Shown here: positions 1 to 64,000 of the stretch, in pieces
How the letters are laid out: each line of letters begins with the position of its first letter
How positions within the stretch are numbered: the first letter of the stretch is position 1
Assembly: GCA_025677815.1 (NCBI GenBank)
Contig: JAIXMP010000002.1
Span: 1,364,001-1,428,000, forward strand
DNA length: 64,000 bases
Origin: Phascolomyces articulosus
Lineage: Eukaryota; Mucoromycota; Mucoromycetes; Mucorales; Lichtheimiaceae
Direction of reading: 5' to 3'
Notes under the pieces: model-generated
Databases searched by the model: none
Told to the model about the DNA's origin: nothing
Seen by the model: only the letters and a program-made list of their open reading frames with translations
Program-made: the position numbers and the translations under genes

Positions 1-778
1 TATACAATATTATAGATATACAAAAACAATGCTACTTTATTAAACTATGCTCTGTGAACTGAAATAAACTGATATACTATATGCAGGAGAAAGAAGAATA
101 ATAAATAGAAAAGTATGATGATGCTATTACTCAAGTGTACATATTATATATATATATGTAACAGAACTATTACCCGGTTATTATTATTAGCAGATACCGC
201 CGTGCGGCAGTATAAGCGGGTAAGCAGACCTATTTATGCACATAGGTTCGTGTAACCTTCTTCTGTAAGCGTGGTATTTAATATAATATTGTAATCGACG
301 GCGCATCTGGCTATATAACAGAAAGTTAATGATGAAAGATTAAACTCATATTTTCAGTATAATATTTATTGAATAGATAATAAAAGGAAGTATCCAGGTA
401 TCAACTTATCAAGTCAAGAGAAAAGAATCAAATTGGGTGAAAATGACATAATCATTTCATAATGAGTGAAGTAATGATGGTAATAATAGAAAACAACAGC
501 ATGTTATTGTTGTTGTTAGGCTCTCCTTCAATTTCACAAAGTCCGAATTTAAGCAAAATAGGTCATTTGGTGAGTTTCTTGGTGATCATTTGATTAATTC
601 TCTCTCAAAGGCACACACACGCACTCACTTACACACAGCCTAAACTTGTTCTTCTATTTTTTTATTATTCTTTTTTCTCTTTTCTTTTTTTTAACACTAC
701 CTTTTTTTTTATTTTCCTATATAAGTATACCCTCTTCTTCTTCTTCATTATTTAAAACAAGAAATATATAGTATCACA
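1..778. other. Intergenic/upstream region of ATG2 with hairpin cluster
   Basis: No coding region is supported here. Positions 171-257 hold several inverted repeats that stand out from the AT-rich surroundings: TACCCG at 171-176 pairs with CGGGTA at 217-222 around an inner TACCGCCG/CGGCAGTA hairpin (195-212). ACCTAT/ATAGGT (228-247) and GGTT/AACC (245-257) follow. Positions 640-760 are strongly pyrimidine-rich, typical of a fungal promoter and 5' UTR leading into the ATG2 start. Confidence 0.5.
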
Positions 779-3700
779 ATGAAGCCATGGAATTTCATAC
801 CTTCAGCATGGTCAACATTTACCTTACCTTCCACCATTCAAAAACGACTATACAAATTCCTGCTGCGCAAGGCGATCGGTCAGTTTCTTGCCAATGACTT
901 GGATCTCGAAAACTTTGACATTGAACTTGTTAATGGTTCTGTTGAATTACGAGATCTTTGTTTAAATCTAGAGGTAAAAAAAAAAAAAAATCGATACTAA
1001 TAGAATAGAGATAATATATTTTTTGTTGGATAGAGATAGACACATATGTAAAGAAGACTAACTCTCTTTTTTTTTTTTAAAAAAAAAAAATATAGCGACT
1101 GAATGAATGGATAGCAGATACTCCATTTATGTTGGAAAAAGGACATGTTGGAAGTATCAATGCTTCTTTACCGTGGTCAAACTTTTGGAATGGTGATATT
1201 GTTCTCAAAGTACAAGGGTTGGATTTGACATTACGACCTACCAAACCAATGAAACGATGTAAGCTTTCTATGATAATAACGAGTGTGTATTTTGGTCATA
1301 TGAATTTGGAGATAAACTAAACGGGGAGGGAATTCTCTACATCTATTTTAGCTCGCACTCAAGAAGAAGAAGATTCACCTATCATGTCGTCATCGTTACA
1401 TTTTGCTGACGACTTCTTAAGAACGGAAATGGAAGATCAAGAACTAATGGATTCTATACAACAATCGTTTCATGAATCTACCATTTCTGACGATGCTGAT
1501 TTTGGCACAGAAGGGCTTCAAGTATTAACACGTATAATTGATAAAATGTTAGCCAAAGTCAAGGTAGATGTTATCAATACAACGATCCGTATCCTCCATG
1601 AACCACCTCCTCCTCCTACGGCAACAACGATGCAGCATCCTCATTATCCTCATCATTCAAAGAACAATAATAAAGATGGTGGTGAATATTCGCTTGATTT
1701 GCATATACCCCAAATTTCCTATTTTGATGAAACACCTGAATTCAACACAAGACAAACAGCAGCTACACAAGCATCCATGGCTGAATCAAGCGTTTTTCTT
1801 CCATCTGACACCAATGAAACCATCAAAATTATTACCATTACATCTCCTACCGTATGGTTACGACGATCAAAACATTATCCACCCTCCTCTTTATATTCTA
1901 TCCCAACAAAGAGCGAAACCACTTTACAGCAATGGAACGACGAAGATGAAAGTGATTTGGATCAAACAGAATTTTTTGAAGCAAATGATGGAGAATCTTC
2001 CTTTTTTTATAATGGTAGTGGAGGCGGACAACAATCAGTGCATTCGAGTTATATGAGTGGATCCACTACCCCAAGGGCTTATCCACGTACTTCTTCTCAA
2101 GGAATTTATGCTTCATCCACCACATCAACGACCCATAGCAACAATAACAAACCGTATGAAGCATTACTATTTACAACCATGGATAAGGAAAATTGGATAC
2201 GGATCAAATTACGGCCATCATATCCTTTTGAGACAATGGATGCACCGGCGATTAAACAAATTGACTTTTTATGCACCCATATTTGTACATTTATTACACC
2301 TTGGCAAACAGCATTTTTGTTGGATTTATTGAAAAAAATGAGTGACGTGGTAACAAGTGAACCGACAGAACCTAAGCGATCCCCACCACATGAACGAGAT
2401 TCATCCTCACCCACACCTTTTGATCCATTAGCAGATTTACAGCAACAACATTTTTCTTCATCTCATTTACGCAGACCTTCATTGGAAACCGATCATTTCT
2501 ATTCGAGACCCAGTTTATTAGCTTCTTCAACATTCCCTACACCAACAACAGCTACGACAAATCCAATTTCTACAGCAACAGCAGTAGCAGCAGTAGCAGC
2601 AGTACCAGAACTCAAGATCAAATTACAGTTTAATTCGATTGATTGTTACCTTTTATATTCAGATAACCATGAACCTGTTCAATCCAATGAAAATGATTTC
2701 AGAGACCAAAGTCATCTTAAATTACACATATCTCAAGTCATCATGAGACATCAGCAATATGCTTGTGAGCCTATTTCGAAACGAGATAGTACGAGTATTT
2801 CTTTACGACATACACCTCCTCATCATCGGGATAGTCCACTTTCTTCTGCTACTGCGGCAAATACCCCTAGAAGTCCACTTTCTACATTGGATGTGCGGAT
2901 AATCAACGTTTCTTTAAGTGAATGGATTAAACGACCTGGTTGTGCACAAGTATATAAAGATTTACCAAAAAGATTACGGCAAATTCAATATGACCAGTAT
3001 AACTCTATCCTTGAATTTGATGACACCATATTAAATGATTATTTGCACGAGACTGAATTTCCTTCCATGTCACGGCACAAACGATCTACAAGTACCAGTA
3101 ATGTGAGTAATAGGACAAGGAGAGGTGAAGCCATTCGCTTCCGTGTAGAAAAGAAACAAGGACATGAAGTGGGTCGATTCGTGAATGGTAAGCTGTTTTT
3201 TTTTTGTTAATTGGATGATTTATCAGAATGAAGGCAAAAAAAAGCAGCCCTTTAACCTTAGTTTTTTTTTCACTATGTATAGCATCGACGTTGGATGAAG
3301 AAACCAATATCGAAATTCAGCCTTTTGTATTACATATTGATGCTCAAATTGCTGATCGACTTGAGAATTATGTCTGTGCTATTATGGATGTGAGCTCAAC
3401 ATGGAGTTCAAATCAGCCGGATGATACCAGGTAAGAGAGGATATTCATTGTGAAAAGGAGGGTGGGGAGAATTGAATATATATAAAAAGAAGCTTTTTAT
3501 ATGTACTTATTGTTAACACCATTTCTTGCACTAGTCATTTTGATGATGCTCTGGGTCAAAGGATATATGATGATTTGGATCGAGCTTCTGTGGAACATCA
3601 ACATCGCAAAAAATTACGTGTCCGATGTTCATTTATTCGTATACTTTTGTATATTCCAGATATGAGTCAAGTGTGCGTACGGGATGCTTTTAATGATTTG

Positions 3701-3896
3701 CAACACGCGGACACGTTAAGTGTGGATATTAAACGGCTGGTGATGCATTGGAAATCAAAAGTGGATGATCATGAAAGTGATACAGGATCTGTCCATTCAC
3801 GATCTTCCATACCTGAGAAACCTAAAAAATTCCATGTGGATTGTAATTTCATCAATGTTTTCTTACATTTGGCTGGAGGTAAAGTTTACTTGATAT

Positions 3897-3951
<55 letters not shown>

Positions 3952-6900
3952 GTATTCTATGCAAAAAAAAAGTGATATATCACCCCATTAAAATTGTAAA
4001 CGGGATTATCTATTTTAGATCAAGCTGCCAAATGCTGGTTTACATCCAAAACAGTACCACTTTCAAAGGACACAACTTCCGACACAACGAGTCTATTCAC
4101 ATCATCACAAACTATGCAAGGGCCTAGTTTTGAAATAACTTTACGACCTTCTGCCAATTCAACGGGTGCAAATCCTGTTTCAGCAGCAAAAGCAAGCTTT
4201 TTTGGTGCGGGATCCGATATTCCAAACAATATTTTTGAATATTTGAGTAAAAATGAAACACTCCCTATATCCAAAAAACACAAGTTGCCTATGGAAGATC
4301 AAACTGAATCATCCATGGTATTTAAGCAACGTACCATTGAAACCTCGGTAAGTCCATTTATTTGGTTGAAAAAAAAAGAGAAGGGAAATTATACTAGCAG
4401 TAATAAGAAGCATTTCTTGGTTAGCATATGGGTGGGGTGCAATGGATTAGAGCGCTATATGAAAAAAATGGAAACACTTACATAACAAAAATTATAATTG
4501 GTGTGTACATATTCGTATAGCTTGCGGTTGTCAACTGTCATTTTCCCGTGACCCGTCTTAACTTGACTAAAGAAGTATGGGATAGATTTCAAATTTTGCA
4601 AAATGATTTGATACTATGGCAACCCAAATTTATGCGTCGGTTATTTGCAACTAACCCAATGGATGATGAGGATGGAGGTTACGATGATGGTACATCTTCC
4701 TCTGGTATCAATGATATTTATCAAAATACAAGGCAGTATATTGATGAGCCTCATTTTGGACGAGGGGTTGAATCCATCCAAACATCCAGTGTGCTTAGTC
4801 AAAGTCATGAAAGATTAGGTCAAACCAAAGACACACCAAGTTTACTTTCTCTTGTGGTGGTGATGAGTGATGGTAAAATAAAAATCGTTTCTTATGAATG
4901 GAATAATACTGTTGTTATTGTTGTGTTACTTTTTTAATGTTCTTTTTCTTAATTTTTATAACAAAAAAAAAAAAACTTACACCTTCTTGGGGTAATTTTT
5001 TTTTAGCTATTTGGGATTTACATCATGTACCAAAAGATGAACCTGCCAAGACAACTTATCAGTTACATATGTCAGATTTCCGATATTTTACAGTAGTCAA
5101 ACATCTTGGTTTAGTACGTGCTTTATATGTATAAAAAAAAGGAGTATAGAATCAATGGAAGTAATAGCATCCTACCCATGAAAAAAATTCTGACTGAGAT
5201 ATATGATGTATTCTTATAGAACGAAAATATCACCACGTTAGATATTGACGGTATCACTCTAGATCGAATAGCACCAACTCCTTTATCGATCATATGCAAA
5301 ACAATCCCTAAGCATTTAAATGTATGTAAACCATCCTATGATTATTCTAGATAAAACTAATTCTTAGTCAAAAAGGCAAAACGCAACACGTCTGTAGTGT
5401 CCCTGGTTGCAAAACTCGTCACGGTCCCTGAGCTGAATAAGCAAAACAAGGTCACCAGTGTGGTAGCATGTAATCTTTGCTGGTTATTTAGCATGGATTT
5501 AAGTGTGGTTGATCATTTATCTGGATTTCAAGGCATTCCTGAAGATGTAAGAACTATTATTCTCATTCTTTTATTTACTATATTTTAAGCCATCTATCTC
5601 TTTGTTAGAAAAGAAAAAAAAAACTAACTGTATTTGTTCTTATTAGATGGTCTTTATCGATCCTGCAGCTCAGTACAACAAAATATATGCCCATCTTTTT
5701 GATTTATCAGTAGACTATAGACCACTGTATATTCCATCACGTGCTGCTATTGTTATTGACGATGTTCAGGTATATATACTATGAAAAGCGTATGATCAGA
5801 GGGAATAAAAACAACATAATAATAATAGATGTTAACTTTATTTCTTATTACTACTCCAATTCAGGTTATCACAGATATCATATCAGGAGGACAACCTATT
5901 TTAGATGTTAAAACGTGTGCACAGAATGTCAATGTCCTTTTGGTAGACGATGGAACCCATATGAATGAAGAATATATCAATCAAGCCACAGCTTCATTAT
6001 CCAAACGTTCTGTAGATGCATATACATATTGGATAACACTGGGTTATCATTCGGCTGTTGGTGTATCCAAATTTGAAGCAGGTGTCAAACTCAAATTGGA
6101 TGAACTTGTTGCTGCACCTAAAGTGGATATTGTCATCCTAAGCAATGTTATTGTCTTGCAAGGATGTTCGGATACATTCCATTCATTGATCAACTTTCTC
6201 ACCTACGTCGCCAATCAAGGAGATCTACCTGAAAAGAAAACAAATGAGGAGAGTAGTATTCATAGCAAGGGCAAAAAAATCAGTCGATCCACACCAATAC
6301 AAGTAACACCACCTCGAGGACGCCGTCTGGGAGATGATGATGATGGCCCCACTAATACAAACATGCTGGAAAGCTTGGATCCAGATGCATTTAAACGTTG
6401 GGCGGCACCTTCATCTCAGATCAAAGAAAAACTTGGTGCAGGAGCAGGAGCAGGAGTTTTGGGTATGAGTTACGTGGAAGAATATTATTCATCAACAAGT
6501 GGCAGTGGTAGTGGTAATAGTATCAGCAGTAGTGGAAGAATACCTCGAGTTGGAGATCATGCACCCCCTCAAAAACCATTACGAAAACATCACCATGCCT
6601 ATATGAAACGGAAAAAGGATGATCAAATACGTGTGCTTGCCAAGGAAATGGAAGAATTGACCATTGTGGAGAATTTCTTCAGTACAACCAAACGCGCTAA
6701 AGAGACTATCAAGCCTGTAGTGGATGTCACACAATCCTTATTATCCGTGCGCATACGCAACTTTGATGTCATATGGAAATTATTTGATGGAGGTGAAGTT
6801 GCTTATGATCAAGATGCACCGTCTTCTAGAACAAATGAACCTCCTTTTTCACGACCCAATTCTGTCGATACGGATATGAGCATCCAAACAGCAACAAGCG

Positions 6901-8764
6901 AGCATAATAACAGGGATTTCATTAGTCATTCACCTACCTTCTCCCTCTCTTCAGAACGATCAGATGATGTATTTTCTACCACACCTACTTCCAAATCAGA
7001 TACGAAACGACGTAGTCATAATAGTAATAGGATGGATCATCGATATCGTGCGAGTGCTCCAGGAGACATTGAAATGCGTTTGGATGGATTATCACTCGAC
7101 TTGAATTTGATGCCAGAGTCTGATTCTATTGGATTACATATGCGATTAAAGATACAGGATTATCAAGTCATTGACAATATCAAGACATCGTCGTGGCATC
7201 AATTCCTTGGTTATATGAGACCTGATTCTCATACAGTGCCTAGAGAACGAGGTTCTGTCATGTTACATTTTGAATTGACAGGTGTACGGCCGGTCGCCCA
7301 TGATCCTACCCTTGAATTCCGTATCAAACTTAAATTATTACCTATGCGACTTTATGTGGATCAAGATGCACTTAATTTTATGGTGACATTTTTTACGTTT
7401 GACAAGTCATTATTACGATCAACAGAATATGCCAATGCAACAATTCAACGTGCTACAACTGAAAAAGAATCTAAAGAGCAGGATCTTTATTTTCGTAAGT
7501 ATTTATTTAAAAGAAAAAAGTCTGTTTTTCTGACTTATTAATGGTTATTGTTTTTTTTATCATTATTTTGAAATAGAACATATTGAGATTCATCCTATTG
7601 TTCTCAAGATTGATTATAAACCAAAATATCTTAATTATGGAAACATCAAGGAAGGTCAATTGGCTGAACTTGTTAACTTGTTCCATTTGGATGGGGCTGA
7701 TATTCAATTGAGTCATATCAAGTTGACAGGCATTAGTGGGTTCCCGCGATTGGCAGATAAATTAGCACAAGAATGGCTCCCCCATATTATGAATACTCAA
7801 GTTCCACACATGGTATCAGGTGTTTCGCCTATTCGATCCATTGTGAATGTTGGTAGTGGTATGGCCGATTTAATATTATTACCTATCCAACAGTATCGAA
7901 AAGATGGACGTATTATTCGAGGTATTTATTTATTTATTTTACAATTAGCAATCGTGTTTATCAATACGAGCATACGGAATGAAATCAAGTAAACTTATAT
8001 ATAATTCTATATAATTTTTTAGGGATACAAAAAGGAACCCAATCTTTTGCTCGAACAACAGCAATGGAAGCTATCAATCTAAGTGCACGATTTGCGTCGG
8101 GTGCTCAAGTCATTCTTGAACAAGCAGATGATTTCTTTGCACCATCTTCCCCCCAACGACGCGAATTTGTTCCTCTTGAATACGATGCAGATCTCGTGGA
8201 TCAAATAGAGAAAGAAAATGATGATGATAATGAAGATGGATTTATCTTTGCGAATGCTGCTATTGCCGCTGCCGCCGCCAATGAATATCATTTTTATCAT
8301 CATCAAAAGGGGTCTACTGTCAAGAGCAAATTTGCTCATCAGCCCTCCGATTTATCACAAGGATTCCAATTTGCTTATAAGAACTTGAGTCAAAATCTAG
8401 GTGCAGCGGCTCAAACTATCTTTGCAGTACCTACGGAAATCGTTGAACAACAGCAGCAACAAAATGATATGTCAAGTAGTGGTCCAGAAAGTAATAATGC
8501 GTCAAGATCTCAAACCAAATCTGTGATCCGTGCTGTTCCCGTGGCAGTTATTAAACCGATGATTGGATTAACTGGAGCGTTTCAAAGCATTATGGTGGGA
8601 CTTCGAAATAGTATTGATCCAGCTATGCGACTTCAAAGTGAAGATGTAAGTATTCTTTTATTATTCAGGCACATTACTTACAAAAGAAAAAGGAAAGGAT
8701 ATATTAACTCATAATGTTTACCATAAATATTTTTTTTTCATTTGCTTAGAAATATAAACGATGA
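779..8764 (+). CDS. ATG2: Autophagy-related protein 2 (Chorein_N / ATG2_C lipid transfer protein)
   Basis: Atg2 is a rod-shaped bridge-like protein that moves phospholipids from the ER to the growing phagophore, working with Atg18 and Atg9. The model has 15 exons: 779-973, 1096-1258, 1352-3187, 3283-3430, 3535-3878, 4019-4347, 4521-4872, 5007-5113, 5220-5325, 5368-5546, 5647-5769, 5865-7494, 7577-7921, 8023-8645, 8750-8764. They join in frame to 2164 residues, near the human ATG2 size and longer than the yeast protein. The N-terminus (IQKRLYKFLLRKAIGQFL, then LDLENFDIELVNGSVELRDL) is the chorein domain. The C-terminus has the conserved ATG2 block with DYKPK, HLDGADIQLSH, GISGF, VNVGSGMADL and KDGRIIRG. 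Low-complexity Ser/Thr/Pro/His stretches in exons 3 and 12 explain the extra length. The last exon encodes only KYKR-stop. The family call is secure. The least certain junction is the donor at 5326, chosen because GTATGT at 5322 breaks frame. Confidence 0.95.
3901..3951. repeat. (TC)n-(TA)n microsatellite in an ATG2 intron
   Basis: About 16 TC dinucleotides (3901-3932) run directly into about 9 TA units. The tract lies inside the ATG2 intron at 3879-4018, so length changes should not alter the protein. Confidence 0.9.
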
Positions 8765-9363
8765 AATATATAATAATTCAGCTGTTTATATAAAGGGAAT
8801 TTCTCGATTCTGTGTCTCCTAGTAGAAATCCCATGGAGGTCACTTTTAGTGTTAGCAGGTCCTCTTCTATCTAGACTATGCAATTGACATTTTATTCTAT
8901 TCCTTATTCTAGTATATTCACTTATATAATAAACTACTTGAATATATATATATACCATACCATCATGATTTGCTTATATAGACAATACCTTTCGTCTATA
9001 CCACTTTTTTATTTGTATATGTTTTTGGTGACTGGAAAAACTGTGCACAAATTCTTGGGGATGACAGATAATGACAAACAAAGAAGGGACTAGAGGGTGC
9101 GTAGTGGACCAGGGCTACAATAAGAAGGTTCTATAATAATCTGCTTTGCCAATGCTGCAGAGAATTATAGAAAAAATGCTATCGGAAGTATTATGGTCGC
9201 AGTAACTGCACTAATCACTTTAAAAAGTAACTTTTTTGGAATGGAACCAATAAATGACAGGTTGTGACAAAAACTCCGTAACTTTTTTTTTTGTATATAT
9301 TTTTTTCCCCTGTCACCAACTTTTTTCTTTTCCACTTTTCCCCTTTTCTTTTATATATATAAA
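8765..9363. other. ATG2-ProRS intergenic region
   Basis: This 600 bp region has no supported gene. It should hold the ATG2 3' UTR and the promoter of the next gene. Positions 9280-9363 are pyrimidine-rich with TATATAT runs just ahead of the ProRS start codon. Confidence 0.5.
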
Positions 9364-12123
9364 ATGGCCACCGTGTTGGAATCGCTTGCCAAGCTCTCCA
9401 TTACACCAAAGACAGTTTCACACGAAGCAGCCGTCGACAACAAGGCATGGACCACTGCTTTGGCTACAGCTGATCTTGGTTTTGATTACAAAGTCACCAA
9501 GAGTTTGATTTTAAAGCCAAAGACCGCCAAAACTGCCACACCTACACCTGTTGTCGTGATCGCCCTTGACTCTACCGAAACAAACGTTACTGCTTTGGGT
9601 AAGAAGCTTTCGCTCAAGGAATGTCGATTTGCTAATGAAGATCTTTTGAAGGGTACTTTTGGTGTCGCAAAGGATGCAGGTAAAATAAAATACACCAACA
9701 TTTTTCACCAACCCAATATACACGTGAAGCGATCTTTACAAAAAGAAACAGATATGAGAATCAAGAAAAAAAGAAACTAACGCATTTATCAATGGGGATA
9801 AATGAATAGTATCGCCTTTTGCCTTATCGAATGTATCTGATCTTTCATTGATTCATTTGGTTGTCGATACCGCCCTTTTGGAACTTCCTGGCGCCACATT
9901 GCTTTCTTTCCGTGAGGGTGCAGCTGATAAAACCGTCTTTGTGAGTGTGGATGAATTGAAGGCTTATCTTAAATCAATTGAAAAGGAAGCCATTGAAATC
10001 GATTTCTCCACATTGGCTGCTGCTGCTGCTGCTCCTAAGCCTGCTGCTGCTCCCAAACCCAAGGCAGCCAAGAAAGAAGGTAATGAACAAAAACATAAAA
10101 GTGAGAGATAGGGTTGTTGTTGGTGATATCTTTTTTTTTGAGATACTCATCTCTACGTATATATGTTATACTTTATTAGCTGCTGCTCCTGCTGATGATG
10201 TCCATCAAATGGGTATTGAATATAAGAAGGATGGAGATTTTTCAAAGTGGTACCAACAGGTAATAAGAAGAAGAAGAAGAAGGCAAAAAATATTGGTTTA
10301 TTTTTGAAAGGTTGGATTACTGACAAAGCTGGTAAAAAAATAAGGTTTTGTTGAAGAGTGAAATGCTTGACTATTATGATGTTTCCGGTTGTTATATTCT
10401 TCGTCCATTGTCATACTACATTTGGAAACAAATCACTGGTAAGTTTATATATATATATGAAATTTCTTAATCATGCATCTTAACTAACTAAATATATGAT
10501 GTTTTTCTTTATTAGATTTTTTCGATAATGCCATTACTGAAATGGGTGTTGAAGATACTTATTTCCCTATGTTTGTCTCTAACCGTGTTCTTGAACGTGA
10601 AAAGGATCATATTGAAGGTTTTGCCCCTGAAGTTGCTTGGGTCACTAAGGCTGGTAGCAGCAACTTGGAAGAACCAATTGCTATCCGTCCTACTTCCGAA
10701 ACTGTCATGTACCCCTATTTCTCAAAGTGGATCCGTTCCCACCGCGATCTGCCTTTCCGTATCAACCAATGGTGTTCCGTTGTCCGCTGGGAATTCAAAA
10801 ATCCTCGTAAGCCACCATTTTTTTTTTTAAAAAAAATAACTGGGATTTGCCGCAGCTGAATTTATTGTACCAGCTTTTTTTAAAAAAATGAACGTAATTG
10901 ACTCATCGTCGCGTAATTTCTGTTTGTTTAATAGAACCTTTCTTACGTACACGTGAATTCTTATGGCAAGAAGGTCACACAGCTCATTTGACCAAGGATG
11001 GTGCTGGTGAAGAAGTCCTTCAAATTCTTGACTTGTATGAGCAAGTCTATAACGATTATCTAGCTTTGCCTGTCGTCAAGGGTGTCAAATCTGAAAAGGA
11101 GCGATTTGCTGGTGGTCTTTATACCACTACCGTAGAAGGTTTCATCCCTGCTACTGGTCGTGCTATTCAAGGTGGTACTTCTCACTGCTTGGGTCAAAAC
11201 TTCAGTAAGATGTTTAACATTACTGTTGAAGACCCCAATGCTCCTGCGAATGCTTCCGAAGAAGCCAAGAAGATTCACGTCTGGCAAAATTCCTGGGGTC
11301 TTTCCACCCGTACTATTGGTGTCATGGTCATGGTCCATGGTGACGATAAGGGTTTGGTTCTTCCCCCTCGTGTCGCTCTTACTCAAGCTGTTGTCATTCC
11401 ATGTGGTCTCACCGTCAAGTCCACCAAGGAAGATGAAGACAAGGTCTTTGATGGTTGTAAGGAAATTGCCGCTCGTCTCAAGAAGGTGGGTGTTAAATCC
11501 AAGGCTGATCTTCGTGACAACTACACACCTGGCTTCAAGTTCAACCATTGGGAATTGCGTGGTATCCCTCTCCGTATTGAATTGGGTCCCAAAGATATTC
11601 AAAAATCCCAAGTCACTTGCGTCCGTCGTGATACTGGCGCCAAGTTTGCTTTGCCTTTGGATAACCTTGAAAAGGGTGTTCAAGAGGCTCTTGATACCAT
11701 CCAACGTGAAATGTATGAACGTGCCAAGGCTAAGATGGAAGAATCCATTGTTCGTGTCGATAAATGGGAAGATTTCGTTCCTACTTTAAACTCCAAGAAG
11801 CTTTGCTTGATTCCCTGGTGTGACCGTATGGAATGTGAAGATGATATTAAGGACAACTCGGCAAGAACGTAAGTGTGATGTTTCTATTTTAGTGAATGGT
11901 TGTTTTATTCTTATATTTCTGGATTATTTATTAATTTATTGTATGCATCAATAGTGCCAACGAAGGTGAAGAAGAGGATGAACGTGCTCCTTCCATGGGT
12001 GCCAAATCTTTGTGTAAGCCTTTCGTCCAACCCACCGAAAAACCTATTGTCCCTGGCGAAACAAAGTGTGTTGCTTGTGGACAAGATGCCAAGCATTATA
12101 TGTTGTTTGGCAGAAGCTACTAA
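9364..12123 (+). CDS. Cytosolic prolyl-tRNA synthetase with N-terminal YbaK-like domain
   Basis: This class II aminoacyl-tRNA synthetase charges tRNA-Pro in the cytosol. Seven exons (9364-9679, 9810-10079, 10180-10259, 10345-10438, 10516-10806, 10935-11868, 11955-12123) give 717 residues. Residues 1 to about 165 resemble the YbaK/ProX editing-like domain also found at the N-terminus of the yeast enzyme (YHR020W). An Ala/Pro/Lys linker follows. The catalytic core begins near residue 200 ([25 protein letters not shown]). It includes [12 protein letters not shown], the motif 2 segment [18 protein letters not shown], the [13 protein letters not shown] block and GLVLPPRVA. The C-terminal ProRS-specific region has paired cysteines ([14 protein letters not shown]) and ends in FGRSY, as in eukaryotic orthologues. 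Protein coding is clearest in exons 5-7. The exon 4 acceptor (TAAG at 10341-10344) is a little atypical but gives the expected VLLKSEM junction. Confidence 0.96.
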
Positions 12124-12797
12124 GTATATTGCTTCTTGTAAAATTGTACTATTGTTCATAAATCATATCATTCTTTTTTTAGTAAATATATAAACGACAT
12201 ACTCTTTTTTCCACTTCTCATAATTATACACATATTACATTTTGTTTATTGGATCAAAATTATATGATTGGCTTTAATAATAATAATAATAATATACGTA
12301 TCGAAACATATTATAATTAGTTTATTCAGTGGATATTTCTTTTAAACAGATTTTTTCCTTTTCAAGGATCCTTTGCATTGATACACTGTTTGTATGAATA
12401 TTTGATTATTATATAAATCATTTGAAATTGGGGTTACTGTTGAGGTTTTCTTATGGTAACTAGTTGTAACTTCTTTTATAGATTGAAGTACGTCATGCCT
12501 TTTTTCTTTGTCCCGTCAATAATATCCTATAAAAAGTACCCGAAAATTCAATAATTAAACTTGAGCATATATTTAAAAACTGCATAACAAATATGTAGGA
12601 GCCCAACGCCATATGGAAATTGATTTGCCGAGCCATCTATCAGCGAATAACCTTATGCAGTAAGCTGTGTGGTGTAACCATCTCAAAACTCAATAACATC
12701 CAAGATAAATGTATTTTTCCCCTTTTCGATTTATTTCACACTTCTCATTTTTTTTACTTACACACAAATAACAGATTAGCGAAAAAAATAAAACAAT
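12124..12797. other. Intergenic region between ProRS and arrestin genes
   Basis: AT-rich with an (AAT)n run near 12278-12290. No coding or RNA gene is seen. Pyrimidine-rich sequence just before 12798 fits a short 5' UTR. Confidence 0.45.
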
Positions 12798-14676
12798 ATG
12801 GCCTTAGCAACCAAAGGTCTCATTGCAACCGAACTGTCATGTCCTGAAGTTGTCCATTTTTTCGGTCCTCGACCCGAACAAGAAAAACACACCACCTATC
12901 CAAAACGTCAAAAAGTCCGTGGCAAACTACGCCTCGTAATGTCAAAACCCATCAAGTTTAATCGGATTGAAATTCGGTTTAAAGGCCATTCCCAATTGAC
13001 CTGGCGAAATCCGCTGAAATCACATAATGCACTCTTGGTAGAAAAAATGCATGCTTGGAAAACATTACGGAAATGGCGAACGACGTTGGTAGAAAACGCA
13101 ACTTTACCCGCTGGAGTGACAGAATTAGGGTTTGAAGTGACTTTACCGGGTCATTTGTGTGCTTCGTTCAAATCACCTTTTCTTGAAATTCAATACATGC
13201 TGATGGCTTTCATTCTTCCATCTGCCAAGTTTGCAAAAGAGATCCATGTCAGTCAAGAGATCCGTATCTTAAAGACACTTGTACCAAAAGATGTGGTTTA
13301 TGGCCGTGTACCTGGATTTAAAGTACCGCGAGTATCGATGCGTGGTGAAAGGCCAGTATCCCTTGCTTGGGAATTTCAAGTCCCTCGATGGGTATGTTTG
13401 GAGAATGGATATATTGAATTTGATGGAATATTACGACGGCCAACAACTGTATCAGAGGAGAGTGCCATGGTGACAGTGGAAAAGATTGAAGTGGATGTTG
13501 TTCAGGAAGAATTTTATCGTGGTGATTTAAATGATCCTCGGTAAGTTGTTTAATTAATTTTTATTTTTTGGACACTTTCCATAACGAGATACACATCCTC
13601 TGTTAATTCTTTGATTTAATTAGTAACAAAAAAAAAAAAATAAAAATAAAACTGGGGTTATTTTTATTTTTAGATGTATGAAACGACATTTAGTGATATG
13701 CATGAATACTCCATCAACATATATTCAACCGCCACTCGAAACCCCTATTCCATTTGCATTCCCGCTTGAAACGGTATCCACTTGTTCAATCCTTCCATCC
13801 AATGGACGCCATCAACTTCGTCGAGTACACTCAGTCCCAACACATCTATCCGATCATGCATCATTAGCACCATTATCTATTAAAAAGATAGTAGCACCTA
13901 CAGGCGATGTTACCACGCTCTCACGAGGCCATCTCACCTATTCATTAAAATCTCCGTTTCTTAAAATTCAACATTTTATAAGGATAGTGATATATCTTTC
14001 CAATAATGGTACCGCATCAGCTCCTATCTGTATAGGGTTACCAATTCCAATCACAAAACGTATCGAACTAAAGGAGGATTCATTACCTACTTATGAAACT
14101 AGTATTCGTGAAGGAGAAGAATTACCGGACTACTTCACAGCTTCATCTACAGCAGGGACAGAGGAAGATGATGAGAGGGATGTAGAAGTAATGGGAGAGG
14201 AGGAGGAAGATGGTGAAAGTACTACAATTAATGGTACTCCATTACCTCCTCTACCACGACCACGACCACGACCATCCATATCAGCATCATCAGCATCATC
14301 TTTATCAGAGCAGCAACATAACACCCGTGGTCGTGGAATCTCAACATCCCGATCTACATTATTATCGCCACGAATAGAACCTCGCCCATCTTATTCAGGG
14401 ATAGTCCCCCCATTACTTTCATCAACACCACCCACAACACGACGTCGTAGTGGTCATCAACATTCATCTTCACAACCTCCAAGTTTGTCAATATTCAATA
14501 ATAGACAGCAACAACAAACAAATATGTCAAACTCTATTACTAATTCCTGGAGAAGTACACGAACATCTTCAAATTTTTCCCCTACAAGAAGTAATAATAG
14601 TAGCAGATCTAATGATATCACTATCGAAGAAAGAACATTAGATGGCTTTTATATTCAGCCAGAATTTAGTAAATAA
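12798..14676 (+). CDS. Alpha-arrestin (ART-like) trafficking adaptor
   Basis: Fungal alpha-arrestins recruit Rsp5/Nedd4 ubiquitin ligases to plasma-membrane transporters for endocytosis. Two exons, 12798-13540 and 13674-14676, give 581 residues. Residues 1 to about 245 form an arrestin N-like half (PEVVHFFGP, VRGKLRLVMSKPIKFNRIEIRFKGHSQLTW, then LPAGVTELGFEVTLPG). An arrestin C-like half follows to about residue 375 (LSRGHLTYSLKSPFLKIQHFIRIVIYL). The tail is acidic and then Ser/Thr/Arg-rich, probably disordered. There is no canonical PPxY, but LPTY (385-388) and LPDY (398-401) sit directly after the arrestin fold, and LPxY is a known weaker WW-domain ligand. The family call rests on fold-level sequence pattern; which yeast ART it matches cannot be decided. 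Confidence 0.85.
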
Positions 14677-17600
14677 TTTATAATAAATACATGTCAAATA
14701 TCATATATATATAACACATTGCGTAGTTATATATAAAAAAAAACAATTTTTTTATTACTACGTAGCTAGTTGACCACCATAGACTCAAAACTATTGCCAA
14801 GATATTCTTGTCTTTATTAAACATAGTATATCATAACAAGCAATATTATTATGTCCGTACGTAACACTTTTTTTACATTATTTTATAGTTAATACATAGT
14901 GCGTAATATGCATGTACAACTGTAGTGACGATAAAAAGAAATATTCATTTAAAACATGTACACATCCACACTCACACACTTTGGGATTGACTATTATGAA
15001 TAGTATTATTATTCAAAAGGGGGATTATTATTTTGTCAAATTATAAACTCTAATTATATGAAAATACAGAACACAATTTTTTTTGTCCTGTGGTTTAAAC
15101 TTTTGTAGACACACGAATTTTGAGTAAGCTTGCTGTAACACACTCTTTTTGGGCAAGTAATGCGCAATTTAATTCCCACAGTTTATATCAGAACAACAGG
15201 ATAGGAAAGTCTCTATTTGGTTTTGTCCTAGGGAAGAATAATTCTTGTTCTTGATCCACAAGAAGGGATTTTTCCCTTTCACCCAAGAGTGTGGAATTAA
15301 ATAACATCATCAAAAGATGCATGAAAATGAAAAAAAAGGTGTTACAGGGGAGCTAAGAAACAGGATTATTTTATGCATCATCTTCTGTTCTAAATCTAAC
15401 CTTTTAAATTCATAATAATCTACAGCGATGTTGACTTCTTCCCTTTATTCTCACTATTCACTATTATACATGTCTTTAATTGTGGAGAAAAAAGATAATG
15501 CCAAATCTCCATTATCTGAATCATATGAATTGCAGGAAAAGTTAGAGAAACGAATAACCAGACGCAGAGGTTCTGATTTTTTTTATGCTGAATACACTGC
15601 AACTTGGCATTAAAATAAACTCAACAGTATATGAGGGGAAATATTTATCAAGGTGTTAATATGGTTCATGTAAAACCAAAAACTTCTTCTTATCCTACAT
15701 TCTTGAATTGTTTGATAAATATTTCCAACTCCCAACATATACCGAAAACATGATAAATACTCCAACAAGCCTACTACTAGGTGGGAAAAATTTAATTATT
15801 ATAAACGACAAATATGGATAGTTACAAATTTTGTTATCAACATAACATTTGCCAATTCCAAATGGAACTAAGTGTACAAACTCGGTCATGAAATTATTTT
15901 GGACTTTACCAACTACATAAAAACAGATTTTCAAAGTATCCAGTGACACATATTGCATGGGTAAGTAATTGTTACCGGTTAAAGCCCAAAGCTCATATAG
16001 TCGTAGATACGTACTGGTATCACAGCTGCATCCAAAAAAAAAGAAAATACAAACTGATATACTTAAAGCATGATAACAATCTTAGAAAAAAAAACTGTCC
16101 ATCAATTATTTTACATGGAATGGCCCATATAAAGTACAGAAAAATACTACTGGCTATTTAAACATCCATATGAATCGGTTGAATGATGAGTGAAACTCAT
16201 AAATTTGGTAAATTATGTTCCTACGTACTTTCAAGTATCGTTATTATTTTGCACAGTCAACATTTGATTTCCTATGCTGTAGATTATTCAAATGAAAAGT
16301 TTATTATAGTATTTTACGCCATTCGGCTTTTTTTTTATCTGGAGCAAATCGCGATCCATGTGTAAAGAAATAGCTTATTGAATTGTAAACAATAAACAAA
16401 CATGCAAACAATCAAACAAATAAACAAAAAAAAAACTGTGTATTATTATTATTATACTTTACCAAATATATTAAGAACTGATGATAAAGTTTTATTCCTC
16501 CATAAATGTATAAATATAGAACACTACTACTACTGCTGCTGCTAGAATTTGTTATTAAAGCCATATGTATGACAATAAAGGAATTATATACAGATAAAAA
16601 AAGGTTTATTAGTATTATTATTTCACTTACAATGATCAAAGTGAAGGGGCGAGAGGTAGATTTTTTTTTACTGATTGAAATATTGACTGCAGCATAAAAG
16701 AAGGGTGATACCAATGATTAAAAGGTTTAGATCAATATGTTAGGAAGGGGTTGTTAGTAAAAGAAACAATTTTTATATATATTCGGTCTAACTTATCCCG
16801 CATTCAATAATAAATGCACAAAACTAGAACGATTGTTCTTTTGTGTGACAGGACAGATTAGTGCATATATCCGTCTTTTTTGTGTGATCTTTTTTATGTA
16901 AGGAATCGCATCATCTTGTTTAAAGTTTATTATTTTTGAGACGAGGTACATAATTGGAAAATGAGCATCGATGCACTGCATCGATAATCCTGTTGAAATA
17001 TGTTACACAATTAAAACAATGTCAAAAAAGATAATGAAACCGATGGTGTGGAAAGGGCGACTATGTACAATATGTACCATTGATATAGTAAGACTATATG
17101 TTTTTTTCGGGGGGGGGAGGAGGGGAAAAGGGGACACATAATATGTACTTTGTTATGATTTCCATTTGTACACAAATGATGATGGTGAATTCTTCTTTTA
17201 TCTAGGTTGCACATTTATAGACGTTCCAGGCGATGGTAAATCTCTTCTCAATTGACATATTTATTAAGTGTTTGAGTTTCTTGGCTTCTGCTTACCATTT
17301 CAGGATTGGTTAAACACAATTCAATTTCTTAATAATTTGATTATCTTTTTCTCTTTTCTTTCTTTTTCTTCTTTTTCTTCTTTTTCTGTTTATGTGGCAG
17401 ATTGCTCTCTTTCGTTCCTTTAAACCATTTCCTTTCCCTTCCTTGCAACATATCATTATAATCATCGCATAGCACATAATAATATTGGATAATAATATAA
17501 TATTGTCCATTATTATTATTATTTATTACTACGACGACTCTAGCTAATAACACTATATAACTTATACAGCGATTCTTTTTGATCTGACATCATCAAAAAA

Positions 17601-17726
17601 AAAGAAGTAAGTTTTCAACTGATTATTATATGAAAAAAAGAAAGAAAAAAACAATCCGAGTGTACGTATTTATATAACGCCATAATTCTCACCTTTCTAC
17701 TGCATGTACAATTTATATGAAAGGTC
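14677..17726. other. Long AT-rich gene-poor stretch
   Basis: I find no gene with convincing splice structure or recognisable product on either strand; short open frames here look accidental. Visible structure includes a 15-bp inverted repeat GGAAATATTTATCAA (15637-15651 and 15712-15726), a 19-nt perfect palindrome at 16967-16985, and long polypyrimidine tracts (17341-17440) upstream of the PAS/GATA gene. Confidence 0.5.
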
Positions 17727-18347
17727 ATGACTGTGTTTACCAAAGCATGCTTTTGGGCAATTTTGGACCCGGAACAATTCCGGTTTTTGTATTTACCAGA
17801 TTCTATAGCGCAAATCACCGTGGGAGATGAAAATCGATCTATCTGTGATCTGTTACAAAATAGATCATTATTGGATTTTATTCATCCAGATGAATTTACA
17901 AGTGCAAAGACGGACCTTGAACAATTTTTAAGTGTTAGGACACTGGCAGGTTCAATAACTAGGTAAAGTGCGTGCATTTCGCTATAGTTTTTATATATAT
18001 ATATATATACACACGCACGCACGCACGCACAGCAGATATACACACAAAAGAAGATTTTGTTTTTCCGCGAGCTCAACAGTTCTTGTTGCCACATTTGTTA
18101 CATGTTTATGTATGAATGCCACTAACACTGTTTCATTTCACAATGTTGGGGTTGTACGAAATACGGATGATTGCGTGCCCAATTTTTTTTCTTTCTTTTA
18201 CTATATTTACGACAAACCATAAATATGACTAACTAAATTCTTAATGGAAAATAAAATAGATGTCGCGTTTTATCCTTTCAATATATTTTAAAATATCAAA
18301 AACTAAATCGCTCCAATTCATTGCCACCACATCAAAACAATGACTAT

Positions 18348-18382
<35 letters not shown>

Positions 18383-20483
18383 GGTGAAGAACAAATTTCA
18401 CAATAAAAACAAAACTTTAATATATAATAAACAAAGAAAACTTACAAGTTTTACATATTAAAATCTAAAAAGATTTTAAGCAGTTACTCTTCTCCTACTA
18501 GTAACAACAATAACATCCTTGATCCTTACAGTGATGCTCAGTATGAAATTGTTGATATTGCATTATACATTGCTACGGAGAACATGATTCTCGCATTCTT
18601 CCACACGAAAGGTAAAAATAATAAAATAGTATCTTTTCTATAGTTTCACTATCGTCAAGAAATCTAAATATAGTATGTGTGTGTGTATGTGTATCATAAC
18701 ACGTATATATTCTAATTGACCGGGTTTTCCTTTTCAAAAAAAAAGAACGCCCAACCATTCATAACAAAGAAGATTCTTATTATTGTGGGGACTGTGAACC
18801 TAATCAATGTGTAAGTTTATTTTTTTTCTCATATATGTAATATAGTTTCGGATAAAAAAAAGGTAATCACACTAATAAAAATAATGATGACGAACCTGTT
18901 ATTCTATGCTTATTTAATATAGGAAATTAATTCGATGCTGGATATTCTCGAAACTCAACGACAACAGCAATCCTCGTCGCATGATAATGTTTATTTCAAA
19001 CCTGCTGCTGCATCGGCATCAGAAAATTTGCGTCTGTTTCAAATTCATAATAGTATGACGGGAAAACTTATTGTATCATTGCCAACAAGTTTCACTCATC
19101 ATTCCAGTACAACACCACCCACCACAATAAACATGTATAACGCTTCATCGCCATCATATCACGAAAATGACGGTGAATTATGGATACCCAATAACGAACA
19201 CGCATCATCGTATTACCAAAGTCAACAAAGGCAGCAACAAAAAGAAAGGCTTGATGAAATACTTTGCACGATTAAAAATGTCATGGAAAAAGAAATCCTT
19301 CTGCTTAATTCCATGACACCTCGTCATGCCAAACTTCAATACCAAAAATTGCCATGTACACACCCTTTCCGTTCAAGTACAATGGTATATTTATCGGATG
19401 GTATGTATCGTTTTGAGCATATCATTATACCTTACGGTTATATTACATTCGGTGCCATTCAAGTAACTATGGTGATTCCATTGACTAGGATAACACCAAC
19501 CATCAAAGGAAGAGAGGATGGATCACCCATATCAGAACATCACACCAATCATAATGATTGCAATGATACCCCAACGGTAAGAAATTCAACGTATCATCAT
19601 TATGTTCATTACAATGCACCCGAAAGTCAACAACAAGAAAACATGCACGGTATTACTTTGGATAGTCCAGTCAATGTCAACGCATCCCATTCCTTTAGTG
19701 AAAGACCCAATTTATTAAACAATGATCATCAATGTGATATAACAAACACAGCGCCTACATCTACACCACTCCACCACCACAGCAGTTCCAGCAGTAAACA
19801 GTCAGGGTAAATCTATTTCGTCTTGTACAAAAAAATGACAATAAGTTTTTATACATACTAACATGATATACGATTTCTTTTATTCCAGTTCATCCCCTTT
19901 TATAGGAGGGAACTTGCAAAAATTGTCGCATCATCCCAATTCTAAAGATTATGATGACTACGACAGACACAACAACAGCACACCTTCATCAACCATGACG
20001 AGGACGACAATGCATCGTATCAGCAATAATAAAAATGGAAGTCAAGTTTATATGTCCATCAATCAACTCCTGTGTTCGCAGACGTGTGAATCATCATCTA
20101 TTCATCTTCATCATGCGTCACCCAATGCTTACCCGAATCATCATGGATCTCCTGATACTACTTTTGTCAATATTCAAGGTAGAAGCAGCAATAGTAATCA
20201 GAGTATGGCAGTTAGAGTTTGTACAAAATGTTATACAAACAAAAGTCTTGAATGGCGCAAAGGACCTACAGGAGAGAAAACGTGAGTCAAAATACGCTTG
20301 ATCTTTTTTTTATATCTTTTTTTTCCTGGTGTAACTAATATGAATATATACATTTGGTTGGAGTTTAGTTTATGTAATGCATGTGGACTCAGGTACGCAC
20401 GATCCATTGCACGTAAAGAAAAGTTAGCAGTACAACAGCAACAGCAACAGCAGCAACAACAATATCATCATCATCACCAGTAA
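17727..20483 (+). CDS. PAS-domain GATA zinc-finger factor, WC-2 / cutinase-palindrome-binding type
   Basis: Proteins of this type pair with WC-1-like photoreceptors or act alone as DNA-binding regulators. Seven exons (17727-17962, 18260-18383, 18473-18611, 18746-18810, 18923-19806, 19889-20281, 20369-20483) give 651 residues. Residues 1 to about 170 form a PAS domain: FWAILDPEQFRFLYLPDS at the start, LLDFIHPDEF with the HPDE motif, AGSITRCRVLS, and YEIVDIALYIATENMILAFF. A His run encoded by (CAT)n interrupts it. The finger is C594-x2-C597-x18-C616-x2-C619 (VCTKCYTNKSLEWRKGP, then LCNACGLRYARSIARKEK), the fungal x18 GATA class, split by the last intron. A Gln/His-rich tail follows. Exons 2-3 are the least certain: the acceptor at 18472 was chosen to keep phase. 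Mucorales carry several WC-2 paralogues, so the exact orthologue is open. Confidence 0.86.
18351..18382. repeat. (CAT)n microsatellite encoding a His run
   Basis: About ten CAT codons in frame inside the PAS region of the GATA factor, directly before the donor at 18384. Length variation would change the His run within the protein. Confidence 0.85.
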
Positions 20484-22729
20484 CCTTATAATTGAATAAT
20501 TACGAATATATAGCAACTTGAATATTCGTTCTCTTTTTTTTTCCATGGCACCCATAGTAAGATCTTGCCTCTTTGATATTCTTTTCTATATATATATATT
20601 TGCATTATTGGTCTCCTGTTTTTCCAATTCCTTTCGTTTTGATAAGTTGATATTGCTTCAAAGTTTCTCTGAAAGAGTATAACCTTTTCTTGATTTCCTC
20701 TTTTTTTTTTTCTTTTAACAACAACAATCACAAAAAAGCTTATACTATATAGCATCTTATAGCCAACTATTGATGAATTCATGACACTTTCTATTTTTTA
20801 CAGTATATACATATGCCATTTTTTTTCCTTTTTCGATAATAATGATAATAATATTCTTCAATTTAAAATAATAAACAATAGTTTTTTTCATGACAAACAC
20901 AAATATTCGAAGTATTATATCATGTAATAATTAACAAATTCACATGAATAAGTATGTGTATTTTTAAACTTTATATGTAAAATTAATTAATTGTAATATC
21001 TAATGATAATATATAACACTGATGAAGTTTTGTATATCATTCTCAAATTCCTTTTTCCTCGAGAACATTGACATATTCCCATTTTTCTAAAATTCTAAAT
21101 AAGGTCTTAAATGACGGAATACACTTCCCGTCGACATGACAAAGAATGGTCATCGCTCTTCTTCCAAAGAAAGACGATTTTATAATTCTTAGAAATTGAG
21201 ACCCATTCCGTTTCCATCTCATTATTTTTCCTTAGCAACAGCTAGAGATGATTCTGGTGTAACTAATCTCATTAAACTCTTGTATCTGACTCCAGATATC
21301 CTTGTATTATACATCATTTAATTAATTAATAAAAGAAATGAACCATCATCATTTAATCTATGTATTTGTTTTACTTGTCTGTACCGTGTACGTATAATAC
21401 TATATATTGCCGCAAAAGGATGGGGAGTTGGGAAGGTTGATGATAGTTCTGGTAATTAGCACAAGAATAAATAATCTACATGGTGTGTATGTACTATTGC
21501 AGTTTTCTTGGATTCACAATATATAATAAATTCGTTGGTTTGATTCAAGATGAGTATGATATACACATATACTTTGTTGCAGTGGTAGAATATAATCTTT
21601 TAGTGATATAATACGTTGACACGATGATGAGCATTCTTTTGAGCTACTGCTGTGCTTGGCGTACCCGAAAAGATTGAGTAGGAATAAAAATTTTCGCAGA
21701 CGTTAATAATGTACTTGTCATGGTTGCCCTTTGGAGTTCGATTAGAAGTTCTTTAATAGTAGCCTAAAAACAATGTTGACCCAGGACCATCGCATAATCC
21801 GAAGAAGCCATCAACAACAAGGAATTCCAAAAGACCAAGGAATACAGACGCCCCAAAATATTTCTGCCAATGAAGTGCTTTTTCCTTAGTACATGTTGCT
21901 GCTGCAGTTTCGTAGTCACGAGGGTAACTGTTGTCGGTGGCATTATCGAATAATTATTAATCATGAATAAACCCATCTATTGCTGTCAGGAAGATGATCC
22001 AACAATTACCGATTAAATTATGATATCAGATTTAACAAAATGAAAGCCGCACTTTTCATGATGTAGTAAATATCATCGGTGGAATAGTATGTATTAATTG
22101 GACCTAATAAATCGTCATCTAAACCCTTGTTTTTGCCAGCTATATAAAGATGTTTCGAATTTAAAATACGGATTGTAGGAAGAAGGATAAGGCGGTGATC
22201 CAGATTTCTTTTCTTGACCTCCTTTAATTTCATGGCTCAGCTTCGTAAACGGTAATAGCAAAACATTTCATAAATGTTTTTTTTATGGATTCAATTGGAG
22301 TGTTTCATATTCGTTCGAGTCTATTCCATTGGATATCTTAACTTCGTGGGAGGATAATCGAGATGATGATGTAATGGAATATAAGAAATAATAAAGGCCT
22401 GGTGGTGCGTGTGCCTGATGACCGTTTGAAGAAATGGGTTGTGCTTGTGTTTATTTATCGCATATATATCCCATATTTATTATAATTATTACTATTACTG
22501 TAAGTCTAAAAATAAAGCACATTCTGTGGACATTAAAGTCATTTGATCATATATCAAATCATAGTCGTAAAGACAAAGGTAGCAATAGAATAATTCACAG
22601 TGTACCTCTACTTCTGCCGTGGCATCTGGCCCTTTTTCGGTGTTTCAAATATGCTTACTTAAAAGCCTGTTCGCAAGCAGACGCACGTTCTCTTTCTTTT
22701 GTTGCACTCATACTTTGACACACTTTAAC
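20484..22729. other. Gene-poor region between the GATA factor and the RNase H-like repeat gene
   Basis: AT-rich. The minus strand around 21760-22235 carries two adjacent open frames of ordinary composition (22018-22233 and 21764-21976) without a joinable splice structure or recognisable domain, perhaps a decayed gene. Nothing else is supported. The last 60 bp before 22730 look like a short 5' UTR. Confidence 0.4.
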
Positions 22730-25700
22730 ATGAACACAGCACTAAGTAATTATATGCTTTTTTTTTACATTAAATCTTTTAATTTTATGATTATTGTTTC
22801 CATTCTAATATTTATCAAATATTGCTTTTTATTTCTTTTACAAAATGTTATTAGTGGAAGCAGTAGTTCGCAGATTGGGCGATCTACAAGAACAGAAGGC
22901 AAGACTGGTTGATCAATATGAATACGACATTAGGCATTCTCCATTAGTGATCAATGAGGTTTGTCATGCTTCTGTATTTTGCTACTACTGTGTTTTATAT
23001 AAAAAATAATAGTTACTGATTTTGACACGTTTATCTTTTTTAAATTGAATGATAATAGGAGGGTCAAACACAAATCACTGATCGTATTGTTATTATTGCC
23101 TTGTCCACTGATCAAATGCAGCCTGACGACACACAATCCGGTGGTTATAGCATTGTTCCACTTGATCGCAATTCTCCATTACTGTTTGGATACCATGATG
23201 GTCGCAATACTGGCACGCTTATCTTTTTCTTAAAGGTAAAAAAAAAACGCGTGAACTAAAAGGGGAGAAAGAAAAAAAAATACACCTTTTTGTTCCCCCC
23301 ATTAATGATCCATCACTTTTATCCTTCAATAGGCAGTGCGAAAGATTCTTAAGACAACTCCAAAAGATGAACCAATCACTATCATTACTCGAAATCATGC
23401 TACTGCTAATTGTAACGTATCTTCTTTGAGTGGAGAGAGAGTGAAAAAGGGCAAATGAATCACTTTATTTTTATCCTTATTTTAATTTATATTTGTATAA
23501 AAAAAATAGATCTTAAAGGTGAAAATAACATTAATGAAAGTAATCCAATGTTCCCACTCTTGGTTGGTTGTGTGAATGATATTGAAGACTTGTTTGAAGA
23601 ACGAACTGCACCTGTTTTCGGCTACTGGGTAAGATATATATATATTAAAATAAAATAGCCTGAAATGATATGAAATGATCCAAGAAACATAGTATCTAAT
23701 TTATCTTTCGTGTGCGTGTGTTTATTTGAACGATGAAAAAAAAAATAGATGGAACCTGATAACAACGTTGATTGGATGAAAGATTTTTCTGAATTGGCTC
23801 GTAAAGTAGCAAGTGAAGCACGAAAGTTAAGGTAAATATTTATATATTCCTCGTATATGCTTATTATTATTGGTTTTTCTTCATCTTAGTTTGGTATTAA
23901 ACTTAATGTTTCTCTATCAAATAAAAAACATCATAGGATCATCACTGATGACGATCGCCAAATGGATGCTGCACATCAAACTCAAAACGTTGCTTCAGCC
24001 TCCACGTCAAGAAGACCTGAACCACTTGCACAGGTTCGATCTTACCCACTTACTCAAGAAAAACCACAGAAACCAGTACCGTCCGCAACACAACCTTCAC
24101 ATGCTTCACAACACCCACAACCTACACAATCTACACAACCTTCACAAGCTGTACAGCATCCACCACATCCCCAACATCCTATTCCAGGACCATTAACACC
24201 TATCGATGAAATTGGTAAGTTAAAAAAAGAAAAACACAATAAAAAGAGGGAAGCCAGTATAATGAAAAAAAAGGGAGACTCATATCCAGGTATCGTTTAT
24301 AAATGTATAGTTGCAACAATTCAAAAATTGGCAGTGACACGTAATGAACGAATTGAGTTTTTTAAGAAAAATGGAACAAAAATGGGAATGATTGGAAATC
24401 ATAACATAGTTTTAAATAATGATGTAAGTTTTTTTTAAGAAAAATACAAGTGGGTTGATTTAAGAAAAGAATACTTACTTTTTTTGCATATGTGATATGG
24501 TTTCATCCAGCATTTACCACCTATTCAAAAATACCATATCGCTTTTATATCAATGTCTGTGGACGTAAGACGACCAGATGGTAAACAAGCCGGCGGTTAT
24601 GGAATCGTATGGGTTGGTAATAACACGACGAATCAATTTGGCTATTATGACAACCCATATCCTGGCACCGTATTCTTCCTTCTCATGGTAAACAAAAGAG
24701 AGATTATATATATTGAGAAGGGATCAGAGATATTTATTTCAACAATGAACACAGCTGATGAGCATTTTTATTTTATCCATCCACTAAATAATGTATATAT
24801 AGGCAGTTCGAGATGTTCTTGCACAGTGTCCCAGAAATGAGTCCTTGATGATTGCCACAACAAATCATGCCATCGTAAACTGTAATGTCTCTTGTTTCTT
24901 GTTCTTGCTATTCATGTTTTTTTTATCCATTTTCTATATTTTAACTTTATGATTTTTTTTCTTTTGATATATAGTTATTAATGATAAAAAAGCTTTGAAA
25001 AAAAATGAGCACATGGATCATTGCTTGGAAGAAATTGAACGGGCCATTGATAACCGAAATGCACCAACCAGTAGTTTTTTGGTAATGATACAGGATGATA
25101 TTAACGAAAAAAAAAATAAAAAAACAGTAAACTGAATATTTAAAAATCTCTATCTACATTTGAAAAACATAGATCGGGCAGTATACTCAACGGGTCTGGG
25201 TTAAAGATTTCTATGAAATGTCAAGACAAGTTGGCAGTGAAGCTAGAAAGCTTGGGTACTCCATCTTTTATTTTTATTTTTTGGAGGGGAAGAGAAGAAG
25301 GACAGAAAATGGTTATTTTTCAAGTATGATTCTTTTTGTTTTGCTCACATTATATATAAATATATAGATTGATTCGCAATTTCAGCCCGTTACCAAGCGA
25401 TATCACTACACTGATCCCTCTTCCTCCAACATTATCATCATCATCTAGTAACGCGCAAAGATCACAACAACAGCAACTAGGACAAACACAAACCCAAACC
25501 CAAACCCAAAGAACCCAAAAAACCCCCACATACAACACAAGTAAGTTATTCATTTTTTCTTTTCTATTAAAATTACAGAAAGAGTGTGATGTGCTTTTTT
25601 TATTAAATAAATGTATATACATAGAAACTATCGTTGAAAACTTACGAGAGCTTGAGAAAAGACGTATTGAATACTTACACAATGGACGTAAAATCCTGCG

Positions 25701-26063
25701 AACAAGCAATGGTACAATTAACTTCGACAACGCCTATTATGTATGTATAATGCAATTATTATTTTTTTTCTCTTCTTTCAAAAGAAAAAAAAAGACAGAT
25801 ACTTATTAAGGATGATTTTTTTAATTATACAGGGTCGTGACTGTCTGCCTGTCCCGAGAATGGCGTTCATTGCCATGTCAACTGATATTCCTCGTCAAGA
25901 TAATGGACATCAGGCAGGTGGTTACAGCGCCATATGGCTGGACAAAGAATCTGACAATCAATTTGGTAACCATGATAATCCAAGTGGTGGCACACTTGTA
26001 TTTTTGTTGAAGGTAAATGAAAGAATAAAAATCTACTAAAGAAACAGATTTTTTTCATATATT

Positions 26064-26099
<36 letters not shown>

Positions 26100-27563
26100 C
26101 ATACATACTAGGCGGTTCAAGAAGCCCTGGCTGAATGTCCCCCAGATAGGCATTTGATCATTGCCTCCACCAACAAAGCAGTAGATAACTGTAAGTTTTT
26201 ATCACTTTTATTTGATTAATTATATTAAACCATCACATCCGTTTACTAATACTATGGATATGATAGTTATTGTCAATGTGCACAACAAACCATCTCAACC
26301 ACTGCATGATGTAAATACTATCCTTGCCGAAATTGAGGAACAATTACGTACGCGTACGGCACCAACAGAGAGTATTCTGGTAAATGAAGAAATATAGTTT
26401 AAAGATATATAAAATACTCTCGATACTAAGCTTTACTAAAACACACACACACACACACCCCTATACATATATAGCTTGAAAAAGAGTATCTCCAAGTAGC
26501 ATGGATTAAAAATTTTTACGATCTGGCTCGAAAAGTAGCAAGTGAAGCGAGAAAACTATGGTAAGACTCGAAAAGTTTCATTATTTATTTTGACAACTGA
26601 AAACCATCTACTTTTTATTTTATAAACAAAAAATTTAACATCCACCGATCATATAATGTCTAAAAAAGGTTTACCTATTCTGATGAGGAAAAAGTTTCCC
26701 TCGCACCAAGAATTGGCCGAAATGCTTCAAATGCAAATACCCATCATAAAAATAGAGGTGCAAGAACAAAAAATGCTCCCCCACGTGTTCCACACACTGC
26801 TGGCTCCAGTGCAAGCCATGCACGTCAAATACAATATGATCAACGGCTCTCCCAACCTCCTGTCCCAATGCAACCACAATCCGTACCAGAACCATCGATC
26901 CATCGCCCGGATGAATTGCCGCATGCAAATGATTTATCCAATCAATCCAATCAGCAGCTTTTTGAGGGTATGCACCCATCCCGAGCAGCTGCACTTGGAT
27001 TGACTGATATATCCCCACCTTCTTCATCCGTGGCACAATCGAATGGTCATCATGGTCTGCAAGCGGACAGTGAACAAGACAAGACAGCACCTTTGAAGTC
27101 GCCACTTAAGAATTTGAAGATTCAACCTTCAGTTGTAGTTCCTTCTGTACCAGTGACAAGTCTTCCCATGGTTACTCCCGTTCCTGTATTACCTCCACCA
27201 CCACAAGTTCTGCGTCCTGATATGTTTCAATCAAGGATCCCTGACAATGTTCAACCGCCACCACAAAAAAATGTATACCAGGATCCAATGAATCAATATC
27301 AGATACCTTCTTCTTCTACATTGCCAGGTTCAGTGACCGTACCTCTTGTTCTTTCTCCTCAAAAGAATCACCAAAGCAATGAACAACAACAACAACAGCA
27401 TGTTTCGAACAAGCGACAACTTTCTCAAAAAGAGCAATCATCACAAAATAGCAAAAAACAAAAAACACAAGAAAAAAGTGAACAAAATCAAAATTCAGTG
27501 GGTAGATCAAGTGGATGGAGTAATCCAGTGAGCAAGTGGGTGAACAAGATGTTTGGACGTTAG
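22730..27563 (+). CDS. Unrecognised protein with three tandem RNase H-like pseudo-enzyme units
   Basis: I do not recognise this gene. Nineteen exons (22730-22745, 22855-22958, 23059-23235, 23333-23411, 23510-23628, 23749-23831, 23937-24214, 24290-24423, 24511-24687, 24803-24881, 24975-25081, 25173-25255, 25368-25540, 25625-25740, 25833-26012, 26112-26190, 26267-26379, 26475-26560, 26669-27563) give 1025 residues. Three units, about 6-193, 286-479 and 537-728, share one order: a charged helix, a strand ending in S(T/V)D, GGY(S/G), a GT..F.L.AV helix, a strand ending (R/T)NHA or TNKA, and a C-terminal helix like LARKVASEARKL. The order matches RNase H1 strands and helices, but of the four acidic catalytic positions only the first Asp is kept. 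Linkers and a 300-residue tail are Gln/Pro/Ser-rich and likely disordered; the tail ends in KWVNKMFGR. The start at 22730 is preferred over ATG 22845 because it gives a phase-1 intron at the head of unit 1, as in units 2 and 3. Confidence 0.75.
26067..26097. repeat. (AT)n microsatellite in intron
   Basis: About 15 AT units within the intron at 26013-26111 of the RNase H-like repeat gene. Confidence 0.85.
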
Positions 27564-27820
27564 TAAACTATTTGTATAGCCATAAGAAGCTATCAAAAAA
27601 AAGTTTTCTGAGAAGTTGTAGTTATTAGTTTGTTAAATAGTGTTAATTAGTTAGTTTTTTTTTTCAATATTGAGACCTTAAATACATCATGATTTATCTA
27701 CACCACATTGGTGAGGGAGTTTTTACCCTAAAAAATCACTATAGACTGTTAAATATTTGAGATACAAACAAAAAGAAATGATAGGCAACGTCATTTTAAT
27801 ATCGCCAGTATGTATATATA
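27564..27820. other. 3' flank of RNase H-like repeat gene
   Basis: AT-rich with T-runs near 27655 that fit a 3' UTR. No gene is seen. Confidence 0.4.
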
Positions 27821-28672
27821 ATGACAGAATCTGGAGAAATAATCCAACAAAGCCACATTCTCGCTTTGGTATTAGATGACAACAAGAATGAAATGACGCG
27901 GTATACGAAAAAAGTTCACAAAGTATCAAAGCACCCTTCAAAACATAATCATTCGTTGAATTTAAAGTTAATGGATAGTGAACCAAAGATGACCCGAATT
28001 GCGAGATTTTATCAAGTTCAAGGGGTATCCCTACGAGCTTCTAATGTCATTTGATAAATAACTTACGTTGTATTTGGCAAAGCTACAACAAACATAGTAT
28101 ATTTCGATTTTTTTCTTACTTTTTCCCACATCCTAATGTATCCAAGCTCATTTAATTTTTATACTTTAAAATGGATGATAAAATAAGAGATTTTGACGGG
28201 TTATCACTTGGGTGCACCATACTACTATATACAACATGCAGCTTTATATAATTATTATATATATATATATGGGAATATTAGTTTGAATATACCGTATAAT
28301 ATACTATCATTTGACATGGATATCAATCATCCTTTTGATAAATTCTATGTATAACATGATGTGCATACGTAACAATGCTTTTTTGTCTACTATTACAGCT
28401 GATAAAAAAAAAAAGAATGCTACACTGCCCAAATAATTTCCTCCTTTTACAATATAGGAAATAGGATTTTCAACAAAATGTGTGTTCTGCAACAAAAATC
28501 CTGGAAATCCCAATCAGTTGCAAAATCCCAAGGGGGAATGGGATCCGCTGTCCATTGGAGATAGAGATAGAACGACCTCAAGTACTTTTGTTTTCAAACG
28601 CTATTAAATTATGCACAACCCCTTTTTGTAAAAAGTACACATCCAAAGCTGTCCATACAGGTGATTTTTGAT
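27821..28672 (+). pseudogene. Decayed gene fragment with zinc-ribbon-like cysteine pairs
   Basis: An open frame at 27821-28054 (77 residues, no recognised domain) is followed after a gap by a block from about 28457. There, an acceptor-like TATAG precedes a frame with C-V-F-C-N-K-N-P-G (from 28479) and then GEWDPLSIGDRDRT, ending at a stop near 28604. In the next frame, LCTTPFCKKYTSKAVHTGDF (stop about 28670) supplies a second Cys pair. The two halves read as one zinc-ribbon-like domain interrupted by a single-base frame change. A transposase of the IS605/Fanzor type, whose C-terminal ribbon also has two Cys pairs, is one possibility. The RDxN motif expected after such a ribbon is not seen, so this is only a hypothesis. 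Whether the upstream frame belongs to the same gene is unknown. Confidence 0.35.
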
Positions 28673-30711
28673 GGAGAACGAAATCTATCATCAGTTAGTT
28701 AGCTTAAGAACATATTCATTGACAAGTCAAGTAATACAGGAAGCCATATTTACAACCTGATGGATTTAAGAACAAAAATGTTTGAAGGTAATCCTTAGTG
28801 AACTCTATTACATACTTACTGATTGTCGCTCCATTATATGATGTGAAGTTGACTGTCAATAAGAATCTATCTATCGCTGCTAATATTATAATTATTAAAA
28901 AACCGAGCTTTTTTTTGGCGCACGATCCAACAATCACACAACCGATATCCTTTTGAAGAAATTATGATGCAATCTTCTGTTGTTCCTGTTGTTGTTATTG
29001 AAACAAAAAGTCCGACTAATTCCAACTCATATTTTATTAAATGCTTTCATCGTACATGTAGACTAGACAATTCTACTCGTCATGAACACTCAATTGTTTT
29101 ATTTTAGTGCGTGTTAGGCACTACTGCAACTGATTTCAATTTGTGATACTTATCAAATAATCATCATCTAATTATATAATAATAATAATAATAAACCCTG
29201 TTACTCCTATATTTTATTATATTATTTTACCAAAACCTACCTCCCTCCTTCCCTCCTCCTCCATCAAACATGATCAACATTATCTATTGTTTGTTATTTA
29301 AAATAATATAAAGAAATCCAACTTTGCATTTAGTTGTTGTAAATCTTTCATAGAAAATAGATCATCTTCTCTAACAACGACAGTGATTTTTAATAAAATA
29401 AAAATTCTGACTTTTTTTTCTTCTATTAATCTCCTGCACAGATTTTTATAGACACGACACTAAATGCGTAAGAATATTATTAAATATCGACTTATTCGAT
29501 AACACCTCATGGAAATCTACAATATATTAATTGGTATCATGAGTCTACCTTCTGTATTCAGTGGGTTAAACTTTTATTTTTGTTTAAAAATAGTAGTTTC
29601 TTCACCATAAATAATAAACACTTTCGACGTATAACATATATAAATAGAAATTTTTCTAATTTATACACATTATTTATGTACGTGCACGTATGTCCTACAT
29701 CCATCTATCTATCGTGTGGATAAAAAATTATTGTGATTTTATCTACTTTTTTTTCATGATAATGAATTCATTATTCTCGATATTGATTCTTCTCTGATGC
29801 TTGATGATTCAGGGGAGAGAAAGAGATTTGTATAATAATAGTAACAACAATAGATACTATAAACTAGAGGAACCAAGGGAGAGAGAGAACCTTATAGAAT
29901 TCGTTTATTGAACAACTGGGGACTGGGATTCATTTTTTTTAGTGGGGAAGTAATACGTGAACTATTCATTGTAAAATAAGATTGTGTAACAAATATGTTT
30001 AAATGGTAACAAATGTCATTTTTCAAAATTAAAGTTTTAAATGATAATTTAATTATTTATACAATAAATAATCAAAGAAAGTAATCGAACCTTTTTTTTT
30101 TCAAACTAAACTTTAAATAACTTTTATATGGGTCTAAAATAATCATCATGATAATTATCCTATACATAAATCAAATCATTCACCTTTTTGTAATACACAC
30201 ATTTTTGTTTTTGGTCAAAAAATCAGATTTAGATGGGTGTTGAGTTGTTCGTTGTTATTTTTAATATATAGATAAAGAAAAATCATGTACAAAATTAAAC
30301 TATTTATATATAGATATATACTAAAAGTGAAAACTTTTCATCAAGAAAAAAAATCAAATTACACGATAATAATAAAATGGTATATGTGAGAGAATGATGG
30401 GGGATGGGATGAATGCTAAAAAGTAATAAAATGAAACAAAAGGAGAATGAATATTTTTTAGGGGAATAATAGGAAGTAATAACAGTAATAATAATAGTAA
30501 TAGTAATAGTAATAATATAAGTATATATAAAGTAGTATAAATTAGTATAAATATATATATTTATATATTTATATATATTTAAAATGCCTTGTTCACAGTT
30601 CTTCTTGGTTGCCTGCATGAGGAAAACTAGTAGATAATGGTTCAACAAAAAAAATATAAATCAGCATATTATCCTTCTCCCTCCCCCCCCCAATTTGTAC
30701 AAGTGGGAAAC
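28673..30711. other. AT-rich region without supported genes
   Basis: No coding region is supported on either strand. Features are a (TAA)n run near 29178-29193, a pyrimidine-rich patch at 29238-29270, and the presumed 3' UTR or possible last exon of the CLIP gene on the minus strand near its right edge. Confidence 0.45.
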
Positions 30712-33417
30712 TCATGAGCAGTAATAGCGGGGACATACCTGAGAAGAGGGCATGGGTGGAATGTGATCTAATATAGAAGAGCATCCCATAAGATCATGAC
30801 CTGAAACCTGACACACTTCACAATAAGGGGTTTCATCATCTATATGTTGTTCTAACAAACTAGCAGTACGATGTAATGCAGTGAATGGTACAGGTGGTAC
30901 TGCTGCTACGGGTGGTGGTAATCTTGGAGGAGAAGGTGTAGCAGCAGTAGAAGTCGTGGTAGTGGTTGTAGAAGAAGAAGAAGAAGAAGAAGGTGTGGTG
31001 GACATTTTTGCTGAAGATCCAGAATAAGTTGATGTTGTCGTCATGGAAGAAGCAATACTTCGAATCGACGTTGTCGCCGTCATTTTTCTACGTTGACCAG
31101 CAATCGAACCTTGATGTTCAGTCAATAATCGATGAACGGCTTTACGTTCATGATCTAACGCTTCCAATAAATCGGCTTCTTTAAAAATCTTGGCTTCAAT
31201 CAAACTTTCCAATTCAGCAATATCTCGGTTCAATGTAATGATATGACGACGATGATGTTCGGTTGCTAAACTATGCTCCTGGCGTACTTCATCCAATAAT
31301 CGCTGGGTCTCAGTCAGTTGAATCTGCAGTTGCTGTTCAGGGATAGACGCAAGCCCCATGGGTGTGGGTGGTAATGCCTTGACACGATCCTGTAAAAGTT
31401 GATATTCAGTATGAGATGCTTGGACTGACTCCTGCAGCAATGTACATTCTTTTTCAAGTTGTTCATGTTCCGTCCGTAATGTTTGATGGGATTGTTTTTC
31501 ATGATCCAAATCTTTTTCTAAATCCATCTTCTGAGTCCGTAACGTTTCATTTTCTTCTCGACAAGTATGATGGAATTGTTTTTCTTCTTTGAGCATTTGT
31601 TCCAATCGTTCAATATGATGTCGATTCGTTTCTTGTTGTTCCGTATGGTCTTGAATCAACTGGGTTCGTTCCACTTGAGTATATTCCGTCAAAACCGTTT
31701 CCGCGTCCTCTTTGGCCAATTTTAAACGATCCCGTTCATTTTCAAGGGCTTGAATTCTTGCATGCGCTTGAGCCAATTTCGCCGTATGGCGTTTCATATC
31801 AGATTCATGTTTTTGTGTGGCTCCTTCATATAATTCAATGGTTTCCATGCCTGCTCTCTTTAATTCTTCCACAGTCTGTTCTAATTCTTTGACTCGGTGT
31901 TTGTACGACAAGGTAATATCAGTATTACTATTCAATGCAGCCGTCATTTCTGCTAGTTTTGTTTCGAGATCCGTGCGAACGTGCTCGTGTTCTTGACAAT
32001 GGAAACATGCTTTTGTACTATTTGGAAAATTCGTTTCTGGAGGAGACGTAGAACTAGGGTGAGAGGAAGCAAGGTCAATTTCCTTTTTGGAGAGCGAAAA
32101 AAAGGATTCTCCTTCTCCTACTACAACTTCTCCTCTTTCATTTTTACCATGATTGTTGCTGCTGTCAAGCATCATGGTATTATTAGATATGAGATGATGT
32201 TGTTGTTGGTGTGATTGGAATTTATCCATAGGGTGTCCTTGTTCATCCTGAAGTGGATGATGATGCATGACAGAAGGGGGGATAGTACTACTATTAGTAG
32301 TAGAATCTATGATAGGATCCAGTCCTTCATGCTGCATTGGTGTGGTTGGGGTAATTTCGGGTGAAGGGATACCACTTGTTTTAGGTGATACGGATAATGG
32401 ATGCCGAGATCGTTTTTGATGATATTGATTTGGAGGAGATGTGTGATAATGATGTGGTGATTGTGAAGAAGATGAAGTTGAAGAGGAAGAGGGTAATGGA
32501 GGGGGTTGTTGTTGTGGTTGTTGACGTGTTGTGGTTATACATGGTAAAGAAGTTTGTTTTGCAAGTGTTTTTTTCTTTCGTAATTTAGGTGATGAAGGTG
32601 AAGTTGGATTACTGCGTTGTTGCTGTTGTGTACGACAACATGAGACTTTATTCGATAACACAAAAATACCAGTTTTTGGTGGACAAGTAAAATATCGTAT
32701 GCTATTAAAATAATTAAAATATAATTTAGATTGATTATTACTATTATTCATATCGAGTAATAAAAAAAATCAGTTTATATTTTTATTTTCTACAACTACG
32801 TGATACATTATGATTATGATTTTGATCAGGAGAAAGAAGGGTGAAGAGAAATATCAAACTTGTTTTTCCGAGAGAGAGAGAGAGAGAGAAAGTCTTATTT
32901 ACCTATCGACAGAACCATCATTTTTACCAGTACCTGGTTGATCTAATTCAATACCGGCCCAAACACCTGATTTAAATTGTGTTGTTCCCAAGAAACGTAA
33001 AGTGCCTTTTAATTTCAATGTATCTACACTGACTCGTTGATCTATCCATAGATTCCGCTGTTGTGCTTCTTCTTTTTCATGAACTGAAGGTAAAGAACTA
33101 CGAGGAGTAGATAAAGTCGTTTGTATTGAACTTGTTGTAGAAGAGATTGAAAATCGAGGCACTCCATAATGATGATGATTTGTGTTGTTATTGTGATAAG
33201 TAGGTGTATCAATAAAAGTCAATTCGTCATCACCCGAAGAATCAGACATGCGTGAACGAGAAGGTTGTATACGAGTGGTTGATTTAGAACCTGTCATGGG
33301 GGTAGGTAAACGTAATGGATGTCGAGAACGTAATACATCGTGGGATGCTTGTCTTGCAAGCCTCATGTTACGAATGGTTTCACTTTTACTTGTCGGACTG
33401 TCAGGTATTCTTGACAT
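30712..33417 (-). CDS. CLIP-170-type microtubule plus-end protein (CAP-Gly, coiled coil, zinc knuckle)
   Basis: CLIP-170/Bik1/Tip1 proteins track growing microtubule plus ends. Two exons (33417-32903 and 32701-30712 on the minus strand) give 834 residues. A Ser/Thr/Arg-rich basic N-terminus leads to one CAP-Gly domain at about residues 140-195: LKGTLRFLGTTQFKSGVWAG, GKNDGSV, then IRYFTCPPKTGIFVLSNKV. The intron splits this domain. Low-complexity Gln/Pro/His sequence follows, then a long coiled coil at about 415-720. The C-terminus has a CLIP zinc knuckle, C-x2-C-x4-H-x4-C (799-812, YCEVCQVSGHDLMGC). Two features differ from animal CLIP-170: one CAP-Gly and one knuckle. The end is uncertain: a good GTATGT donor at 30738 could splice to a last exon near 30625-30590. 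The frames tried there did not give a second knuckle. Confidence 0.88.
32874..32890. repeat. (GA)n tract in CLIP intron
   Basis: Short GA dinucleotide run inside the single intron (32702-32902) of the CLIP gene, close to its donor. Confidence 0.7.
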
Positions 33418-34784
33418 GAAGAAAGTTATTATAATAAAATAAAAAAAAAATAAAAAAGAAAGAAAGAAAAAAAAAAGATATAAGAAAAAAAAAGAGAAAA
33501 AAGAAAAAAAGATAAAGATAGGGGGTGGGTGGGGGAGAGGTATCGACTTGATACAGTTAAACTATATCGCCTAATATCACACACTTATACATACACATAC
33601 GTAGTAAAGTAAGAAACAACCAAAAGGAGTAGATTAAAGTGTGTCACTATGTTCCTATAGATCATGTCATGCACTCATATTGTGTTTTCCTTTTGTGGTC
33701 TAAACGCCCTTCAACTTAAAAGGTAAATCCTTTTTATTCTTTACGATATAATAAAATCAATATAAATAATTGATAATAATAATAATGATGATGATGATGA
33801 TCTATCAAATCAATAAAAGTGACAAATTTGAAAAAAGAATTCAATACAACAAATAATATTAAACAACAAACGAGACGACAAAAGAAGATCTCGATTTATT
33901 TTAATAACTTTAAGTTATAAAATAACAATAAAGAATTTTATATTAATGGCTATCTATTTTTGTTTCTTCTATCAGTTACTGTGTCACCTAAAAAACCATA
34001 AACATATTTTATAACCCATCTTTTTATGTTATATTATATATTATCCTCGGTTACTTCTAGAGCCTCTTTGTAGATTTCAAAGTAACAACCTTATAAAATT
34101 GTTATAATCGATATAAAAAAAAGAATAGAAGGGAGGAGGGGGTATTGAGATAAAAAGTCATGGATGAAAGAGTTGGGGGGTGAAAATGAAAGGTGGGATG
34201 ATTTTTTAGAAAAGGGGGGGAGATGAAGAATAAGGAATATCTTTCTAGCAGCCAAGCCAAACAGTCTACTACTACACATGTAATAAATTTCATCCGAAAG
34301 CAGAACAAAAAGATGTATGTGTCGGTGTTTTTTTTAGGGTGTGGGATAATTTAATTTGATTGGTTCTTCTATTCACCTCATATTTCAACTCATAAAACCC
34401 TCGTTGACGAATTTCTTTCTCTTTCTTTTTCTTTTTTTCAACACCTTTTCTTTTTTTTATAACCTTTTTAAAATATATATGTTGATACCTGATATATAAA
34501 CATATACTTCTTTAACCACACTCACACAACCCTTTTCACTTCGTCTTCTATCAACATATTTTCCTCTTTTTTCCATCCCTCTTTTTTTTACGCTATAATA
34601 TAAAAAAAAAACCAAAAAAAAACTTCTTTTGTTTTATATTCACACTTCTTTTACTTTTCTTATACATAGTTTTTTTTTGTTTTGTTTTTACTTGTTTTTC
34701 CCTTTTTTATATTTCAACAACACACCTTTTTTTTATATCACTCCTCCCCCTTCATCTCATCTTTTATTTTCATAATAACTCAAG
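33418..34784. other. Divergent promoter region between CLIP and Edc1-like genes
   Basis: No gene is supported. The region separates two divergently transcribed genes. It has purine tracts near 33440-33540 (pyrimidine on the CLIP strand) and long pyrimidine tracts with a TATAATATAAAA-like element at 34593-34606 ahead of the plus-strand gene. Confidence 0.5.
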
Positions 34785-35963
34785 ATGGCAAACAACAATA
34801 ATAATAACAAAGCTCTCATTCCTCGTCCAAAGAATAATACACTTACTACTACTTCTACTACCACCAAGTCCACTTCTACCTTTTCAAAGTCTCAAGGAAA
34901 GCCTCAACAACAACGTCATTACAATAACAACAACTCGGTAAACCATAACAAGAAAAAAAATAATAACAATAACAATAAAAAGAATACCGCAGTTTCATCC
35001 GATGTTGTAGAAGCGCAGTCATCCAAACCCAATAACAACAACAAGAAGCAAGATTGGAAGAATAATAACCAACTTTACAAGTCATCTAAATTTAATCATA
35101 ACAATCAACAACAACAACAACAACTTTCCTCTCGTCATTCTCAACATTATCACCAACAACAATATCATAATCATCAACATCATACTCAACAACGTCGTCA
35201 AGTCATGCCTGCTAAAGCTCGTCGAGTAGAACGTAAAAAAGATATTGCTTCTATTCAAGATGCTTTGCAAAAGTCTCAAGTCGATCTTTTGAGTACAAGT
35301 CCAGTCTCTAGTTCTGGTGAGTCCGAAAATGATTCGGATAGTGGCTTTCAAAGGTATTTATTATTATTTTCTTTATCCTTACTCCCTTTCCAAAACCCTC
35401 CTCTCCTTCCATCCTTTTTCCAACCCTCCCCATCATTTAAACGATATATATATATATACCCCTTCTACATGATCTGTTCTTTTTTATATATAAAAGAAAA
35501 TGGATTTGTCTACTACTACTACTACTCCCCTTTTAAGAAAAAAAAAAGCTCCTTTTTAAACTTATACAAATTTTTTTATTTTTCCCTTAAAAAAAAAAGC
35601 CGCCGACGTAATCGCCGTTCAAGCAATGATGGCCAAGTGTATTGTGGTCCTTGCTTTAGTAATGCACCTGCACCCAGTGCTTTACCCATGCCACCTTCCT
35701 TTTCTACTCAACAACAACAATCTCATTCGATGGATCATGATGGCATGTTTATGATGGATGATTTACAACAACAATCCAAAGAATTGATGAGTCTTTTGAT
35801 GCCTAGTCATCGTCTCCCTCAACCTACCACTTCTTCTTCTCCTCCTCCTTCTCTTCTTCTTTCCAATCATATTCCTCCAAGAATGCAAACCGCTCATAGT
35901 TTGGATAATGACCTTTCCGAGATTCAACGTGGATTACGTTCCATGCTCAAGATGTCGACTTAA
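34785..35963 (+). CDS. Asn/Gln-rich protein with an Edc1/PNRC-like decapping-activator motif
   Basis: Two exons, 34785-35353 and 35600-35963, give 310 residues. The 246-nt intron is a multiple of three and has no stop, so an unspliced reading of 392 residues is also open. Its translation (Tyr/Phe/Lys runs) and clean GTATTT...AAAAG borders argue that it is removed. Residues 1-190 are Asn/Gln/His/Lys-rich. Residues 204-224 read YCGPCFSNAPAPSALPMPPSF. This matches the pattern YAGxxFxxxPxPxxLPxPxF of Edc1/Edc2 and animal PNRC proteins, which bind the Dcp1 EVH1 domain through the Pro-rich part and stimulate Dcp2. The C-terminus has a predicted helix (LSEIQRGLRSMLKM) seen in some low-complexity fungal proteins. 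Function is inferred from one short motif plus the unstructured context; the second residue is Cys rather than the usual Ala. Confidence 0.65.
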   Translation: MANNNNNNKALIPRPKNNTLTTTSTTTKSTSTFSKSQGKPQQQRHYNNNNSVNHNKKKNNNNNNKKNTAVSSDVVEAQSSKPNNNNKKQDWKNNNQLYKSSKFNHNNQQQQQQLSSRHSQHYHQQQYHNHQHHTQQRRQVMPAKARRVERKKDIASIQDALQKSQVDLLSTSPVSSSGESENDSDSGFQRYLLLFSLSLLPFQNPPLLPSFFQPSPSFKRYIYIYPFYMICSFLYIKENGFVYYYYYSPFKKKKSSFLNLYKFFYFSLKKKSRRRNRRSSNDGQVYCGPCFSNAPAPSALPMPPSFSTQQQQSHSMDHDGMFMMDDLQQQSKELMSLLMPSHRLPQPTTSSSPPPSLLLSNHIPPRMQTAHSLDNDLSEIQRGLRSMLKMST

Positions 35964-38249
35964 AACCTATCATCCTTCTTTTTTTTTACAACTTCTTTAA
36001 TTATTACTTCTTCTTTTCTTTCCTTCTTATTCCCTTCCCCCCATTTCTTTTTTCCTTACACTACTTCTTCTTTTTTTCAACCCGTCACAAACTGCTTTTT
36101 TTGAACAACAACATATCCTTTTTTTTATCCTTTTGGAAAATGGAGGAGCACCTTCGCGAAAAAAAAACAACCACAACTTATATAACGCCAAACAATAGGA
36201 TTCAACAACAAATACTTGACGAAATCAAACATCATCAACAACAACTTCATTGAACAACATCATACAACCAACATTTTTCTTATATTTTTCTTTGTAAAAA
36301 GTTTGTTTTTTATTTTTTCATCTTCTCTTTTTTGTTTTTTTCTTCATTTTTATTATTATTTTTATTATTTTGGGTTTTTTTTCTATTTGTTGAAGGTACT
36401 TTTTTTTTCCAACATTTGAAAAAGGGAAAAAATGAGCTTTCTTTTTTTTTCGGTTTGTGCACTCCCCTTCTATACTTCTTTTTTCTTTTCTCCCTTTGAT
36501 TTTACACACACATTTCTTTGTATAATATTTCTCTTTTTTTTTATATTTTGATTGTATTACTTATATTTGAGAACATGAAAGTCCTGTTATATGTTTAAGG
36601 ACGTTCTCTTTCAAAGTTTTAAAACAATCCCCTGCTTTCTTTATTATTACTACATTTCCATCGATCATCACACAATCTTTCTTTTTCCTCTTTGGCTGGG
36701 AAAAAAACAACCACAATAACGAATCACCAGTTACGAAAAACCACAAGACTCTTTTTTTTTTGGTGGTTTCAAAGCCATAGTATCTTACAACTTATACAAC
36801 TTGAACTTCTCTTCTTCCCCTTCCCCTCCCCCAAATATCGATCCCCTTCTTCTTTCTCAATTCCCCTTTTTATTATCTTCTTCTTTCCCCCCCCACCCCA
36901 ATCCCCTTTTCCCCCAATTAAAAAAATTAAATAAAAAAAAACCTCAAGTCTCAAAAAAGCACACACTGTTTTTGGTGACTGAGATGAAAAAAAAAATAAA
37001 TATAAAAAAATTAGGCTGCATGATGAATAACTAAAAACAAATATAATCCAACCTCGTTTCTTTTTGTACAACTGTTAAAACGTGTTTAAAAAAAGAGGGG
37101 GAGTCTGTGCGATAAACTCAACCTGTTTGTATTACGAAAATGTTGTTTTATTTATCATCATCGTAAAAACCGTCGTTTATCGTTCGTCATGGTGATTTTT
37201 TGTTTTCTGAGTTCATAAAGAGTTGGATGAAACAAGTAATAATTATTACCCACACACACACTGAATGCATATTCTCTCACCGTTTTACAATTTCCCTTGG
37301 CAGTTTAAGCGGGTTCGCACGTTGAAAGTTTTCTATTCAAGAAGAGTAAATGGATTGATGTCATACTTACTCAAAAAGTATACCTTTCCTAATCCTGACT
37401 TTAATGATTGTAAGTAACCATTTTACCGGGTTGGATAATAATTATTTTACCTTAAGGTTTACTTTTTTTTTTAAAAAAAAATACTTGTTTCATCTTCGTG
37501 TCTGTTGAAATAAAGGATGAAATATTACAGTTCATATTCTTGGACATAATACTTCTTAATATGATATTGAATGAAATAGTTCGGGTACCAAGAATAAAAA
37601 AGAAAAAAGTCCGTCTGGGTTGTAATACTTAAGCACCAATAACTAATAATAATAATCTCAACACAGCCTGCATTCAAATTATTATTTACTCCACACACAC
37701 ACCCCTACGTTATTTTACACTGCATGAAGTTTTACGTTTTATGCGTACGTAGGATCTTTTTTTTTTTTTTCAATCCCACCACCATCATCATCATGCATAT
37801 GGATCTTCCATCAAAAACAACAACACGCGGGCACGCATACATTTACATTTTTATAATATAGACTTATCGATCGTCATATCCCAATTTGAAAATAAATAAA
37901 CATAATTAACCTTTGCCACCCACTCAAATATCTTTCCAAATAGGAAATCTTCTTTCTCTCCCTCCACCCCCCCTTTTTTTTGTTATAGTTATACTTGTTA
38001 CCAAATAACCACCATCACACCTGCCCAAAATTTGTTGATCTTGCATCCTATAGACTTACCTCTGACAATCAAAACATTAAATACTTATTATTCTGGTGAT
38101 AGTTTAGTTTTTCCAATTATCAAGTTTCATCATCTTGAAATACTACTCATATGTCAAAAAATGGATAATTTTCATCCAGATTATTTTATATATATACAAC
38201 ATAAAGTACAACGAAAGAATAGGATTTGTAAAGAATAAATCACAACGCA
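35964..38249. other. Long convergent intergenic region
   Basis: This lies between the 3' ends of the Edc1-like gene and MSH3. It is rich in T runs and pyrimidine tracts on the plus strand (35990-36560 and 36780-36920). No coding exon or structured RNA is supported. Confidence 0.5.
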
Positions 38250-41200
38250 TTATTGTTTTGTTCCAAGATATTTTCGTAATTGTTGAACATATTTTTCAGG
38301 ATTAGAAAGTGCACGTAGAATGATTTGTTGTTCTACTTTTGAATTCACATTGGTTTCCATTTCAATAGCTTTTGCTTTAGCTACTTGTAATACATTTCTT
38401 GGAATATCTGCTAAACGTGCCACATTGATACTATGTGGGGATCATGGTAGTAATTTTTATAATTAGTTTTTAAATATTACCCACCCCTCCCCTTAAAAAA
38501 AACCTTCAACTCCTTAATTTTCTTTTTTTTTCATATTTACCCATAACTGCGAGTGGAGATGCCTTGGACCAATTTATAAAGAAATATGATATTGGGTAGA
38601 TCTAATAATTATATATATATATTATTATTATTGTTCTTATTGTTCTTATTTCCGTTCCCTCCTCCCACTCCCTTCCTTCCCAACCATTTTTTTTTTATTA
38701 TTTCATTATTACCTCCATCGCTATCTTCAATATAATTCATATATCCATTCGTTGTCGATTCTGGATATTCATCTGCAAGTTCAGCAAGAAATGGATAATG
38801 TGTAACAAACAATGTAATGGATCGTATCTAGTAATCAGATAATCCAGAATTTGACAACTTATAAATATCTCATCCTATAATTAACACCGTAATCCCATCC
38901 TTCTCTCTCCTTATCATCTATTAAAAGTCCCCCAACCCATCATTACCACCCCTTTGGACCCTCAACAATAATATAACAATATATTTTACCTCGGTAATAA
39001 AATGGCGAAGGACAGCATAAGCAATTGCCATACCATCATGCGTTGAAGTACCACGACCTAATTCATCCAAGATCACCAAAGAACGAGGCGTAGCCTGTCG
39101 CATAATATCAGATGTTTCATGTAATTCTACCATAAATGTACTTTCACCTGCCAACATGTTATCCAAAGCACCCATACGTGTATAGACTGCATCAAAGATA
39201 CCCAAAGTGGCAGCCTCAGCAGGTACATACGATCCAATTTGTCCCATAATAGCAATCAAGGCTACTTGTCGAACATAGGAACTTTTACCTCCCATATTAG
39301 CACCTGTCAAGATCATGGTCCGTTTTTGATCCATGTCAAAATCAATATCATTGGGAACATAGGCATCCGACAGGAATTTTTCTACCATAGGATGTCGTCC
39401 ATTTGTGACCTTGAGTTGGGCAGCCGTATGATCAGATGAATATGTAGGTTTGACATAATTGGGTTGCTGTGCTACAATTGTCAATGAAAATAAACAATCT
39501 AATTGTGCTAATCCAAGGACAACGTCACGAAACGTTTCGTATTTTTCGGTCACTTGACTATATATATAGATATGTCTCTTATTGAGTTACTATCCTCCCT
39601 CTTTTCTTTTGCTGTCAAGTTTTTTTTGGATGCATCCCAATTATTTTTTTCTTTATTACCTCAAAAAGGTACGATACGCTTTCTCAAATGCAATATTCAA
39701 TAATTCTCGATGACGTTCACGTTCTTTCAGTTTTGAAATAAGCCATGGTGTATGAAAACGAGACGCAGCCTTGGTTCCATTAATCTTGATCCATTCACGA
39801 GGTACTTTTTTTGTGAGTGTGTTTTTTACTTCAAGTAAATACTATACATAATTTATTAAAATTGATGAATCAAACTTGTTTTTCCATTCTCACCCCTTCC
39901 TTTTCTTTTTTGTTATCATTGGTAGCAGTTGATAATCATAGATATATGATTTATTTACCTCAATACCAGCAATATGAACATATTGTAATGTTGGGATCTG
40001 GACTTTCGGCTTTTGTTCGATAAGATAGGCATCAAGTTCTTTTTCAACAGAGGCAATATTCTTTATATCATTTAAATGTTTAGTCCATCATCATATGGTA
40101 CCATTCCATTTTTGTTAAATCACACTATCCGCCAAAAAAAAAAGCACACACACACCTTTTTTTCTTGCGCAAGTTCTGGCCATCGATCATCTTCTTTAAG
40201 TAAATCAATTTTACGATCCACTGAATTGAGTGCTTCCCGGTTAATCACTTCTTGAAGTTCAATTACATCTGAACGGATTGTTGGTAACAATGTAAATATA
40301 TCATTCAATAATGAAGATTCGAATACAGGATCTATATTGTTATGAAAAGTTGTGGCGATCTGTAATAATGTATCTAGGACTTGAACTAGTTCTTTTGGAG
40401 ACGACTATAAATAATAATAATAATAAAAATCAATCAAGTTTACCCTACCTCTCTTCAATCCAATAGCTTCTTCCCTCCCTCCCCTCCCTCTCCCATTTAT
40501 ACATGGTATGCTTCTTTATAAATTTACCTGTCCATAATGGATTCGTGATAATCCTTTTTCAAGATCTGGCATCTGTTTCAATAGTTTCTTTGCTTTGTCT
40601 TTTTTTGGATTATCCGTCGTCAACAATTCATCCACTGCATTAATGCGCATATTCAATTGTCTATCAATTTTTTGTTGTTGTCAGCGATGAGTGCATGATT
40701 TGGGGAGAGGGAGGGAAGGATAGTGTAGTAATTCACATTTTCACTGATTTTATTTATAATTACTGCCATTATAGATACTTTACTTGACATCCACCAGAGG
40801 TCGACCCACCCATTTACGTAATAACCGTCTTCCAAAGCTGGTACTGGTATGATTCAATACTGAAAAAAGAGATCCCTTTTCAGAAAAATTGGTTGAATTA
40901 CGATAAATTTCCAAATTGGCCATGGTGTTGCCATTCAGTAGCATATGACTTCGTGATGAAAAATGAACAAAGTATTTTGTTAATTGAAGTGCATGTTGGA
41001 GACCAAATTCTGAAAGGTAACGGATCGTTGCTGCAAGTGCTTTACTACAAAAAAAAAAAAAAAAGACAGAAAGCAATGGTCGTGGATGGTTTTTTGAGTT
41101 GACATCAAACATGTGATAATAAAAATCCACTTTTTTTCTATTCAATATTCTTTTCTCTTATACTCAAAAAAAAAGATACGTACATAACAGTGTCTGGTAA

Positions 41201-42720
41201 CCGCAATATCTCGGAAAACATGACTTTGGAAGTAGTAGTAGTACTACTAGTAGTAGTAGAGGATGAGTCGTTTTTTTCGTCTTTTTCCTGAGAATCTCGG
41301 GTATAGAATTCAGAAACATGCGTAAAAGCCATATTATAATCTGACATGAAAGTATCATTTTCGGGCATGCGTTCAACACGAACTGACTCACCGAATGCTG
41401 TCGTTCTGCAATTTATTATTATGTTTATATTTGTCAATGGATGGCTCTCTCTCCTCTTTTTTTTTACATATCCCTCAAATATCTAAATCCGTTCATAAAG
41501 ATAACCCATTATTTACCTTTGCATACTCATGTGTTTCACTACTTTTTCCGTCGCTTTACTCAAACTAAATGGTAATAGCAATTCACAAGGTTCGATATGT
41601 AATATACGTGTTTCAAGTTCGGATCGCATATATCCATCCACAAAAGAATCATAGGTGACATCGCCAGTACCAGGTTGAACAGCCACAAGTCCAATTTGAA
41701 CACGTTCATCTGGACCCCCACCTCCTCGTTTTTCTTCAACAATACATAACAAATAATTGGATGATGATGTTGAAGATCCACTTGTTGTATTCTCATCCAA
41801 ATCCAATAATTCAGAACCCATTGCCATCTCATCCACAAATGTGCCTTTGGTATATAAATGTTTCAATTCTCGAAGAAAAGGACCTCCTTTATTGGACCCA
41901 GATGCTTTCAGTGCTGCTGTTTCCGTTTGTCGTACCACACCTACTTTATATCCAGCATGCACCAGTCGTCGTACATGAACAGCCAAACGATGGGTTGGTA
42001 TACTTGCCACATAAAAATTACGATCAATGAAATGAGCAATATGAAGTACCCGAGAGGCAGTTTTGGCATCATCTCCAAAAAATCGAAATTTGTATCCCAC
42101 TTCAATAGCCAATAAAACACCAGGATGTTTTTCTTTTAATTCAAGGACTTGAAGTTCCAAAGGAGACCAACTCTTTTTTTCTTCATTGTCAAGTCGACGT
42201 CGTTTTTGTTCTCTTTCTTGTTCCAATTGTCCAAAACGCGCTACAAACTCAGCGTGCCGTTTTTCTTTGACAAGATCGCGTTCTTGATTGGATTGCGCAG
42301 CATGAGGATCTTGCGTACTGTCAAACGCGTATTGTTTTTCCAGTTGAGCGAGTGATTGTGGCTCTTTGTTGATTGTAGAAGACGTGGTGGTGGTTGGTAC
42401 TATAGGTGCGGGGGAAGGTAGACGTGTCGTTGTCATGCTATTATCGTTGTTCGTAGTTGATTCATCGGTATATATGAATTGGTCATGGTGTATTCGTGAT
42501 GCAGGTGCTGGTGTTGGTGCGGGTGGTGGCGATGTCGCAAAGAATGGAGAATTTGAACTTGTAGGTGATTCTATCATAACCCGTTGCCCATTCAACTATT
42601 TTTTTAATAATTCACTCTGTATATATATATACTTTTTTTTTAATTAAAGTTACCATTCTCTTTTGGTTTTTTAGCTTGTTGAAAAAAAGAGCTTAGTGTC
42701 AATTGCCGTTTTTTACTCAT
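38250..42720 (-). CDS. MSH3: DNA mismatch repair protein Msh3
   Basis: Msh3 pairs with Msh2 as MutS-beta and recognises larger insertion/deletion loops. Twelve exons on the minus strand (42720-42654, 42570-41517, 41405-41184, 41044-40784, 40660-40528, 40404-40156, 40060-39959, 39841-39660, 39557-38990, 38827-38713, 38601-38541, 38430-38250) give 1064 residues. The N-terminus has a PCNA-interaction box (QLTLSSFF, residues 6-13). Domain I starts near residue 155 with [20 protein letters not shown] and GYKFRFFG, the Msh3 rather than Msh6 form. The ATPase has Walker A GANMGGKS (842-849), Walker [15 protein letters not shown] (from 919), then TLFVTHYP and [20 protein letters not shown]. The second acceptor (42571) was chosen over a nearer TAG because only it keeps frame. 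The donor at 40155 (GTGTGT) is weak. The length is normal for the family. Confidence 0.95.
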
Positions 42721-43088
42721 TATGCAAAAAAAAAATGAGTTGGGGAAAAAAAAAAAAAAAGGGACCAGTAGAAGAAAAAAGTCAAGTTTTTTTTTTATCC
42801 CGATAAGTTGACACCATCCACCATAAAAATACTGATACATATTCTATTGCTTGTTTGTTTGGTGTAATTTTTATTATTTCTATCAACAGTAAGTAGTGAT
42901 GATAATATGACAGAAAAATTATGACAATGAACTGAATACTACTTCCTATATGATTGTAAGGTCAATACTTCATTTTTATCTAAAGCTGATAATGTTTTAA
43001 GAAAAGGATGTAGCCTAAAGGTGTTAGTATAACTAGATATATCCAACTTCTTGTTATGTAAATAAAAAGAAATACCAACGCTTATATG
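42721..43088. other. Promoter side of MSH3
   Basis: Upstream flank of MSH3 (minus strand) with poly(A)/poly(T) tracts at 42726-42800. No gene is seen. Confidence 0.4.
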
Positions 43089-43234
43089 TGTTACTCATGG
43101 CGCGATCATAGCTCATTAATAGTACATTAGTGAAAACGAAAGATCGCGACATGGCAAGTCAGCTTATGCCATTCTATAAGTGCTCAATAAATAATAAGGA
43201 TGATACTCTCAACAGCATCGCGCCATGTGTAACA
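43089..43234. mobile_element. MITE-like element, 146 bp, TGTTAC termini, 3-bp target duplication ATG
   Basis: The left end reads TGTTACTCATGGCGCGAT and the right end, reverse-complemented, reads TGTTACACATGGCGCGAT. These are 18-bp terminal inverted repeats with about two differences. ATG directly flanks both sides (43086-43088 and 43235-43237), as expected for a 3-bp target site duplication. The interior has no coding capacity. This fits a non-autonomous DNA transposon; 3-bp duplications occur in CACTA and PIF/Harbinger families, but the TIR does not tell me which. Confidence 0.7.
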
Positions 43235-43500
43235 ATGACCAAAGTGCCCACATTTTAAACTCAGCTCCATCATATAAATTATATGAAACAACTCCTTAAC
43301 CTTCCTAATTCAGAAACATGCAAAGGAATATCAATAAAAAATATGCTGATTGTATTTAGCTCTTCTTTATCTTTCGAATGACACCAAAAACATGCCTTTT
43401 AGTTAAGAACTCTTTGCATAGTAAAAAATATACAAAAATAACCAAATATAGAAATTTCAAAACAAACCCACAATTTACAAAAAATTCGAAAATGACTAGG

Positions 43501-43507
43501 ATAAATA
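43501..43507 (+). promoter_or_regulatory. TATA-like element upstream of U6
   Basis: ATAAATA lies about 27-33 bp before the inferred U6 5' end, the spacing used by TATA elements of Pol III-transcribed U6 genes. Confidence 0.45.
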
Positions 43508-43533
43508 GTTTGCGGACATCTCCTACTAAAATT

Positions 43534-43564
43534 GACATGAACCTTGGTTCCTCTGTCACCTTAC

Positions 43565-43595
<31 letters not shown>

Positions 43596-43655
43596 GGCCC
43601 CTGTACAAGGATGACACTAATCACCAGAGTTGGAGATGCACTACGATGCTTTTTT
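43534..43655 (+). ncRNA. U6 spliceosomal snRNA
   Basis: The core at 43565-43617 is nearly identical to the universal U6 core. It contains AAAATTGGAACGATACAGAG, the ACAGAGA box (43579-43585) that pairs with the 5' splice site, the AGC catalytic triad (43591-43593), and the internal stem-loop strand GGCCCCTGTACAAGGATGAC. Upstream, GAACC-TT-GGTTC with outer GACA/TGTC (43534-43557) makes a 5' stem-loop. A run of six T at 43650-43655 is a Pol III terminator. About 122 nt is slightly long for U6, and the 3' part after the core does not match other U6 sequences I know. The 5' end is therefore inferred and a pseudogene cannot be excluded, although the TATA-like element and terminator suggest it is active. 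I see no clear downstream B box. Confidence 0.85.
43650..43655 (+). terminator. Pol III T-run terminator of U6
   Basis: Six consecutive T directly after GATGC at the end of the U6 gene. Confidence 0.7.
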
Positions 43656-45142
43656 ATACAAACTTGTTGTAGTACAAAAAGTAAATCATTGGCCCCAAAA
43701 GAAAATGTTGAATATTTAACTTATACAATCTACTTCATGATGGTGATAAAGAAGCTGTTTGTTGGTATTATTTTTTTTCAAGTAGATCGTCTATTTTATA
43801 ATATATATAGATCTAGCTGTAATCGAGCATGTTTTATAGGTTAAAAAATAAAGATTTATTTATTGATGTACAAAAAAAGTTAATCGTTGTTGGTTCTTTG
43901 TTGTTGATCTTTTTTGTTTATGAGAGTCGCGTTATTGTATAATAAGATGGAACAATACTTATAGTTATTAAAGCTTGTTGTTGTTAACCTTTTTGAATGG
44001 AATGCTTCGGTTTTTGTTGTATATATATATAGATGGTATGATTGCGCTGAGATGGATAAAGCAGGACTGGCCATGCTAGTAAAGCTTTATAACTAGCACC
44101 TGCTGCTGTATGTAGATATTTTTTCCCACTTACACAAATAATGTGCCACTTTCTTTTTTTTCTCCCTTACACAAACAGATCTTTTTTGTAGAATAACATG
44201 CAACCACTTTCTTTGAATTAAAGCCCAATCGCTCAATCGGATCCATTATATACCACGTCATCGTCATTGCCATTAGATTGATGTCTTCCACTTGCTCTCT
44301 ATCTAAGGCAGTTTTTATCGACCTTGGATAGCACCTTTTCCTCTTTCTTTGATCAATCTGTCACTTCCGATTCACAAAAAAAAGGCCTTTGTTTGCTCAA
44401 TCTTTTACTGTTGTCTTGGACGTGCCATCACCCACTTGGTAATCATAGAAAGTACAATCCACTTTGCACATTGGATTACCAACCCTAATCAGCTTTTCTT
44501 CGTGCTTTCGTTTTTTTTTAATGGCAGTGACCTTTCCACTATATTACCTAGGTAAAATAATTTTCATAGTATCTATGGAAAATGGCTCTTATCGAACTAG
44601 ATCATGGAGCATCCACTTTTTATAGTATTATTGAAATATAAAGTAGTAAGCTGCACTATAAAGAATGCCATCTCGCATACTCAAATCTCGGCATAATTGT
44701 CCTGACACGTATATGTGGAAAAGACACCAGTAGCAAACACAATTATTATCATTAGGAAGAACATTGATTGGTTATAAGCAATTCTTCCCAATGTCTTTTT
44801 TTTTCACAGTTCCACTCACTACTAATAATTTGAGTCCATCTTCTTTATCCAAGCTATTTTTCAGCTATATTAAATTATACAGGATCTCCAATAGCAAGCA
44901 GTTTTGGTGTAATTTTTATGAGATTCCTGCAAATATATATATATATATTATTATCATAAATTAACTTCTAAAATAGGACGGTATTTTTCAATTTTTTGCA
45001 ACTGCCCATGATACTTTCTTACATTTTAATATATGGGAAGTAGTAATTGCCTGTTATTTTAGTATAGTCAATAAAATTTGTTGGAGGTATATGATTTTAA
45101 TATTTCAGTCATTTTACTTGAAGGATAAAAAAAACAAAGGCG
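43656..45142. other. Gene-poor region downstream of U6
   Basis: No gene is supported. A nested inverted repeat at about 44063-44108 (GCAGG...CCTGC outside, GCTAGT...ACTAGC inside) and a 9-bp inverted repeat TTGGTAATC/GATTACCAA (44436-44444 and 44474-44482) are the only ordered structures noted. Confidence 0.4.
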
Positions 45143-45350
45143 GTGCAAGGTGTCGTCCTATTTCGGACACATTATATTTCGTTTTAAGTATAATCCAAGT
45201 TGGATCACTCATCATGTGTCGACAGTTTGTTCTGGAATCACTAAACATTTCCGAAAGTTATAGCTTTATATTATTGAAGAGTTTTTGTTAAAAAAAACTT
45301 CCCTTTAACATTTTTTTTTATAACTGTGCAAAGATCGTCCAAAATCGGAC
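45143..45350. repeat. Pair of related 25-26 nt direct repeats
   Basis: 45143-45168 and 45326-45350 share the pattern GTGCAA-n4-TCGTCC-n4-TCGGAC in the same orientation, 183 bp apart. Each contains a near-palindrome (GTCC...GGAC). They may be ends or internal repeats of an unknown repetitive element. No target duplication was found. Confidence 0.5.
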
Positions 45351-45405
45351 TTTTAGGCTAGGGTTATTTATGTCTATTAACGATTAGTTTTTTATTTTAA
45401 CATTT

Positions 45406-45994
45406 TTACTTACATGACACCTTAATTATCAAGCTGCATAATTTCGAGATGGGAAATGTGCTGCTCTTTTCAAGTGCTTTCAGAAAGTAACTCGCATTGC
45501 CCATGTACATTTTGAGTTCTTGGATTGGGTGGGAGACGACTTGAAGTATGCGGAATCCGAGATTTACTCCAGCCTTGACAGAGACTTCGTTTATTTCAAA
45601 AGATAAAGGCCAAGAAATGCAAACACCACAGTGATTCAACAGTAACTCAATACTCAATACTTTTTCGTGAGAAAAAGGAAGCAACACTGGAAAAAAAGCA
45701 TTGCTTTAACACGCGGTATAGCTCGTTTAAGCAATACAATTTCATGTTTTCTGTAAATAAGCTGTACCTTTAACGAGCTATAACGCGCGCCATAGGACTT
45801 ATTTTTTGCAGTGCAACAAGAACGGTGAAAATTTCGAATGATAAATGAGTGAGAATAATGTCGATCGCCTTATCTTGAGGAGGAGAAGGAGGATGAGATT
45901 TACTTTGTACTAAAGTAGAAGCATTTTGGTTAATAGTCGTTAATTGCTTTTTGGGTGAAATTGATGAGTGTTTTGCTTTTCGTTTTGTTGACAT
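45406..45994 (-). pseudogene. Broken gene interrupted by a 129-bp transposon and a 7-bp duplication
   Basis: The minus strand has a CT-rich leader and start codon at 45994 (MSTKRKAKHSSISPKKQL), with an open frame to about 45817. A 129-bp inverted-repeat element (45685-45813) cuts it. Beyond the element, a tandem 7-bp duplication (CTCAATA twice on the plus strand, 45646-45659) shifts the frame. If the element, one target-site copy and one 7-bp copy are discounted, the frame runs uninterrupted from 45994 to 45406, suggesting a once intact coding region. A possible GTAAGT donor lies at its end. No domain is recognised. A Lys/Ser-rich basic start is followed by helix-like hydrophobic sequence. 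Confidence 0.5.
45685..45813. mobile_element. CACTG-terminated MITE, 129 bp, 3-bp target duplication CAA
   Basis: The ends are CACTGGAAAAAAAGCA and, reverse-complemented, CACTGCAAAAAATAAG. CAA flanks both sides (45682-45684 and 45814-45816). CACTG/CACTA termini with a 3-bp duplication are the hallmark of EnSpm/CACTA elements. Subterminal inverted repeats include GCATTGCTTTAA/TTTAAGCAATAC and a longer pair around TATAGCTCGTT / AACGAGCTATA. There is no coding capacity, so it is a non-autonomous derivative. Confidence 0.75.
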
Positions 45995-46094
45995 GAGTGC
46001 ATTATATGGAAAGAGAATGGGCGTATAAAAAATGAATGAGAGAGAAGGGAGAGAAGAAAATGTGTGTTGTGGGTCCTTATAACATGTCAAGAGT

Positions 46095-49000
46095 TAAATA
46101 AAATTATTCTGATCGTTCGACAGCAGTCAAACAAATCTTGACTCTAAAAAATCACTTGTTAACTTGCTGTCTACATTGATACAAATATTTGACCTTTATC
46201 ACTTTACTTTGTTTATGAGTACATAGTGAGATGCATCCTTACCACAGAAGAAATAACTGATAAATATGGATAATAGTTTATATGCTTATTCGGTATTTAC
46301 GACGTGATACAAATCTCCTCCACCCGTTATTTATTTTTTAATAAACCAGAAAAAGAAACTTACTATCGGATTGGATGAGTGGGCCAGCAGTATATGGATG
46401 GCACCGGAGTGCCAGGCATGCACTTTCAGGGTATTTAACCCAGATGGATGCTCTCTATTAAAATAAATCTCATTAGTATATATAACATAAATTTCAATCT
46501 AATCATAACCATTATAGAATCTCATCATATATAATCAGTTGTTTTTCTTTAGTTAAAGGCGGTTTTTTTTATATAATCATTCATGACATTTAACTTATAA
46601 AGGTTCTTTTTCTTTCTCAACCATTTTTTTTCTTGTCTTTCTTTTTTTATTGAAGAAGAAGAGGGGCCGCTGTAAGCCGCGTAGTTTCTGTCATTTATTC
46701 TTTTTTTTTAATATATACTCAGTTATACAAAAGATATTATATAAGCGTAATGTTGCAGTATTGACTTTTTTTTAGTTTCAGTGCTGTGAACTCCTACTTC
46801 AGATAAAATATATATTTCAATATATTTGAATAATGGGATACTACTAATAACTCGGCAGATAATCTATGTTTCCTATTATATAGATTATTGTACATATCAA
46901 GGCGCTTCTAAGTTGTTATTATCCAAATGGTTTAACATACGATGACCTATTTGAACGATTGACACACAGTGCATACATCAGCTGGGCAATTGTACTCTAG
47001 GTTCTCAATAATCAACTAAATCGAATAATCGGTCTCAGCAACGTCAACATGGATGTATATAAAGAATGTTTTTGGATTCATAAAAATATAGAGAATACAT
47101 ACTATAGAGAATATATATAATATTCTGTTTGAAACTTATATTAAATAAACTATAAATTCCTATTACAATACATTATGTAATCTTTAATCAGAATTTCTGT
47201 GAATCGTATACTTGATCACTAATACAATAATACGTACGACGATGCTATATTTCTAAATCAGTGAAAAGCTTAAGTGCAATAGTAATAGACGTATATAGCT
47301 CATCGCCTGTTTTTGTAAACTGCAGGCAATTGCAAAAATATATTGCTGAGAATACTAATTTATGCGTCAAAAAAAACATATCAAATGCCTGGTTATGGTT
47401 ATTCATTATTTTTAGTATTTCAAATCATTACAATATTCTCTATCAACTCAATAACATGTTTCTATGACCTTCCCGTGTAAAGAAAATCCCATCGATACTA
47501 TAATATTGCAATTATAATGTCACCATTCCCAGGGGGTACAATCCAGTTGGTGTTGTGATATATCTTTTAAATAATTATTTACTCTCTTCATCATTAGGTA
47601 TGCACTACAAATGTTCATCGATATATGTTTTATCCTATGCGTGATATTATTTTTATATAACTTCATATAACTTTATATAACTATGTACTATACATCCCAT
47701 GTATCAAGTGCAAGTATAATTATCATGCAATGTATACAATATATAATTCAACATTGCTACTGTTATTGCTAGGCTTGTTACTGAAATAAATTAATTGTCA
47801 GACAATTTTATACTTTGTTGTATTTCACGCATATAATACTTTTCAGTGCAGAAATAAATGTACTTATCTTTCATATATAGAAGCAAGAGGAGGAATGCTT
47901 TCATATATAAATAATATGTGCAAAATATTTATTACTACGTACAGTATTATATATTTATAGTATACGACTAATAAGATGATGAAAGCTGACAGTACAGGAG
48001 GTTATCTAACTTGATTATAATACTTACTTCTATACTATTCTAATAATATATATAAATAATAGGTATATAATAATTAAAACCATGAACAAGCAGCCCATGC
48101 AAGGCATTATTTTTTAATTCCTGCCTCTCTTCTCTCTAGCCCCTTCTTCCCCTAATAATCTAAAAACAAAAGACATATGTCTTGCACGGGGTTTTATATA
48201 TATAATGCATATATCTTGTTGTTTTGTTATATGGACCATGTGAAATAAAACGCACCAAAAAAAATATATTTTATAGGTATATGAAAAAAAGTACCTCTTT
48301 TTCAATATTGACAATTAAATTTGTTGTAAATACAAGAAATAAGATAAAGTTATAACTCGTCTTTTTCAAGCTTTAACAAAAAAAAAGGAGTAATTTATTT
48401 TCTGGAGATCGACACTTGTCTGTCAAAATAAAAAATAAATAAAGCTTGATCCAGACACATCAAATGCGGGGCTGAGGCGGAAGGAGAAAAAAAAAAGAGA
48501 TCGACAAGGCTGTTCTTCTACAACTACAATAGCGCAGCCCCTCGCTTTCATCTTTTCTCCTTATAATAAAATACTCCTACTTAGTAGTAATAAAAAAGTT
48601 TGGGTAATATTTTCACTCCATTGTGCTGTTGTTGTTATCGAAAGTGAAAAAAAAAGATCGACAAAGATTATTTCTAACAAACATTTTAGAAAAGGAAACT
48701 AATTCGTCATTTTATATATGAAAAGTTCATATTCTGCAAAATGAAAAATATTTAGATTAGTCTTTTTTTTACTACATCATTCGATAATAATGGCAATATC
48801 AAAACACTATTATAAACACTATCATTACTATCATAGTATTTGTAAACTTCTTAATATATGCTATAATAACAGGGAAAAAAAGTCGCAAGTTTTCTATATT
48901 ATTTAGGAGTATAATTAGTAGTAGTGGTAGTAATAGAGCAGAATATAGAACTGTACTATTTTTTTTTACTATAATGTTATGCTAATAGCTAAATGAATGC

Positions 49001-49456
49001 ATCATACAAGTCTATTTAATTGAAATATATAAAATACGTCGTTCTTGTTGTTATTGAGATTTTTTTTTTGTTTTTCTTCTTCTTTCCTTATAGTAGCATT
49101 GTTTTCTACAACAAACGAGCTAAAAGAAACTCTCCATTTATTTTATTTTTCGGGATATTTTTTTTTGTTTTGTTTTTAGTCGAAGCACTAATATTTTATT
49201 TTTCTATTATTACTTGGTAAACTTTTTAACGTTTATTATAGTCAATCGACTATATAAACTCATCGTAATATGGCCTGGCAACATGAATAACTTTTTTTTA
49301 TTTATTTTGTGTTCTTCTTCATTCTATAGCATAATAGCCGTCATTGTTGTCATATTAATTATTCCCAAATATAAGCATATCTTTATCTTTATCCATTCAA
49401 CGCACAATTACTAGCGTATAATACGTATTGTATATAACAACAAAAATTATTCAATC
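46095..49456. other. 3.3 kb AT-rich intergenic region with a structured patch and repeated motifs
   Basis: No coding region is supported. Positions 46378-46450 are unusually GC-rich and hairpin-rich (GGCAC-CGGA-GTGCC, GGGT-ATTTA-ACCC), a candidate non-coding RNA. The sequence AGATCGACA occurs three times at 48406-48414, 48498-48506 and 48655-48663, within 1.1 kb upstream of the transporter gene. Confidence 0.45.
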
Positions 49457-51881
49457 ATGCCAACACATACTAGAAGCAAGAGTATTTATAATAATAATGA
49501 ACATTGCAATAACTTGTCATCATCATCCACTGCAACCACTATAAAAATTGAACCAACAACAACAGAAAAAGATAAACCATTGTATTTCCACGAAAAAGTC
49601 GAGCAAATTCATCACCATGAAGATATTAAGAATGAATCTATAACACATCATTCACTGTCATCTTATAATGAAGACGATAAAGAATCAGTAGAATCTTACT
49701 GCGCTACAGATGATGGTGGATATGGCTGGTGCGTAGTTTTTGGGGCTTTCATGGGCACCTTTACAATCTATGGCGCAACCAATTGCTGGTATTTATAATT
49801 GATTTCTTTTTAATTTTTATTATAAGAAACAATAATCACTAACTTGTACATCTGTTTTTTGTGTATTTTATGGTCACCTTTTTTTTTCTCTCTGTTCGTA
49901 AAAACACTAAGGGGTATGTACTAATGATGACTATTTTTTATAAAATCATAGTGATGAGGACGAGGGTATGACGATGATATTAGATACTAACCATGCACTT
50001 TCTCTCTTTTTCCTCACTACCCAACTTCAATTCACTCCTTCTTCTTCCTTCCACTTCTCCTTTTTTACACATACACTCATATACATACAATTATATTTAT
50101 TGATCAACCTCCTCATACCACTCCGGTTTATTTCTTTAATTCTATTCGGTCAAATGGGTACAGGTATCATGATAAATCATTATGTAGAAAAGTTATTTTC
50201 AGGACAAAAGGGAGTAACAACTTTACTCAGTCTGGTGGGTGTATTAATAAGCTTTATCGGTGGTATCTTTGCACCTATATCAAATATGATTGAATCAATA
50301 CTTGGTGTTCGTAAAACCTTATTCATTGCCACTTTACTCATTTCTGGTGGATTTGGTGCTGCAGGTTCTGCTACAGAGGTCAGTTGTGAACTAAATTTCA
50401 ATTTCTCTTCAACATTTTGATTGTTCATTCGATGCTTATAACTATTATTACCATCCTTCCTTTTAAAGATATGGCAATTATACCTTGCTTTAGGTATCTG
50501 TTTTGGTATGGGCTTTTCTATGATGATTATGGTATTTATACAAATAATAATAAACAAATTTTCTTTTCTTCGTGCGATTGTTTATGAAGATATTAAATTA
50601 TAAATGGTCATACTATTCTTTATTATTCTCCTTAAAAAAACAGGTTACATCCAAGACAGTTCCAATGTGGTTCTTTCGTAAAAGAAGTACAGCTATGGGT
50701 ATTATAGCATCAAGTGGTGGATTAGGTGGTCTTATTTTACCTTTTATAATTACACCCTTGAATAGTTCATTGGGAATATCCTGGTAAGTTCTTCATTTGA
50801 GCTTTTTAAAGCAACTTCTGAAGAAGAGAAAAATAGACGCGATATATAATAATTCTTCCATGATTCATATTACAAAATAGGACATTCCGAATCTTGGCGG
50901 GTTGCTTCTTTGTGATCAATTTAATCACTACTTTACTTGTCAAAGAAAAAAACCCACCGACGAAACGAACTTTTAAGAACCCTTGTGACGTTCTTCAACT
51001 TAACCTTTTACAAAACACAAATTTTCTCATGTGGTGTTTAGCTGCATTTTTGCAGGTTTCTTATATGAACATGCTTTTTTACTTTTTACCATGTATGTAT
51101 AATAACAACGTAATGACAAGTTTTCATTTAGTAAGATTGTACACACATGCAGCCTAGTTTCTCATTTCTTCTTATCCTTTATTTAAATATAAAATTTATA
51201 GCATATGCAACCTATGTTGGTTTAAATACAATCCAAGGCTCAGCATTAGTATCAGTCACAGCAGCATCCACATTTGTGGGACGTCTTTCTGTGGGGTAAA
51301 TATTTGACAAACATCGACGGTTTTTCAAAACAACAAATAATATATCAAACTTTATAAATATTTTTTCTTTTCTTTATAATAGAATGCTGGCTGACCGTGC
51401 TGGAAACTTGAACATGTGTATCTTATTCAATAGTGTTACTAGTTTGGCTTCCTTCTTTATTTGGACCTTTGCTTATGATTTTGCTGGGCTTTTGGTATTT
51501 GCCATAACTCACGGATTTTTCGGCGGATGTTATTTGGCACTATGTAAGTTTTTCAAACGAAGAAACAAAGAAAAGAAGAGATTGGGTTGATTGTTGAACG
51601 ATGAATGTATGATCTATTTAAACTAACAATATATATCAGTGGCACCTATTGTGCGTACTGTTCTTGGCCCAGAAAAATTTCCATCGGGTTTCGCATTGGT
51701 ATCATTTATCGTTGCCCCTGCATATGCGGGTCCAAGCATTGCCAGCGCTTTAGAAAACATAACAACCATTGAACCATTCATGGTTTTCAAATTATTTATA
51801 GGTTGTACTTCGTTAGGAACGGTCATTGTTGTTCTTATTCTCAAACTTCGGATGAAACGACAATTATGGGCAAAAATTTAA
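49457..51881 (+). CDS. SLC16/MCT-like major facilitator transporter, copy 1
   Basis: Proton-linked monocarboxylate-porter-type permease of the plasma membrane; the substrate is not predictable. Nine exons (49457-49788, 49912-49913, 50164-50378, 50469-50531, 50644-50783, 50881-51092, 51202-51295, 51383-51543, 51640-51881) give 486 residues. A hydrophilic 85-residue N-tail precedes DGGYGW (86-91), the MCT signature that opens TM1. GSATE, a WTFR loop, a long central loop with KEKNPP, GRLSVGMLADR and FGFFGG-like motifs follow in MFS order. Residues 111-112 (Trp-Gly) are encoded across a 2-nt micro-exon GG at 49912-49913, flanked by AAG and GTATGT; without it the frame is lost. Exon sizes match the downstream paralogue almost exactly. 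Confidence 0.85.
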
Positions 51882-51967
51882 AATTATTATTACTATGATG
51901 ATTTCGTTGTGTATATTTGTAACCATAATATTTTATATATAGAGCAAAAAAAAAAAACATTATCCTT

Positions 51968-51998
<31 letters not shown>

Positions 51999-53357
51999 AC
52001 AATAACAACAGCAATACCATACATATGTTTATTATTATTCATTTATTTACTTAGTAGTATACATGATCATCATTTACATTTCTTTTTCTTTTCCGCTCAT
52101 TTTACAATATTCTTTTTTGATATCAGATCATCCCATCATCATCATCATCACCTTACAAACAAAAACACAAAACAAAAATAAATAAAAAAAGTTGCAGAAT
52201 AATTTTGACAAATAAAAATAGCATTCTTCGTTGTTGTGAACTTTAGAGTAAATATAATAGAATTGGGTACGTATTGGATGATAAATGGCGATCTATGTAC
52301 ACTTTCTGCATAATAATAAAAAAAGAACTTGTTATATTTACATATTATACTAATAAATAAAATTTCTGTAAGATCGCCTTATAATAAATCATTTTCTTTA
52401 TGTATATTCTTCTTGTATAATATATTCTTTATTTTCATTACTATCTTAGATCATCAAACAATTCTCTCTCCTTTTGAAAAAAAATGTAATGATCACAAGA
52501 TAGGAAGAAGGTTACCAAACATTTACTGTTTGATTGTATATGTACACACCACTTCTGGCTTCGAATGTTTCAAAGAGGAGGTCTAAACAGTCTCATATTA
52601 ATAACATACGAACATAATATTATGCCACGCCTATGATATGGTGATACACCTTTTCATCCATCTCCCCCAATACATTGATGAGGTGGTGATAACTACTAGC
52701 CTACGAGCCGCATGCTCTGAGTTATTCCTCAACAATTTTAGCCATCGTGGTGAAGAGAAGATGCATATATCACACCAATAGTCAATGCATATTATCCCTG
52801 GTTATCTCCCCTTTTCGATATGATTGCTTTCTTTCTTTCTTCCTATCTCTCTCTCTCTAATCCTTAACTATTATTCTTAGTACATCCTAGATCCAAAAAA
52901 AAGCGAAATAAAAAAGAAAAAAAAAGACTCCTATTTTATTTTAAAAAAATAACATTTGAATGAGTTGTTGTGTGTTGTACATGTGGATTGTTATGTGGCA
53001 AAAAAAAAAAAAAGCCTCGAGTTTCGTCTCCTTCCACTCAAGAGAATAAATCCTAAAAAATAAGGATTAAACGCACTCATCCATTTTTTTCTCTTTTATA
53101 ACAACGATTAACAGGGTCTCAACTTTTTTTTTCTGACTTTTTTTTTTGGTAGAAAAAAAAAAGACTTTAAAAGCGTCGAGAATCAACATGTTCTTTCTCA
53201 TCTTTTCCCTTTCCACAACCTTTATTTTTTTAGTATATTATTCATTTTATTTATAACAAGGTAACAAACAAACTTGATATTAACTTTTTGGTTATTATTT
53301 TATCTGTATTATGGCACTCAGAAATTATTTTATTTATTTATCATTGAAGGGGAAAAA
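51882..53357. other. Spacer between tandem transporter genes
   Basis: Contains (CAT)n runs at 51971-51998 and 52135-52152 and long A/T and pyrimidine tracts ahead of the second gene. No gene is supported. Confidence 0.5.
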
Positions 53358-55842
53358 ATGTATGGAAGTGGTCAAAGAACAAACTTGTTTGATAAGAAAC
53401 GAAAAAGAAGTGAGTTCTTTATGAATCCAGGAAATACATCAAGTACACTAGTTGCCAACAAACGACCAAGTAACGAAAAGAAAGATCTAGAGAATGATGA
53501 AATCTCGGTTGAGGTACGAAGCATTACATCATCGCGCTCGATAGGTGATGATCAACCTTCTCGTTCACGGTCATCAAGTATGACGACTGCAGCGGATGGT
53601 ACAAAGACACGTAGAAAATCAGTATCTTCCTCTGATGGCTATTATTGTTGGCTAGTAGTTTTTGGATCATCTTTAGCGTCTTTTACAGTATTTGGAACCA
53701 TGATGAGTTGGTAAGTCAAATTGAAAATAGCGTTTATAATATACTTGGTTTGAAAAAATATGAAGCATGGGAGAGTGTTGTTATGCAAAAGGAATATTAT
53801 GAATTCTTTCTCTATATTATATTATTGCATTATATGATCCTATTCTACCTATGCATAATATTATCAGGGTGAGAGAGAAAGAGAAAAAGAAGAGGTCTAG
53901 GGACTATATATGTATTTATAGCGACATATATTAATCTTGCTTAATATGTTCTACTTTGTTCTTTCATCTATTATATATCTTCGTGTGTATGCTTCATAGG
54001 GGTAAAGATTTGTTCTTTTATTTTCTTTAATAATCCCTTGATGAATGTTATTATTTTTGACGATTATTGATTTGTATCTTTATATTTTATATTAGGTGTA
54101 ATGCAGAACTATTGTGTACATCATGTGTTTGGGGACACTGATAAAAATCGAGTTCTTATTAGTTTTGTTGGAACACTTTGCTATTTCATATCAGATGTAT
54201 TTACACCTTTTGCATGTATGCTTGAATCACTTATTGGTACACAACCTGCATTGCTTCTTGGTACTTTTCTTGTGAGTGGAGGTCTTATTGCATCAGGATC
54301 AGCAACAGAGGTAATAGTCAATACATTACGCACATTATATTTCAACTTTTTTTTTTTTTGATTGATAAACAACAAACTGATAAAAATTATCCATAGATTT
54401 GGCATCTCTATCTATCACATGGAATATGCTTTGGTCTTGGCTCTTCTATTATGTATATTGTAAGTTATACATATTATTGAACATTGTTTGTAATATACTG
54501 TATACACAAATGCAATGGTCTCATCGTCATCATTGTTTGTTGTCTTATAAAATAATAGGTTACAATGACAACGACTACCGAATGGTTCCAAGGAAGGGGA
54601 AAAGCGAGTACAGCAGTAGGAATTGTAACAAGTAGTATAGGTCTAGCAGGTCTTATTACGCCTATGATCATGACAGCTTCAAATAGTAAATTGGGTGTTG
54701 ATTGGTAAGAAATGGAAGAAGGTCATGATGGCGTTGGATTATATAGATTAATATTTGTTGTGTATATTCGTCCATTTGGTTAAATCGGGAATTACTTCGT
54801 TTCTTGTTTTATTAGGACATTTCGGATATTAGGCTTTACTTTTTTTGCTGCCAATCTGATTACCACACTTTTGGTCAAACCAAAGAATCCGAAAGAGATC
54901 AAGAATCCAAAAGGCATTAATGATATTATTCAATGGGATTTATTAAAACATGTCAACTTACAAATTTGGATCATTTCTGCGTTCTTCCAAGTATTATGTA
55001 TTTTCGTACCTTACTTTTTCTTGCCATGTAAGTTTTTGTTTCATATTTGGGCTCTATTATTTCATATATGTATTTAAATAATACGTAGTGAACGTATTTT
55101 ACATTTATTAAAAAAGTATGGCCCTTCCGTGTATATTCACTTTGTAGCATACGCAACTTATTTGGGATTATCAACAACGCAAGGATCCTCTTTAGTATCC
55201 GTTACTGCTGCCATGAGTTGCCTTGGTCGAATTTCAGTGGGGTAATTAACTTTAACTTTGGGTATTATATATATTTTTTCATCTGCTTATTAAGAATATC
55301 TTTTCGCTTTCATGTAATTTTATATAGTATAATTGCTGATCGTGTGGGCAACTTAAATGCAAGCATTATATTTTCTTTGTTTGGTGGACTATCATCACTT
55401 TGTATTTGGACATTTGCATATAATTATTCAACACTCATGGCCTATGCAGTTACTTTTGGGTTTTTCGGTGGATCTTATTATACAATATGTAAGCTTCCTT
55501 AATTTGTCTATTCTTGATACATGTATAGCTTATTATAAACCAAGAATCATTATTCTAATTTCGTCCCCTATTCTCAATACGTCTCATCCATTCTATATAG
55601 TGGCTCCTACATTAAGGTTTATCCTTGGTGCTGAACAATTTCATGCCGGCTTTTCACTTTTAATGGTTCTGACCAGTCCTGCCATTGTTGGACCTACTAT
55701 TGCATCGACCATTGAAAGTGTAAGTCCGTTGGAACCGTTCTTGAGTTTTAAACTCTTTTGTGGCTGTATATCTATTGCTAGTTGTGTTGTTACGTTGGCT
55801 TTAAAGTTACGTCTTCATCCAAACATACTTGCAAAAATATGA
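53358..55842 (+). CDS. SLC16/MCT-like major facilitator transporter, copy 2
   Basis: Tandem paralogue of the gene at 49457. Nine exons (53358-53710, 54000-54001, 54096-54310, 54397-54459, 54559-54704, 54816-55027, 55148-55241, 55328-55488, 55601-55842) give 495 residues. Exons 3, 4, 6, 7, 8 and 9 have exactly the lengths of copy 1 (215, 63, 212, 94, 161, 242 nt), and the 2-nt GG micro-exon is present again, here between CATAG and GTAAAG. The MCT signature is altered: DGYYCW (93-98) instead of DGGYGW. The rest of the fold is intact (SWGVMQNY, GSATE, WTFRI, GRISVGIIADR, FGFFGGSYY). The start at 53358 is chosen over 53274 because the upstream stretch is hydrophobic, AT-rich and not conserved. 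Specificity may differ from copy 1. Confidence 0.84.
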
Positions 55843-56911
55843 TCTAATGATCTTTTATTCTCTAATATACAATTCTCTTTTCCTATGTAATGTAGCCTCT
55901 ATACATTCTTATGTACGTTGATATTCCACAAAAAAAAATTATATATAAATATTTAAAATAGAAAAAAACTATACTATAAACATCTTTAAAAATGTATTGT
56001 TTTTTAAGTATTATATATGATCCGTGCGTTAGGATTGTTTTATAAAAAATCCCATATGAAAGATCATGATACTCTATTAACCTTTATCCATTTGACCCAG
56101 ATAATTGTTTTTTTTACACATATTCCGAACCAACCAAATGTTTGACAGCCATTATTTATGATAACCCATATAAATGTTTTTGTTTGCATTTCCAAGTTTT
56201 TTATTTATATTTTTATCTCTATCAATATATTACTGCTCTCTTTTTGCTGCCCCTTGTGCTGAAATCCTTCGAAGCTAGCTTTATATATCAATATATCAAT
56301 CCAAACATATTCCTTGACAATATAAAGTTGTAATAGAATCCAAACATACGATTATCGATAGTTTTTTTTTGTTCAAAAATAATAACAAAACCATTGTTCC
56401 TGTACAAATCAGAAAACAAATTTCGACAACGATGAATCCACCAAACATGATGAGAAAGACAAATCCAAGATCCATCATTTGCTTGAGAATGTACAAGTGG
56501 TAAAATAGTAGTGACCTGCATGACTTTTACTTTGATCAGCAGAAGTATCAGTAAAACTTGAATTTATTCTTCGTCATTCTGTAGACCTTTTCTATCCATT
56601 CACTTTGGATAAAAGGTTCTGAAAATGACGTTAGTTAAAAGAGGGAAAAAAAAACATATCTTGCTGCGATAAAATCTGAATTAACAGCCGAAACAAACCA
56701 AATACCAAAAAGTGAAAGATCACAGTCCATAAAATAATTTCTAAAAACTTTCCAATCACAAATATCCAAATTATGTCAATAGTATATGTACAAAGCTTAT
56801 TATGTTACCTCTATACAAATGTTTAATAATCATCCATTAAGAAAAAACAAACAAATTATACAGAAATGAGTACAGTGTAAAAAAGAAATATTGGATATAT
56901 AAACATAATCT
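55843..56911. other. Convergent spacer with possible membrane-protein remnant on the minus strand
   Basis: On the minus strand, 56770-56290 holds coding-like patches. One frame gives LWTVIFHFLVFGLFRLLIQI, another PFIQSEWIEKVYRMTKNKFK, and 56296-56496 has LGFVFLIMFGGFIVVEICFL, which looks like a membrane segment. I could not join them with legal introns. It may be a short multi-exon gene or a decayed one. No product is recognised. Confidence 0.3.
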
Positions 56912-57706
56912 CTATTTTGAAGAAAAGATCAAGCTATAAATCGAAGCATATTCGTTCCGTAAAGGGATCTTTTTGGTACATCTTCCAATAATAATAAGAC
57001 CCGATATTAAAACAATACTAGTCGTTGCCACGACAATTGTCTTTTTGTTACTATACTTTTTTGTTGTTGTTACGTTGTTGGATTTTGTTGATGATGAAGA
57101 ATTGCCTTTCCGTTTCTTAGTAAATGTACGTCGATAGGCTGTTGCTCCTCCACTAATGATATGGTAAGCAGTCGCGCCAACAAGTGCACCATGGACCGTA
57201 TAGGAGAAAATAGGCCAATTTTGTAATCCCCAAGCAACAATACCCACATCCAACATAGCTGAATCACCAAAGACCTTGACAGGTAATTCGCGTACCAAAC
57301 GATAGTGAATCCAAACCAATGGTATTAAAAAATATCCGGTAGCATTATGATAAGTTAGCAACCCATTATTCGCGTTATTATTGACAGACACTGTGGTATC
57401 ATCATCCCCCTCATCCTTATTGTTCTTGACATGCTTTTTTCGTTGACCATTCCAGTATTCTCGAATAACAGCCTTAGCTAATCCAGAAACGACATGAACT
57501 GTCACAGCACCCGTTACTATTAATCCTTCAGTATGCTCGTCTTGATAGAAAGGACGGCCAAGTAATAACCACCTATTTGTCATGTCTGGACCACCTACAT
57601 TAGCAAGTGCGATTTGTGTCCCATGAATGACAGCAAATGAAGAGAATGCAACTGCAGACGCTGATTGAATGGTAGTTAAGATACCATATGTTTTATACAA
57701 TGCCAT
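56912..57706 (-). CDS. MCP1: Mcp1-like mitochondrial membrane protein
   Basis: Yeast Mcp1 is a mitochondrial outer-membrane protein that recruits the lipid transporter Vps13 and, when overproduced, relieves loss of the ER-mitochondria tether ERMES. This intronless frame gives 264 residues from ATG 57706. An in-frame ATG at 57850 would add a 48-residue hydrophobic leader, but the family start fits MALYKTYGILTTIQS. MCP1-type membrane repeats are visible: SASAVAFSSFAVIHGTQIAL, GRPFYQ, EGLIVTGAVTVHVVSGLAKA, TGYFLIPLVWIHYRL and HGALVGATAYHIISG. A last membrane helix (VVATTSIVLISGLIIIG) lies near the C-terminus. A short Lys/Asp/Asn-rich insert is not conserved. The Vps13 role is known from yeast and inferred here. 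Confidence 0.85.
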   Translation of the reverse strand: MALYKTYGILTTIQSASAVAFSSFAVIHGTQIALANVGGPDMTNRWLLLGRPFYQDEHTEGLIVTGAVTVHVVSGLAKAVIREYWNGQRKKHVKNNKDEGDDDTTVSVNNNANNGLLTYHNATGYFLIPLVWIHYRLVRELPVKVFGDSAMLDVGIVAWGLQNWPIFSYTVHGALVGATAYHIISGGATAYRRTFTKKRKGNSSSSTKSNNVTTTKKYSNKKTIVVATTSIVLISGLIIIGRCTKKIPLRNEYASIYSLIFSSK

Positions 57707-57988
57707 TTTGAAAATAGAAAATAAAAATAAAGGAGAGAAAGAAAGAAAAGCAAAAGGAGGGCAAAGAATAAAGAGCCTATGTTTGTATACTACTGTCGGA
57801 CCCAGCACTTCTAACGCGTTTGTCATACCAACTTGAAAAGACTTTTCCACCTAAACTCAATTATCAATTTTTTGTAATCGTAAATAGTAATCTAAAACTT
57901 ATTATTGATAGTATAGTGTAATATGGAACAAAAAAATCTATATGCTTTTCTTTTTATTATTATTTTTTTTTCGCATAAATAATGGCAT

Positions 57989-59040
57989 CTAACCGATGAT
58001 CAACTTGTCCTCGGTGAAGGAGTATTCTAATAAATATATCAAATGTTAAAATGAGTTTTGCTATCTTTAATTACTATTACCATTGATCACAAAAATCCAG
58101 AAAAAAAGCTTACCAGGGATTTCAAGGTTAAGAGGGGCAGGACCCTTACGAATACGACCTGAGATATCATAATGAGAACCGTGGCATGGGCAGTACCAAC
58201 CTCCATAATCACCGGCTTCACCAATTGGTACACAACCCCTATTAAATATCATTGAACATGACATTCATATAGTCAGTATTATATACTCTCTTATCCAAAA
58301 TAATAATAATAAAAAACTCATTGAAATATCCCCAATATCGTACGATCCAAAATTCTTTCCCGAAAAAAAAACCATATATATTAACACTTACAAATGGGTA
58401 CAGACACCCAACATGACCAACCATTCAGGACGCTTCACACGTTCAGCGTCAGCTTGGGGATCACGCAATTCTGTAACGTTAACGCCGTTTGCTTCGGCAA
58501 TCTCGTCGGCAGTACGGTGACGAATAAAGACGGGCTTACCACGCCACTTGATAGTAACGTTCTTACCTTCGGGAATAGCGTTCATATCAACTTCAGCCTT
58601 AGCCAAAGCCAATACATCAGCAGAAGCACTCATGTTGGCCAAAAAGTCACTGACGGTAGCCTGAGCACCAGCAGCGCTAATCAAACCAGTAGTACCGACC
58701 ATCATGTAAGCAAACGAACGGCTGGCTTCACCGCTTGTGTTGTTCTTTTTGTACTTAGAGAAATCGGGAATGGCAGTAGTGTTGTGCATACGGACTTGAG
58801 TGTTGTTCGCGCTTACTATTTATCATGAACCCGTATTGAATAATTAGTTTATCTCGATATATATAATATGTTGTGTATGTTTAATTTTTTTTTTTTAATT
58901 ATCGAAACAATTTTCTGAATTTTTTTGATCGAGTGAAAAAGAAATTAAAAAGTACCAGCAACGGCTGACAAAGCATTGGTAGAACGTTGCTTAAGGGAAT
59001 GGGCAACAGCCGAAGTGAATGTGCGCGACAATGCAGCCAT
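57989..59040 (-). CDS. RIP1: Rieske iron-sulfur subunit of the cytochrome bc1 complex
   Basis: Electron-transfer subunit of respiratory complex III, passing electrons from ubiquinol to cytochrome c1. Four exons on the minus strand (59040-58956, 58815-58392, 58238-58114, 58026-57989) give 223 residues. The basic, Ser-rich N-terminus ([20 protein letters not shown]) looks like a mitochondrial targeting signal. One membrane anchor follows ([18 protein letters not shown]). Box I CTHLGC (167-172) and box II CPCHGSH (186-192) provide the Cys and His ligands of the 2Fe-2S cluster and the C172-C188 disulfide. The intron after CTHL splits box I. The C-terminus ends [11 protein letters not shown], as in fungal orthologues. 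Length and order are normal. Confidence 0.97.
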
Positions 59041-59267
59041 TTTTATAAAGAGAGGGGAGTAAAAAGGGTGGAAGAAAGGTTTTGTTTACTGTTTGCGTTT
59101 GTTGTTGACTTATCTGCGTTTTAATTTTACGAGGGGGATGTGGCGATGGATCGTGTCAACTTTACTAACTATCCATTAACCTCAAAATAATCGACAATTA
59201 TTACCCACTATCCTTCATCCATTATCATATAACAAAACGATAAAGATATCAAATATTACATTTTATT

Positions 59268-60082
59268 CTAGAGCCATCCTGGCTTATTTGCAGGCACTCT
59301 GACTAAATCGGTATCAAATAATTCAATAAACTGTTCATTCAATAATCTGACTTTGGGTCCTGCATAGCGTCGATATTCTTCAAAAATAGATGTCAAGTTC
59401 CATCGTTGTAATTTTCGTAAACATCCAACAATTGTGCCTAATAAACACCAAAATACGCATATCCATATATATATATCAGATACTATCTTTTTTAATGTTG
59501 CAATTGACAATTTCAATATATATTACCTGTTCGATGACGACCTAAATTACACATAATCATCATTGGATAATTACTTGGTTGTAAGATAAGATCCAGTGCT
59601 TCCAACACTGCTTCTTCTGTAATAGGATCCCATGCATTAACAGATGATACAACACCTAAATGATGTAATTGGATTTCTTGATCATCAATAAAATCCAAGC
59701 TACATAGCCACGTTTTTTTTTTTTTTTTGTTAGAAATTGGTATAGCACACAGTTTTTGTCTATTGGTGCTATGCTTATTTCAAGAACCTATATAGGTCAG
59801 AGGCTATTATATTTACATATATAAATAATAAACTTACAATCGTTGATTGGGTTCTTCAGGTGCAAGCCATGCAATTGTTTTTAAGCCAAGTTTTTCAAGG
59901 AATGGAAAGTTGAGTTCATTAGGTTGACCTGATCGATAAAGATCTTCCTCAATCATCCCGAAATTCTAAAATATATATACCAATAAATCGTTAACAAAAA
60001 GTAGTGATGTTGTTGTTTTATTATAATAATTATTTCGTAAAGAGGGCATTACCACGGGTGGTATGAAATGTTGAGAACTCAT
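59268..60082 (-). CDS. OCA1: Oca1/Siw14-type atypical dual-specificity phosphatase
   Basis: Plant and fungal PFA-DSP phosphatases; Siw14 members cleave inositol pyrophosphates, and Oca1 belongs to a yeast Oca complex. Four exons on the minus strand (60082-60053, 59965-59838, 59699-59527, 59437-59268) give 166 residues. [20 protein letters not shown] at residues 11-30 is the family opening. The phosphatase loop is C103-NLGRH-R109-TG, with catalytic Cys and Arg both present, and [20 protein letters not shown] follows. The loop CNLGRHRTG fits Oca1 better than Siw14/plant enzymes, which usually have CKRGKHRTG, so the symbol is a reasoned guess. The intron after the loop splits the Gly codon. Confidence 0.85.
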
Positions 60083-60785
60083 TATGAGAAAGGAATAAAA
60101 GAAAATAATAGGTGTTTATTAAGAGTACATGAGGTTTTGGTTTTAAAAAATAAAAGAAAAAATGAGGATAGAAAAATGAAGACACGACGGCAACAGTGGA
60201 GCTAGACTTTGTGACTTTAGAAGCCATCTGTTGTCCTGGTTGCCTTATACCTCTATCATGAACAATCTTTTCAGTTTCTTACATCAAATTTAAAACTGGC
60301 AAAATACGATTGATTATAATAAACGAAGGAGGGTCAAAGAACTGTCTGATTCACTGATAGACAATCATCCGTTGTTATGATCAAAAATATTATTGTTGGA
60401 GTTGTCGTAATGATGGTTTTTCGAAAGTGAATATGAACTCAATCCCTATCGATGAAGATGATCCGTCATGGAAACAAATGATGGATCTATATATTGAGTT
60501 CATTTCTGTATGTGTCACTTGTATAGAGCGAGATTATCATTACATAGCATTAGTTGTTGATAATGATTTCTCACTTTTGCTTAAATTTTGTAGCAGTCGA
60601 GCCATACTTTCTCCGTTCGTAACGTTTTTTTTTTCTTTCATTTTTTCTTCCATTCAAAAAAAAAGATCCTTTCTAGTTGTATGGTCTTGCACTTCTCGTA
60701 CATTCATTTTCTTTAAAAAATAGAAAGGACAACTTTACACTAAGCGGACGATCGACGCGCACTATTTTTCTTTTTTACTTTCAAC
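60083..60785. other. Divergent promoter region between OCA1 and CFT1
   Basis: Shared upstream region of two divergent genes. A short frame at 60433-60510 (MNSIPIDEDDPSWKQMMDLY) ends near a GTATGT donor, but I found no convincing next exon. It may be a small gene, an upstream ORF or chance. Confidence 0.4.
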
Positions 60786-63700
60786 ATGTCAGCATACACA
60801 ATCTATAAAGAGCTGTTTCCACCACAGACGGTCGAACATGTCAAATACGGTCAATTCACCTCACCTGACGCGACGAATCTTATTGTAGCCAAAGCGTCCT
60901 TATTACAGATTTATGATTTTGTTGAATATACACCAACGGACACGAGTGTGGGTCTTGAAACACAAGATGATCAGACTGAAATGGAAGCAGACGAAGAAGG
61001 TCAAGATCGATTCAACGACAAAGACGAACAGGTTGATATTCATTTTGGATCTCTCTTTTATAATAATTCAATAGTACCCATGGCAGATTTTTTGTTTCCC
61101 ATTCTTACTTGTCGATATTATTGTGTTATTTCAAACGTTACATAATGAAATTAAATATAGGCACTCGCGTTTCCGAAACTCAAACCACTGAAAAATGATT
61201 TACTGGAATCAAGTTCAGGACGACTCGAATTAGTGGCACAGTATAAACTGAATGGAAGCGTGGCTTCAATGGGTATTGTAAGGACTGTATCACCTCGAGG
61301 CAAACAAGGTTGTGATAGTTTACTACTTGCTTTTAATGATGCAAAGGTTAGATATCCCTTTTACAAAAAAAATATATGGATGATCCATGAATCACAAATT
61401 CAATTGCTTAACTCGTCCTCTTTTTCATATTCTGTTAACAGATGTCATTACTCGAATGGTCACCTGCAACAAATTCTATTGTTACAGTATCGATCCATTA
61501 TTACGAACGTGACGAATACAAGGTATATATTATCCATCAATCTATATCTTTACATGGAAACGGAAATTAGGGAGGATTGAAAAAAAAATTATTGACCCAG
61601 AAAGCTATATAATAATTTATGCAAAAACATAGAAAGAATTCTTGACGAACCCATATCCACCTGATATCCATATTGATCCGCAACAACGATGTGCTATATT
61701 AAATTTCTATGGCGATAAGTTGGCTGTATTGCCTTTTCGACAGGCGGATAGTTTGGAAACGTCCAATAATTCATCCAATGAGTAAGTGTGATATTGTTCC
61801 CAGTATCCACTAGCATTTGAGGAAAAGATGATCCACTAACTATAATGTATATATATATATAGAAAATTACCATATTCACCCAGTTTTGTTATTAATCTTG
61901 AATCAATCGATCGAAGGATAAAAAATGTTATTGATATGACCTTTTTGGGTGATTACTATGAACCAACATTAGCCATTCTTTTCCAAACTGATCAAACTTG
62001 GACAGGGTAAATTCAATGAAAAAAAAAAAGAATTGAGGAAAAAAGAACTGAAATGATATTAATCGATATCCACAAACCTTCCTCTTATTTTTCAGACGTT
62101 TAGCCAATACAAAAGATACAGTATCCGTTGTCGTCATTTCACTCGATCTATCCAATAAAATTTACCCCGTTATTTATTCATTGGACCATTTACCTTACGA
62201 TTGTCGACGACTTGTTGCCGTGCCCAAACCTGTTAATGGTTTACTTGTCATAGCAGGTAATTCCATCTTACACGTATCTCAAGGTTCACCTGGTGTTGGT
62301 ATCGCTGTCAATGGATATACGAAAACAGTAACTGAGTTCCCTGGTATGATCTATGACGAAGAGACGATTGGTTTAGAACTTTTATTGGATGGAGCCAATG
62401 CCATGCCTTTAAGTCAGGGTCGTTGTTTATTATTTTTACAAAATGGCGATTGGGTATCTGTTAAAATCAAACAAGATGGAAGTAAAGTAGTGGGTATGGA
62501 TGTTACCAAAATTGCTTGGACAAAAACCGATCATGAAGCTATTATTTCAGGGAAAAGCAAATTGCCACTGGCCTCAGTGCCAACATGTGTTGCCAATATC
62601 AAGGATGGAGAATATTTCTTTTTGGGAACGCGTGTTGGAGATTCTCAATTAATTAAATGGAGCTATAATTCAGGTAAAATAAAAAGAAAGAAAAATAATA
62701 AAAACGGGGAACATCCCAAAATCCTCATTGTGTGTTTTCTTGGTTCAATAGATTCTGAAGAATATACGTTCCGAGTATGTGATACCCTATTGAATTCTGG
62801 ACCAATTGCTGATATGGCTATTGGTCAAGCGGATGAACCAGAAGTATGTTTTTCTTCCTTGTTGGTGTTATTCATAGTAACATTTGAGTTCAAATCCACT
62901 AACAAACAAATTTATATCTAGGAACAACACCAAACCAATGATCCAAATTCTCTTCCAGATCTTGAACTCGTCAGTTGTTCTGGTTATGGTAAAAATGGTG
63001 CTCTCTGTGTATTACAGGTAGATTGATTTCTTTTTTTCTTTTTTTTAAAAAAAAGAAAAGCTTGATGATTTTATAACACCTTATTTATTTATAGCGACAT
63101 ATTCGACCTATTACAACTTTTCAATTTAATCAAAATGGCTGTGAGGCAGTATGGTCCGTCAAATGTCGAAAAGAACAATACTTTGAAGGTGTCAAAGTGG
63201 GTGGTAATATGCATCAAGAAATGAGAGCCAATGCATGGGATGCCACGGCAGATCCAAGTAGTGGCAATGTATGGAATACAGATGGATCATTAGGTGATAC
63301 TTATGATAAGTTATTATTTATTGGAAAGGCATCAAGTACTTTGGTAAGTCTTTAATTTGATGAGAAGATTCGCTTGAGGGTGAAAGATAGGAATATAAAT
63401 ATATTTAATTAAGCAAACCATTCTTCGCAATGGATATTAGGTACTTGCAGCAGGAGAAGAACTTCAAGAATTGCAAAACACAGACTTTTATACTGCTGGA
63501 CGAACTGTTCTCGTCAGTACAGTGTTCGACAATACACGTATTGTTCAAGTTCACCGCACTGGTGTATTATTATTGTCACCTGGTAAGGAAATCAGACAAT
63601 CAAGTGAAAGAAAAAAAAATAGATGAAGGGAAAAGATAACATGGATGATATATACGGAAAAACAATTGGTTTCTTGATTTTTATATACTCATGTTATGTC

Positions 63701-64000
63701 GTTAGGTGGCAAACTTATACAAACTGTAAATGTAAAGAATGCAAAGATCATCGACGCCAGTATACGTGATCCATATATTTTACTCAGACTGAGCAACAAA
63801 AGTATAATGATTCTTCGAGGTGACGTGAATACCAAGCAACTTTCCTCCATGCAAATCCCATCATATATTAGTGTAAGCGACATATAATCCTACTATAATT
63901 GTTAGAGACTAATAATAGGAGGGCTATATAAAATGATTAATGATCTTTTATATATCGTATATTTATATAGGAAAAGAAGATTGCGCTTGCTAGTGTTTTT
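60786..64000 (+). CDS. CFT1: Cleavage and polyadenylation factor subunit CPSF160/Cft1, 5' part
   Basis: The large CPSF-A subunit of the pre-mRNA 3'-end cleavage and polyadenylation complex, a scaffold of three WD beta-propellers. Twelve visible exons (60786-61031, 61161-61346, 61442-61522, 61633-61781, 61863-62006, 62096-62673, 62752-62843, 62922-63017, 63095-63343, 63441-63582, 63706-63872, 63971-64000) give 720 residues; the gene continues off the window. Signature blocks are YTIYKELFPPQTVEH at the start, LLLAFNDAKMSLLEW, CAILNFYGDKLAVLPFR, SCSGYGKNGALCVLQRHIRP and the LLFIGKASSTLVL region. About half of the usual ~1400 residues are present. The first donor (GTTGAT at 61032) is weak; a later GTACCC at 61071 is also in phase and would add 13 residues. 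An acidic insert near residues 60-82 is typical of fungal versions. Confidence 0.93.

Follow-up and report, generated by a model that had tools for sequence, protein, structure and literature searches.

How is a reading frame restored across a gap in which only two coding bases have a place? This question is raised by two transporter genes (copies 1 and 2) of Phascolomyces articulosus, found in the window, the whole 64,000-nt stretch of DNA analysed, which is part of a 2,140,511-base contig (C23) of the 47.4 Mb genome. An earlier note on this DNA had proposed that in both copies a GG dinucleotide, lying between AG and GT, acts as an exon of its own. Our comparison of paralogues, homologues and public gene models makes it very probable that GG is a constitutive 2-nt coding exon near the end of transmembrane segment 1 (TM1), whose flanking introns would be removed successively.

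Transporter genes and the GG dinucleotide

Copy 1 (49457-51881, + strand) and copy 2 (53358-55842, + strand) have predicted proteins of 486 and 495 aa, respectively, with 46% identity (218/472 aligned residues). Both belong to the MFS family (PF07690 at 92 and 94.4 bits, cut-off 33.4). Among solved structures, the best match of copy 1 was MCT8 (E 2e-20), followed by MCT10, MCT2 and MCT1. By predicted sequence, the two copies are thus MCT-like (SLC16-type) MFS transporters. Introns 3-8 have phases 0, 0, 2, 1, 2 and 1 and flanking residues common to both copies; for the first two introns, alignments did not extend beyond about 30 bases. The Trp codon split by these introns encodes residue 111 of copy 1, 20 residues past the DGGYGW motif (86-91), which by analogy with MCTs most likely puts the Trp-Gly site close to where TM1 ends, rather than at the TM1 start suggested earlier. 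Gene features are given in Table 1.

Table 1. Predicted features of copies 1 and 2 in window coordinates (slashes mark splice junctions)
Feature	Position	Strand	Sequence and basis
Copy 1 exon 1	49457..49788	+	ends ...AAT TGC TG (2 bases of Trp codon); translation, DDGGYGW motif, homologues
Copy 1 intron 1	49789..49911	+	123 nt; GTATTT...CTAAG; splice signals
Candidate branch site, copy 1 intron 1	49837-49843	+	CACTAAC, possible; read from sequence
Copy 1 predicted 2-nt exon GG	49912..49913	+	AAG/GG/GTATGT; would restore Trp-Gly-Ile-Met
Copy 1 intron 2	49914..50163	+	250 nt; GTATGT...TACAG
TACTAAC in copy 1 intron 2	49985-49991	+	followed by AG-free stretch to 50162; read from sequence
Copy 1 exon 3	50164..50378	+	opens GT ATC ATG; preceded by acag
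Copy 1 exons 4-9	50469-50531, 50644-50783, 50881-51092, 51202-51295, 51383-51543, 51640-51881	+	
Copy 2 exon 1	53358..53710	+	ends ...AGT TG
Copy 2 intron 1	53711..53999	+	289 nt; GTAAGT...CATAG
Copy 2 predicted 2-nt exon GG	54000..54001	+	CATAG/GG/GTAAAG; would restore Trp-Gly-Val-Met
Copy 2 intron 2	54002..54095	+	94 nt; GTAAAG...ATTAG
Copy 2 exon 3	54096..54310	+	opens GT GTA ATG; preceded by ttag
Copy 2 exons 4-9	54397-54459, 54559-54704, 54816-55027, 55148-55241, 55328-55488, 55601-55842	+	

On re-reading, the positions that the earlier note had assigned to TG, GG and GT in both copies were all exact. To list the in-frame alternatives, every AG/x/(GT or GC) cassette under 200 nt that left the frame open was recorded. 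There were two such cassettes, of 2 nt and 14 nt, in copy 1, and 11 in copy 2. GG was the only listed cassette with the same bases in both copies and the only one yielding Trp-Gly, which bears out the proposed restoration of frame and motif. The word AGGGGT occurred 18 times on both strands of the 64-kb window against 13.9 expected, and is therefore not a frequent word. In dinucleotide-shuffled versions of the gaps (400 each), it appeared in 1.75% (copy 1) and 3.75% (copy 2).

A gene family with the same arrangement

A search of the genome with the copy 1 protein gave at least 103 exon-level matches, which were grouped by hand. Stretches around all groups but two were taken, giving 39 loci (L039-L077), plus three extra stretches. 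Among the matches listed, 27 of the 42 genes read, copies 1 and 2 included, have the 2-nt GG exon; beyond the window, the pattern TG/GT...AG/GG/GT...AG/G was found in 25 genes at 24 loci. L059 and L060 were assigned to this set by eye, and the donor of L049 was read by hand. Intron 1 is absent from L061, L070 and L071, and intron 2 from L072. A different TM1 intron arrangement, read by eye and for some loci incompletely, was seen in 11 genes at ten loci (L039-L043, L046 twice, L047, L048, L052, L053). The stretch of L065 ends short of TM1, no TM1 was found in one of the extra stretches (L080), and a third, broken-looking match in L051 had neither AGGGGT nor a visible TM1.

In all 27 genes, AGGGGT occurs exactly once in the gap between exons 1 and 3 (6,290 nt in total), compared with 0.66 genes expected from dinucleotide shuffling; these genes were chosen for having GG, the denominator being the 42 genes read. 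Likewise, in this set chosen for GG, the AG/NN/GT pattern was filled by GG 27 times and by all other dinucleotides together nine times. GG has its own canonical AG and GT in 27/27 genes. A zero-nucleotide recursive site, with AG abutting GT, is not what these genes contain, as two bases stand between them in every case. The flanking introns are 64-289 nt long.

Splice signals at GG resemble those of the flanking introns and are slightly below those of the 12 reference introns. The mean number of matches to RAGT at +3 to +6 was 2.78 for both microexon and intron-1 donors, 3.17 for the reference introns and 1.32 for 236 background GT dinucleotides. No acceptor before GG had another AG within 15 nt upstream (27/27), against 60 of 121 background AG dinucleotides that had one. 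In 5/27 first introns and 5/27 second introns, no YTRAY branch-site candidate was found within 120 nt.

Frame and conserved motif depend on GG. Skipping it leads to a stop 4-43 codons downstream in 26/27 genes, the sole exception being L044, which has no stop within 214 nt from exon 3, and Trp-Gly is kept in intact homologues. Retention of either intron gives a stop within 46 codons in all 27 genes.

The four paralogues with one of the two introns are, in effect, natural experiments on the same bases. In L061, L070 and L071, exon 1 runs ...TGGG/GTAT..AG/G, and the remaining intron 2 is 91-96 nt long. In L072, exon 1 ends TG/GTATGT and after 98 nt the next exon opens AATAG/GGGAATAATG. GG thus lies in open coding sequence in all four, and the public protein of L061 (P0166) has TAWGVLQ. 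The proposal of a 2-nt exon is strengthened accordingly: GG is the sole solution common to the 27 paralogues, and it is coding where one intron is missing.

Phylogenetic analysis used TM1 and exon 3 peptides, which offer few columns, with 26 of the 43 intact public proteins described below and seven other fungal proteins; L072 was left out. The three genes without intron 1 were placed beside the GG-exon gene L044 (support 100/98), followed by L067 (100/72), while their grouping among themselves was weaker (96/45). Given this clustering, the simplest account is a single loss of intron 1 there. GG-exon genes are scattered across the tree, and Zychaea proteins are sister to copy 2, L050 and L051. 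This distribution is suggestive of, but no proof for, a GG exon older than the species.

Homologues, public gene models and competing readings

Eight intact homologues (P0005, P0007-P0012, P0016) read SWGVMQ(D/N)Y, with neither an added nor a missing residue. Seven of them are from Mucorales (Zychaea, Dichotomocladium, three from Lichtheimia, Phycomyces and Blakeslea). The alignment with other Mucorales suggested in the earlier note, carried out on proteins, agreed with it at that level: nothing extra stands between Trp and Gly in the SWGVMQ of these homologues. SWGVMQ is also the reading of P0066, which like P0011, one of the eight homologues, is a full-length ORF on a transcript-like contig of a relative (1556 nt for P0066 and 1632 nt for P0011).

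A total of 223 public proteins were obtained among the matches listed (for one search, the best 120 of 605). Fifty were dropped (P0023-P0061 and P0213-P0223; mostly other fungi, some bacterial, one Mortierellomycete) and 173 were kept. They were classed by regular expressions that required Trp, with P0105 filed as truncated although it has a deletion. Among these matches, Trp-Gly was intact in 43 proteins, 39 began exactly at exon 3, 13 began fewer than 25 residues before it, 58 were misjoined or unrecognisable upstream, and 20 remained unclassed. An indel of at least two residues was present at the GG junction in 61 of the 113 covering proteins listed, and at introns 3-8 in 6/172, 6/172, 1/173, 2/168, 0/168 and 1/167, respectively. 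Gaps are also numerous in three stretches away from these junctions (near copy 2 residues 219-227, 287 and 456); frequent gaps are thus not proof by themselves.

Fourteen P. articulosus proteins were among the matches listed, and 12 of them map to GG-exon genes (P0001, P0006, P0013, P0105, P0123, P0134, P0135, P0159, P0164, P0168, P0177, P0197). The remaining two are P0166, which maps to L061, and P0153, which maps to none of the loci taken. GG is used in one of the 12 models, P0123 of L050; the other 11 lack it and differ in the join that substitutes for it. P0123 has SSWGVQQNHF, and since TGGGGT is nowhere contiguous in the L050 DNA (1641-2020), this model must include GG.

Public proteins of 373 aa from several relatives (P0087, P0090 and others) correspond to an open ORF that begins with MQDY or MQDH. 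The contigs measure 11 kb to 4 Mb, and the genes look as though they had lost introns 3-8 and retained only the 5' introns around Trp-Gly.

The public models of the two window genes fit a different reading, in which a single intron with a weak or non-standard donor a few codons upstream leaves a protein without Trp-Gly or a few more residues. P0001, the model of copy 1, misjoins TM1 without ATNCWG and fits a GC donor at 49773; P0006, the model of copy 2, misjoins TM1 without WG and fits the one in-frame GT-AG alternative of that gene, with a GTTGGT donor at 53707. At least one GT-AG single-intron join within 8 residues is available in 17/27 genes, mostly with poor donors. However, ten genes have none, the makeshift donors vary by gene, and the residues that such joins drop are kept in intact homologues and one-intron paralogues. 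We consider a single intron improbable. It is more improbable still that a longer or different cassette takes the place of GG (in copy 1, for example, the one of 14 nt at 49952-49965; in copy 2, any of the ten others), even though 16/27 genes contain other in-frame cassettes under 60 nt. Most of these would lengthen the protein at a point where intact homologues carry nothing extra, some consist of GG extended to a later GT (L054, L056), and the three other 2-nt cassettes (L045, L055, L062) would alter Trp or Gly. L049, L073 and L075 have neither a GT-AG single-intron join nor another GT-donor cassette under 60 nt. GG is common to all genes, but no alternative cassette or join is; other cassettes are thereby ruled out as a shared solution.

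Consecutive splicing of nested introns exists in fungi, as the available literature on stwintrons describes, and the whole stretch might in principle be removed in two steps at a stwintron or zero-length recursive site, with nothing kept. Nevertheless, this would shift the frame and bring a stop within 214 nt from the start of exon 3 in 26/27 genes, and the one-intron paralogues, contrary to such a reading, keep GG in open coding sequence. We regard it as scarcely credible, and the site does not qualify as a stwintron, as removing everything breaks the frame. Sequencing error, against which the earlier note had argued, is set aside in view of the 27 separate loci.

Splicing route and comparison with known systems

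The favoured 2-nt exon would supply the last base of the Trp codon and the first base of the Gly codon. As an exon of this size is too small for two complexes at once, each flanking intron would be recognised by intron definition. Removal of intron 1 would create TGGG/GT..., a normal-looking 5' splice site; alternatively, removal of intron 2 first would create AG/GGG..., a normal-looking 3' site. Either order is possible, and the second step would resemble recursive splicing that leaves two bases behind. Since G is the last base of exon 1 as well as of intron 1, the first splice does not alter the GGG at positions -3 to -1 of the second donor. Skipping or retention would usually lead to an early stop, so that a splicing error would not result in a complete protein. 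As a guess, the two one-intron states could stem from reverse transcription of the two half-spliced forms. It is also possible, if somewhat doubtful, that the GG exon was kept through the MCT-like expansion across Mucorales as an obligatory two-base recursive site, and that the reciprocal intron losses record both splicing orders.

Exons of comparable size have been described. According to the accessible text of PMC12940212, Fusarium CYP621A P450 genes contain a one-nucleotide exon, known from 20-24 orthologues in that genus and its relatives and confirmed by 18 SRA reads; the same source cites exons of 2-5 bp in Arabidopsis, Drosophila and humans. As described there, the CYP621A exon is similar to the GG exon in being fungal, in having only G between AG and GT, in lying in a conserved motif, in being missed by models and in having been inferred from phase and comparison. 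In contrast to that 1-nt exon of orthologues with reads, the GG exon has 2 nt, occurs in 27 paralogues of one genome, is predicted from sequence and is accompanied by reciprocal one-intron paralogues. In plants, the available parts of PMC4674806 and PMC8831610 describe one-nucleotide exons in APC11 and VPS55, verified by RNA-seq and RT-PCR. Like the GG exon, they are required for frame and absent from annotations, and intron-free APC11 copies hold the base inside one exon; unlike it, they are from plants and have 1 nt. The APC11 authors propose intron definition combined with recursive splicing (PMC4674806, text seen in part).

Two consecutive splicing reactions at one place also characterise the stwintrons of filamentous fungi, in which, as far as the accessible descriptions go, the two introns leave no exonic base between them. 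At ratchet points of long Drosophila introns, again as described in the accessible sources, the first splice likewise re-creates a 5' splice site at the junction. Acceptor and donor are directly adjacent there, whereas in the GG case two coding bases would be retained between short introns. Among the matches listed from open full texts, none showed a fungal 2-nt exon. One-nucleotide exons are already known from plants and Fusarium; what is unusual here is the spread of such an exon through a gene family.

The 27 natural copies with diverged introns, together with the one-intron controls, form a test set for the spliceosome on an exon too small for two-sided binding. Furthermore, the GG exon may explain why 110 of the 173 public mucoralean models among the matches listed start or are misjoined at this junction. 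Studies of these transporters in other species would likewise be led astray by such misjoined models.

Other tiny TM1 exons were observed in a sister group: 14 nt and 18 nt in L040 and L043, and 14 nt and 21 nt in L041. In-frame joining of these exons yields a TM1 of normal appearance, e.g., FGAFCCFLATQGYGYSWGVYLRQYN. L041 also joins TG/GTAAAC...AAAAAG/GGGTACC, with GG fused to the next exon. In L048, TGGGG/GTCCGT and AG/TGTTCTA follow Trp-Gly, an arrangement resembling an intron 2 displaced by one base, to phase 2.
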